From assembly GCA_020086605.1 (NCBI GenBank), contig JACBWW010000015.1:25610483-25674482 (forward strand): a stretch of 64,000 nt of DNA. Direction: 5' to 3'. The stretch comes from Lanius collurio. Lineage: Eukaryota; Chordata; Aves; Passeriformes; Laniidae. Made by a program: the position numbers and the translations under genes. The notes beneath the pieces are model-generated. The model did not search any database. It saw only the letters and a program-made list of their open reading frames with translations, and was not told the origin of the DNA. Below, piece by piece: positions 1-64,000 of this stretch; positions within the stretch are counted from its first letter, which is position 1, and every line of letters starts with the position of its first letter.

Positions 1-3000
1 CAGTGACCAGCTGACCGACCACCAAACATGTCCCAGTGGATGCTCTCCAGCTGCAGCAGCATCTCACTCAGTGCAGCTCAGCCCAACTCAGTGTCTGGGA
101 AGATACCAGGACAGCAAGGCAGGCTGCTCACTGGGATGTTTTCCTAGGTATATGACCAGCTCAAATAATTTTGCTCAGGAAGAGAAAAAGGCAAAGGTGC
201 AAAAGTGCCATACGCATCAAAAAGCAGCCAGCAGAAGCTCAAGCAATTTGGGGTGAAGGTCAATAATAAGAAAAAGCTAAGCATTTTTCATTATAAAAAT
301 ATACACAAGCAGGATCCAAGCATCAACCACTATTTCTGCATAAAGCAATAGTTAAAAAAAAAAAAGTTCTCATCTTTATTCCTTTCATATTCAAGGTATA
401 ACAGGTATTATTTCTGGAACAGCAACAACTTCTAAGGTATCTCCAAAATTCACAGGCTTTGGTACATCATGATTTTGGTCAAGTAGCTGTATACACGCAA
501 CTCCCCAATGGAGTGTTCAAATATCATTTTTAGTCAGTGACATACTTAGAGCTATCCAAGGAGAAAAGATACGAAACCATAAAGGTCAGCATGGGGACTG
601 AAGCAAGTTCAGGAGACAAATGATGAGGCATGAGGGGATTAGACCCTGTCACATTTGTACAACTTAACTCAATACTTCTGCTGCCTGGACCTGCAGGCAA
701 CAGTCCTGTTAATCATAACAGTATAATATACATATAAAACATAAGAGGTGCATAACAACCTCAAAGTTATTAGGTATCGGTAAAATAAAGTGACAAGACA
801 TTGTACTTTTTAAAGAAACTTTAATTTCTCCCATATTTTAGCAAAATTATGAGTTACCACTAGATTCAATGTCTCCCCATTGACTAAAGCAGACATTTGC
901 CTCTTCAAGCAGATTCACCTTTTACTTTTCCAACCAACCTCTTACACGACTAATGTGCAGGAAAATTCAAGTCCGCAACATTCAGCTCTCAATTAGAAGC
1001 TATTTTTAATTAGCTACAAACACTATATCCAAAGACTGTATCAGCAGCAACTGGCCTGAATCAACAGAGAGTTTTTTAGGAAAACAAACAAAGTGAGCCC
1101 ACACAAGAAAACCTCACTGGCCTTCGTCCAAGCATGCAAACTAAGGGACATTTCCATACCACTTGGAAGATTTCACTGCACTGGCCAAAGCCAAATTAAT
1201 AAGAGAAAGACAGCTTCTTCTTAGTTTAAAAACAGAAACTGTTTCTTTACTACACCCTTACCTGACAAGAACAGTATAGAGACAAGCGCAACAAAATCAC
1301 ATCAATATGAAAAAACAGCAAATACATTTTTCATTGGTCTGATATCCTAAAAAGTAGGTAAGATGAGAACTGATCAGTAAGGTGGTGAGAAAACTCAAAA
1401 GGGAAGGAGGAAAAAAAAAACCCATCCATCCCTTCATAATCTCTCAGTGCATTCAGCAAATGGAGGTAACCACAGTGCTATCTGCTCATCCTCTTCCATC
1501 AGCACACGCTGATACCGTTTTCGCCATGATGTGACACCAGCACCTACAGCTGAACACCAAAGGGCAAACATTGCAAGGCAACATCAAGATTTCACAACAT
1601 GATTTATTTGTGACTCCCAGCAGGTCTTCCCAGATGATGAAGTGTCTTGCCAGCAGCTGAAATCTAGATACCGAGACCACAAGCCTGCATTAAACAAAGC
1701 ATTGCTCCTGCTACTATTTTATCCCATCCTGTTCACGAATGATGTCCTCTTGATTTATTTAAATAATTGCTCCATGTTACAATAGCACCAGTAGATACAC
1801 AGTGATCATCTTTACATACCCTGGATGCCTGACATAATGAGTCTGGAAATGGAAGTGAAGAAAATAACGAAAATGAAGTCGGCATCCAGCTAGTAAAAAG
1901 CTGGAGTAGCCAGGAATCAGCCCCTGCTTTGCCAGAAGGGAAGACATTGTCAGGAGACAAAAGGATCCTCCTTTTTCCCTCAATCAACAGAAAATTAGCA
2001 AGGAGACTGGAAACTTAACATAATTACACAGTGACCTTTGAACCTTATTACTGCATACACACACAGGTTAAATTGTATGGCTGTTAGTCCCTTACTCCCT
2101 AACACAAATTAGCCATGTTAGGCAAAATTAGGCTAAAATTCAACAGCAGTAAAAAGCAAGAAATGTTGCCAAGTGGAATAATTAGCATGCACTGCAGGTG
2201 GACACCTTGTGCTGCCTCCAACATGGGCACTATCCCCTACTGGTAGATTTTGTAACATCTGGCAAAGGGGGCTCCCTTGAGCCCTAAGGAGGAACTTCCC
2301 CCTTGTGGCATTTGCCTAGCATTGGTTTTTGCCACAGAGCGCTGGCACATCTGGGACCTTCAGCCTTTAAAGTCTACACAACTGCACAAAATCCTCAAGT
2401 TCTGCAGAAGTGACTTCCAGACAGGGAAAAGGGACTATAAAATACCTCCTGCTCCCATGTACCCTTGCTAAGGGCCACCACATCTCTCAGGATGGAAGCA
2501 TCACTGGTGCTTTCACAATGTGCACCAACCCAACCAGCACACCCAGCACATTTCTTTTAATTAAAAAAAAATAGCTTAGCTTTAGGAGCAACACCTCCCT
2601 GCCACCTCCCTTATTTAAACAACCACCCTAGAAATTTATCCATGGTGGATTTTTTGACTCATTTTCCAGTCCCACTGAAAGTTCAAAAATAGGTGAAATG
2701 CTATAGCTCTGCAGCACTTACATAAAAAAAAAAAAGAACAAAACTTTCAAATATTATAACAATATGTCATTCCCAATTCAGAAACAAATTACCAGACTCA
2801 GCTCAGCAACAAATGTATATGGAGGTACTTGGACCAAGTTAGTTCTATAGAAGAGCAGATGTCAAGTAGACTTCAGTCCAGTGAAATTTCCCTCTTCCTG
2901 TCTGACATCTAGCTTGAGGAGAATATAATGGGACTATTATTTTTCCAGCAGGCTGTGCTTTCATATGTAAATATCATCTCCATAAAGGACCATTTTTGAA

Positions 3001-4328
3001 TGTTTGGGGGGTTTTTTTAAGGCTTAAAACATAGCTAAGGATTATAACCTAGCTTCCACTCAGGGACTTAGATGAACACCTCACTGAATTCAAGCCAGAG
3101 CCAGGAATACCCGTCATCTTTGTGCAACCAGTAAAATGGTTATAAACCCAGCTCTCCTTGCCCTTACCCTTCCTCTTCGTCCACCACCATCCCAGGATGA
3201 TGATTTCATGGCAGGCACTTTCACCACCCTCAACACCAAGCCAGCCCTGAAGACACCACCTAGGATGCTCAAAAGGATCATGTTTGCTGGTCTTTGACCC
3301 ATGGCTCTAGGCTTGCAGTCTCTGCTAAAAAGACAACTCATATTCAGCTGCAAATGTATGGAGGAGCCCCTTAAAATATGATGGGAAGCTACATGCTTAC
3401 AGAACATATTTCTCCTCAGTGTACCATATAAAAACCCCCTTGCAAGGAGAAATTATCCCTGAAGCTCAGGCAAACATCATGGCAAAATAAGTGGGGCTCA
3501 CAGATACATGAATTCCTGCGCTTTACACCCAGCCTCACAAATCTGCATTGGGCATCTGGTGGGATTAGCAGAGCACCAGGACAGAAAAAAATTAATGCAT
3601 CATTAAAAGTTATAAGAAAGTCCTGAGAGCTGTCCAGCTCCTAAGGAAAAACAATCCCCTTAACCACAGACCAGAGAAGGCAAGCAGCTGGAGCATCAAA
3701 CACTGGATGCCTCCTAAGCTGGCACTTCAGCATGTAAGGTGTGGAGCTCCCATCTTCTCTCAGGTCCTGTAAAGAAAGGTTTTGGGTTTACCTCTAGAAG
3801 GAGGAATCACTTAATCACCATCTAACCTGATGTAAAGACAGCTGATGTACAATGCAGGGAAGCAGTGGGGCAAACGGGGATTGATCAAAACATATTTTTG
3901 CAGCAGAGGCACTCTGGGGTTCCTTTCCTTTAAAAGTGGACTTTCCCCTTCCTTTGCAGGGGAAAATTAAGTCACACAGCAAACTCACACATCTAGCCTT
4001 CAAAGATCACCACAGCCCACTACTGAAAAAGAAAGTTTAAAATAATATACTTCCAGGTACTCATGTGCTCAGCTTCCTATTGGGAAAAGCAAGTCATGTA
4101 GTTGTGTGTCAGCACCTGAAATCCTATGCAGTTCCCAAATTCATGAATTTTTATCCCTGTGAGTTATATGGAAAATTATAATGATGTCAACTGTTTTGTT
4201 GGAAAAACAGATATATACCACTATAGGTCCAATAATGCTTCAAAACTGGAAGCTCCTTTGGAATATGTTTTCCCTGGTGAAAGGTTCCACAGTAGCTGTG
4301 CCCAATATAAAAGCACTGTGATTTCAGG
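1..4328. other. Gene-free A/C-rich stretch, probable intron
   Basis: No coding gene, RNA gene or recognisable repeat was found here. Reading frames are short and none has a recognisable domain. The plus strand is visibly richer in A than T, with scattered A-tracts such as those near 354-364, 1410 and 2724. If the minus-strand first exon proposed at 16609-17400 is real, this stretch lies downstream of it and would be part of intron 1. I cannot exclude conserved non-coding elements, which need a cross-species alignment to see. Confidence 0.5.
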
Positions 4329-4908
4329 TGTCGTGGTTTAACCCGAGCTGGCAATGAAGCCCCACAGAGCTGCTCGCTCACTCCCCACAACAGAATGGGG
4401 GACAGAATCAGAGTAAAAGTGAGAAAACTCAAGGGTTGAGGTGAGGGCAGTTTAATAAGAAGAGCAAAAGCTACGCAGGCAAGCAGAGCAAAACAAGGAA
4501 TTTATTCACTGCTTCCCATGAGCAGGCATATGTTCAGCCATACCCAGGTAAGCAGGGCTCCATCACACACAGTGGTTACTTGGGAAGACAAAAAGACACT
4601 ACAAATGTCTTCCACTTCCTTCATCTTCCTCCAGCTCTATATGCTGAGCATGATGCCATATGGAATGGAATATCACTTGGGTCAGCTAGGATCAGCTTCC
4701 CTGGCTGTGTCCCCTCCCAGCTCATTGTGCACCCCTAGCATCCTTGCTGGTGGGATGGGGTGAGAGGCCTTGACTCTGCGCAAGAGCTGCTCAGCAGTGA
4801 CCAAAATACCCCTGAATTATTGACACTGTTTCCAGCACAAATCCCAAACACAGCCCCATACCAACTAGTATAAAGAAAATTAACTCTAGCCCAATTAAAA
4901 CCAGCACA
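4329..4908 (-). mobile_element. Solo LTR of an avian endogenous retrovirus, inverted
   Basis: The block opens with TGTCGTGGTTTAACCC and closes with TTAACTCTAGCCCAATTAAA followed by ACCAGCACA. These are the reverse-complement ends of a common bird LTR whose sense strand starts TGTYCTGGTTTCAGCTGGG. Internal landmarks also fit: a GCTCGCTCACTCCCC block near 4372, a TTTAAT at 4451-4456 that reads ATTAAA (a polyadenylation signal) on the minus strand, and a tract around 4650-4720 that matches, in inverted form, the LTR at 21848-22442. No retroviral coding sequence flanks it, so it is a solo LTR. No clear target-site duplication remains, which suggests an old insertion. I recognise the family by its ends but do not assign a subfamily name. 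Confidence 0.85.
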
Positions 4909-6864
4909 CTGATGAGAAAAACAACGAAGATGAGAATATTTACCTACATTTCACATTTTCTCCTTGTTGGACACAATATAAGAGATTAAACACCCTGTGG
5001 TGAAGCTTCCCTTCCTTAGTATCACTGATTTGGAACTATCATAAAAACAGACGACTGCTTAAGGGCATCAGCACTGATCACAGGAGTCAATTGCCATCAA
5101 CTACATCAGCACTGACCACAGGAGTCAAATTCCTGTTTGGGGATTTGTGTTTGTGGGTTTTGGTTTTTTTATTTCTACAAAATCTAAGCATCTGAAAGCT
5201 CTAGCTAAAGGATAAGATTATTGATACAGAGCTAGATATGTATGTGCATCACTTGATATGCCAAACCATATGCCAAGGGAAGTCCTGAAGCATGTAAAGC
5301 TTCATCTGAAAATAATTCTTGTCAGAACTGGGGCCTGAATCTGCAACATATGATAATTTCCCTACACCCTATTTTCAGACCTGCCTCACTTGGGTTATCT
5401 TATCCCCCTGATCACACTGCAACACCCTACACCAAAAAAATAGAAAAAGCCCAACCCCCAAAACACGTTGCACAGCTGTCTCACTGTCACATTTATTATT
5501 CAAGAAAGGTCTCATTGAATAAATGTCTGTTCAGAGGCTCTAAACAAATTTCATTTCTGAACACCACTGTCTGCAGCCCAGCAGGCCATTTCACCAAGAT
5601 AAGATCACACATTTAATCAAACGCTTCAAAAAAGAAATACACACCGAGTTTGCTTAATAACATCAAATAATAAAAGTGCACTGCTGGCAGCATACTAATT
5701 TTTAGCGCTCTTTCTTCTTTGAGGGCTGTCTCAATAGTCAAGGTCAACCGTACATGGGATTTCTTCTAATTAGGGCTTCTGCTAATGGCTAGACCTGCTT
5801 ACTCTCACCACTTAGCCATGGTTTTCCCTAAAATGAAGACACCTCTCTTTCATTTTAAATTAAATCACTGCAGCATCCTACCCAAGTGCAACAGACAAAA
5901 CTGCATAACTCTGCTAATTCAACAGAGGACATAAATGAAAGAAACAAAAACCACATCTTTGTGGTCAACAAGGAATCATCCACACAAATGTCTATGGTAT
6001 AAAAGGAAAAGTGATTTAGAGTAAAGAAAAAAAACCCAAAACGTGATTATCTGCTTGGTATTTAACAATAGCTCTTACAGCAGCACAGCACAGACCTATT
6101 TTGAGTTAGAAATTGGGAGCGGACTTGGCACCCCTAGGTCAAAACACACTTTGCCCTTTATTTTATTGTAGTAGCAAGTAAGAGGAACCAGCTCAAAAAC
6201 CCAGCATTATGTTACTACTACTGCAAAACACATCAGTATTACTACAGACCAGACTAACTTACCTATTACTCAATTAACAATTATTTATTTATGCATTTAA
6301 GTAATCAGCTTTACCACAATGACAACTGCTGAAACAGGCTTTGCCCCCAAATTACATGAACTTGGGATAATCATGGACTCTTGCTGTGCTCAAGCCTGCA
6401 GCTTGAAAAGGGTCAAACAAAAGCTGGCATCCTCACCCTTACAGCCTGGCTCATAGGTTATGCTGGACTGCCCTTTGCTTGCTTGGGATGAGGGAGCAAC
6501 CAAGCATAAAGGCATTGGAGAAGACAACCCCCCATCTGCTGCTACCAAATCTTAAGATAAACAGTGAGGCAGCTCTGAGATATATTCCCCATCATATCCT
6601 ATTTTCCCTGTCAAAAACATCCCTGCAGACACTGTAGAGGTCCAGATTCTCCCCTTGAACAGGGACATCACAACTTAGTTTAGGCTAGCATAAGCAACTG
6701 CTTGAGTCTACTGGCAAACATCTTTCAAACGTCTCGAGTTTCACGCAGGGTCTCAGCTCCACTGCAAACACAGGGCTGCTCAGCTGGGAATATCCTCACG
6801 GGCTCAGTGATGTGTGCCTGTATTTCTCACCAAAACAAGGATACTTACATAAGTATCATTCCCT
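4909..6864. other. Gene-free stretch between LTR and CR1
   Basis: No gene is supported. Apart from the 25-bp direct repeat listed separately at 5066-5128, I see only unique AT-rich sequence with short A-tracts, for example near 6030. The reading frame at 5350-5616 has no recognisable domain and no flanking splice context that I could defend. Confidence 0.5.
5066..5128. repeat. 25-bp direct repeat, 38-bp offset
   Basis: CATCAGCACTGATCACAGGA plus GTCAA at 5066-5090 recurs at 5104-5128 with a single T-to-C change (GATCAC to GACCAC). The intervening 13 bases differ. This is a local tandem duplication, with no sign that it is part of a larger repeat family. Confidence 0.9.
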
Positions 6865-7810
6865 CATTGCAGTGGATATTGTTTACCTCAACTTCAGCAA
6901 GGTTTTAGACACTATCTCTCATAACATCCTCACAGGCAAGTTCCAGGAGCATGGAATGGATGAGAGGACAGTGAGGTGAATTGAGAAATGGCTGCACTGC
7001 AGGTCCCAGAGGGTTGTAATCACTGCACAGGGTTCATTTGGAGGTCTGTCACTGGTGCTGTCCCCCATGGTTCAACACTGGGTCCAGTTAATCAGTGACT
7101 TGGACAAAGGGGCAGATGCCTCTTCAGCAAGTTCACTGATGACAGAAGGCTGTGAGGAGTGGCTGAATCCCCAGAGCAGCCCTTCAGCAGAAATCATCTG
7201 AAATTCATTTAAGGCAAATTCAGCAGGGTCCTAACACCTGGGGCAGAATAACCCCACGCACCAGCACAGGTTGGGGCCAACCTGCTGGGAAGCAGCTCCA
7301 TGGAGAAGGACCTGGGGGTACTGGTGGACAACAGGCTGTCCATAAGCCAGCTGTGCCCTGGTGGTCAAGAAGGCCGATGGTATCCTGGGGTGCACTGGGA
7401 AGAGCATTGCCAGCAGGTTGAGGGGGATGATCCTGCCCCTCTACTCAACCTTGGTGAGGTGTCATCTAGAGTGCTGTGTCCAGTGCTGGGCTCCTCAGGA
7501 CAAAAGGCATGGAGCTCCTGGAGTGAGTCCAGTGGAGGCCAAGAAAGATGGTGGGGTGCCCAAAGCATTAAGGGACTGGAGCATTTATAGAAGTTATTCT
7601 TTACTGTGAGGGTGGCGAGGAACTGGCACAAGTCACACAGAGAAGCTGTGGATGCCCAGACACTGAGTGTTTAAGGCCAGGCTGGATGGGGCATTGAGCA
7701 ATCTCATCCAGTTGGAATGTATCCCTGCCCATAGCGGGGGGAAGGGGGGGGGGAGGAGATGATCTTTAAGGTCCCTTCCAACCTGAACCATTCTATGACT
7801 CCATGATACT
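6865..7810 (+). mobile_element. CR1 LINE, 5'-truncated, decayed RT plus 3' UTR
   Basis: Translation from about 6869 gives AVDIVYLNFSKVLDT, the CR1 reverse-transcriptase segment around the first conserved aspartate. Near 7132-7143 the catalytic box reads FTDD in place of the usual FADD/YADD. EKDLGVLVDNRLS follows in one frame from 7300. After a frameshift, ADGILGCTGKSIASR and LPLYSTLVRCHLE follow in another frame from about 7361. The 3' UTR ends in a G-rich run (7737-7761) and the terminus GGTCCCTTCCAACC with octamer-like ATTCTATGACTCCATGAT at about 7790. The copy carries frameshifts and stops (for example TGA near 6976), so it is dead. Its complete 3' end and missing 5' end are typical of CR1 retrotransposition. 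Confidence 0.93.
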
Positions 7811-7835
7811 GTTTTTCTTACTGAAATATAAATAA

Positions 7836-8233
7836 CAGGCTAAAAGAGCTGCGCCTGTTCAGTATTAAACTGATGACTGAGAAGGGACCTCATCAATGTC
7901 TATGAGTATCTGAAGGGAGGTGTCAAGAGGATGTTTCCAGGCTCTTCTCAGTGGTACCAAGCAAAAGGAGAAGAGGCAACAGGCAGAAACTGAGGCACAG
8001 GAAGTTCCACCTGAACATGAGGAAGAACATTTTTACTGTCTTTGGTGACCAAGCATTGGAACAGATTGGCCAAAAAGACTGTGAGTCTCCCTGACTGGAG
8101 ATATTTAAGGACAGTCTGGATGCAAACCTGTGCAATGTGCTCTAGGATGATCCTGCATCAGTAGGGAGGGTGGATCACATGACTGACCCACTGTGGTCCC
8201 TTCCAATCTTATCCATCCTGTGATTCTGTGATT
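7836..8233 (+). mobile_element. Second CR1 LINE 3' end, tandem with the first
   Basis: The sequence from CTAAAAGAGCTGCGCCTGTT through GAAGGGACCTCATCAATGTC, then CATTGGAACAGATTGGCC and GGTCCCTTCCAATC, ending TGATTCTGTGATTT, is the last ~400 bp of a CR1 element. It has its own 3' terminus, in the same orientation as the copy ending at 7810 and only about 25 bp downstream. It is therefore a separate insertion, not a continuation. It shows many substitutions relative to canonical CR1 3' ends, so it is old. Confidence 0.9.
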
Positions 8234-8235
8234 TC

Positions 8236-11200
8236 AGCCTCCCTTCTGAAAATCATCGATGTTGTACAGAAAAAGGCTCCCCACTCCTGCAATCAAAAGG
8301 CCTTGCACAGGCCTTAGAAAGACTCATTGCAAATTGGTGACCTACTTAAGAAGATCTATAAAGTGCATTACGATTGTAATTGTGGATCCCTTGTCAGAAG
8401 GTCACAGGTTATCCCTCTACGCAGTGCAATTGCTATATTTCAAATAACTATCAGGAAGAATTTTACTCAAGCAGGTATGTGTTGTTTTGGAGTTGTACCA
8501 AATAAAGCGGCAATTGTAACATTACTGTCCTCTAAAAAAAAAAAAACCCACACAGATATTTCACACACCTGCATCCATTAAAGATAATCCAAAATGACAT
8601 TTTCTTCAAGAAGTCTGTGCTGTGGGAATTGCAAGTGCAGTAGTCACATCATAATTTCCCTCAGAAGGAAGTGGGATATATACATCAAATTTCCAAACTA
8701 TTACAGCCTGCGATTGCAATATCCAAAATCCAAAGGAATGACATTTTAGATTACACACACCGTTCCAACGAGCTTTAGCTGAGACACCATGTCCAGTACA
8801 GAAATCTGTGGTGTGCTGGGAACAAGAACGGCTGTTCTCTGGATACTCCGGATAAACTATCTACTATAGGATTACAGACCAGTACTGTGTACCTCCAGAG
8901 AGACTTCACATTAAAAAAATCATTCAGAATAGAATCCCAAAGTCTTTTGTAAATGCAGGGAAAAAAAGGAAGGAGACCAAAAAAAACCAAAAAACCAAAC
9001 CAAAACCACAAAAGAACACAGCAACAAAAGTGGCAAGTAAGGATTCACATTACATAGCACATATGGGTAAAAAACCTGCAGTATGTATCTTGCTGAAACA
9101 AAAACATTCAAACAAAAAAAAACCTGTGCCCTTTGAAGTGAGTGGTGGGAATTTGCACCATTTCGAAATCACGTTTCAGTCAGTAATATACGTGCAAAGG
9201 CAGAGTGAAAGAAAAGGAGTTAACACGATCCCTGAAACTGTCCTCAACTGTCTCCATCAGAGAAATGTGTTAAGAAAGACAGCTACAAAGGGTGCTTTAT
9301 TTTTCTTTCCTCCAGCAGTCTTTGAAACAGGAAAAAAAATAGAAATAAAATAAATAAAATGGGGGTGGGGGAGAAGGAAGAAAAAAACGAGAAAAAAGTC
9401 CAGAGAGCTATTGAAAATCTCCTTACAGGGTCAGCTGTCACTGGAATGCGTTTGAGTATTCAAGGTACCCACCCATGCAGAACATCAAAAACTGGGCTTG
9501 GGTCCCTCCCCTATTCTCACGGGTTTAAGCCAAGGCTTGCTTTTCAACACTGAAGAGGAAGGCAGTGCAGTGCCTCTACAGGGCTAGCAAACAGAGACCC
9601 ACCGATCCAACAGAACATGGGCGCTGCTTCTGCTTAAGGCTTCACTTGTCCTCCAACACAACACACTGGCTTTATCACTAAAAAAAACAGACAACAGCTC
9701 AGCAGCTCCCAGTGCTGGGCCTTCCTGAGATGAATTTCCCATCTAACCTAGGCCTGCCCAAAGTTAGGCAGCATACTTGTAGCTGACATGCCACTTACTC
9801 CTTGCTTCAAGGAAAATGTTGACATCCCAGAGTACACTGCAAACAGCACTTCTGCAACACTGTGAAGCTTCTCTTCCTCACTGTGATGGCAGTGAAAAAA
9901 ATCTCATTAAGGCAGGCTTGGGATCAGCAACTTCAGAATGGAAAAAAACCTGCTACAACAATTACCAAGGACCAGCACTGACTCTGATAAAACATGTGGT
10001 TGCTCAACACATCTGAAACTGTAGTTCTATTCTGGTGTTGGACCACAAACCAAGCAACTCAGTTAAAATTTTAAAACTGCAGGCCCATGCACAAGTTATT
10101 GTCCATTACTGCACCTACCAAAAAAGAATGAGAAAACAAATAGGGAGAGTCTTTCCAGCAATAAATAATTAAAAACAAAAACAAAAACAACTCTATGCAT
10201 CGGCGCCATCATTTCACAAACAAAACTTATGTATGCACACACACAGACATACAGACCTAGGTATTTACGTTCTGGGTATAGGTACAATTCTTAGATTGCA
10301 CCTATACCCAAAATTATTTTTCACTTCCCTGAGTTTGAAAAAAAAAATCAGAACGGTGTCTGTTCCCCAAATCATGGTATTTATATGTCTACATATGTGC
10401 CTGCACATAATAAGCAGATGCTCTAAGACTGCATTAGTCAGAACATTCCTATCCCCTGAACTTTAAACAGTGTTCACTGATGCAGGGCCCTCACTTCTGT
10501 AAGTAGATTCTTGCTTCCCAGGGAGTGGGAAAGGGACTTACTGTAAAAACTCACATACACTGCATGGAATGACTCTTACAAACGAATTACTTGTCATTGG
10601 TATAAAACCACTACGAGTGTTATCCAAAAGGGCCAGGTTTAGACTAGACCTCTTTTCAGAACAGTGCTGTGCAATGCTGGCACCTTTGAGCAGGACTTTG
10701 CAGTAGGGCAATTCATGGCTAAATTTTAAGCACTACTTCTACAAAAGCACAGAGAGTCCTATTTCACTTCCTTTTAACTTTGCATTGCTGTAAGAAAACA
10801 CTCATGTTGGTCCTTTGTATTTATGACACTTTGCTCTAAGTTTTAGAAATGCATAGCTCCGTTCCAAAGTTCAAAATCAATTTCTTTGCCAGATACAAAT
10901 CAATGCAACTGCAATCAAATCAGTAAAGCTCTTAGAATTAATAGTAGCAAAGCTATAATCCAACCTACTCAAAACACTGTGCATAATATTTCAAAGCTGT
11001 TCCCTGACCGGTACCCACTGCAATGAATCGGAGTCGTGCTATAGGCCCCTGAAGCATTAGGTTTGTAGCCACTGAAATAATTCCTGTGTAATTACTCACA
11101 TGTTGACCAACGTGCTTTAAAAAAATAATTTTCAAAAATCCTGGCAGAGTGAGCACCAATGGATGCTCTGTAAAGGTTTAGTACTCTTAGGCATTTAAAT

Positions 11201-14200
11201 TAAATCTACAACTTCATATTGCCTAACTGGGACAGCTGCCAAATTCTTCTTTGCTTTCTTCAGAATGGTGTCTATTTCTTGACCCTTGAAACTGAAAGCT
11301 GTCAAGCCTCAAACAAAAGTGTATTGATTTTAATTTTTGACTGTTTTCATGAACACATTTTAGAAGTGTACACAGATTTCAACTCTTCATCTGTGTTAGT
11401 TGCTTTGTTCAGCTTGAAACGCCAGGTCTGGAAAAGATGTTACAAAAGGATTACTATAAACTTGATGTTGAAGCAGGGGAATGTTTTTGAAAAGATACCA
11501 CATTTGAGATTCTGGAGCTTCTATTCAGAAGATACCACATGGGAGATTCTTGAGCATCTTCCCCTCACAGGGAAGCCAACAGAAGTGCTCCATTGGCTAC
11601 AGTGGGAACTCCCATCACAGATGCAGCTCTACCTCCCTCAGATGGGAATGGGCCTGAAGAAGTAGATATGAAAAGTTCAAAAAGGGAGGAAAAAAAAAAA
11701 AAAGACTCAGCCAGAGGAAAACAGAGGTTTCAAGCAGGGTGGAAAAAAATCCCACACTGAGCACCCCTTAGTAAGTAAAATTGTGGTCCAGAACACTATT
11801 AGAATGACATTTCCATTGCCTGAAAAGACTAGCTACCTTGCTATACTTACAGATGCTTGGTGCAATGACTGGTAAAAACATCTGTCTTACAGGCAAAATC
11901 AGAAGGCTCTCTGAAAAGACTGCTGAAGTAAAATCTGTAGTGTCAAGGTGTCCTTAGAAAAGTTGTCTTAAAAATGAACACATAGCTTGCAGCCAGGAAT
12001 TTCAGACTGCACTGTAAAGATTGTCTAGTGAGGAACGTAAAGCAAGCATTACACTAACCTGGAGGCCAAAAACAGGCAATGAGATACTGTCCTAGATAGA
12101 ATCACATCACAGATTTGAGTAGGAGGTGGTTTCCTTGCCATGGAAGGAGGCAAGAATTAAAAACTAGATGCTTAAAAGCAAAGTTCTTCTGTTTCATCAG
12201 CCTGCTCTTGGAGCTTCCACTGCCAGTAGACACTAGGATGAGATCAGGGAGTGATGGAGCATCTCAACACCTACAGAAACAGGACATATTCACATGCATC
12301 CCAAGTAGGGATTAAAGAGCCTGACATTAAGTGCTGATGAAGATTGTGACAAACATTTGGCAAGCAGGCATGACCCCAAGAGATGAGGCAGTCAGAGACT
12401 AGCACGTCACACCACCTTACTGGGACAAGTACACTCCTACAAATACACCAGTGCATACTGAACTGCTACAAATGACAATTTCTAGCTCTTCATCCTGCAA
12501 CTGAAAGCACTGCCTAAAGACATAGCAGAGACTGAAATGTGGAGGCACACTCAAAAGTTGGCATCATGGTGCATTTCCCGTATTCCCATCCCAGCAGGAG
12601 GGCATTCATGGAATGAGAAAAGGACCAGCAAGGAAGAAATGGATGTCCATAAACACCTCTCCAGAATGTCAATGCACATCCCAACTGAATAAGCATCCCA
12701 TTAAAAGCGGCAGAAAAAAACTTATTTTGCAGGGCTGTCCTGATTGTTTCAGTATTGTCCTCAACAACACATAAATATTGTGATGTCTAGCTCTCAGATG
12801 ATCACCACTCCAAAAAATTTTTTTTGAGTTGCTCTTCCAAACCTCTTGTGATGTGCAAGAAGTCTCTAGGGAATAAAAATTTTTATCAGAATCACTCCAA
12901 TCACAGCATTGGGCTTTTTCTACAACCACCAAGCAACATAATTACATCAGGAAAAAAAAAAAAAGGAACTTATTTAAAGCAAAGAAATCCTTGTGCCCAT
13001 CCTCTATGCTTTAGCTTTTCACTGATCCATTCTTGCTCCCTGAATTCCATCTCTTTCATCAATCTTTACCCTATCCTTTATACTGTGTCATGCATTAAAT
13101 AGCTTCCTAGTCAATCTACACCAGTCCCAACACTATTAGTATTAAAATTAACAACAAATCACCCATTCCTGGGACTTCTCCATTTACAAAGACTTCCCAC
13201 CCCCGTGTGCATGAATAAATGTGTTGATGATGCATCCACTCATGCTCTGAATGTGAAAACCCTAACGGCAGCATCAGGCCCTCCAGCTGAGTGCTGCCCA
13301 AAGCTAAAGGTCATGCATATTCCTCTTCAGTCCTGGCCAATAATTTGTTCTACCTGCCTCTAAATATTTATTTATTTTTCTAACAGCCCTGCAACGCTGG
13401 GCTGAGATACCTAGCTCATCAGTCAGCCGGCTGGATGCATGTGCCTGCATATTCACCTACAAACCTGCTTGCACTTCCTTCCCAGAGAGCAAAGAGCACC
13501 GGCTTCACGTTTGCACCAGCAGGCACAGGGCAATTTGCTTTCTGTTTTAGGAGGAAAAAAGCCTTTTCTGCAATTAATGCTTGAATAGGCAAGCTGAGTA
13601 CCTCAGCCACATCACCCCCGAGTGGGAGGAAGGATGTGGTCCCCCATAGCACCCCAACCTGTGGGATGTACAGCCAAGTGGAGGAGAGGGGTGGAGGGAT
13701 GGACCCAGCAGGGCTCAGGGACAAACCCAAATATTCTAGGCTGAGACACAAACTACTTAATCTCAGGAGAGCACCAAGAAACGGAAACACCAGCTCCTGC
13801 TTTTGTCACAAAAAACATCTCTGCAAGGACTCGGTAGCCTCAACTTAATAAATACCATTAAAATCTCACTGCCCCACAAAGCAGCACTCGACATTTTCAC
13901 TATCATCAATCTGCACTGTCACTTACCTTGTTCTGGAATTCAACACAAAATTAAACATACCTTCTCCTAACCACCTCAGGAAGAAAAAGAAAAACATATT
14001 TATTTAAGAACAGAAATTTTATGGAACTCACAGATCAAGACTAGCTTTATAAAAACATCACTCCTTTTGGAAATAAACGCACCATAGATTTGTATCCACT
14101 TTATTTTTTGCTAGCAGGTAACAAGATAACAGTCACTTAATAGTAAATCAAGCCTAAATAAGGAAAAAGTACTCTTAAAGAGCAAGAACAGGAGCAGCCT

Positions 14201-15399
14201 CAACCACAAAAAGGAGGACTGACTCCTTTTCTTTTAGAGCAGTTTAGACTTTAGGAAAAAAAGACAGCTTTACCATGGAGCCCTAACCTGAACTTTGTCA
14301 CCCAACACTGGCATGGATCTTAAGTGACGACTGCAGACTTTTTGACAGCAGCCCATTTTAACCTGGAACACCTGGTTTATTCCCATGAAAAACTCCATAG
14401 AAGATTTTTTCCTAATGAATGCACAGTAGAACCCTGTTTGTATTGCAAACCCCTGGAAATGATGATAAATGAGCTTTACAAAGCACATGCTACTACTCAG
14501 TACCAAGCAGGCAGCATTGGCTGCACTCTTAAGAGGCAGCATTCCACAATGAAAATGGAATTAATTTCTTTTCAACTCCAGGGAAGATTTCTTCTTGGTA
14601 AGCTTTGAAAATTTTGATCCTACACTCTGGAATGATCAGTGCTATAACACAGAGAGAAATTGCAGGCAGCAGACTACCTATCTGCCTTGTATCAAGAAAC
14701 AGATGGCATTTTCGCCCTTTTTCTTGCATCTCAGCCTCCCTCTAAGCAGCTGGCTGCCTGGAACCAGAACTGTGAGAGTGGAAATGGCAATAACTCCTGA
14801 GAAGCGATCTAAACAGGAAAGTAAATAAAACAGACATGGGCTGTTTTGGCTAAAGTGATAATGAAGACTACAGTTGACAAGCAGGCAACAATACATAGCT
14901 GTTGGCCAAAATACGAGTTGTTTCAACCACCGCAGAGAACAATCTCATGCCTATCAGGAAAAGGAGAGAAAGAGAGCCTCTTTTCCTACCTTCCCATCCT
15001 TCAAGCAAAGCTAAACATCTGCCTGTCTATAGGGGGAAGGGTGAAGGGGGGAAAAAAAACCCAACTATATGAATTGGAGGTCAGTGTTACTTCCATGGAC
15101 AACTCTGGACGGAAGACTGCTCATCAAACTCAGTCCTTGAAGGCAATCCCCCGAATAGCCAGGGCACATCTCTGGGGTAGTGTAGCTACATCTTCATTAA
15201 CACTAACGGGCACCAGCTGGAGGTAGGCTCCTTAAATTGGGAAACAGGGGTGCTCTCTGGCTGATGGCAGGGAGGAACCATCAGCCTTACAACCGTACTT
15301 CCAAGTTATTCAGTCAAAAGATGACTGAAAAGGGAACACAAATAAATAATTAAGGGGGCAAATAAACAAAGGGTTAAAAGGAAAAAGGCATTAGAACTG
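8236..15399. other. Gene-free stretch left of the CpG island, probable intron
   Basis: No gene could be supported. The content is A-rich unique DNA with A/C-rich tracts (8968-9018, 9096-9122, 10153-10189), a short local duplication at 11493-11560 and a somewhat GC-richer patch at 13420-13840. The longest frames (11219-11665 on plus, 13419-13790 on minus) lack recognisable domains. The first of these starts at a TTG and spans the duplication. If the proposed minus-strand first exon is correct, this is intron 1 sequence, where enhancers are plausible but not visible without alignment. Confidence 0.5.
11493..11560. repeat. Imperfect ~30-bp direct duplication
   Basis: AGATACCACATTTGAGATTC followed by TGGAGCTTC (from 11493) is repeated from 11530 as AGATACCACATGGGAGATTC followed by TTGAGCATC. 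The offset is 37 bp and there are a handful of differences. It is a local tandem duplication in otherwise unique sequence. Confidence 0.85.
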
Positions 15400-16414
15400 C
15401 AATTTTCGTCGTTCAGCCATACACATCGGCCCTTGCTCAAAACAAACGCCGGTCGGATACTGTTAAGAGCTAGTGAGGGGGGAGCTCTGCACATCCCTAC
15501 CTACACCGTACCGTTTCGCTTTCTGGCTGCACGGGGAGGCGAAGCTCGCGTCTACCTGTAACCCGGGGCTGCTGGATGCAGACCTCTACCCTACACCCGC
15601 ACATCCGCACACAGGCAGCCTCCAACGCACACAATTCGGCAACACTCCCCCACTCATGCCCCTTGATATCCAAGAAAGCAGATGCTTCTCAAGGCACCCT
15701 TCAGCAATTAAACAGCAACGAAGATCCACGAAGGAGAGGGCATGAAGACGGGGGAAGGGGGTGAGGAGGGGGGAGACTGAAGAAACATAATGGAACTCAG
15801 GAATTCCTCAGTATAACACCAGCAAACCCCGCGGTCCAACGTGGTGCCTTTCAAAAAAAAAAAAAAAAACACCCCAAGAGAGAGCAAGAACAAAACCTAC
15901 CACCTACCAGGTCCCCTCCATCTCCTCACTGCCTTTACCACCCTAGCTGTCCACAGCGAAACCAGGCTGGAGCCTACGAGGCATTTCCAAATAAGATGCA
16001 CACCCCTTGTCTCCACTGCCGCCCAGCATGCAGCCCCAGAGAGATGCTCCCCCGTTACCTGGAGGATCCAGCCCCCCTGAAGACAAACTATCCTTATTAT
16101 AGCATAATTCAATCCAAGCGTGCGCCCAGGGCGGCCGGCACCCTACAGCCCACCGCAAGCGGGCAAGGGTGCAACTGAAGGCCAGGCAAGGGCTGCTGAA
16201 CATCCATCCGCTGCTTAGTTACCTTTAGTCACCTCCGGCTCCTGAGATGCGAGTCCCATCAGATCCTCAACAACCTGCAGCAGGGAGCTGCTGCCACAAT
16301 CCAGCCATTAAAACCAGGGGTGGGAGTAGGAAGCAGACCTGGCCACAGTACCAAAGCCCCCAGCCAGAAGCAAAAAGGGAGGATGAGAAGCACGGAACGT
16401 CCCTCAACCAAGGG

Positions 16415-16456
<42 letters not shown>
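16415..16456. repeat. Poly(A) tract in the CpG island shoulder
   Basis: A run of 30 A (16415-16444), one G and then 11 A lies about 150 bp beyond the proposed splice donor on the minus strand, where it reads as poly(T). There is no retrocopy body next to it. It may simply be an expanded homopolymer in the first intron. Confidence 0.9.
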
Positions 16457-16689
16457 TAGAAGTAAAGTCTTTCCTTTTCTGCCGTGTTCTTCTGCTACAC
16501 AAGCTTCCTCCCGGAGAATGAGGGTGTGTGGGGATGGGGGAGGCGATCGCTCCCTCTTCTTCCCCGCCGTCGCCGACCCCTCTGGACGAAAGGCCCGCTC
16601 CGATTTACCTCCTCCAGGTGGGCAACTTCAGAGCAAGGTGATGTCTCCGGAGCCGGCACCACCAGCCAAGCGATTCGGATGCGGCAGAG

Positions 16690-16742
16690 TCATTGCCCGT
16701 GCTGCTGTTGCCGCTGCTGCTGCCGCCGCCGCTGCTGGGGAA
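16690..16742 (-). repeat. GCN trinucleotide-rich tract in predicted exon 1
   Basis: The stretch is built of CTG, CCG and GTT triplets on the plus strand (GCAGC/GGC/AAC on the minus strand). In the three minus frames it reads Ser/Gly/Asn, Ala or Gln. Such tracts are common in 5' ends of vertebrate CpG-island genes and are prone to length change. Interruptions (TTG, CGT) make it impure. Confidence 0.75.
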
Positions 16743-17020
16743 GAACAGCCGCTGCCGAAGAGACCACCAAAAAAAAAACAAAAAAGGAGGGAAATCGTCC
16801 ACCATCCCCCTTTCTCTCTCTCCCCTCCAGCACCAGCCGCTCCTCGCATCCGCTCCCCTGCCGCGGCCCCTCGCTCCGCCGGGGCTGGGGGACACAAAGG
16901 CGCCCGCGCAGAGGGAGGCGGGTGGTCCTCAGCCCCCGCGCTCCGCAGACACCCTGGATCCTTCCTCCTCTTCCTCCTCCTCCCGCTGCGGAGACCGCCA
17001 GCCCCGGCGCGGCTCGGCGC

Positions 17021-17040
17021 GGGCGGGCGGGCGGAGGGGG
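17021..17040 (+). promoter_or_regulatory. Canonical G-quadruplex motif
   Basis: GGGCGGGCGGGCGGAGGGGG contains four runs of at least three G separated by loops of 1-3 bases, which meets the standard G3+N1-7 rule. It overlaps three Sp1-type GC boxes. It lies on the non-template (plus) strand relative to that motif, within the predicted exon or promoter. Fold formation is inference. Confidence 0.7.
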
Positions 17041-17439
17041 CGGCTCCGCGGGCGCGCTCCGCGCGGTGCTCAGCGGGCGCGGGGGGGTTGCATGGCCGCC
17101 CCGCCGGCTCCGCTCGGCTCGGCTCGGTACGGTACAGCGCACACGCACCGCACACGGGCAGGGCGCTCCAGGGACCCGCGGCACCCACGTCCCCCGCAGG
17201 GCCGGGAGCGGGGAACGGAGCCTGGGGAGGAGGCGGCGGCGGGCGGCGCGGCGCTGCTGCCCTGCCCGGCGGCGGCCGCACGGAGCCGCGCGGGCAGCGA
17301 GCCGAGGGGCGGGGGAGCGCTGAGGGCCCGGATCTGGGTTGCGCGGACGCGGGCTCCACCTAGCAGCCGGCCGGCACCGCACCGCACCGCAGCCACCCCT
17401 TACCCCGCAACCTCTGCAACCCCGGCCGCCACCACCTGT

Positions 17440-17850
17440 CCCGCAGCCCCCTCCCGAAAGGATCCTGCACCGCCCGATTGGACACTCTGCCCGTGGCTCC
17501 GCTACCTGCAGCCAATCGCAGCCTCTATACAGGGCACGGACCCACTCCACAGTGGATCTCCCACGTCGCGATTGGCCGCTTGGACTTTTGTCCCCATTCA
17601 AGCAACCAATTGCAGCCTGCCTTTCCGGCACAGATCCATCACCTGTGTGGTTCCCTCGCCCCCGATTGGGTGCTGTGCCCTCTGATCGCCTCCCCGGAAG
17701 CCAATTGCATCCTGTATTTCCAGTACAGACCCATTTCCCACTAGATTCCCCGGCTCACGATTGGTCTCTCAGGCTCAGCCTCTCAGAGCCTGCCTCCTGG
17801 TCAAGGATGCTCTCCCTCCTGTCCAGCACGGGGATGGGGCTCAGCGCAGC
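17440..17850. repeat. Diverged tandem repeat, 94-95 bp period
   Basis: Units starting at ATTGG are 17477-17570 (94 bp), 17571-17664 (94 bp) and 17665-17759 (95 bp), with a partial fourth from 17760. Each unit has the same order: (i) a CG-ATTGG start; (ii) at +35 or +36, CCAAT followed by TGCA or CGCA and a CCTG-like block; (iii) a conserved CAGGGCACGGACCC / CCGGCACAGATCC / CCAGTACAGACCC block; (iv) GGATCTCCC / GGTTCCCTC / AGATTCCCC just before the next ATTGG. The fourth unit keeps ATTGG and a TGTCCAGCACGGGG version of block iii near 17820 but has lost its CCAAT. Unit spacers have diverged heavily, while the ATTGG and CCAAT pentamers are intact. Sequence just left of 17477 (GATCCTGCACCGCCCG) matches the unit end, so the repeat begins before that point. 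Confidence 0.88.
17477..17764. promoter_or_regulatory. Seven-site NF-Y (CCAAT-box) array
   Basis: ATTGG occurs at 17477-17481, 17571-17575, 17665-17669 and 17760-17764. CCAAT occurs at 17512-17516, 17606-17610 and 17701-17705. Spacings alternate 35, 59, 35, 59, 36, 59. All seven fit the extended NF-Y consensus (RRCCAAT), for example AGCCAATCGC, AACCAATTGC and, in reverse complement, GGCCAATCGC and ACCCAATCGG. NF-Y is the trimeric CCAAT-binding factor that opens CpG-island promoters, usually 60-100 bp upstream of the start. The box at 17477 would then place a minus-strand start near 17390. The box at 17760 could equally serve a plus-strand start near 17850. Occupancy is inferred, not seen. Confidence 0.85.
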
Positions 17851-19540
17851 CTGCCATCAGCTGGGGCCGGCAAGACACTCTGTCCTTGCCCTGGCACCCC
17901 TAGGAAGTAGGAAACGTGAACCCCCTCGTCTCTTGAGAGTCAGGAACCTCGAGGAAAGAGGACAAGAAGCCTGCCTCTGTCTTAACATTTGTGATCTTAA
18001 ATGTGTACGTGGGATCTCCAGAAATAATGGTGCTTGGCTGGAACATGATAACCAGTTTTGTCACAAACCAAAATGTTTGTTTGCTTTTAGTTTTTATGGG
18101 AAGGACCTAAACAAATGAATTTTTTTTAACAACAAAACAACCGAAAAGGAAGAAAGTTGTAGTTTTCTCATTGCTTGACTGCTTACACAGGCAACATGCC
18201 TCACTATCCCAGTGACCAGACCTATATGGGAAGATGCTGCTGCACTCCCAGCTTTGGCTGTAGTCAAGAGAGCTGGGAGGGCAAATCAGGCCCTCCTGGT
18301 CCAGCCCAATGAGAGATCCACTCATTTCATTTTCCTGCTCAGCTTTTTCCTTAACAAGCTCTAAAGTATCCTTGATGGTGGAGACCTTGCAAGGCTATCC
18401 TTTTAAATGGGATAAGGAAATAAAGTAATCTTGTTTGTTAACTTGGACCATGAGTCAGGAAGATGATCACACATGTTCCTAGCAGAATTGCTAGTTAGAC
18501 AGGCACAGAAATGTGTATTTAGGGTTAAGAATTGCTCTTCTGGATGCGTTGATGTGCAGTGGAAAATTAGTACCGATAAACATAAGTGCTGTTTTCCCAA
18601 TAATAAAATAAGGGCCCATTCATTGACACTGCAAAAATAAAGAAAGAACATCGGCTGTGGTCAGGGAAGGGAAATCTTCAATTTTTAACAGATCTGCCTC
18701 AGCCATTTCCATTTCCAGTAGATCTCTGCAAAGTCATGTTAAAGAACACCTGTCCTTTCCTATATGGCTGCAGAATAGCCTCACATGTCCAAGTGAACGA
18801 TGTACAGTCTTCTACAATCATTTATTTACGAAAAAGTAGATTTCAAAGCAATTAAAATCCATTGTGCTTTGGACCTTGCACTTGGCTTACCAAAATTATT
18901 ATCCCCAGTGAAAAAAGCCCTTGGAGAATCTATTGGTCCATCTATTGGTCCATCTTTGGCAAAGTCCTTCTTGTAACAGCCCTTCTTCTAGCATCTGCAT
19001 GGAGGGGAAAACCAAAAAAAAAAATAAAAACCTGAAACAAACAAGCAAAACAGCAACCAAAAAAGCCCCCTCACAAAACCAACCAACCAACCCTACTCCC
19101 CCCAAAAAAACCAAACCAAACTAGCAAAACCACCAAATCTTTAATACTGCTTCTGCTGGGATGCTCAGAGATATGAGATATGACATTCTTCAATATACAA
19201 TCACCTGTCTGATGATTTCACCATTCACCAGACATACTACAGGTATGAAACAAAGCCCTACAAGTTGAAATTAGATTTCCTCTATATCTTTAAACTCTGT
19301 TGCAATGCACAAGTGAGAATGAAATCAATGTTTAGTCAGTGAGTAAAGAAAAGACAAAAAACCCACTAAGCTAAAAGCATGGTGGTGTGTTTTTTTCCCC
19401 TCTCATAGCATTCCATATAATGGAGATGGAAGAAACCTGATAAATTGTGGGGGGAGGCAAGGAAGAGCTTCAAAATGCCACCAGCCTGTTGTGCTATTGG
19501 TGCTTTTTAGAATCATGTCTTGGGCTTAATGCTGTGAGTC
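17851..19540. other. Gene-free stretch right of the promoter
   Basis: Composition drops quickly from GC-rich to AT-rich after about 17980. A long plus-strand frame running 17339-18118 covers the island edge and the CCAAT repeat, but the repeat period (94, 94 and 95 bp) is not a multiple of three and no domain is visible, so I do not call it a gene. A short duplication, TCTATTGGTCCA twice, lies near 18930-18955. An A/C-rich tract follows at 19010-19130. Confidence 0.5.
19010..19130 (+). repeat. A/C-rich low-complexity tract
   Basis: The tract consists of A-runs punctuated by CC, such as ACCAAAAAAAAAATAAAAAC, AACCAACCAACC and CCAAACCAAAC. It belongs to a class of similar tracts in this window (8968, 31978, 40321, 41787 on plus; 26636 and 54187 in complement). 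It is non-coding despite an open frame through it. Confidence 0.85.
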
Positions 19541-19544
19541 AGCC

Positions 19545-19800
19545 CAGAAAAATTTAGACACAGAATAGTTGCAGTAGGTTGTGCAGTTGTCTCCAGAGGC
19601 AACAGCAAGATTATTCCCCAAAGGATATTTTCCCAGTACTTTGTCCAGCAAAACTTGAAATGTGTCCAGGGATAAGGTTTCCACCAATTCCCTTGAGTGA
19701 TTACTCCCCAGTCTCATATATCTCACCGCTTGGAAGATTTTCCTGCTGTTCAGCCTACATTTTTGCATTTCTTAATTTCATACTATTACTTGTGGTTATG
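19545..19800 (-). mobile_element. Ancient CR1/L3-type LINE fragment, inverted
   Basis: Phrases in order are CCAGGGATAAGGTTTCCACC, a CCTTGAGTGATTACTCCCCA segment, CGCTTGGAAGATTTTCCTGC, TTCAGCCTACATTTTTGCA and TTAATTTCATACTATTACTT. They match the reverse complement of the conserved region upstream of the CR1 3' UTR in amniotes (damage to edges, 'kept failing to' style segment, 'aatttcatcccattacttc'). Divergence is high, so this is an old copy. Confidence 0.6.
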
Positions 19801-21148
19801 GCCCAGATTAATCAAAGTACTTCAATGCATGCTTAAATTTAGGTATGTGCTCAAGTGTCACTGAAATCACGTACGTTGGTGTTTTGCAGGGCTGATGGAT
19901 CTGCACATGTGTTTTAGCACTGTGCTGAACTGTGACCATGCATCATGCAAAATAATTATCCTTCTCTTACATATTTTTAAGCCATTATCCTTCCCTTGCT
20001 TAATTATCGATTAGATAAGCTATATATTTAAGCTACTTAATCTCTTCTTGTGTATCAGTCTTTCCAAGAGTCTGATCATTTTTCTTTTTCGGATCTGAAT
20101 TCCCTGAAACTCTCCCATGTTTTGTAAGGACGGGTAATGAGGTATTGCAATTTAATGACATATCCCAGGTGTGATTACATAAAGAGCAGTTATTCTGTGC
20201 AGTTGGAGGATATAACTTACCTTCACCAGCAACCCCAAAGCGCATTGATTTGTTGTGCTGCTCTATCACTTTTAAGACTCTATAATCTACTCCTATTCTT
20301 TTCCATATCCATCACTCTGGCTTTCAGGTATTTTTTACTTGCAGAAGCAGACAGCCTTTAGGCCTTGAAATTCAGTGTGGTGTTTTACACTAGGAAACCT
20401 GTAACAGAACCAAATTGCAACCTTAGAGGTTTCCAGAACACTTTCTTCCATGGGAAAAAAAAAAAAACCATTTCAAATTGTAGTATTCGAATCTGTTCAC
20501 CCAGGGTTTTGAATTCCCAATCAATTTACTTCAGGAGGATTTGTCACACATACCACCCTAGCACTGTGGTGTCTGCATCATTTGTTGCTCATTCTGTTAT
20601 CTCCCAGGTAGATATGGAGCTTTAATGATAACTTCATTATTTTACAATGGTTTAAAAGTAGGTTTAGTGAATTGTAATTGTGATTCTGATTCTTTTCTCC
20701 TTTTTTTTTTCTTCTTTTTCTGAGGATGTGTCCAATTTGTTTCTCTATTTCTCTCATATTTCCATTAACTTCCATAAATGTCTGTCTCTGAGCCATTACA
20801 TTCTGTAATGAATTGCCTTATTCTCAAAGATGCACGTCATCTGGGCCAATTCATGGATAGACATTTCTGATTTCAGGACTGTTACTAGTTGCCTACACAA
20901 AACATATGATGTTTTCTTCACTTCATGATCAAATATTATGTTTGGTTTTCACCCTTTTTTTCCCAATCTGAAGAACTGTCATTACAAAACTACATGAATT
21001 TTTAAAAACAAATGCTGTGGAGTGATACAAATAAATATCACGACCTTCCTGCTATGGATCCAGCAAAACTAAGCTTATCTCTGATAAACCCACATTTCCA
21101 TCATAAAATTCCATTAATTCGAGCTCACCAATTTCTTTAACAACTAAT

Positions 21149-21206
<58 letters not shown>

Positions 21207-21848
21207 CAGATAGATGGTAACACTGAATTAGACCTCGACAGACTCCACATTCTGTGTTTTCCTCATCATCATCTCCTCTGCAGTCCTGGTTTAGGAAAGC
21301 ACTGTGAGATCCCTTCCTGCCAGAGAAGCACCTCATGTTTTTGCATGCTGATTATTCCCATGCTCATTTTTGGGCACAAACCTCAGTGGGGCTGCTTGTA
21401 CTGGGCTCAAGCAAAATTCCAAAATAAGGAGTAGTTCAAGAGCAGAAATCAGCAACAAGGCTCACACTTAATCTGACTTTTGTAGTCTCTTCCTCTGAAT
21501 CTGTACTTTCCTCTTCATTTTGATACTATTCTTCTTGGTATGAGAATAACGTCAAAAATAACAAAACTCCCCCATCCCATACATAGAAAATGCAACTAAC
21601 AATGATTTAATTTTGAAAATGTGGGCTGTCAAAAAAATGCTTTCCACTTAAGGGATGGTTTAAGCCATAGCACACTTGCCAACCATAGTAGGTTTGCAGT
21701 GCCTTGGCACCAACAAAACAGGAGAGAAAAGGAGAGAAACCGCTGTGAGATGTCTAGTCCCTAACTTTAATCTAACATATTTCCTTGGAACCTATTCATG
21801 CCCAATGCCTGGTACAGCAGAAGATGGGTTGTCAGTTTCTCAATAACT
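19801..21848. other. Gene-free AT-rich stretch
   Basis: No gene or recognised transposon was seen other than the microsatellite at 21149-21206. The sequence is T-leaning, with pyrimidine tracts such as the one at 20695-20720. Short frames here have no recognisable motifs. Confidence 0.5.
21149..21206 (+). repeat. Compound microsatellite (GATA)9(GA)11
   Basis: Nine perfect GATA units (21149-21184) pass directly into eleven GA units (21185-21206), followed by an imperfect CAGATAGATGG. Perfect arrays of this length are normally polymorphic. GATA arrays also offer clustered GATA-factor sites, although function is not implied. Confidence 0.97.
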
Positions 21849-22442
21849 GTTCTGGTTTCAGCTGGGGTAGAGTTAATTTTGTGCACAGAGGCTATTATTG
21901 GTCTGTGTTTGGGATTTGTGCTGAACACAGCGATGATAATCGAAAGATGATTTTGTTATTGCTGAGCAGGGCTTGTACAGAGCCAAGGCCATTTCTGTTG
22001 TGTGGACTGCCACTCTGGCAGGGAGGCTGGGGATGAAGGCACGGGACGTTGGGAGGAGACACAGCCAGGTCAGGTGATCCAAACTGACCAAAGGGATATT
22101 CCAGACCATGTGGCATCATGCTCAGTATATAAAGTGGGGAGAAGGAGGAATGAGGGGCGTTTGGAGGGATGATGGTTTTCTTCCCAAGTCACCATTAGGT
22201 GTGCTGGGGCCCTGCTCTCTTCAAGATGACTAAACATCTTCCTGCCCATGGGAAGCACTGAATTAATTCCTTGTTTTGCATTGCCTGAGTGAGCCACTTT
22301 TGCTTTTCCTATTAAAACATCTTTATCTCAGCCCACGAGTTTTCTAGCTTTTGCTTCTCCAACTCTCTCACCAATCTTGCTGGTGGGGGAGTAAGTGAGC
22401 TGTTGCATGGGACTTTGTTGATGGCTGAGGTAAACCATGACA
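21848..22442 (+). mobile_element. Solo LTR of an avian endogenous retrovirus, sense
   Basis: It begins TGTTCTGGTTTCAGCTGGGG then TAGAGTTAATTTT and ends GAGGTAAACCATGACA. These are the sense-strand ends of the LTR family also present inverted at 4329-4908. Promoter and polyadenylation landmarks are in the right order for an LTR: TATATAAA at 22126-22133 and ATTAAA at 22311-22316, with a G/T-rich stretch after it. No gag, pol or env sequence flanks it, so it is a solo LTR. The bases immediately outside share only AAC, so the target duplication is eroded or not recognisable. The intact TATA box makes residual promoter activity conceivable. Confidence 0.88.
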
Positions 22443-25400
22443 AACAGAAATATGCCTTATTTTCTCTTGGTATTCTTGCTCTTTTGGTGGGTGTCAGTGC
22501 TGTTTAAGTGCTTCCTGAAGTGTAGGCAGTAGGGACATGGAAGGACTTGGATAGATGCTCAAGATAGGGTGTTGCCCTGAACAGTGTAGTATTTAGTCCA
22601 GCTGGGAAGGCTGTGCAGACCCATTGTGGAAGACTGGTGATGACTGGTTGACTAGTGGCTTAGACATGAATTGCAAAATAGCCATGCATAAAATGGCCAT
22701 GCTATCTGAACTGTTGACTTGAATGTGTCGTTAGTCAAGGTAATAAGGCAATTAGACACAAAAAAATCATTAATAATTTAGCTTAATTGAAACCTAACAA
22801 TACAGACTTCCTCTGTGATTTCAAGTTATTTCAACTGTTTGGAAAGCATGACTTGTCTCTGTTGTTCAAGTACATATGCAATGTGGGAGAAAATAAAAAT
22901 TGTCACTAGAATTTCACTTTAAAGAACTTGTGTTACTTATTTTTCCTCATTAATTTGAACTCATGAATTCTCAGAGCTAGCTCTGATTCTATTTTCAAGT
23001 AAAAGCTCTTTTTTGTGTGGATAAATTAGGCTGTAAGATGTAACTGGCTGCTGTAGAGCGGGGTGGGACTTTGATGTAGAAGTCATGTTAAAGCAGATGG
23101 GTGTGCTGAGCATGCTTCAGCCAGGCTAAATAGGAAGAGCAATTAAATGCTCTTCCACACAGTTATTGCTGAAACAACAGGAAACAGAAATAGCAGAGTA
23201 AATAAACTGTGCCATCAGAGAGATTTCCCTGGAATGACAGCACATTTGGAAGCAAAGAGGTTTGTTGGTTGCAGCTGCTTGTAGAAGTCAGAAAAGTTCA
23301 GGGAAACCAGGAAAAAACCCAATCAACAGCAAAAGCAATGGTTTGGTTCAAAAGGATAAGAAGCAGAGTGATTTTTAGGATCAAAAAGGTGGACAGTAAT
23401 TTCTGGGCTGGTTGCTTAGTCTTGCAGTATTCAGGAAAATCAGATGTTCTTTGTAATAAACAACCCAACAACACACACATACTCGGTGCCCATACTCCTG
23501 AGGAAACCAATGGACTGACCTTAATTTATAGAGCACTTGGAGACCTAAGTTGCATGCTGCATTTTAGCATAACTCCACCAGCCAGGATCACGAAGCCTTT
23601 ACACACTGCAAGAAACCAACATGTCCTGCGAGGAAGAGTGGCAAATCTCCCACTAGCATCCCTCACAACGTTACCATGAAGGATGAATTATACTGATGTC
23701 TAGAAGATAAGGTTCCAGTTCACATTGCTTGTTGGGCTTGAGAGAAATTTGAGCTACCAGGAGAAATGTTGAATCAGCCCTGAGTACTGCTGGGCATGGC
23801 GCTTTTGCAGTACCCTTAACCATCTATCCTATAATGCTCATATTATCTGTAAACACTTACCTATCTCCTGGCAAGCAGGCTTAGGGACAAAAAGCCAAGA
23901 GAAAATACCACTCTTGTTGCAACATTGTGGGAGGATTTAAAGCCATTTGGGAAACAAAAGTAGGAAATAATCACAGCTAAGAAATTGATGGTTTAAAGGT
24001 ACTCTCTGAGGACTATGACTGCCATAGTATAAATTTAGTATTCATGGTATTAATGGAAAAATTCTAAACTGAATAGGAAATTAACTTTCTTACTTGAGGT
24101 TATGCTGCCGTGGTAGAGTGATCCTAATTATTTTTAAGACTAAATGCTAATGGCTAGGGGTAAATCAGGTTCCAAAAAGAAAGAAATCGATAATACAAAG
24201 ACAGATTTTGAAGATTTAAAATAATAAAACCAGGTAGAGTGGCTTGTATCAAATACAACAGAAAATCCCTTCAGTGAAACATGCATAAGGTTAAGTCTTG
24301 AGCGGATGCCTCACGCCTACAATTTAATGAATAAAAAACATAAATCAAATAAGACTGGGTCAAAACACAGACAAAGGGATTATACCGAAAATCAGGGCTT
24401 TAAGAAATGGGTGGTTGTGCAGAGACATACAATCTTTTTGGTCTTCTACATGACTTTTTTGCCTCCTGGACTCTGTTTCAGAAATCAGGAGAATGATTTT
24501 TTATTAAGTTCAGTTTTCTTTTAACTCATGTCAGCAGTCACTGAAATAATGGCTTTTTTACCCCCTACTGTAGAGTTGATTGGCACGTCCTTGTTACATG
24601 CATTCTTTTTATAAATCTTTTAATGTGTCCTCTGATTGAGTCACAGGAAAATGATCCAAGACAAATGGGTGATCTGATCTTCAGATAGTTAGCACAGTGC
24701 CTGGCAGCTGAAGAGAAAGCAAACAAAACACTGAAATGTACCAGCAGAGGCACCCAACAACTTGGAGTGTTTGATGATTGAAATGCAGAAAGGGCCGGTG
24801 GACTCACACCTGAGGGCTGTGTGAAATGCTGAGTACCATTACCAAGGTACTGATACTATAACAGTGCAAAAAAGGGTGACAGTTCCAGGTAGTCTTGGAT
24901 GTTCCTAAGCATGGCTACATATGTACTCAATTAATTTTGTGCTCATTAGGGCTGTAGAAGAAAGGGACTTGCTGAGATAAATTCTGAAAGGGAAAGAGCA
25001 AGCAAGACGTACCTAATGTATTTCATGAAGGATAACAGGATGGACTATAAAATGTTATCAACCAGCACACAAGAAAAGGGGGTCAGGGACCTCACCTATT
25101 CAGCCAAGTGGAAATCTGACAGCAATCAATATCTGGAGCAGATTTCAAAAGAGGTTTTCAGGTGCATAATCTCAGCAGAGGCCAGTGGGAATTGTGATCC
25201 TAAATCCCTTACACACTAATCCCTACTTTTGCATGGCTATAAAGAAGAATAACAAACATGTGGCGAGGACTGTAGGTAGCCTGATATTAGCACGTGTAGA
25301 ATGTGTAGTGGTGGCATCTCTTTAAGCTTGAACTCATCACTCGGTAGCTTTGGCTGAGCAGGAGTTTATTATTCATAACTCTAAAATTCACCCCATCTCA

Positions 25401-26635
25401 TTTCATCATCTAAGCTGTATAATCAATAAATCAAGTATGCATTTTAAGAAGATTTCCAAATTAAGCCAGACACCCTAACGTATAGGACATACCACATCAA
25501 TTAGTATACACAACAGCTTCTCGGTGAGCCAAGATGAGAGCAGCATAGTGATTTGGAAAATATGAATATCATTATGCTGAAGACATGCTTAGAGCAGTGG
25601 GTAGGGAATAAGGTTCAAGCACTAGAATTGCTTTTCAGATGTAACCCTCAATATATTTTGAAGATTTGTATCCAGTGCCAGGCCCCTCTAAATTGACTGG
25701 TAAATTGATGTGTCCTGGATCACCAGGCTCTTTCACAGGACACAGCTAAGCCCCTAAATACCATTAATATTAATAGAATTTTAAGTCTGATTTTCCAAAA
25801 AAACTGCTATGGGAATTCTGCCTTTCATTCATATTGTGCACTCTTCAGTGCTCCAAACTGTGGAGAATTTAATTCTATGAAGACACCCAGAGGAGCAAAC
25901 AGAAGTAGCAACTTCCTGTTCCAGCACTCAACCCCTGAGTTACGAATGAGTTGGAGATGGTGTCAGTTCTATCTTCAAAGCAAAACCAGGCAGTTGCCAT
26001 CAGGTTCTTACCTCTTAAGAGCACAGTTGTCTCTTTAAACTGAAGACAATCTGCCATTGGGCTCAGTCCTCAGCTAACTTCACCTGATGTGTGTACAGTG
26101 GTCTGAGCTCAGAACACCAATATGCACAGAGCTCCCAGTCCTGAACACCCTTCTCCTCGGGTACCATCTCACTCAGTTTCAACTTGTTCAAATGATCTGT
26201 GCAAGGACAGAACTGCAGTACAGCTGTTTTTTGCAGTGTTGCTTACCTGGTGCCACATTCTTGTTTGTGACATTTTCTGGGCTCTAGATGGCCTGAATGT
26301 GTCCGTGGAGAACATCATCAAATATGATGCAAACAGTAAAATAACTACTTTGTGGTGGTCGATCCAGGATGCCCATCATAAATCTAAATCTAGATTAAAA
26401 TTTAAAAGCCTTCTGCTTTTTGGAACAGTGACATAGAATGGCCTTTTTAAACAAGGCCCATAAAATTCCTTTTATATCTATTTACATGTTGAAGATTGCA
26501 AGCTTTTGTTTGCAAAGAAGGGAGAAATCTTCTCTCCCTGTGAAATTTGTGATGAGTCTAAGGGCAGTGTAACATCACTGGCCCCTACATTGCTCTCTTT
26601 CATGTCAAAATATGACTGCACTGTGATGTATGCAG

Positions 26636-26800
26636 GTTTTTTTGTTGGTTTGGTTTTGCTTGGTTTGTTTGATTTTGTTGTTTTTGTTGATGGTGGATAT
26701 TTTGGTTGTTTTTTTCATTATTTTATTTGGGTGGGTTTAATGTTTGGTTTTGTTCAGGTTCCTCATGTTTTTTCCTTTATTTATATTTTTTTTTACTTTT
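26636..26800 (-). repeat. T/G-rich (GGTTT) low-complexity tract
   Basis: Tracts such as GGTTTTTTTGTTGGTTTGGT and GGTTTGTTTGATTTTGTTG are the complement of the A/C-rich AACCAAA class seen elsewhere in the window. It reads open in one frame only because T-rich codons lack stops. Confidence 0.85.
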
Positions 26801-27774
26801 AATTAGTTCTTCTCTTTGCCTTGTTGGCTCTATTAAATACTATCTGTCCACACTCAAGGTCTTGGACTAAGGATTCCTGCTGGGACAGCTGACCTTATTG
26901 ATGAGCTAGTTGAGGTGTCTGTCCTCTAGCTTGGAGGGTTCAAAACAGTGGTGTTGCATGCTCCTTGGTGCTTTTCCAAGGCCTGACAAATATGTGGATA
27001 TTCTGTTGCTTGTCTTTGTTATCAAACACCAGCAGACTGCTGGCTTTTCTTTTGCTGACCTTGAGCATCCCCCTCTGACAAATTCCTGAGTATCATTTAC
27101 ACCTTTGAAGAAAAGCATGTTTGCTTTAACATATGTATTGAAAGGGAAGGGTCACCCCTAAAGAAATAAAGATGGGTTTTTTTTCAGAGAGGGCAGTAAG
27201 ATACAGCCTTTCCAGTGGGGACCTTTGTTTGCCTCTTTCTCATCCCAGGCCCGTGTATCCCAGCCCCTGGGCTAAATAGAGGCTGAAGCAGAATAGTCCA
27301 TTCAGGCTGCAGAGCTGATCCTGAACATAGAAGCTGGAGGGAATGGAATGGCCAAGGGAGAAACCTACATTTCAGCTCTTCAGGCCATCACTGTACCCAG
27401 CTGACCTTCTTGCATAATTTTCCTGTACAAAGAATATTGGGCAAGGAGAGGTCACCAGCTTCATATCAAGCTGGATCTCATTGTGTGGCAGACACTTACA
27501 GCTCAATGTTCATCAAAACCAGTCAGGGCTTTATCTGTAGTATATAAATGCTAATCATGAGTGTATATTTCTATAGATGCATTAGCAATATCTAGAGGGC
27601 ACTGCTACTGCTGCGGTCGTCTCTGTTTTTCTGCCACACCACCCAGGTTTTTAGGGGAACCAATTCAAATCCAGCTGTCAATGAGTTTTGGATGCAATTA
27701 TCATGTTTTATATTTGGTTTTGGGAAGGTGCATGGTTTATGTTTCTGATGTGCACAATATTGATTTCTACTTGG

Positions 27775-27835
27775 TTTGTATTTATTTTTATTTGTATTTA
27801 TTTTTATTTATTTATTTTTATTTATATTGGTTTTC
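27775..27835 (+). repeat. (TATTT)n-like simple repeat
   Basis: Repeated TTTATTTTTATTTGTATTTA-type units run to TTATATTGG. This is degenerate pentanucleotide sequence, AT-only apart from one G. Confidence 0.9.
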
Positions 27836-28869
27836 CTAATAACTTTGAAGTACTTGTGATTATGCTTTCTGTGTCATTGCCGGTCATGTGTGTTTGCATT
27901 GTGCTGCATTCTGTCTGGCATTTTCAAGAAGTCAACAAGCAGTGTCCATGATGATACAGTCCCCTTCCTTTTTAAGGCCACCATGCTGGCTCTACTAGCA
28001 TGTGTCTTATGGTGAAACAAATCTCAAGGGGATTTTTATGCATCAGTATTTCTCACTCAGACTAAGATTGCAACAAATCCCCTGTTACTATCCTATTGTG
28101 ATGAAGCCACTTGTGTTTTGTGGCTTTTGCAGAATGCACAGTGCCCAATTTGACAGCCTTTTAGGCTGCACCTTTAAAAAACCTCTAGCTGTATGGTTAT
28201 GATCATAAACTGAACTGATAATAGTCTCCAAATGCTGACTGCAATTCTTATGCTCTGTACTTTCTTCCCTCTATCTTCCTTTTATCATTGCCTGTACAAA
28301 GAGCCCATTCCTTTGCAGCCATAATTAAGCTCTCAGTTTCTCTTTCCAGTCCTTCTCTGACAGCAATTATCATGTCTATTTTTTTGTAGTTGCTGAAGCT
28401 GTCAATCCACAATGCTTTCCAAGAGCCATGTTCAGGTTCACAGGTGCAGGAAGCGAGCACAGAAGAAAGTCCCAGAAGTCGGTCATCATTTTAAAGATAA
28501 GGTCTGATCAGGGAGACACGGCTGCTTAGTTGCAGAAGATTTAAAAGCAGCATATGGTTCATGTTCTGGATTTAAACAGCTTACATACACACCCTGCCAC
28601 CACACTGTGGTATTTTTCCTCAAGTACTCTTTCACCCATTTTAATTTCAGGAACTTTCTCAATTACATGTGGAGGGTTTTTTACTTTTTTCACAGTTAGT
28701 AATGATTTCTGGATTTCTGCTGCACAATCTGATGCTGTTTCTCCCTTGAGGCCATTTACATGTTGAGCACCCATGAAAACAGCCCTGGTAAAGCCAGGTG
28801 AGGCTGCAGCCCACCACCCCATGGCTTTCTTCTGTGTCTGGCTCCATCTAGCACTGTGACTCCCCAAAC

Positions 28870-29620
28870 CTCCCATCTTGTCTCAAGTCAATTTTGACCC
28901 ATAGCAAGAGTCCTAAACCACTTGCTCATTTACCATGGGGAAGCTGCCCCATAGCTTTCATCACCTTTGTCATTCTCCTCTGAATTTTTCATCATATTTT
29001 GTTTGCAGGTGAAGGAATCAGAGTAGCATGCAGTGTTAAAAACTGGGATGAGCTCTGGGGTTGTACTGGGGTTTAACAATATTTTCTGTTCTCTATCTGC
29101 TCTGTAAAACCGCCTGTGATTTTACTCATCATTTTCCAGGATTAAGCTGGTCTTTTCATGGTCTTGCTCCTGACAGTTACAGCCAGCTTAGAGCTCATAC
29201 TGTTCACTTGAGTCTTGGATTGCTTTTTCCAAGGTGCATCACCTTAATCTATTTCCAGTGGGTTTCACCTGCCATTTTATTACCTAGCCCCTCCACCTTC
29301 AAAAATAATTTGGTAAATCTCTGGTCAGCCCTTGTTTTCACTAGCTTGACCGACTTCTTTGTTTTGTTGGGACCTTTTCATTTTAACAATTGGTTCTTTT
29401 TAGACTGTTTTTAAACATGAGGAACAGCACAGCTCCTAACACACTGTTTTTAGGAACTCCATCAGTGAGCTCCTTCCACATCAAGCACAGCCATTAACTC
29501 CTACAATGTGCTATCTTTAACTACTAAAATATCCAGGCACCTCCCTTTACTAGAGGATTTTTCTCCAGCTAAATTGATCCATCATTCCCATTTGTCCACA
29601 ATCTTTTTTTAAAGATTCAG
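28870..29620 (-). mobile_element. Ancient CR1/L3-type LINE ORF2 remnant, inverted
   Basis: Landmarks in order along plus are CATCACCTTTGTCATTCTCC then TCTGAATTTTTC (near 28962), AACAATATTTTCTGTTCTCT (29077), CCAAGGTGCATCACCTTAAT (29229), TTTCACCTGCCATTTTATTA (29263) and TAGGAACTCC (29450). They correspond to the reverse complement of the well-conserved CR1/L3 RT to 3' region found in turtles and birds. The copy is broken by indels and stops and has no intact frame. Its age is clearly greater than that of the CR1 copies with crisp 3' ends elsewhere in the window. Confidence 0.7.
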
Positions 29621-30559
29621 AGCAGGTGTGCTAGCCCCAATAGAACAACATGTAGGGCACCAAATGGCAGAAATACCAAAACCAACAGTGTGATATGAAT
29701 TTTGTATTCAAATGAAACATAACACTTTGTCACATAAATGATTGCCCTGCTATCAAGAAATATTCCCATATTTTCTAAGAACAATTAACTACACAAAGTT
29801 TACAGTACTGGAAGGCATTCACTTACAGAGAATGTAGAAGAATTTGCAGACAAGGTTGATTGCACTGGCAGGGTTTAACTGAAAAATAAAACAGATACAC
29901 ATTGATTGAAGCTATCTAAATAAAACATGAATGGATTCTAATGAAAACAGCAGGCAAAACAGCGCTTTGAGGTCTCAGCAACATTTTTCTCAGTACGGGT
30001 TGTGAGGTAGCCAGAGCAAATACGGTTCCTTGAGTCATTTACTAATTTAGCACCTTAAGATACATATTTTCACATTTATGGATTTATGAAAATACCTTTG
30101 CTGCTTTTCATCCCCCTCACCTCTAAACATTTCAAGTAACAATTTTGCAGATTTTTAAAAGTAATGATAATGTAATCAATGGAGTGCTGTAGGTTATGTC
30201 AGAAGATCTGCTACATCTCTGTAACAAAAACAAAGCACCTCACCATGCAGCACCAAAAATCATGTTTTGCTCTCTCTGCCCCTGCTCCTTAAGAAGGTGC
30301 TCACCAGCAGGGGCAAACAGGTCCATGCTTCCTTCAATCTCCACTGGTGTTTCCACTGACTTTTGTGGAACTACTCTGATTGTCTGGCTACTGGTGATGG
30401 ATATAAAATTATTCTGAGACATGCCTGTGGTTCAAGTATGAATGGAATATTTTTATTCATCTGATGTAGTGAGTTTTTATTTGACACACAGGCATTTAAT
30501 TTCTTCTGTATTATTCCACTTTCTTTGACACTGGCATGCAGTTCCTTCCAGCTACCAAC

Positions 30560-30690
30560 AGATTTCATTATGTTTCTGTTTACTTATGCTTTAGTATCAT
30601 TAATGAGGATGTTGACTAAGTCAAGACCTACTGATAATCTCTATGTTATGCTACCTGACAGTGTTTTTCTGTTTTATGTGCAGTTATTTA
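30560..30690 (-). mobile_element. Possible second piece of the ancient CR1 relic
   Basis: TATCATTAATGAGGATGTTG followed by ACTAAGTCAAGACCTA resembles the reverse complement of the CR1 RT segment just before the FADD-box region, which the larger relic at 28870-29620 also covers (near 29405). That makes it either a separate old copy or a duplicated part. The match is short and weak. Confidence 0.35.
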
Positions 30691-30942
30691 GCATTACCCT
30701 TAGCCATGGACATTTTGCCAGCTCTCAATACACTTGAGAGCAAAGCTGGTGAATAATTTATTAATGAATTTGTGTCTTGTGTTCCCTCACAAAATATGTA
30801 TCAACAGTCTGACTGTTACTGATTTGTTTCTTACTTGAAAAATTTCAAAAAACACTTAATGCAACCATATTTTAGTGTGTGGGTTGTTGGCAAAGTTCAT
30901 TAATACGAACTAGACTAATACTTTCTCTGATGTGATTCTGTT

Positions 30943-30948
<6 letters not shown>

Positions 30949-30974
<26 letters not shown>
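30949..30974 (+). repeat. (TA)13 microsatellite
   Basis: There are thirteen TA dinucleotides in an AT-rich setting. Long TA arrays are unstable and can extrude cruciforms; no other significance is claimed. Confidence 0.97.
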
Positions 30975-31977
30975 ATGTCCACAGAGATTTATTCTTTATG
31001 AGATGTGCCAGAGATTGCACCGTTCTTTTACCTTTATGTGTTCAGAGATAACTCTGTTGGTAGTATCTTGGGGGGTTTTTAAGGAATTCTTTGTCTGTGA
31101 AGTAGTCCCATCTCTTACTTTTGTTTTGTTTTGGTTTTTTCCTTCTTCTGAAAATAAGTCCCATAATCACCTTTCACTAATATATTGATTAGTCCCGGGT
31201 TGTTTTTCTGTTTTCAGTAGTAATTGCTATATTAGAAAATCAGGCTGATTTTTTTCTTGAAACACTTCTCATTGGGAAATTGATTTTTTATTATGTTTTT
31301 TAAAAAGAAAATAGCCATCCAGTCATTAATTGTTTTGTCCTTGTTAGAAAGCTGAATTTAATTGATCAAATGAAATATATTTTTCAAGGATTCTTCAGAA
31401 AAAATTACAACATTAGCTGTTTTTTCCCTTCTTATATTACTTGGGTGGGGAGGTCGAAGGCAAATCACTGTAATACCTTGCAATCATACAGAACCAGTGA
31501 TTTGCATATGTATGCATATTACTCTAATATTACTACATGCATTTCTTAGTTCCCAAGACTCTTCCTTAAAATCATTTTTCTCCTTCCTGTTCCTTTTTGT
31601 AAATTCATGCCCTACCATAAAAAGCAAAAATTTTCTGAAACCTCTGTAAGATAAACTGATTAAATGTACACAGGAAAAAATACATCTTAGTTTGAACTGT
31701 ATTGCACTCAGCCCATTTGGACTTGCCCTGCACTTTCAGGCTGATATTTTTATTTTATCACCTTAGAGTCACAAGCTCCTAGGCAGTGGGTCTGTCATGG
31801 CACAGAAAGAGCTGCCTCTCACACGTAGGTGGAATGATTCCTGTATACCAGCCAGCTGAGAAAAGGACATTTTATTTCAAGTGCCTAAGAGCAGCAATGT
31901 TGGTGAAAAAGGTTGCTATAGGGTGACAGATGCTTCACCACCAGATCATTCAAAGAGGATGAAAAATAGCAGGAAAA

Positions 31978-32046
31978 AAAGACCCCAACAAAACACCCCA
32001 AAAAATCCCAACAACAACAACAAAACCAAAAACCAAACAAAACCCA
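31978..32046 (+). repeat. A/C-rich low-complexity tract
   Basis: The tract includes GACCCCAACAAAACACCCC, AACAACAACAACAAAACC and AAAAACCAAACAAAACCC. It is the same class as 19010-19130 and 40321-40372. Confidence 0.85.
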
Positions 32047-32367
32047 GACTTTAAGCACAATGTTGCACTATTTCAGTGTATGTTCTATTTTCAGAAAGTG
32101 CTAAAGAAGCTGAAGCACAATAGACAATGATTTTTACATTATTCACTACAGAAAGTATTTGTAGAATAATGCAAATACACAGTGGCAGCCTGTGGGCTGT
32201 TGTTGAAGGGTAAATGTTTACAGGAGTGCTGGGTGTGAGGCTGTGTTGGGCTTGTGTGGCACAGTTCCTGTAGTGGAGGGGGTACAGGGGTGGCTTCTCT
32301 GAGAAACTGCCAGAAACTTCCTCTTTGTCTTACAGGAGGGAGTGGTGGGGGGAAGGTGTTCTTAAGA

Positions 32368-32645
32368 TTTCATAGAATCATAAAATAATAGAATAACCCA
32401 AGTTGGAAAGGACCTATGTGGATCACCAAAGTCCAGCTCCTGGCCCTGCACAGCACCCCCCAAGAGTGACACCATGTGCCTGAGGCTTGGTGTTGTGACC
32501 AGTTCCATGGGATGCCTGTTCCAGTGTCCAACCATATTCTGGCTGAAACCTTTTCCTAATATCCAACCTAAACCTCCCCTGACATGTCATTCCCTCGGGT
32601 CTTGTCAACAGGGAATGGATCAGTGCCTGCCCCTCCACTTCCCCC
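32368..32645 (-). mobile_element. CR1 LINE 3' end, inverted
   Basis: On plus it begins TTTCATAGAATCATAAAATA, the reverse complement of the ATTCTATG octamer tail, followed by CAAGTTGGAAAGGACCTA. It then runs through CAGTGTCCAACCATATTCTG and CCTTTTCCTAATATCCAACC with TAAACCTCCCCTGACATG to about 32645. This is the last ~280 bp of a 5'-truncated CR1. Its similarity to familiar avian CR1 3' ends is good, so it is younger than the relic at 28.9-29.6 kb. Confidence 0.92.
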
Positions 32646-35600
32646 ATAAGGAATTTGTTTTACTTCTCATTATTCTCTTCTGATTTTGGTTGGTCAATAT
32701 CAAATTCGTGGTATTTGATCATGCACTTGAAGAAGGCATGGAAGGCAGCTGTGCTTTGAGAAACATGGGATGTAGGAACAGAAATTCCCGGAGAACCCAG
32801 TTTTTCATTACTTGGGAAAAATTTCCAAGACAATCCTATTTTCCATTGATAACTTAGTTGCTTAAACAGAGAGTTCAAACCCGACACTTAGAAAAACCAG
32901 GTAAGAAGCTGTAGTGGTGGAAAAAATGACAAAAAATAAACACCTACTTCTGTAGGGGTTCCCATTCCAGTCACCAGTCACCCACACAGTCATCTAGGAA
33001 AGGCTAGTGGAAAGAGGCACATTCTAATGTGCACAAGCTTGTTTTTAACCTCACTGCCATACCCAACTGGTAACAAATTTTCAGAGCACTAATCTTGGTA
33101 TTGCTCCAATATTTTAAATTATTTATTATAATTTAAACTATGTTTATAAGCTATATAAGTATTATAAGCTATCCATAGATTTAAACTATAATGAAGTTAG
33201 AAAAAAAAGTGAGGTGATTTGTTTCTTTGATAGTCTTTTAGCTGCCAAGCTCTTCCCATCCACCCCACAACAGCATGGGATAGTCAACCTTCCCACTTAC
33301 TGAAAAGAGTGATTTTTTATTTTTTTTTTTTTCCTTTTGCGCATTTTGCAAGCTAAAGAAAAGCTGATTCCCTTGGCATGGGATAGAGGTCCAGGAGTGG
33401 TTCCCTCACATTTGCTTTATGGCTCTTAAGGCTCTTGGAGAACTTATAAATACTTTGTGACTGCTCTTAGAAAACTATGAATTTAGCAACCTTTGGGAAT
33501 GGATTCTTGAATTGAGCAAACTATCAGAGCTGAGTTGAAATCAGTTACGCAGTGTGGCATTTTGTTTCAGCTCCCTGCTATAAGTCATTAAATCCCAAAC
33601 TGAGAATGGTTGTGTCAAAACCTTTGAACCATCTGCTCATCTACCAAAGCAGCAAAGTCTAAGGATTTAGCTATATTAGAGACACACATGAAGATAATGC
33701 TGGGAAATGAAAATCCTGCTTGGGTGAATTGGTGAATTTTGATTCTGGGAGAAAAAGAGGGCATATAAATTACTTATGTGCAAGACCCATTGCCTTTCAG
33801 TTCAGCTGGGCTCACTGCATACCGTCCTTAGCCATGAAAATCCTTCCCAGCTGCCATAAACTGCTCTGTATGTACAGACCTTATAGTGTAGCTGCAACTA
33901 ACAAAAAGCATCCTAGCAAGGGGCATATTTTTATTTTTCTGGTTTGCCTTAGAACCATAAAGTCACAAGAAGGCATGGACACAGCAGGAACAGGAATTAA
34001 CGTTCCCCGTCTCTTCCAATCTGAGAACTAGAAGGCATCAAATGAAACTAGGCAAGTCTAGCTTTGAAACAAAGAAAGGAAATCCTTTTTTCATGGCATT
34101 TGGCATTAGAATGGGAGACTCATGGCCACAGAGCAGTGGAGCTGCTGGTGACTCATGCACAGGTAAAAAAGCCATGGGGCACATTCAAAGACGAGAGCTG
34201 CTTTGGGAGTTGTCAAATGCTGAGTCTCCCACACCATGTGTAGCAATGCACCCTGTAGCATCTGTGAGAGCCCTCTGGTGAAGGACCACTTTGTGCTTGC
34301 CCTACCCATATTTCATTGGGGAGGATACTGGAGTGATCAGCAGATCCACTACCCGTTTTCCTATACTCTGATTGTTCTGTGCCGTAGTTCTGAAATATGA
34401 CTTTTACATTGCTGCCTATTGGTAAACTGTTTGGATGGTGGATGGGAAAAACCATTGGATACTCTTGAGAGCTGAACTACAACTTAACTATCTTCTTGTT
34501 CTTTAGTTTGCGCTTGAGTTTTGCCTCTGCATTCAGTTGTCTCTGTTCATGGAATTTACCCAGACTCATGAGTAGCCTTTTGTTAATGGAAGCTGCAGTT
34601 TTCTGTGGATAAATTATTTAGGGGGAGGAGGAATGGAAGCCCCTTCAGACTGTTCTAAATTGAGGACTAGGACTTTTTAAAAATGAATGAAAAGAAAAAT
34701 AAAGTCAAGAGCTACCCTAGCAACAAAACATTAATTCATTAAAATAAGCACACCTAAAGGAACAAAACATTGTAAAAGCAGCAATAAGCATACTTATATT
34801 AGCAAACTTGTGGGAGACTAACCTAAAGAGGTATTTTTCCCTTGTGAGCAAATATATGATAATATCTGCTTGTTTTACCATTTTTCAATCAATCACTTTT
34901 TAAAATGTGTCATTCCCTACCTATATGGTTTATGGTATATGTAGTCTTAATTCATGCTCCCTTCCCATGGCAGTCAAAAAATCACTATCTGATTATAACC
35001 TGAGTCAGGAATTCAGGTTTCAACTTGTTTTGTTGTTTGAGAGATTCATTTTGTTTTTATTCTTCTCTTTTTTCCCCTTGGAGAGATCTTCTTGTTGCCA
35101 CAGGTGTGCAACAGAAGTGATTCATTCTGGATGGGAGAAATAAGCTTTGTCATGATGGCAAGGGGAAGAGCTTAAGTTAGTATAGGAATTATATCTTGGA
35201 GGATTTATATTTTGATATTATATTTGTATATACTTTTATTCTATCCTATCCTATGCAATGTAAATTTATTATGTACTTATGTAATCAAGCAGGAATTAGA
35301 TGATCCTAATTTTGCTGGTGGTTACTGGATCTCCCTGAATATCACAGAGCAGAACCTCACCTGCTGTGGGAAACCATTGCATAGGTAGTAGGAGAGACTT
35401 TAACAAGCTCTGGTTCAGCCTCAAAGGTTTGAAGACTCTCTGGCTTGTTTTATACAGCACAACTTCTGCTTGTAGGTATTACAACATTTTTCCATGGTGC
35501 AAATAGATTCTTATCCTTGGCTAATCCTGTAAATTTTCCCACTCCTCTGAACTTGCCCAAAAGGGGCACAGCATCTAGAAGGAGCCACAATTTCTCAGTA

Positions 35601-36295
35601 AGGGAGAGAAATTAGCCATGCCACCCGTTCCTGAGCTTTCCAAAAAGAAAGAGATTAAAGTGTTTTCTGTATGTCAATACCTGCACTCTAAGAATTACAG
35701 GGAGTGCAAGTTATTTGACTTAGCCCACCAATGGTAATGACATTTTTTTACCACAAAGAAAATTCATGCTGCATTTAGTAATTCATAGTCCTAATTGTAC
35801 AAACCTATTTCTTTGCATTGTGACGAACTGGGAAACCAGACATGGGAGTCATAAAATGGGCCTGGCAAGAAAAAAAATGTGGCCAAGTTGGGGTAAAATC
35901 ATGTTCTCTTCAAAATAAAGCAAGCACTTACCTGCTAGGGGTGATCAGACTGACACGTAGTAGACTATAAGAACACTAAATAGCAAAAAAAAAATGAGAC
36001 ATTATCACTATGACCTCGGATTTGTAAGAATTATGAAGGGGCACCTGTATTACACCAACTTTTGGCCTGTTTCCTTTTCTGAAGGCAGGCTTAACTGGCT
36101 TAAATGGGAATTGAGAAAATACAACTCTGAGTATTTTTTGAAAGTCTGAAGAGCAATACACACAAGCACAATTTCATAGTACCAGCTCTACAGCTAAAAC
36201 TGTGTGTTTCATCATGCCAAGCTCCTCTTTTTAGACAACCTTTGGAAAGTAATTGTACCCAGCAAATTAAAATCTCAAGGATACAAGGGAACTAA

Positions 36296-36352
36296 ACTGG
36301 AACTAGATGTTCTTTAAGGTCCCTTCCAACCCAAATCATTCTATGATTCTAC
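36296..36352 (+). mobile_element. Minimal CR1 3' terminus
   Basis: GTTCTTTAAGGTCCCTTCCA, ACCCAAATCATTCTATGATTC and TAC form the terminal ~50 bp of CR1 including the octamer tail. Nothing recognisable lies upstream. The copy is either extremely 5'-truncated or the rest has decayed or been deleted. Confidence 0.85.
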
Positions 36353-39300
36353 ATGTTTTTCATCATATCTGAAGTCTCTGATCTTCCTTGCTCTTCAGGC
36401 TGTTCCTTAAAATGGACATAAAAGAATTTTTGAGGTCCTTTCACTGGGTTTCAGAGCCCCATGTGTCCCATAGCCTGTCTTACCCCTTTCTTTCAAAGTC
36501 TCTCATAACCTCCAAACATGGCTTTTTAACATCTACACCGTCTAGTACACGAGAATAGGGGTTTCTGCCTAATTTTCTGGGGTTTTTTATACCTCTCTGC
36601 TCAACTAGCCAAAAGACACATATTTTATTTAGAGTAAAAGTTTCCTGTTCCTGTTCTTGCCTTCAACTAATACTTGGACTAACATCACTTCACAGTGACC
36701 ATGGTGAGCCTGTATTATGGTCCATGTATTTTTTAAGAGGCTGACAAGGAACATCTGTCCAGGCAGGAAAAAAGCTGTGGAAAAAGTTATGGGGATTAAG
36801 TTTTCTGCATTTTACATTATAATGACATTTCCAATCACTTGAGAACCGCATGATTGCCTTTCATAGCTCCTGGGAATCTTGACTCAGTGAGTGAGAAATG
36901 TACTTTTAAATAATGGCACTCCTTCTAGATTTTCTCCTTAAGAATGCATCGGACCTTAATGAATCAGCTTCTTCATGCAATCCCAATCACTGTGTAAGTC
37001 TGCCCTCTGACACTGCCTGCATGCAAATCCTTCGTGCATTATTCTCAGCAAACTAATTTCCTTTGGTGGAAATTCTACAGGTTTCTGTCATGCTCAGTAG
37101 CTCTCCTGACCTGCAAGTTCACTGCCCTTTTGGCTAGGCTTTTTATTTGGTTTCTTTTTCCTATTGATCCTGGATTTTTGGCTTTCTGATACCATATCAA
37201 TCTTAACCAACAACAACTATATTCCTCCCAACATTGAGAAAAACAGCTCTTGAAACTGGTGAGGGGAGAGGAAACATGTCAATGGTCATTCAAACAGTCT
37301 TTTGTCTTTTACTTTAAAAACATTAATTTACATTAACATATGCAATTCCATAGGCAGCTCTGAGCCTTACCAACCTTACAAATCTTATGATTGACCATGG
37401 CTCTTACCAGAGTTTGGAGTATGCAGCTGAAACAAAAAGGTGAGCCTGACTTTGTAAGATATCTGGAACAAAAGGACTCCTTCTTCCTTTCCTTCCTGTC
37501 GGGGGGAACTGCCAGGAATAAGCTGCTTTGAAAATTTGGTTGGCCAGAGGCTGAAACAGGAAGATCACATTTTTTGGAAAATCTAACCCCAGTTATTACA
37601 TCATGCTGGTACAAGAGAGGAACTAAAAGCTAGCAATTAATTAGCATTTAAACCAGATGTAAAATCACAGAAATGCAAGGTATAGTCTTTAAAGTTTAAC
37701 AATGAAAAACATCAGATTCTACTTTTATTTCCTGTTTTTATATAGAAGACTTAAATTTTATATGAGGTTGTTTTCCCATTGCACATTGCTGCTCCTGAAC
37801 ATTTCCCATTTCCCCAAGCAGCACTCATGCCTCTGCACTGCTAAACCCATCAGACTACTGAGAACATGGGTCTAGAACAAAGAATGATCTACTCTAATTA
37901 CTTTTAGAAACAATTGCACTTAAGAAGCACATGTACTTATTATGAATTGTTATGTTTCCTTTTATCCATATATAATGAATTTGCTACCGTTGGGCAATTT
38001 AGTACACCCTTGTATTCAATTTAATTGGATTCGTTTAAATGCCCATATTTAACCTTCAAGCTGAAAGATTTGATATTCCTTTGAGAGTTGTATTTTTCTT
38101 TTTCCATGTTATACATTTATATCTCTGTTTCTGTTGTGAAAGTCTTGTATGTTCAAGGTGGCTATGGGGCTAAAAACCAACTAATTTATGCATGCAATAA
38201 GATAACTTTTTATAAAAGCTTGTCAAAAACATAGAACTAGAGTCAATGTATTTTTGAACTTTTTAAGCTACTTTCATGTTGGAAAGAGTTTTTAAATTTT
38301 AGCTGAATACAAAGTCATTTTTTAAAAAAGTCAATTTTAAAGATGGGAATTTCTACTAATTCTTTTTTCTAAAAAGAAGAAATTGTTGATATTGACTTTC
38401 TAAAGACAAGACTACAGCAGCTTGAAATAAGGCCAGAAATGTTGAAACCAAAAAAATAAGGGGAAGCAGAATTCCTATCAATGTTCTGAACTAATTTTTT
38501 TCAAATATAATTACATTCAGGTATCAAATAGTAATTCCATATTATTAAAATCACTATTTTTTTCTTTCAGCTAGATATTTTTAAATCTCTTGAATTTTAG
38601 AAATGCCAGATTTAAAACACAATGAATGGAACAATACATTATTCCACTGTTTCAGTGCCTCCATCAAGGTCAGAATGTATGTCGATACTGACAGTTCCAG
38701 GAACTTATTTATACATCCTCAACCAACTTTGTTGTTGCTGCTGAAGTCATTGAGAGCTGGTCACCAAAATATCTTGTGCTTCTTGGTGCTCTTGTTAGAG
38801 CAAGGCAATTTTGGACATTTCTGACATTTTCCTTCAGATCTGTCTACATAATTTGGTTGATGCATTAAAAAAATCACAAACATTCAACGAATCTGGGATA
38901 AAAATTATGTTTGTCTCATCTCTTTGGTGATTCTATCATACGCTGTTCTATAATTATGTTTCAATATGAATATTAAATCTCTTGGCTTTCAGTTTTATTA
39001 GACTCTAGGTACAAGGGGCATCATATATTGAGACAATGGTCATAAAACTATGTCAAAAGATTAATGAGATCTTGTTGATGCTGTTTCTTCTCTTTCCATG
39101 ATCAAGAGTGCAGCATTTCAGCCAGGCAATCTACCAGCTGCTGTTCACATTTTCAGTAAGAGGCTTTCACAGAGCTGAAACTTCTAAGAGTTTAGGAGGT
39201 GGCAGGCCTATTCAGCTTCACTGATATGTCATTAAATGCAAATGTCTACATTAGCACAGGAATAAAGTTCAAATTCAAACATATAATTCATGAAAACTGA

Positions 39301-40320
39301 AAGCTAAAGTTCCCACACTGATGTTAAATCAATCGTACTGCTCAGATTATGCACATTCAATTGTATATTGAATTGCAGAAACCAAGCCGTTGAATTAATA
39401 TCTGCACACTGTGGCCAACTTCAGCACAGAGTCTTAGCAGCTGAATGAACCAGCCCTTACTCTTTGAAAAGTGAACCTGGGCCAAGAGGAACAGACACAG
39501 GGAACAAGAAAGCACAGATGTGTAAGACTACTGTAGCATTTGTCTTTGGCATTCTATCTGCTCCGAAAACACAAAGAAATGTTCCCGATACATTCCTCCA
39601 CATCTTTGATGAAAGGTTTTGTCCTCTCTCCTGCTTAGACAAAAGCAGTTCAGACAAACAAACAAATAAACAAGTCGGTTGCAACAAAATGCCTGAGAGA
39701 CGCATTTTGAGACAGGAATTTTATTTCCTTGATCTTGAGCCGGCAACCTGAGTCTGTCTAAGCATTTCAATACATGACCTGTACTAGGGCCTGAGGGCAC
39801 TGGCCGTGCTCCTTGAATCTAAAGGACCAACTGACTTTTGCTGCTAATTTAAATCACAGCAAAAAACAATTAAAGAGTTAGGGTATTGACATCATACGAG
39901 TAATGCTATTTTGAGTACCCCAATTTTATCCCATCCTTTCATGTCTATTTATTATTGCTGCTTTCTTTGTCCTCCAGTCCTGCAGCCTACTCCAAAATTC
40001 ACACATGAGGAGTTCTAGATATAAACAAGAAGATATACAATAGTTTATTTCATTACCAGAAACGTGTACTTTTGGTGGGAAGACTAATAAAGTTCCAGTC
40101 AACTTCCATTGCCAACCAGAAGACTCATTTTGCTTAAATGGTGTGCAAAACTCTTCTAGGCTTTTGATTTGTACTGAGGTTTTATTAGTGGGCCTATTGC
40201 ATACCACACACACTCAGTGTTCCCCACCTACTTACAGCCTCAAAGACTTGAGAGCCACATAAACAAGGGTATTCACAAAGCATTTAGTACTTGCAGGACT
40301 TGAGCTGTATAGGATAAGGA

Positions 40321-40372
40321 GGAAAAAAAAAAACCAAACCAAAACCAACAAAAACCCAAACCAGACAAACGT
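40321..40372 (+). repeat. A/C-rich low-complexity tract
   Basis: A GGAAAAAAAAAA start is followed by CCAAACCAAAACCAACAAA and AACCCAAACCAGACAAAC. It belongs to the window's AACCAAA class. Confidence 0.9.
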
Positions 40373-41786
40373 GTAGTGTAATATTACCCAAGAGATGGTG
40401 ATGTCAGCCTGTTTAGCTTCTTGCACAATTTTATAAATGAACATTTCTGTCCTTGTAAAACTGAGTGAATTGTTTTCTGGATTGCATGTGGCCCATTCAT
40501 TTTTCATAAAGCCAGCATTTCATTTTTGGGTCTGATTTCTTTTCATTCAGGCTTTGCTTTAAGCTGCATAAATCCAAGTACCATTCAGGTTTGACGAATT
40601 CCTATTTCGCTTCACCTTCACTGGAATGGAGCCTTTCTTAAAAATTATTTTCCATTATGGATCATTAAACAAATGTAAAAGTAATAATTGATATCACATG
40701 TTACCAAAGCAAAATCTCAAATTATTGTACACTCAAGAAGCTCTAAATTTTGTTTTGCAAAGTATTTCTTATTTTTAGGTATAATCTCTCCCCCCCAAAG
40801 TCAAAATGCCACAAACTCCTGCAGAAAAGACATGTAGTAACTCTGTGGTTTTCAACTCACTGATTTACAGTAGATTAAAACAGTGAATTGTGTGAATAAG
40901 GCTGCTAGTTGATAATTTAAATTTAAATGTAATATATTTAACTTGCAATTTTTGACTGAAGTTTAGAAATTTTCTGTTTGGTTACCCAAGCAAATTTAAC
41001 TATGCTACACTACTGCTATCAAACCTGTGGCCAGTGTTCATATTTCCAGTGTCAAATGAGGCTCGGTGTAGGCTGCAGATTTCTTCTCTTGAAATTTTTT
41101 TTTTTTTAACTTAAAAGCAAATTTGTTTTGCTTTTGGCCTATTTAGAGTTTGTTTTTCACTATTTCATAGCCCCTTGGAAAAGCACATACATTTGCATGG
41201 GTGTAAATATAATTTTGCATTTTCCAAAGCCAATATCTGTATATTTGTCCCATATCTGGGATAATATACCCTATCATTTGTCTGCTAAGATATGATGAGG
41301 ACAGTCCTTCAGTCCTTCAAGTCCTGGGTGTCAAAAGGGGAGCTGTGAGAGATGTGATACCCTCAGTGTTGCTGGAGACTAGTGAGGGCAGTACCCCAAA
41401 AAATGGCCACAACCCCATCACAAGATACAGGAGTGTTCACTAAGGCCGTAAAACCTAATCACAAGGAGGAGAAAATTATTAAGCAATTATAATGCCAAAT
41501 GCAGTTTGGATCGAAGTGTGCTGGATGTCTTGTTACTCTATCCTTGTCCCTCTCTTCAAGCCATAGGGAATTCAAGCAATGGGAAGTCAAAGATCTTAAT
41601 TTTATAGAGGGGTGCAGTTCTGCGTACCTCCAGCTCAAGCTCTAAAGAGATTAAAAGAGACAGAAAAACAGGTAAATCAAACCTCTTAAGAGAAACTATG
41701 TGTTTGTTGAGTGACCAGCCTATAAACTTATTGACATGTGATACCTCAGCAAGAAGGGGCTGCGATTGTTACAGAGGATGGCAAAC

Positions 41787-41832
41787 AAAAAAAAAAAAAA
41801 AAAACCAAAAACCAAACCAAACAAAAACCACC
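41787..41832 (+). repeat. Poly(A) followed by CCAAA-type tract
   Basis: A run of 18 A (41787-41804) is followed by CCAAAAACCAAACCAAACAA and AAACCACC. The order, pure A then CCAAA, is the same as in the 40321 tract. Confidence 0.9.
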
Positions 41833-42959
41833 TAAAAGCCTAGGACAAACCCAAAGCTCAGGATTTGAAAAATACTTGAAAGCTTTCTGCCTGAGGGCAT
41901 GAATCTGTGCCTGCATGAATCTGTGCCTAATTAATGAGGAAAATTTTCCTAGGTACAAATTATCCTCTAACACTTTTGTTCTGCATTTTTGTCTATTGAC
42001 ATCATTTGTATCCTATTCTGGATGCCCTATGGGCATACGGGACAAGTAAACAGTCTAATCTAAAATGGTAGATTACAGTATTATTTCTGCTTAAATCCTT
42101 TCCTTTGTTAGTTTCCTAAATAATCAGTATGTTTACTGTGCCTTTGTGCGTCCAGGATGGCAATTTTCATGCATAGGTTTCTGTATATATTCCTGTCTCA
42201 TAGAGGCCTGTACAGCCTCTGTGTTCTCAGGGTTATATAAACATAGCAGCTTCATACAGAGGTGGGGTATACATTTCAGCAGGTCACTTTTTGAAGACGG
42301 ACAATGAATGTTGAATGAGGCATAAACAAATACTTGAGCAAAGCAGCACACTGAGGACTTCACAAAAATACGGACAGTAAAAACCCTTAAGGTATTTATA
42401 ATAGACAATTTAGGCAGGAACATTTTTCTGGTTTGCATTCAAGTTCAACAGCAGTATTCCATAAATAGGCTGTACACACAAAAGAAAAGCATAGCTGAAG
42501 CCTAAAGATAGGAAGCTGTTCTTTCAGAGCTGCAGATTTATCATTAGCTCAGTTACAGGAAACCTTATTTGGGTGACTTGCAGTGGCAGAAAGGTGACAA
42601 AGGCAAACTCCTTGATGTTCAGTGTCTTCAGAGCACTCATATAGGGAACACACTTTAATTCTCTACTTTATGCCTTGTTTATTGGATTTTTAAAAAGCAA
42701 GATGCTGTTAAAGATAAAATTACTAATTTTGCTGGGAAATATTGTAAAACCAAGTGCTCCACATTAAGATACAAATCACACAAGTTCAACAGGGCACATC
42801 CTCCTTTCAGTTCTAGCAGCATTAATGTGGCATACAAGAGTTAAATAAATTAACTTCATCTTTGCAAAGAAAAGAACATGTGTTGGCCCAGATATGCATA
42901 GCACCTCTGTGAAGTAATGTCAGTGGTCTCATCAAGGCAGGTTGCAATAATAATTATGT

Positions 42960-43295
42960 TGTGGTGGGTTGACCTTTGCTGGCTGCCAGGTGTCTACCAA
43001 GCTGCTCTATCACTCAGCTTCCTCAGTTAGACAGAGGAGACAAAATATGACAAGAATCTTGTGGGTTGAGTTAAGGATAGTGAGATCACTTGGCAATTAC
43101 TGCCATGGGCACAACAGATTCTGCCAAAATTAGTGTCTCCAAGCTTGCTGATGAGCTCTGCTTCGGCCAGCATTGGGGCCTTCATGGAAGTATGTGGAAT
43201 TTTCTGACATGGGGACAGCTCCTGATATCTTCTTACAGAAACCACCCCTGCAGTTCCCTTGCTACCAAAATCTTGCCATGTAAACCTAATAAACA
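42960..43295 (-). mobile_element. ERVL-like LTR, internally shortened, inverted
   Basis: The block starts TGTGGTGGGTTGACCTTTGC then TGGCTGCCAGGTGTCTACCA and contains GTGGGTTGAGTTAAGGATAG near 43061. It ends with CCTTGCTACCAAAATCTTGC then CATGTAAACCTAATAAACA. These are the ends of a bird ERV LTR that I recognise in reverse orientation. It is shorter than I would expect for a full-length LTR, and the middle (about 43130-43230) matches less clearly, so an internal deletion or heavy divergence is likely. No internal retroviral sequence adjoins it. Confidence 0.7.
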
Positions 43296-43587
43296 TGTGA
43301 AAATCCAGGAGGTCCCAGTTGAAAAAGATCTCCAGCTTGCATCAGAAATATTCTGGATTTCTTATGCTACCTGAATAAATGGCTAGTATGTTTAATGGGG
43401 AGGAAAGGGGGACCCCAGGCATTGAGTTGTGCATTTTCCAGAAGATGTCTTGGACACAGGCTGTGTAAGTGTCAGGCAGGGCCTGAACAACAGCAAATTG
43501 AAGTGTCTGATGGGTCTGGTGCTGGAGGTAGTTCTCTGGTATGTGAAAGGCTTGGAATTAAGTCCTTAAGCTTCCACAAGCAGTCCA

Positions 43588-43650
43588 GTGGGACCTTAGG
43601 CAAGCCTTAGTTGTCCATCTGGAATATAGGATGCATAACGCTTCTCTGCT
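43588..43650 (+). mobile_element. Possible MIR-family SINE fossil
   Basis: GTGGGACCTTAGGCAAGCCT followed by TAGTTGTCCATCTGGAATAT resembles the MIR 3' segment 'gtgaccttgggcaagtc ... cctcatctgtaaaatg'. The match is short and partly degenerate. Confidence 0.3.
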
Positions 43651-45116
43651 TGATGCTGGTGCCCTGAGAATTGTTGCATTTAAAGTCAGGCACGCGACAC
43701 TAAGGTAAAAGGAAACCTAAATATTGAAGACTGAAAATGCTGAAGGTAAGAAAGAGTTTCCCTGTGTTATATTTCCTCACAAATGCAAGAGTTAGAGCAA
43801 GATTTGATCTAGGATCTATTCTAGAAGATAGCACATAGCAATGAGGATGATTTGTGTTGCAGAGATGACGCAGCAGATGGTGACATGAGACAAAAAGGTG
43901 TTATTATCTCAGTGATTTTTCTTCAGATTCAAACTCTTTAAAAAAAGCTTTATCTATGCATATAAAAGAGTGTTAGCAAAAAAAAAAACAAACAAAAGAA
44001 TGGAGAATATTGCATAACAAATGCATTTGACCAAATGATACCAAATAGTGAATACAGCACAGGATAACCATATGCATATTTTATTAAAGTAGATTGGCAG
44101 CTGAAAAGTAGCCTTGTTTAATAAGATATTGTCAAAAGGTCAATAAAATGTCTCCCACCTGGGAATCCTGAGTGTGCACTCTGAAACCAGTGCACCATCA
44201 TACATAAATCAGTGCTGAAAAACACATATTAAATCTGAGACGTGTGGGAAAAGTGGGAATCAAAGTGCCTAAACTTTACTCCCTGAAATTCCTCGTAGCA
44301 CCTAGGTCAATTTCTCTCCATCATACTCTATAGAGCTGTAAAACAGCTACAGTGCATGTCTGCCACAAGAAAAGCTGAGATTCCAAGTCATATAGCCATG
44401 GACTTCGTGGGCAAAGGCACTTTGTTCATACTAGAATAAATCTTCTTTCAGAGCCCTCCTAATTTAGGCTTCTGACTTTTTTTTGCTGGGAAGCTGAAGG
44501 TGAAAGCTTGCCTTTCTTTGAGTCAGTAGAAGTTTTGCCATGAATTTTAGTGAGACCAGGATTGTGGCTTCCATGTACCTGCATTATTACTCTTCACTGC
44601 TCATTCAGATAACACTGAGCACAAACCTTGGTATCATAAACTTCAGAAATGGAAATCAAATTAAAAAACCCAACAGATACTGTAACCCAATTATTTAGAT
44701 CAGCCACTGGCCCTCAAATGGGACACAGTACCTGAGGGGAAAACCAGATGCAAGTATCAGCAGCTGCCCCTGAGCTGTCCTTACTTAGGTGTGCTGGAAG
44801 AAGGCTGAGCTGCAAACATCCTGACTGTAACCCACAGCTGCCTCCAATCCCAATACTCCCCCTTCTGCTACAGTCTTGATCTAATTAAACTGTCATCACA
44901 CTGTTAAAGTAATGCTTCCTGGGCATTTTGTGGAGCTTGGATGAACTGGAAAAGGGGAAAATGAAGGATTCATTGACTCCATGACATAAGGAATCAACAC
45001 AAGGCGTCTTGGTATCTAATCCCCCCATAAAGTTGAAATAGATTTAGAATGAGATGAGGGAGGGGGAAAAAAAAGAATGTTTTTCATGATGAGTTGTCTG
45101 ACCTGTTTTCATAGGG

Positions 45117-45400
45117 TGTCACGGTCAAGCTTGAAGTCATGGCTTTGAACGTTTTTGTGCTTAACAAGGAAGAATTGTATCAGCTCACTGAGAGAGGAGC
45201 TGTGAGCTTTGCTCCCAGCAGTGATGCAGGGGCTGTTTACCTTGTGGTAAGCAGGACTGAGAGGTTCTCCCTAGGAGAGATGAGTGTGCAGAGGAGCCAG
45301 GGCAGTGCTTGCTTCCTAGGCTCTCCTCTACCTCTGCCACTACAAAGGATATGCACATGTGTCCCTAAGACAGCTTGCTCTCATGATTCCAGAAGGAATC
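45117..45400. mobile_element. Possible degraded LTR relic
   Basis: TGTCACGGTCAAGCTTGAAG opens a stretch with CpGs (CACGGTC, AACGTTT) in CpG-poor surroundings and a TG start of the kind bird LTRs have. I could not find a matching CA end or a polyadenylation signal, so the call rests on the first ~40 bases. The 88-codon frame beginning MALNVFVLNKEELYQLTE (45139) covers it, but I do not recognise a protein. Confidence 0.2.
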
Positions 45401-46626
45401 CATAATAAAATTAAGATTTTACATCTTTTCTTCTTGACTGCATTGCTTTCCCCCCTGATACCTGTAATTTCCTTATTTTTTTCTGGCCTTGTGCAAAGAA
45501 TTTGTGTACAAACACCCCAGCAGCAGCCAAAACCTAAACTACACAACTTGCTTTTTTCCTACCCCAGTGACTTCTTTTACATTTTGGGGTTTTTCGTTTG
45601 TTTTTTGGTTTGTTTTGTGTGTGTGTGTGTGGTGTTTTTTTGGATGTTGTTATGTGATTTGGGGGTTTATTAAGATTTCAAGGATTCAAGCTGTTACCAG
45701 TGCTTAGTATGTATGTTCCAGGAGCCAGTTCTCACCACTAAGTAACTCCACATATTTTATTTGCAATTGTGGCCTCCAGTTGATTTTAGCACACGTATTT
45801 GTACTATGTGTTAGTATGGTAGGAAGGACCCAGCAGTCGCATGACAATAAAACAAGGCTCGAAACTGCATTTTCACAAAGCTGTTCTCAGGATCCTAAGG
45901 GTTTTCTAATTGTGCAGGTAGCAAATATCTGTCATTACACTCTATGCAACAGTGCTTATTTCTGCTAAAGGCCCAACATCTCCTGAAGGAAGTGGAGAGC
46001 CTGATGGTGCCTAATTAGGCCTCTAGCTTGTGTTTTGCATTTAGAAAAACTTACTGTTGCAAAACTGGCTTTCATCTGCTGCATCTGTGGTACCAGACAC
46101 AATTGGAACCTCAAGGCAGCAAAACGTGCAGCACAGGAGAAATGTCCAGCTCCTGTGAATGATAAGGGTAGGGCTCCACTGTGCATGTGGCATGATGTGC
46201 CCTGAATATTACCTTGTGCATATACCATGGATGAAGAGAAGTTTCTGGAAGATCATCACACATCTTCAGACCCTGGGCTGAGCTAATGTTGCTCTGATTA
46301 CTGTCATGATATTGGGGTTTTTTGACATCTCAGAGTGTTATTAATAACTGTTCAGTTTCTAGGTGGTAGCTCCATGGAGGTTTTAAACTTGTAAAACACC
46401 ATAGCTGAAAGAGTCAAGGGTGCTCACACACGTGTCTCACCCAATATCACATTTGCAATAACTCAGGCATGAAAGGGCTGCAGATAAAAGCACCAAGAGA
46501 GAAGGAAAATGGAAAAGCAGATTCACTCCCATTCATGGGAACAAAGGTATTTTCTGCCAGATGCTTTTGTAAGAGCTGAAGTGATCCCTTGCGCATCAAA
46601 CAGAATACATCTTTAGGGAATTCTAA

Positions 46627-46797
46627 ATGCACACGTGTATTCACTTTCAGCCTCGTCGCGGTGGTGGCGGCCGAGCTGTCACAATAAGCTACCCGTTGTT
46701 AGCCACCACTCAATCATCAGAGCCACGTGAGGTGCCTGTGTGTAGCCTTTTAGTTCTCACTACTGTGATGTCTTGTTACTTAAAAGAAAGCCACTGA
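46627..46797 (+). other. CpG-rich micro-ORF or candidate exon
   Basis: A 56-codon ATG frame spans 46627-46797. Its core, 46651-46726, follows a good acceptor (TGTATTCACTTTCAG) and ends at a possible donor CAC|GTGAGG. The core reads PRRGGGGRAVTISYPLLATT, then QSSEP. It contains seven CpGs in 76 bp, unlike the flanking DNA. It could be a cryptic or real exon, or a scrap of a CpG-rich transposon. No protein family was recognised. Confidence 0.2.
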
Positions 46798-48319
46798 AGG
46801 GAATATGACTGCCAGAAGAATAGCACACTCTTACTTCTATTCCAATTACCACAGGGAAAAAAAAAAAAAATCATCATTGTATGAAGAAAACCAAGAATTA
46901 AAAACCTAATAACATAAAGAACAAGCTGGAACACATCCAACAAAACTGTTCTCTGTCATAAGATAAGGCTTAGCTAAAATCAGAATACACTTTGAAAACG
47001 TGTCAATCCTGATAACATTTCTCTCAGAGGATGGTTAACTCTCTGGTAATTGTTGGAATTGAAATAGCATGGATTTTTTTCTATGCTCTGTTCCTATTGA
47101 TTTTGAAAGTTGATTCAGCCTGTGTAACTCGTTTGTAAGCATGCCTCTTATATGAAATGCTCCTGGATTATTGTTGTTGGACACAAATACAAACATAACC
47201 TAGCTTCCCTATATGCTCTTCCATTAATTATTCTGGTTCACTGCTTTGCACCCTGTATACATATTTAGGCTAAAATAAAACAAATTAGTAACAAACAGAT
47301 CCTTCTGAAATTAGAGAGAAGCAAGTCAGAGCAGAACCTGTTCCCTGGAAACTAATCTAAAGACACCTTAAGCTAATGGCAAATTTTAAACTTTTGTTCT
47401 ATATTTGTTATGGGTGTGATTTTTAATTGCACCTTTTCTCTTTTTTTGTCACTCAGACAAAAAGGCACTATTTTAAAACCTTTTAAAAATATTCCTTCCT
47501 TGCTGCTTTAAATAATTGAAAGTCTAAACTTTTGGTATGAATGTTCTTTACAGTATTTTTTTTAAATAAAAGTCGTGAAAATGATGCAGAAGCAAAAAAA
47601 TATTTGGCTTGTTCAATGTCTTTGAACATGATGTGATACAGTTTTTCAGTTCACTGTGACATACATATTTTAGGGAGAAGTATGGTCTTTATTTAGCCAA
47701 ATGTCTCAAAAAAACAACAACAAAAAAGTCACGTTGAAGTCAGACATTTGCCTAAATACAAAAACACTAATGGTTTTGGTATTTCTGTAACAGAAGGGGA
47801 CTTGTATTCATGTGGCCAGTTGCTCTACAGAAAAATCTGATCCTATCTTTAATGTTCCTATTTAGTAAACGCATGAAGTAATATTCTGAATATGTATCTA
47901 ATGGCTTTTATAATATTTTACAAGCTAATTAGAAAATAAACACTGCACCAAATTAGACAGTCATAACTAAGCTGGTGAAAGGCAGGTATGCACTAATTGT
48001 AACCAGAAAATGGATGTGTTGTCTTCCAACACTAAGATTTTCCCTTCTGTTGCACTTGGTGCTTGTCTATTTTAGTCTGAGCAGTGCCAGCTATCAGCAC
48101 CAATCCCACCTTGAGTGAGGAAACCCAACCTCCAAGCAGAAAAGCTTTCAATTTCCAGCCCCATTGGGGCCTTGGTACACCAGATCCCTGGGGCATTTCA
48201 CAAGACTAAATACAAGAGAGAGGAAATGGTCCTTAGCAGCAGAATTAAGCGTGTTCTAGCTGCTCATGAAGCCTTGCACACTGCTTGCTATTGTGGGAAA
48301 ATTGGATGATGTCCATGGG

Positions 48320-48510
48320 AATTGCCCCCAAATTTTAATAATTACCCAAATCAAAGGGTAATTATTACTAAATCCTATTAATATTACCGATTATATTAAT
48401 AATTAAATATTATTAATTTTTACATACTAATTGCCCGATAATTAATTGAATGAATATATTTGAATTGTTATATATTATTTAAATAAATTATTGTATAGGA
48501 TTTAAAGAAG
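48320..48510. repeat. Extreme AT-rich block with perfect hairpin
   Basis: TAATAATTACCC (48336-48347) and GGGTAATTATTA (48356-48367) are perfect 12-bp inverted repeats with an 8-base loop. They are followed by about 130 bp made almost only of A and T with repeated TATTAAT-type palindromes. No terminal inverted repeats or target duplication bound the block, so I do not call it a transposon. Confidence 0.85.
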
Positions 48511-49401
48511 CAAATGTCGAGGAAATATTTTTAAACCCTGGACACCAGCAGCTGATGCTCTGGCTGGCTGGCTTCACTGGCAGCACCTGGCTATCCAAAA
48601 GCCCGTTTTTCCTGGGCATTGCACAGGGCACACTAACCCACGCTGGCGCACTGGTGGGACTGTTGAGAAGCAGCAGGGACTGTCTGTACCGGGGAAGCCT
48701 TTCTGCGAGCCTATGCTAGTGTGGTGTCCACAGTGCTCCCTTTGCTCCCTCTGCTGGGCAATGCTTTTGAGCGTCTGGAAATCATCACAGAGTCCAAACT
48801 TGGCCTCACTGCCAAGGCTAAAAGCACACATTAAAACACCTTCCTTTAAATTCAAAGGGAAGTTTGCCGAAACATTTCTGGTAAGGAGAGAGGAACTTGC
48901 CCACTACCAGCAGGCACACAGGGAAAGGAAACTGTTCTCAAGTTCTCAACTAGCAGGACAGAGAGAGCCTTCAGGAACAGCTGCTGCTCAGATTCTGTTT
49001 CCACAGCTCTGGGGGTAGCTCTGAATATTTCTGCTATCCTCATTAGCAGAAGTATGCAAAAGGCGGCCTAGTCTTTCTTTGCAGGGGATGTAATAGCGTT
49101 TAAGCAGAAAAACTACCTGGGAAACTCAGAAAAAAAGGATGGACAGGGAACGTGAAGAAGGGTCCCTCTCTTCCCTGTTAATCCTTCCCAAGCTGTAGCT
49201 GACAACAGGACTCAGAAATTTGATTTAAAAAAGTACAGCTGTAACCTGCCTGGTAACGTTAGGGACAAGGGTGACATGATAAAGGTGATCTACCTTAAGA
49301 GGGAATGCAAGCATAAGATGGTGGGTAGAGAGCCACTTAAATTCTTCTCATGTTGCTATGATATAAACAGTGCTACTTAGAATAAAAATAATGCTTTAAA
49401 T

Positions 49402-49530
49402 TGTCTCATAATCTGGTGTATAATTAATCTTTGCAGCATCCCTGGTAGGCAGGAATCTGTTACCAGTCCAGGTCTATAGAAGACAAAGCTGAGGCAGGAA
49501 TATTAAGAAGTTGGTGATGTGATTTGTGAT
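49402..49530 (-). mobile_element. MIR/L2-like fossil, inverted
   Basis: ATTAATCTTTGCAGCATCCC followed by TGGTAGGCAGGAATCTGTTA, then ATAGAAGACAAAGCTGAGGC and AGGAATATTAAGAAGTTGG, follows the order of a reversed MIR ('...atcctcacaacaaccc.gaggtaggtactatta...acagatgaggaaactgaggcacagagaggttaag'). MIR-type elements date to early amniotes, and bird copies are rare and very diverged. Confidence 0.4.
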
Positions 49531-52500
49531 ATCAGACATCCTCATCTGCTGCGACCTTCCAATAAAACCAGGTGATGGCTCATTGTGTCTCTATTTATGA
49601 GTGCTATGGTGTTTTCCAAAGTGCTAAGACCACATAGCAGTGAGTGCCCTTTGTCCAGAAGTTTAGGACATGACATTATTGCAAAGACTCGCTGCCCTTT
49701 AAAACAAGACAGCTAAGAGGTAGCACTAAAACAATGCCAACGGTTTAAAGTGGAAATCAAAGTCTTGCAGCCTCCCTGTAACCCATGTCCCTGCTCAAGC
49801 GTTGCAGCCCATCTGTTCCATTAATGGGAGACGTACTGTGCCTGGGAAAACCAGGAAAAATTAAGGACTAGTTGACATCTTCAATTCAGAATATCCTCTC
49901 TGATATTTAAGACATCTTTGGTGCCCTGGTAATCTTGAAGTTAGACAGGGACTATCACAAATACTTTGTTCATTTTCCTATCCAATCTAACCACAAATAT
50001 TGCAGTGTTCCGCTTTGGGTCTGTAAACTGTGGTGTGTACAAAGCTTAAACTGAGCGATTGTTGAGTCAAAAGCTTATCCTCATAAACAGTTTCTGTGGG
50101 ACAGCAGACCAGAAAACTCACAGTAATCCCTGTATTCAAGCTTCACTTTCAGAGGAAGGAACACAGGGGAACCATAGGCTCACTAGTGGCCAGTGGGATT
50201 TCCATAAGACCCCATTCTGGCACTGCAGCTGTGCCCCTTCACATCCACCCTGCTTTCTTTATAAAGTCAGAGTCAGTCCCAGATCCTATTTTAATAATTA
50301 TAGAGAGAAGATACACAGAGGCTATTATTGTCCCTACTACAACCACAGTGGAGACTCAAATGATGCAATCAAAACCAGTGCCTGAAGTGAAATGTACACA
50401 CTGAGGAGAAGAACCAGTGTAGGGAAGGAGGGTGGGTAGAAATAGGAACAGCAAAAAGAATGCTGTGAATCTCAACAGCAAAATTATAGTTGCACTTAGG
50501 TGGAAGGTGCTGAGGTGGCTGATAGGTGCATTCTCCTGGAGCCTCCCACCCAGGCACATGCCCCATCCCACTGTGGGACACAGCTACTGCCCCTCCCAGA
50601 GCCAGCAACAAATTTGTGCCTCATCACCTCATGGCTGTGTCCAGTCTGTCTGGCAGGTTTTGAAGTCTTGCTGCAGGCTTTTCACAGGGCAAGATCTGCT
50701 TCAAAAGCAGGACCCAGTCCCAAGCTCTCCCAGAAAGGGGGTAGGAGGCAGTGCCCACTCTCCCTCATGACTTGAAAATGCTGGTCCTTGAGTCCTCAGG
50801 GGCACAGGGAAGGTTCCTCTAAAAGCCTCTGCCTGGAACTGATCATGATATAGAACTACACTCCTTCATCGCTCTTCTCCCATTTAACTGAACTTCCCTA
50901 ATCTCACCACACAAGGGAAAAAAAGTAATCTCTTTAATCATTGTGATGGTTGTGGCATAGTGTGATTATAAGGCAGGATATGGATGTCACAGATATTGTA
51001 GGAGACATACATATATCTTGTGAATAAGATGACACCAGTAAAATTTATAAGCATGGAAATCCTGTCTCTGAAAGCCTCACTCTCACCTTCCAATAACTCA
51101 GTGGAACTCCAGGCTGTGTGTGTAGTAGTGATTATGGAGTAAAGGCTTTGTACCACAGGAGTGGATGAAGACAGAAGCTGTACAGACAGTTAAAAGTGCC
51201 TGGACAATCTCCTTGAGAGATCCAGTTTGTGATTTACTTGATTTACAAGAAACTGGAGACAGCCCACAGTAGTGATTTACAAGATTTTTAGAAGAATGAC
51301 AAAGCTATAGTATTCTGGACTACTGAACACAGCAGCAGTTTTCGTCCCAGACAGAGGATTACAAGCAGGTTTTAATGAGCTGTTTAAACATTTCAGTATT
51401 TTATTCTTTTTATGCACATAATTAAATGAGGAAATAAAAGACAAATGTGAAATGATCTTTAAAAAAAAAAGAAACAAAATGAAAGGGCAAGTAAATTATA
51501 GAGAAAGAAATTATATAGCAAAAAATAATGTCTAGAACAAAGCGATTCCTGTGAAACAGATAAATTATCTGGTGTATTTCATCTCTTTGTACTTGCAGAC
51601 TATCTGTGAGTAGATCATTACTTTTTCAGAGCTAATAACACTTAGAGATCACGAATTACTGACCACTTTCTAAGCTTTGCAACTTGACTTTATTTTTTTC
51701 TCTCTTTTTTTTTCTCTGTGCGTGGAAAGTATTTGCTCTTTCAACTGTAACCCAAGAGAGCCCCAAAACTCACTGCAACATGGTTTCCTGTATCCTGTAA
51801 GCATCAGCTGTAATGTCTGTGGGCATGAAGTTGCCAAAGTCTGGTCTAATGCTTCTGCATCTGAGAGCATTCTGGCTTTGGTACCCAAGAAAACACAAGT
51901 TGTAACTGGAGCTTTTCATGCATCCAGGTTGTTTCTAGTGGCTCCCTCCTGTGTCGTGGCCGTGGTGACTGACGAACTGTCAGCTTATCCTGAAATCTCC
52001 TTTATTTAGGCATTTCCAGTGAGACCAATTACCTCCTTCCACAGACTCAGTAGAAAATTAAAAGATTGAAGTATTCTGCCATGTGTCAGATTTGCTTAAG
52101 AGAGGTCAAAAAGGTCCAGAAATTTTGGAGAGAAAGAGAACACAGATGAACTGCATGACCACCTAGCCTTTCTTTCTACAGGAAAGTATAATCATAAAGA
52201 AATTATCAAATTATCATTATCATTAACCACTTGCAAAGGAATACTTAAAAGGAAGCGGCTGAAACACAGGTATTGCATGAAAATATTCTCCTCTATCTGG
52301 CATGATAATCAAATAAAATTTCCCATCACTTCAGTGGAAATGAGTTGGCAAGGCTGGCTGAGTATGTCCCTTGGTACAGCAAAAGATGCAATTACAGCAT
52401 GCAGTAAAACCGGTAGCAATGAAAACCAAATATTTTCCTCACCCCAATATTAACTTGAGTACAAAAAGCTGTGGTGTATTTCTGTTCTCCAAATGTAATA

Positions 52501-53604
52501 ATTTAAGAAACTACTGCAAAACATTGTCAAAAAGACAGTTTTTTTCCCCCAGCAGATCCACTACAATATTGTAGAACTCTTATTTGGTGCTTTTCCACAA
52601 AACCATGTGGATTTGTTTTCAGTGATTTATCTCTGTTACCTAAGAAGACAATGCTTTAGCTCCCACTATCATAACAGTCTTGAGCTGTCTTTTTGCCTAA
52701 TTGGCCACTGATCTTATAATCATTCTTGCTGCCAATCGTGCTCTGCTCCATTGATTTCAATACAGCTTTGCTAGGGTACAGAAATATGGGTTAATAGCCC
52801 CAGCTGCAGGATTAGAGTTTACATGGCTCTCATATGGAGGCAGTTGAAAAAGACCAATTATTTTTCATAGGAATTTTTTTCATCTTAAAAAATGCCAGTG
52901 AAAACAGCCTTCTTTGTTACGAATGAAAAATGAAACTGAAAACAGAAAAGACTGACCAAAGCAGTAAAAAAGTGCATTTCTCCCTATCTTATTTTTCTGT
53001 AAGATTTGTTTCCAAAAAACAGGGAAACAAGAATGATGCCTTTCCAGTGAAAGCCCATTTCACACAGAAAGTCTTGTTTTGAGTGAAAAGTTGCCAGTTA
53101 GCTTCTCTAAATAAGGCCACAGGACAGCTGTAGGGCACAAAAGATCTGAACCATAGTTACATTCAGCAGTGCAACCAGTAATCCCTTTAGCTCTGCACTT
53201 ACTGAACCACACTGCTGGGCTACAACTCTGGAAAGCCCTGGAGGAAAGCAATAGGTCCTAAAATACTTCTCTCGTGTCATGTGAGTCTTTTTTTTGGCAG
53301 CCTCTCATAAGACCTGCCCAGACCCTTTCTTGCTTGGGTTGCAGGTTTGGGAGAGATCATAGTCAATACTTGCTGCAATTTGATTGGAAGACTATCAGGC
53401 TCAAAGTAATTCTTTCAGTGACACTCGCAAACCTTTGAGATCAAAGGTGCTGACTGAAGTTGGTTTTCACATCGAGATTACAACATTATTTGATTTCATA
53501 GCAGTGTAGTCCCCAGAGAAGACATGAGTTGATTATGCAGTAATTCCAGGAGTGCCTCAAATCTCCCAGGGAGATATGAATTGCATAAAACCAATCTCAA
53601 AGAA

Positions 53605-54151
53605 AGCACAATTAACCCTAGTGAAGCGCGGACAGAACTCCACTACTAAATAAGTAGTAAAGTAGGTATGTTTATCCCAGCTGGGACGCACGGGGGATCG
53701 CTCCTCCAAAATCATGCGTGCCGACAGCTGCATTCAGCTTGTTATTTATCGGGTTACAAGTTCCATATTCATTAAGTTTCGCAACACGGCTATACATATT
53801 CATCACCCAGCCCTGCCCAGCCTCACTTCGTATTAAAATGAACCCAAAAGTCATTTGCACCCGCGTTGCGCTTGTGCAGTATTGTTTGGTGGTTTTTCGT
53901 AGGGGTCTCCGAGGGTCTTTTTGATGAAGTCAGGACGTCTTCCTCGTTCTGAACTTTTCACCTTTCTCTCTTGCACATGCTCTTTTGTACCCCTGGCCTT
54001 TGAGACTGGTTTTAGCCAGATTTGCAGGATGTCTGTTTGAGACTCCCCCTAGTCTTATCTTCTCTTCCTGCCCTGGTATGCTGACCAAGCTGGATGCATT
54101 GTTCCTGACAAACTAATTTTCCTGCTTCCCATCCCCCTGATTCACTAGTGG

Positions 54152-54187
<36 letters not shown>

Positions 54188-54330
54188 TGGTGGTGTGTTG
54201 TTTTTTTGGTTTTTGTTGTTTTGGTTTGGTTTTTTTTAGGGAAACTGCAAGTCCTATTAAGATGCTGTGGAAATAATTGAGCCTGGCAGCCCATGGCTTC
54301 AACAAGCTCTCTGCTGGGGGTGTGGGGAGA
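53605..54330 (-). mobile_element. Candidate ERV (ERVK-like) LTR, inverted, CpG-rich
   Basis: From about 53628 the sequence abruptly gains many CpGs (GCGCGG, GACGCACGGGGGATCGC, CCCGCGTTGCGC, GACGTCTTCCTCG). Segments such as AGTAGTAAAGTAGGTATGTT near 53652, GGTTACAAGTTCCATATTCA then TTAAG at 53752, and TTGATGAAGTCAGGACGTCT near 53921 recall a songbird ERV LTR in reverse orientation. The homology appears to continue past a poly(T) insertion (54153-54186) and a T/G-rich tract to about 54330. I could not define TG...CA ends or a target duplication, so the borders are approximate. No coding region is attached. Confidence 0.5.
54153..54240 (-). repeat. Poly(T)34 plus GGTTT tract
   Basis: Thirty-four T (54153-54186) are followed by GTGGTGGTGTGTTG and GGTTTTTGTTGTTTTGGTTT. 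In reverse complement this is an AACCAAA tract followed by poly(A), the same two-part structure as at 41787 but with the parts in the opposite order. It interrupts the LTR candidate. Confidence 0.9.
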
Positions 54331-55848
54331 TCTAGAAGGCAGCTGAGGACAAGACTGTGGATCACAGACCCCGCAGTCTCATTTGAAAGGTACACTGCTA
54401 AAACAGAGGCAGCTTAAGACACTCCAGGGAGCACCCTAGAGAACCCTACTTTGCTGCAAGTCTGCAGGTAAGTTCGTGCCTCTTCATACAGTGTGGGATA
54501 GAGGTGCAAGTTTATGAATGGGGACAGCAAAGAGTGGGACTTGGAGGTGTTTAATAACAACATTACAGCTTAGAAAGCCATGTACAAACAATGTTAGATC
54601 AAGTTAAAGACCAGCAAAAGATAGTCTAGCAATGAAGGCTTTCATGCTAAGAACAGCTGTATGGCAAAAATTACCAATACATACTTCCTACTGTAAGAAT
54701 TACCTAACCAGAGGAATGAAAATAACATTTCCCCAACCTATTGTTGTGCCATCCTGTGGGCGCAACTTCCTCTACAGAAAAAGGTGGGTAAGATAGAAAG
54801 AACATCTAACCCACACCAGAACTTGTGTGTGAGTCTACAGATCTCCTCTTGGGCAGGAAATCATGGAACAATACTTCCCATTAGCAGAGGCATTGCTGTT
54901 TAAAAATATTTATTCTAGATTATATTTCTAAATTGCATTCAAAAATAATGTTTTAAGAACAAGTATGTAATAAATTTCTGCATTATTTCAGAAATGTCTT
55001 CAATCATATATTGTTTTCAGAACATGAAGAAAGATAGACATCTGGCCTGGGGGAGTAAAATGGCACAAACAACTTCTTGAAGTCAAAAAAGGCACAGTAA
55101 AACATCTAAGGAGGAAAAAGTACCAAATGCATTGGTCATTATTATTAAGGATTAAGTGTTGTGAAACTATTCACAGTAATTGATGTTAAAAAAAAAGGAA
55201 CAAATGTTAACTCTTTCTGAGATGCTGGGTCTAAAATTAAGCCATCAGCAGAGACTGTGTATGGCAGAAACCCAGGTCAATTGGGCTGTGTGTGGAAAGA
55301 AATGACCAACTTTCCCATTCCAACTCATAAACAGGAAAGAGATCTGTTTTCTCAAAGGATGGCCACCAAAATGCTTCTTTTCTCATGCAACATATGATAT
55401 GAGAGACCTAATATCAGAATATTAGAAAAGAAGCTAATTGAATGCTCCTCAGCACATCCACATATCCAGCATCTCAGGCTTTTGTAGAAATAATTGCAAG
55501 ATGTGAATTTGTAAATCAGAAAAATTCCACATTATACTATCTTTAAATTCCTCTTGAGACACAAATCCTTTGAAAGAAAGGAAGTGAAGCCTCTGAAAGA
55601 GTATAAAAAGCATCAGGTGCTTTTGCACTTCAGTGTACTAAAAGCTTATTAAGTGTCTTTTTCAAAGAACAAGATCCCTTTGAGGACCTGGTCAGTGAGC
55701 TATTAAAACCAAAAAGCTTTTGAGAAGCCCAGTCACCAAGGTGATGCTCAGGTACAGACAGCCAATATTCAGTGGGACTTGGATATCTTCATTGTACCAT
55801 CCACTTCTGCAGAATTAACTATGGACATAAAGGCTGGAAAAGAACTCC

Positions 55849-55874
55849 TTTTTTTTTTTTTTTTTTTTTTTTTT
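55849..55874. repeat. Poly(T)26 homopolymer
   Basis: A pure T run sits between CTCC and CCC. No retrocopy body was recognised on either side. Confidence 0.97.
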
Positions 55875-57072
55875 CCCTAAGACAAAATCCAAAACAGATT
55901 TGAACTTTTTCTTCAGTAGCGGTTGCCAAAATATGTTGCCAGCAGGACAATCCTGTATGCGAGACCCAAGGCAGGAGAAGATAGCAGACAGATAGTTTCT
56001 TTGGAAAACAAGACAGAAATGAAGCAGCAGAAGAAATAGAAACATATAGAAAGAATTTTCTTACTTTATATTGCTGCAAAGTCTGTCTTCTCATATAGCT
56101 TTGGAAAATTTAACAATTCCCTAATGAGAAGGTGCTTAAACTGAGTAAACCTACAGACATGTGAAATCACTGCTAAGGATACCATCCCTACCATGTCATT
56201 AAAGGAAAGATGTGGTCTCCAACAAAAATCTTGGCTAAAGCAGCACTGGCTACACAAAAGTTTGGAGAAAGTGGTAAGTGATGAGTCTAGGACCATAGAG
56301 CTGAAACATAATTGCATTTATAGCAGTCTCACAAACCACTCTTTTCATAGCCAAAAGGGATTTTTTGTCCATTTATTTCTTTTTAAAAACAATTGAGCCC
56401 TCTCCTGTTATTACCCAGCATGTAGCATGTGAAAAAATCATTGCTAAATAGACTATTTAAAAATAAGCATTTTGAACAAGTCATGTACTTTATTATGCCA
56501 AGAGTGGCATTCCATCATTGTGTTGATTTTGAACCAGCATTGGGCAGCACCAAAACACTCAGGACGTGTCTTCAGAAGCAACTTGACCAAAAAATATATA
56601 GGTTTCTAGTGGTCATTTTGCTTCACAGCCTACTATTACTTATATTTCCTGTGTTCAGTCTTTAGATGAGTTGTCTGTTTACTCTCTATACACCAAGGCC
56701 TGCCTTCCTCCTCAAAATAATTCAGAAGCATGGACAAATTATTTTCTTGGTTCATTTTTTGTGTAGTGCTGCAGAAATCTATCTGGGTGAATGTTAAGAA
56801 ATTAGGATTTCCTTTCAGAAAAAAAAGGATAAAATTTCACCTTGTCTGTCCTTACTAAATTGTCCTCTGATATCTCACCTCTTCCTAACCTTGTTTCTCC
56901 CTGGCTGCTCACCTTCATGTGGCTTTTCCCTGGAGATGGTATTGTGGAACCAAAGCCCTGGATAGTTCACTACCTCAGAAATTTCTGCAGCCAAGTTTTG
57001 AGAAAGGCTGGTTTGGTGACATATACAGTGGAATGAAAATCACATGTTAGTGATGAGGATCTTTTTTTTTAC

Positions 57073-57293
57073 CTGGTGGCACCAGACGATGTTTGCAGAG
57101 ACTGACAGTGTCTGAATACTTATCTTTTACTGCAGGTATTGCCTTGAAAAGTCTTGATTTTTTGTCAGCTTTGATTAAGCATGGCTTGTCTCTCTTACAT
57201 GAGACTTTGCGACAGGTTTTCTGTCTTCCCAGCATGCTTGTTGTAGGTGTTCTCAAAAACTGGTGGTTCTGATCATCTCTTTCTTTATTCTTA
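57073..57293 (-). other. Weak candidate internal exon
   Basis: On the minus strand an open frame reads from a pyrimidine-rich acceptor (TTTTCCTCCATGTTACCAG, exon from 57293) to a good donor, CCACCAG|GTAAAA (exon end 57073). The predicted 221-bp piece is lysine- and cysteine-rich, for example KTCRKVSCKRDKPCLIKADK near the middle. There is no bias toward simple sequence. I do not recognise the protein, and frames of this length occur by chance elsewhere in the window. If real, it belongs to a gene other than the CpG-island gene, since it lies upstream of that promoter. Confidence 0.2.
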
Positions 57294-60200
57294 CTGGTAA
57301 CATGGAGGAAAACATCTCTCTTTTATTTTGTAAGGCACTAAGGAAAACACTCATATTCTGCTTAATAATTACAGGTGGAAACATCTTAAAATATCTTACA
57401 GGGAAGAAATCTCAGTCCCTTGCTTCCAACATGCTCCCAGATGACTCTTTTCTCCTGTCCAGGGAAGAGCAATAGTCAGGACAAGATGTCCAATCAACTT
57501 CTTTATAAGAGTGCCCACTAAGTTAAACTCACCAAAGCAATTTCCCAGAAAAGTGTTAACAAAATGGAATGATGACCATCACATGGGATCATGACAGCCA
57601 TGCTCACAATCCAATAGTTTACTGTACATTAACATTTTACTATTTGCCCTTCCCTTCAATAAAACTTTAGGAATGAGCATGAATAGAAGCAGCAATAAAA
57701 GTTTAGCCAGACATTAGCTTATTTTAGCATCAAAGAAGCTGTATAACTCTGATGAGCCTCTGTAACCATCTCAACAAGAAGCTGGTAACCTAAGGAGCAT
57801 TTTCTCTGAAAGCTTAGAGAAAGGCAGAGTTGTGTTGTCTCTTCAGTAATGCCTTCCGTAACAGCAGCTTTTCCCTGCCTCACAACACCTGAGCATGGTG
57901 GATTGAACAAACGTGCCCCTCTTGGCATACTGGACCCCCATGCCTTCCCTCTGGCTTGCCCAAATATCATGAAGAATGCTTGCTTGGGTGACATCTTGGC
58001 TGCCTGCAAGGTGGCCAGGGTATGCACGAGCTACACATTTCCTGGACTCAAACACCCAGGAGGGCAAGACTTGATGAAGCTGCACACACAGTGAGCAAGA
58101 GCATTGCTCCAGCAGCTGGTCAGCTTCAGATGGCACCCTTGTTTCTCCCCATTTTTGGAAGAAACTTTCCCTGCTTTATTGGGAAGTACTGGTAAAATGG
58201 TAAGCAGCCCACCCTCCAAGTGTTCAAATAGCTGCCAGAACTGGTCTCCAGTGGTGCCTTAGACATGTGAGTTGAGCAAGGGTTCAAGACCAAGAAACCC
58301 AGCCCTTCTCTGCTGCATTTCAACTTTAGGTTTTGCACAGCTTAAGAATCAGGCATCAATCCCCCCACATTGCTTTAGAGGCTGTGCTGGAGCTCAGGTA
58401 CAGACCAAGGATCTAGCCCTGGCTTTTCCGTTACTCTATCAGCTGGTTCAGAATATTGACTTCAGTAGATAAAGAACAGATTGATACACATCTGTCTCCT
58501 CATGACAAATCAAAAGAGCAAAGTGATTTTGCACCCAGCAAAAACACAGCCTTCTCCTGCTGAAGCCAACGCACAGCAAACACTGCATCAAATACATTAA
58601 GGAGGCTTACAAAAAAACATTTTGTACAGATGAAAGGTGGGTCTAGCAGTCTGTCTTTGATTTTTACTCAAAGCATGAAACTGAAAAAAATCACATTTTC
58701 CTTTGAGCTTACTCCTTAATATTTCCTGGCTTTCAAAAATGAATGGAATTAACAAACATTGCAATATGGGTAATTCAGATTTTGATGCTTTTCGCTGCAA
58801 GAAATATAGATGTGACAAAGCACAAATATAGGTGCAAGTTAAATCTTGGAGAGGTGATAGCAGCCTGCTTCCTGCTCCTGACAACTGGGATGTAGGAAGG
58901 AACTGCTTCCTTATACAAGTTGCACTTTTCAGGGACTTTCAGCCTGGACTCTACTTGCAGGGAATAGACTTTCCAGGATTTTGCACCACTTCTTAGTGGA
59001 TATGGACTGATGATTTTCAGGACATTATGCAAAATGCAATTTCTATTTCCTCAGGCTACTAGAGAACAGGAAAGATAGAATGATGACTGTTCTTGGATGC
59101 AATTAGACATCTCCTGTTTATCTTTCTGGCTACTTTTTTTTCTGATTATGAAGATAGCAGAAAAAATGTTAATTGAAATGTGTATCTGGAGCAGCTAGAG
59201 GCGGGGGCTTTCCCCAGTGGTGTTTCAATACAGGTAAAGCTATAAAAATCATCACAACTATGATATATCACACAAAAATAAAAACCATATGATGTGCTGC
59301 ATGTCTGACCATTCAATCCAGACTTTCAGCTTTACCTACAGACACCTTTGTTTGTCTGTTTAAGTTGCCATTCCAGAAATTAAATGGGTGAGAGGGCTGA
59401 TAACTGACTTTAACTCTCTTCCTCTGTGAGTTGCCTAGAGTGGCCTGGTACCCAAATTGCTTGTAAACTGGCGTAGTTGTGAGCTCTCCCAGTAGGTTGC
59501 AATACTTTAATTTAATCTCAGTCCTGTCCAGATAACTAATGGGAAGTGACCAACCAGTTAAAGATGTTTAATCATATGGAATACCATTAAGTTATTTACA
59601 GCTATGTGGCACTGAGCTTCCTACCCTGGCATTTAACTTTCCAAACGTATTCATTGTCCAAATCACCCAACTGCAACGGATGGGTAAAACTGCCCAGTGC
59701 CCACCAATGATTCTGAAAAGCAACCTAAGTCAAAGCCATCTGCTTTTGATCATTTTGGTTAGGGCTGGGGTATTTAAATCCTCTTTGCTACATTATCTAG
59801 TTTCAGAATTATGAGAGGCAAAATATAGGAGTGGTGGCATTTACTCCATAATAAAAAAATTTTCTGCTCTAACACTCAAAACAGCTCCAGGGTTGCAAGC
59901 AATGGCGCATGCACATATAAATACATTATATGGAACTACTGTGCAAGTGATCCATGGCAGCCTGCCTCTTTCTCTTTCCACTGTCCCTGTTTTTGCAGAT
60001 ATTTTAGCAGCTGACCATTACCTTAAGACTTGGCTTCTGAAACAGAAACACCTTCCCTCTAATATTGCTGTTCCAGTCCCCATCCAGCAAGAAATAATGC
60101 AGATACAGCAGTTCCTTAAAATATAAAATATTACCCCCTACCTCCTGAAGAGGTAGATAGAAGATTTCTTTTGTTCAGAGAGGCACTGCAAGTAGTTACT

Positions 60201-62003
60201 TGTATCACAGAACACAGGTCCTACACCAAATCTGCAAATGGTGGACACAATTTTAAATCATCTCTCTGATTTTTTACATGCTGTCAGTCAGTTGTTCAGC
60301 AGCACAGAGATTTGCACCAAGCTCAGAGGTGTTAGCTCTCCCCAGTATAACTGTGGTGACTTGGCAGCCTCTTCTGCTTTCTCCAAATCAGTTCTTCAGA
60401 AAACACACAGATGGTTCAATGAGAACACCAAACTATACCCTGAGTCTATTTGACCTGGTAATTAGCAAGCACCTCTGTGAGGAATGATGGAAACACTTAT
60501 TTTCAAGAGCAAGGGATAAACCTCCATGCTTGTTAGTGAATAAAAAGGAAGTTGACAGATAAGATGCTATTAGGAAAGGTGAGGGTAAGCTCTTTGTTTG
60601 GAGGGTTGAGCTAGGAGCAAGCTTGATATTTGAACAAAAAGTGATGTGGGAAAAGAGAAAGTAATCTATGTAGAAGATTTATTTTAGTTTTTATATTTTA
60701 TATTTCTTCCATGCATGATAAAAGGTGGAGACTTCTTCCCAAGGGGAAAAAGGCTACACCCAGGAACAACAAATGAGGAACAACAGAAAAATGCCTAACA
60801 GATTACCAGTGTAAATGTATAAAAGGCCAAGTCAAATGGGAAAAACAAACTTGTCCCTGTGAGATCCTTAGAGATTTTAAAATATAAGATTGCAGAAAAC
60901 ATTTTGTTGCAATTTGGGGAGTCTTGTCTTCATTTTCAAATACTATCCTTCCCCATTCACAAATTTCACAAAGTACATGCCTGCATTTTTTGCTAAACCC
61001 TTTTAAAATGTACAGCATAGCCTCTTCCAAGTCCCACAGAAAAATTCCAAATTTTTAATACAGCAGTTGAATGCAGAGCTTCCATTTATTTCTGCATTGT
61101 GGAATCCTCATCCCCTATAGGAAGTTTAATATATGGTTTCAATTCCAAACTAGCATCACTTTAGGGGCATCTTCTGCCTTTATTAATGCAGCCCAGGACA
61201 TGATACCCCTATTTATTGAAAGCAGCTTTAATAAAAAAGAGAATATATCCAATACAAAACCAAACAATTATTTGGACACTTTTGAGAACAGGTATATTGT
61301 ACCCTCATTATTGGTCATAGGAGCCCCTAGATTTTAAAACTGATAAATAGGGTATCCTTGTATTCTTTAACCATCCTCCAGGGAAAGCAGTTTGTAAAAT
61401 GTAAAACTGCTCAGGCACAAATATTTATCACAGATCCAGTAAGATTTTATGTGCCTTGTAACTACAATACATGTTTTATGCTCCTTCAATCTTTGCTTTA
61501 GACTACATCCAGTTTCTTCAGTATAGACAATTTCACAACCAGTGGAGATCTGTAAACAATATTTTGTTACAGCCCCATGAGAACTAGCTGCCATCATTTC
61601 CCCTGTAGCTTCAGTGAATCTTTATTCTTCCTGAACACACATTGTTCATGTTCAAAAATGCCTGGTACAGAAGGCATAATTATCTTCATTTTATGGGATT
61701 TTTCAGGTTTACACAGTTTTTAGTCCAGTAAAGGTTGTCCATCATTATAATATTAAGTACCTGGCTAATTCATATCGTTCAGTAGGTGCTGCTTTGTAGA
61801 ACAGAACATCTTGTCCTTCTTTAAAAATATAGCACAGTGTCACAAAACCAAGGCACACATAAAGATAGGCTCCATCCTGCCCCTTTGATATAAAGGCAGT
61901 TAATGGAGGTATTAAATATTGTGGCTTCTGGTGCACAGCTGATTTACTCCATGCAAATCAGTGCAAATCACTTGCTGTCTGGGAAGCATGGCTTGAGTAC
62001 TAC

Positions 62004-62062
62004 TGTAGCGGTTGGAGTTAGGAGTCACAGATCCAGGCTCCAGTTCCAGCTGGGGCACAGCA
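62004..62062 (+). mobile_element. MIR-like SINE core fossil
   Basis: GTAGCGGTTGGAGTTAGGAG then TCACAGATCCAGGCTCCAGT and TCCAGCTGGGGCACA follows the MIR tRNA-related and core order 'gtggttagagc...ggagtcaggagacctgggttctagtcccagctctgcca'. The match covers about 60 bp with several mismatches. Confidence 0.45.
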
Positions 62063-62529
62063 GTTTTACATTCACCATGCTGAGGCTGTGGGTATCTGAA
62101 CAGAGCAGTGTGGCACTAAGCAACCACTACTGGAACACTCCTTTTTCTCCTCTGGGTCAGCATGAAGAAGGAGCTGGAGATGAGAATTAATTTGATGGCA
62201 GAATGAAACCAGTGCAGTCAAGGCAGTGGCGTAGTGGAATGAAGCAAATGCTGAAATAGCCCTGCTTCTGGCTGTCCAGCATGAGCTAACATGGACACAT
62301 CCAGCAGGGAAACTGCTACATTCCTTCTGGCACAGGCGGTAGGGAAATGGTTGCCTGTGTTGCTGCATGAGAGAAGGCTGATGTTGACACTGCCCAATTG
62401 CCATTTTCTCCCATGCTTTTTCCTTAGACTTTTATGCCTTTGTCAAGGCTGTATTTCTGCTTTTGAATCCTTGGACCTGCCATCTCTTTCTCTCATCTTA
62501 CATATTATTTAGCTCATGGACTTTATCAC

Positions 62530-62600
62530 ATCTTAATGGCAATTAGTGAAATCGGGCAAGGTCACACAGCTGCACTGCTCCACATGGAGCCTTAGATCAG
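62530..62600 (-). mobile_element. MIR-like SINE fossil, inverted
   Basis: ATCGGGCAAGGTCACACAGC followed by TGCACTGCTCCACATGGAGC corresponds to reversed MIR sequence 'gggcaaggtcacacagctagtaagtggcagagc'. It lies about 500 bp from the opposite-strand fossil at 62004. Confidence 0.4.
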
Positions 62601-64000
62601 CCAGCTGAAACCCAGACTGAGGGCTGGAGAGGCTGCTTGTTTTACCCATGCAAACTCAGTCAACATCATCTGTGCTCTGGCAATAGCTGTGTTAGCTTCC
62701 AGCTTCTGCTCCCTTCCCCACATCCATGGCTCCTGTGCTGCTTCAGCAGCAAGTTAGACATAACTCTCTCCCTCTCTGGTTAGGAACAGAGGTATTTTCA
62801 GTTCAAACGACCTTTGTTTTATAACAAGGCAATACCAAGTAGCATTTGCTTGGGTGAAGGTATCTTAACTGCCTCTGACAGGCTGTGCTGAGCAGATCAT
62901 AAATAGGCCTGCCACAGCCTGTAGGCAAAGACAGCATCTCTCTCCTACAAGGAGGCAGGGCACAAACCAAGCCAAGGCTGAAGCAGGCAAGGTATTACCC
63001 TGCTGTTGATGGAAGCAAAGCACAAGCAGGGCCTCAATGGGTGTACACAGCTTGCTACAGAGCTGTAGAGCATCCCTGCTCTGGTAGTGCACACTGCAGC
63101 TTCAGGGTCCTGCTCCCAGCCCCATAACAAGAGATTTTTTCCTTAATGTGTGTTTGACTTTCTGAGGAGCAAGTATGGCTTTTGAACAGCGGTCAACATG
63201 TCTGGGTAGCAGGGTGCCCTGACATAGCAACCTGCAACTTACTTAAACATCCTGCAGAGACATTCTACATTATTATTTAAAAAGATGGCATATTCAGGGT
63301 ATTTCTAGAATAATTTGGAGACATTAATTCCCTTGCAGAGCATCCATTAACTGCAGACTATTATAGTAAATAAGTGGCATAATTATCAGACTAATTGTCC
63401 AAAAAGCTAAAACAGTCATTTTAATGAATGTTTCTGCTGCTGTCTTAGACATCACACTCTGTCTGGAAGCCTGGCAGCACCACGGCTCCCTGGCAGGGGA
63501 GACCCCCACAGTTCCTTTTGCTTTGGGCCTTTTCCCCAGGCCCACCTTCTCAGCTCACCTTTCCCCATGTCTGTTCTACATGCTTCAACAGTGCTTGTCC
63601 ACCATCAATAACTCAGCAGCAGCAGCAGCTGCAGCAAGTGCATCTTTTTCCATGGCCTTCTGCTTCCCACATGCTGCAGTCTGTTCTCCCTGGCTCTGTC
63701 TTCCTCAGCAGAGGGAAGAGGCAGGCATTTCAAGCCAAGGAAAACTGATGGTATGGTTGTTGTGTAATCTGAGATGAGTAGAAGGAACAAGCAATATTTC
63801 TCACCCTATTTTTATGGCCATAGTCACCAAGCAATTCAGGTGCTATCTTGGTGTATGTTACTCAAAGAACATGTATTGAATGACTTAGGGGATAATGGTA
63901 GAGTGATTGAGTACTACAAGAAACAAAGCACTTCCATCTTCTGTGGTATTTGATTATTGGCTTCCTCCAACAGGGCCATATTAAGTTGTAAAGAAGACAA

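Follow-up and report, generated by a model that had tools for sequence, protein, structure and literature searches.

NF-Y is a common promoter factor that binds CCAAT boxes. Within the window analyzed here (a contiguous stretch of 64 kb), seven intact CCAAT/ATTGG boxes of alternating orientation lie between positions 17477 and 17764, a span of only 288 bp. This arrangement raises the question of how so regular a set of boxes came to lie at one place, and whether the boxes act together. Successive box spacings of 35, 59, 35, 59, 36, and 59 bp define units of 94, 94, and 95 bp (Table 1), in full agreement with the rhythm described in the initial annotation. At least two intact boxes within a few hundred base pairs, as seen in multi-CCAAT NF-Y promoters, are thus present. 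The seven-box rhythm is not explained by chance: background density is 1.64 boxes per kb (105 boxes in the 64-kb window), dinucleotide shuffles of 17441-17850 contained 0.89 boxes on average and five at most (n = 2000), and, outside the array, 300-bp counts starting at each box never exceeded four anywhere in the 264 kb formed by the window and 100 kb per side (415 boxes).

Table 1. Coordinates of the box array and of the features around it (window positions, except for the window itself).
Feature	Position	Strand	Remark
Window	C15:25610483-25674482		of the 1.1-Gb genome
CpG island, ~1.4 kb	16401-17850	.	array on right shoulder; 500-bp windows, GC > 0.55, o/e > 0.6
Predicted leftward transcription-start zone	17300-17460	-	placed from the location of array and island
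Possible remnant of the end of an earlier, decayed B spacer	17437-17473	+	marginal; matches the flank of box 2 alone (51% identity, 37 bp)
NF-Y box array	17473-17764	.	seven boxes, three A spacers, three B spacers
ATTGG box starts	17477, 17571, 17665, 17760		
CCAAT box starts	17512, 17606, 17701		
Unit 1, 94 bp	17473-17566	+	ATTGG 17477, CCAAT 17512; matches sequence model R1 by construction
Unit 2, 94 bp	17567-17660	+	ATTGG 17571, CCAAT 17606; matches R1 by construction
Unit 3, 95 bp	17661-17755	+	ATTGG 17665, CCAAT 17701; matches R1 by construction
Start of fourth unit, CACGATTGG	17756-17764	+	box at 17760

Comparison of the array with itself revealed identity peaks at offsets of 189, 94, and 95 bp (0.45, 0.42, and 0.42, respectively), the highest value reached at any offset in 500 shuffles being 0.416. 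Homology also extends beyond the shared motifs. Once the boxes and their near flanks were masked, identities among the 47-bp B spacers (CCAAT to the next ATTGG) were 0.45, 0.60, and 0.64 (P = 0.008, 0.0003, and 0.0003) against shuffle means of 0.29-0.30. The 23-bp A spacers (ATTGG to CCAAT), masked likewise, showed weaker identities of 0.43, 0.61, and 0.48 (P = 0.09, 0.006, and 0.03). The ~94-bp repeat is therefore a tandem duplication, as had been claimed at the outset, and an old one; Tandem Repeats Finder (TRF) did not report the array at its default threshold. B-spacer similarity is highest between units 2 and 3, which also share the extended box CCAATTG, and A-spacer similarity is highest between units 1 and 3; because the closest pair differs, the order of duplication was not simple. 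The remaining five of the seven boxes read CCAATCG. Measured against what we take to be the flank preference of NF-Y, four of the seven boxes deviate, with a T following those at 17606 and 17701 and a pyrimidine preceding those at 17477 and 17665.

Tandem repeats that carry CCAAT boxes might also have arrived with a mobile element. The U3 region of human ERV9 LTR12 holds CCAAT sites within tandem repeats of ~41 bp, 5-17 in number (PMC11853044), and the array could be the remnant of an LTR with NF-Y enhancer repeats of this kind. We regard such an origin as highly improbable. A DNA search of the 1.1-Gb genome with the 411-bp array returned a single match, the array itself (copies that differ as much as the units do among themselves could escape), whereas a control search with an interspersed repeat from the window returned 3055 first-look candidates; the 40 that were scored comprised the query itself and 39 others at 74-78% identity. 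A recognizable transposon family is accordingly disfavored. A scan of 344 kb with sequence model R1, which was constructed from the three units, returned nothing but these units, and the exact unit pattern had no match in viral contigs, a weak test. Compared with ERV9/LTR12, the dispersed copies are missing, within the stated limit on strongly diverged ones, and the unit is 94-95 bp rather than ~41 bp. The control repeat itself occurs in the window as two opposite copies, 73% identical, at 4451-4919 (+) and 21836-22316 (-). Remnants of a CR1-like reverse transcriptase with broken frames were recognized by eye at 6689-7610; these remnants and the size of the genome are consistent with a bird.

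The ends of the array are less regular than its interior. A partial fourth unit had been proposed, and its ATTGG box is indeed in place; what lies beyond that box does not bear the proposal out. Past 17764, A-type identity to the three units is near chance (P = 0.08, 0.22, and 0.49), and a fourth forward CCAAT box is absent at the expected place. MAFFT aligns CCTCT to that position, and for unit 1 the corresponding alignment does not outscore shuffled sequence (P = 0.36). When the sequence that follows 17765 was aligned with gaps to each forward-box block, unit 2 alone among the three fell below 0.05 (P = 0.012, at 17846 and off register); on the left side of unit 1, unit 2 was again the only one of three to do so (P = 0.038). 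An older B spacer may have left its end immediately before unit 1; this reading is marginal, the P values being 0.0045 for the flank of box 2 and 0.76 and 0.15 for the two ATTGG boxes that follow. Nine comparisons were made in all, and the three that fell below 0.05 were each against box 2.

Whether selection has kept the boxes intact is a separate matter, and here the tests diverge. Among the three units, all 10 box columns are invariant versus 33 of 84 others (Fisher P = 0.0002), a post hoc contrast in that it was their intactness that drew attention to the boxes, which also fixed the alignment register. The seven columns of CGATTGG are invariant in all four units (P = 0.0016), with the run anchored on the box and the register of the fourth unit resting on that same box. 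These results suggest purifying selection on the boxes, as originally proposed, but an unanchored permutation asking for two invariant runs of at least five columns anywhere in the three units gave P = 0.21, and the missing fourth forward box weakens the proposal further. A decaying tandem duplication whose founder unit happened to carry two CCAAT boxes, which then survived by chance and serve no collective function, would fit this permutation result: 43 of 94 columns are invariant, and the 94-bp period alone accounts for both rhythm and phasing. The lack of a forward box where the fourth unit should carry one fits as well. On the other side, the only two invariant runs of five columns are exactly the boxes, and a retention model fitted to spacer identity, in which the boxes are assumed ancestral and were picked after the fact, puts the probability that at least seven of eight boxes stay intact at 3e-6 to 5e-4. 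Weighing these points, we judge chance survival unlikely, while giving it appreciable weight, and regard selection as likely though not demonstrated by these tests. That the boxes were kept while the spacers drifted would thus reflect either selected occupancy or luck.

The geometry of the array bears on how it could be occupied. Equivalent boxes had been claimed to share one face of the helix. At 10.5 bp per turn, this holds within each orientation set, the reverse boxes lying at 0, 0.95, 0.90, and 0.95 turns and the forward boxes at 0.33, 0.29, and 0.33 turns, but not between the sets, whose faces are about one third of a turn apart. The phasing follows from the repeat length; because the units are copies, it represents one coincidence rather than seven. 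In PMC4982600, the limits of NF-Y contact are -7 and +17, counted from the first C of CCAAT. By geometry alone, the predicted 25-bp footprints would leave gaps of 16-17 and 28 bp between neighbors without overlap, so all seven boxes could be filled together, a spacing of the kind that multi-CCAAT NF-Y promoters need for joint filling. About 1.2 kb to the right of the array, a 12-bp tandem repeat, ATCTATTGGTCC (18928-18959), carries two further ATTGG boxes only 12 bp apart; these are closer than the 24-bp minimum that PMC4982600 gives for two NF-Y trimers.

The array sits on the right-hand shoulder of a CpG island, which upholds the initial placement at an island edge; under a stricter cut the island extends from 16401 to 17801, and one further, smaller island occurs in 264 kb. 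From its position relative to array and island, a transcription-start zone may lie just left of the array (Table 1), and a leftward start there would place the island core downstream. No TATA-like word occurs in 16301-18000, and Sp1-like words are found there at 17021 and 17307. GC skew did not indicate a start direction. Units 2 and 3 also contain ETS-like words, CCGGAA(A/G), at 17622-17628 (-) and 17694-17700 (+), the only ones in 16301-18000.

Codon-bias scans (window plus 100 kb on each side) and splice-aware exon scans (264 kb and 344 kb) produced no convincing coding exon anywhere in the 344 kb; both relied on assumed codon and splice frequencies and were run without a positive control, and real exons, small ones above all, may thus be missed. 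The high scorers of the scans were frames inside the CpG island and, in the flanks, several within patches that are GC-rich or resemble CR1. Among eight high-scoring flank frames, Pfam detected no family at E 0.1, and the remaining high-scoring flank frames were dismissed as exons by eye. For 108 selected open frames of the window, Pfam returned four families with one member each (best E 0.041), and a search of the window at Rfam gathering thresholds gave no match. The island could possibly serve a gene whose first intron is very long, a long non-coding RNA, or a distant gene as its promoter.

With either gene orientation possible and moderate donor-like sites on both strands, the array could instead sit inside a transcribed region or intron, where it would act as an enhancer or hinder initiation rather than serve as an upstream promoter element. 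PMC11269187 reports that NF-Y activates or represses according to position relative to the start, and that NF-Y sites at +25 lowered initiation. Location on the island shoulder, with the GC-rich core to one side, suits an upstream array somewhat better and is not decisive; on balance, we consider an array within a transcribed region improbable.

Our preferred reading, which we hold to be slightly better than an even proposition, sees in the array a homotypic NF-Y platform situated at a CpG-island promoter, or at an alternative promoter. According to this model, a two-box ATTGG...CCAAT module of ~94 bp would have been multiplied by local tandem duplication, and its spacers would have drifted while the boxes stayed, through selected occupancy or luck. 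Several NF-Y trimers could bind simultaneously, keep ~300 bp depleted of nucleosomes, and direct transcription to start next to the array, most likely toward the island on its left. We infer NF-Y binding, openness, and the direction of transcription at the array from sequence features and their positions. The NF-Y platform is favored by the rhythm, the repeat outside the boxes, the invariant boxes, CGATTGG in four units, CCAATCG in five of seven boxes, the non-colliding footprints, and the island shoulder. Precedent from mouse cells also argues for it: in PMC6624317, NF-Y holds the region upstream of transcription starts nucleosome-depleted and guards against wrong initiation, and promoters whose starts shift upon loss of NF-YA have more CCAAT motifs; the positional action of NF-Y described in PMC11269187 points the same way. 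Arguing against the platform are the unanchored permutation of invariant runs, the missing fourth forward box, the four boxes with unfavored flanks, and the inverted order of neighboring boxes, direct repeats being much commoner in the human NF-Y/c-Fos intervals of PMC4982600.

A more elaborate version of the NF-Y platform can be envisaged, in which a lineage-specific promoter raised its number of NF-Y sites by repeated duplication of the inverted two-box module, and serial NF-Y bends, from boxes on two fixed helical faces, would build a nucleosome-excluding scaffold at the CpG-island border; this proposal strikes us as doubtful. Should the array be occupied, it would constitute a natural NF-Y dose series in which duplication changes the number of boxes at one promoter while spacing is inherited. 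Bird species differing in unit count would then provide a direct test of how site number and spacing affect nucleosome depletion and start-site choice.

Multi-CCAAT NF-Y promoters, such as those of TOP2B and of cyclin B2, a cell-cycle promoter, resemble the array in that multiple CCAAT boxes lie a fixed distance apart close to a promoter (putative for the array), but differ from its seven strictly alternating boxes on a visible ~94-bp tandem duplication. In TOP2B, two CCAAT boxes at a distance of 32 both bind NF-Y, and significant promoter shutdown occurs only when both are lost (PMC4982600, on Lok et al.). That paper terms the two TOP2B boxes a direct repeat and also inverted, which limits the comparison of orientation with the array accordingly. 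It further states that direct CCAAT repeats are much commoner than inverted or everted pairs in human NF-Y/c-Fos intervals; promoters of this direct-repeat class share a defined box spacing with the array, but their preferred distance is 31 bp, whereas neighbors in the array are inverted and its direct repeats are 94-95 bp apart (PMC4982600). The U3 region of ERV9 LTR12 likewise has tandem repeats with one CCAAT box each, although these are ~41 bp long in an element of ~5,000 copies, compared with 94-95-bp units found once in the genome (PMC11853044). A search of the open-licence PMC literature, with subscription papers largely outside its reach, returned no such array in a cellular promoter. 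As a promoter-like architecture the array is real and probably uncommon, and its alternating order, 94-bp unit, and single locus distinguish it from the nearest known kinds.
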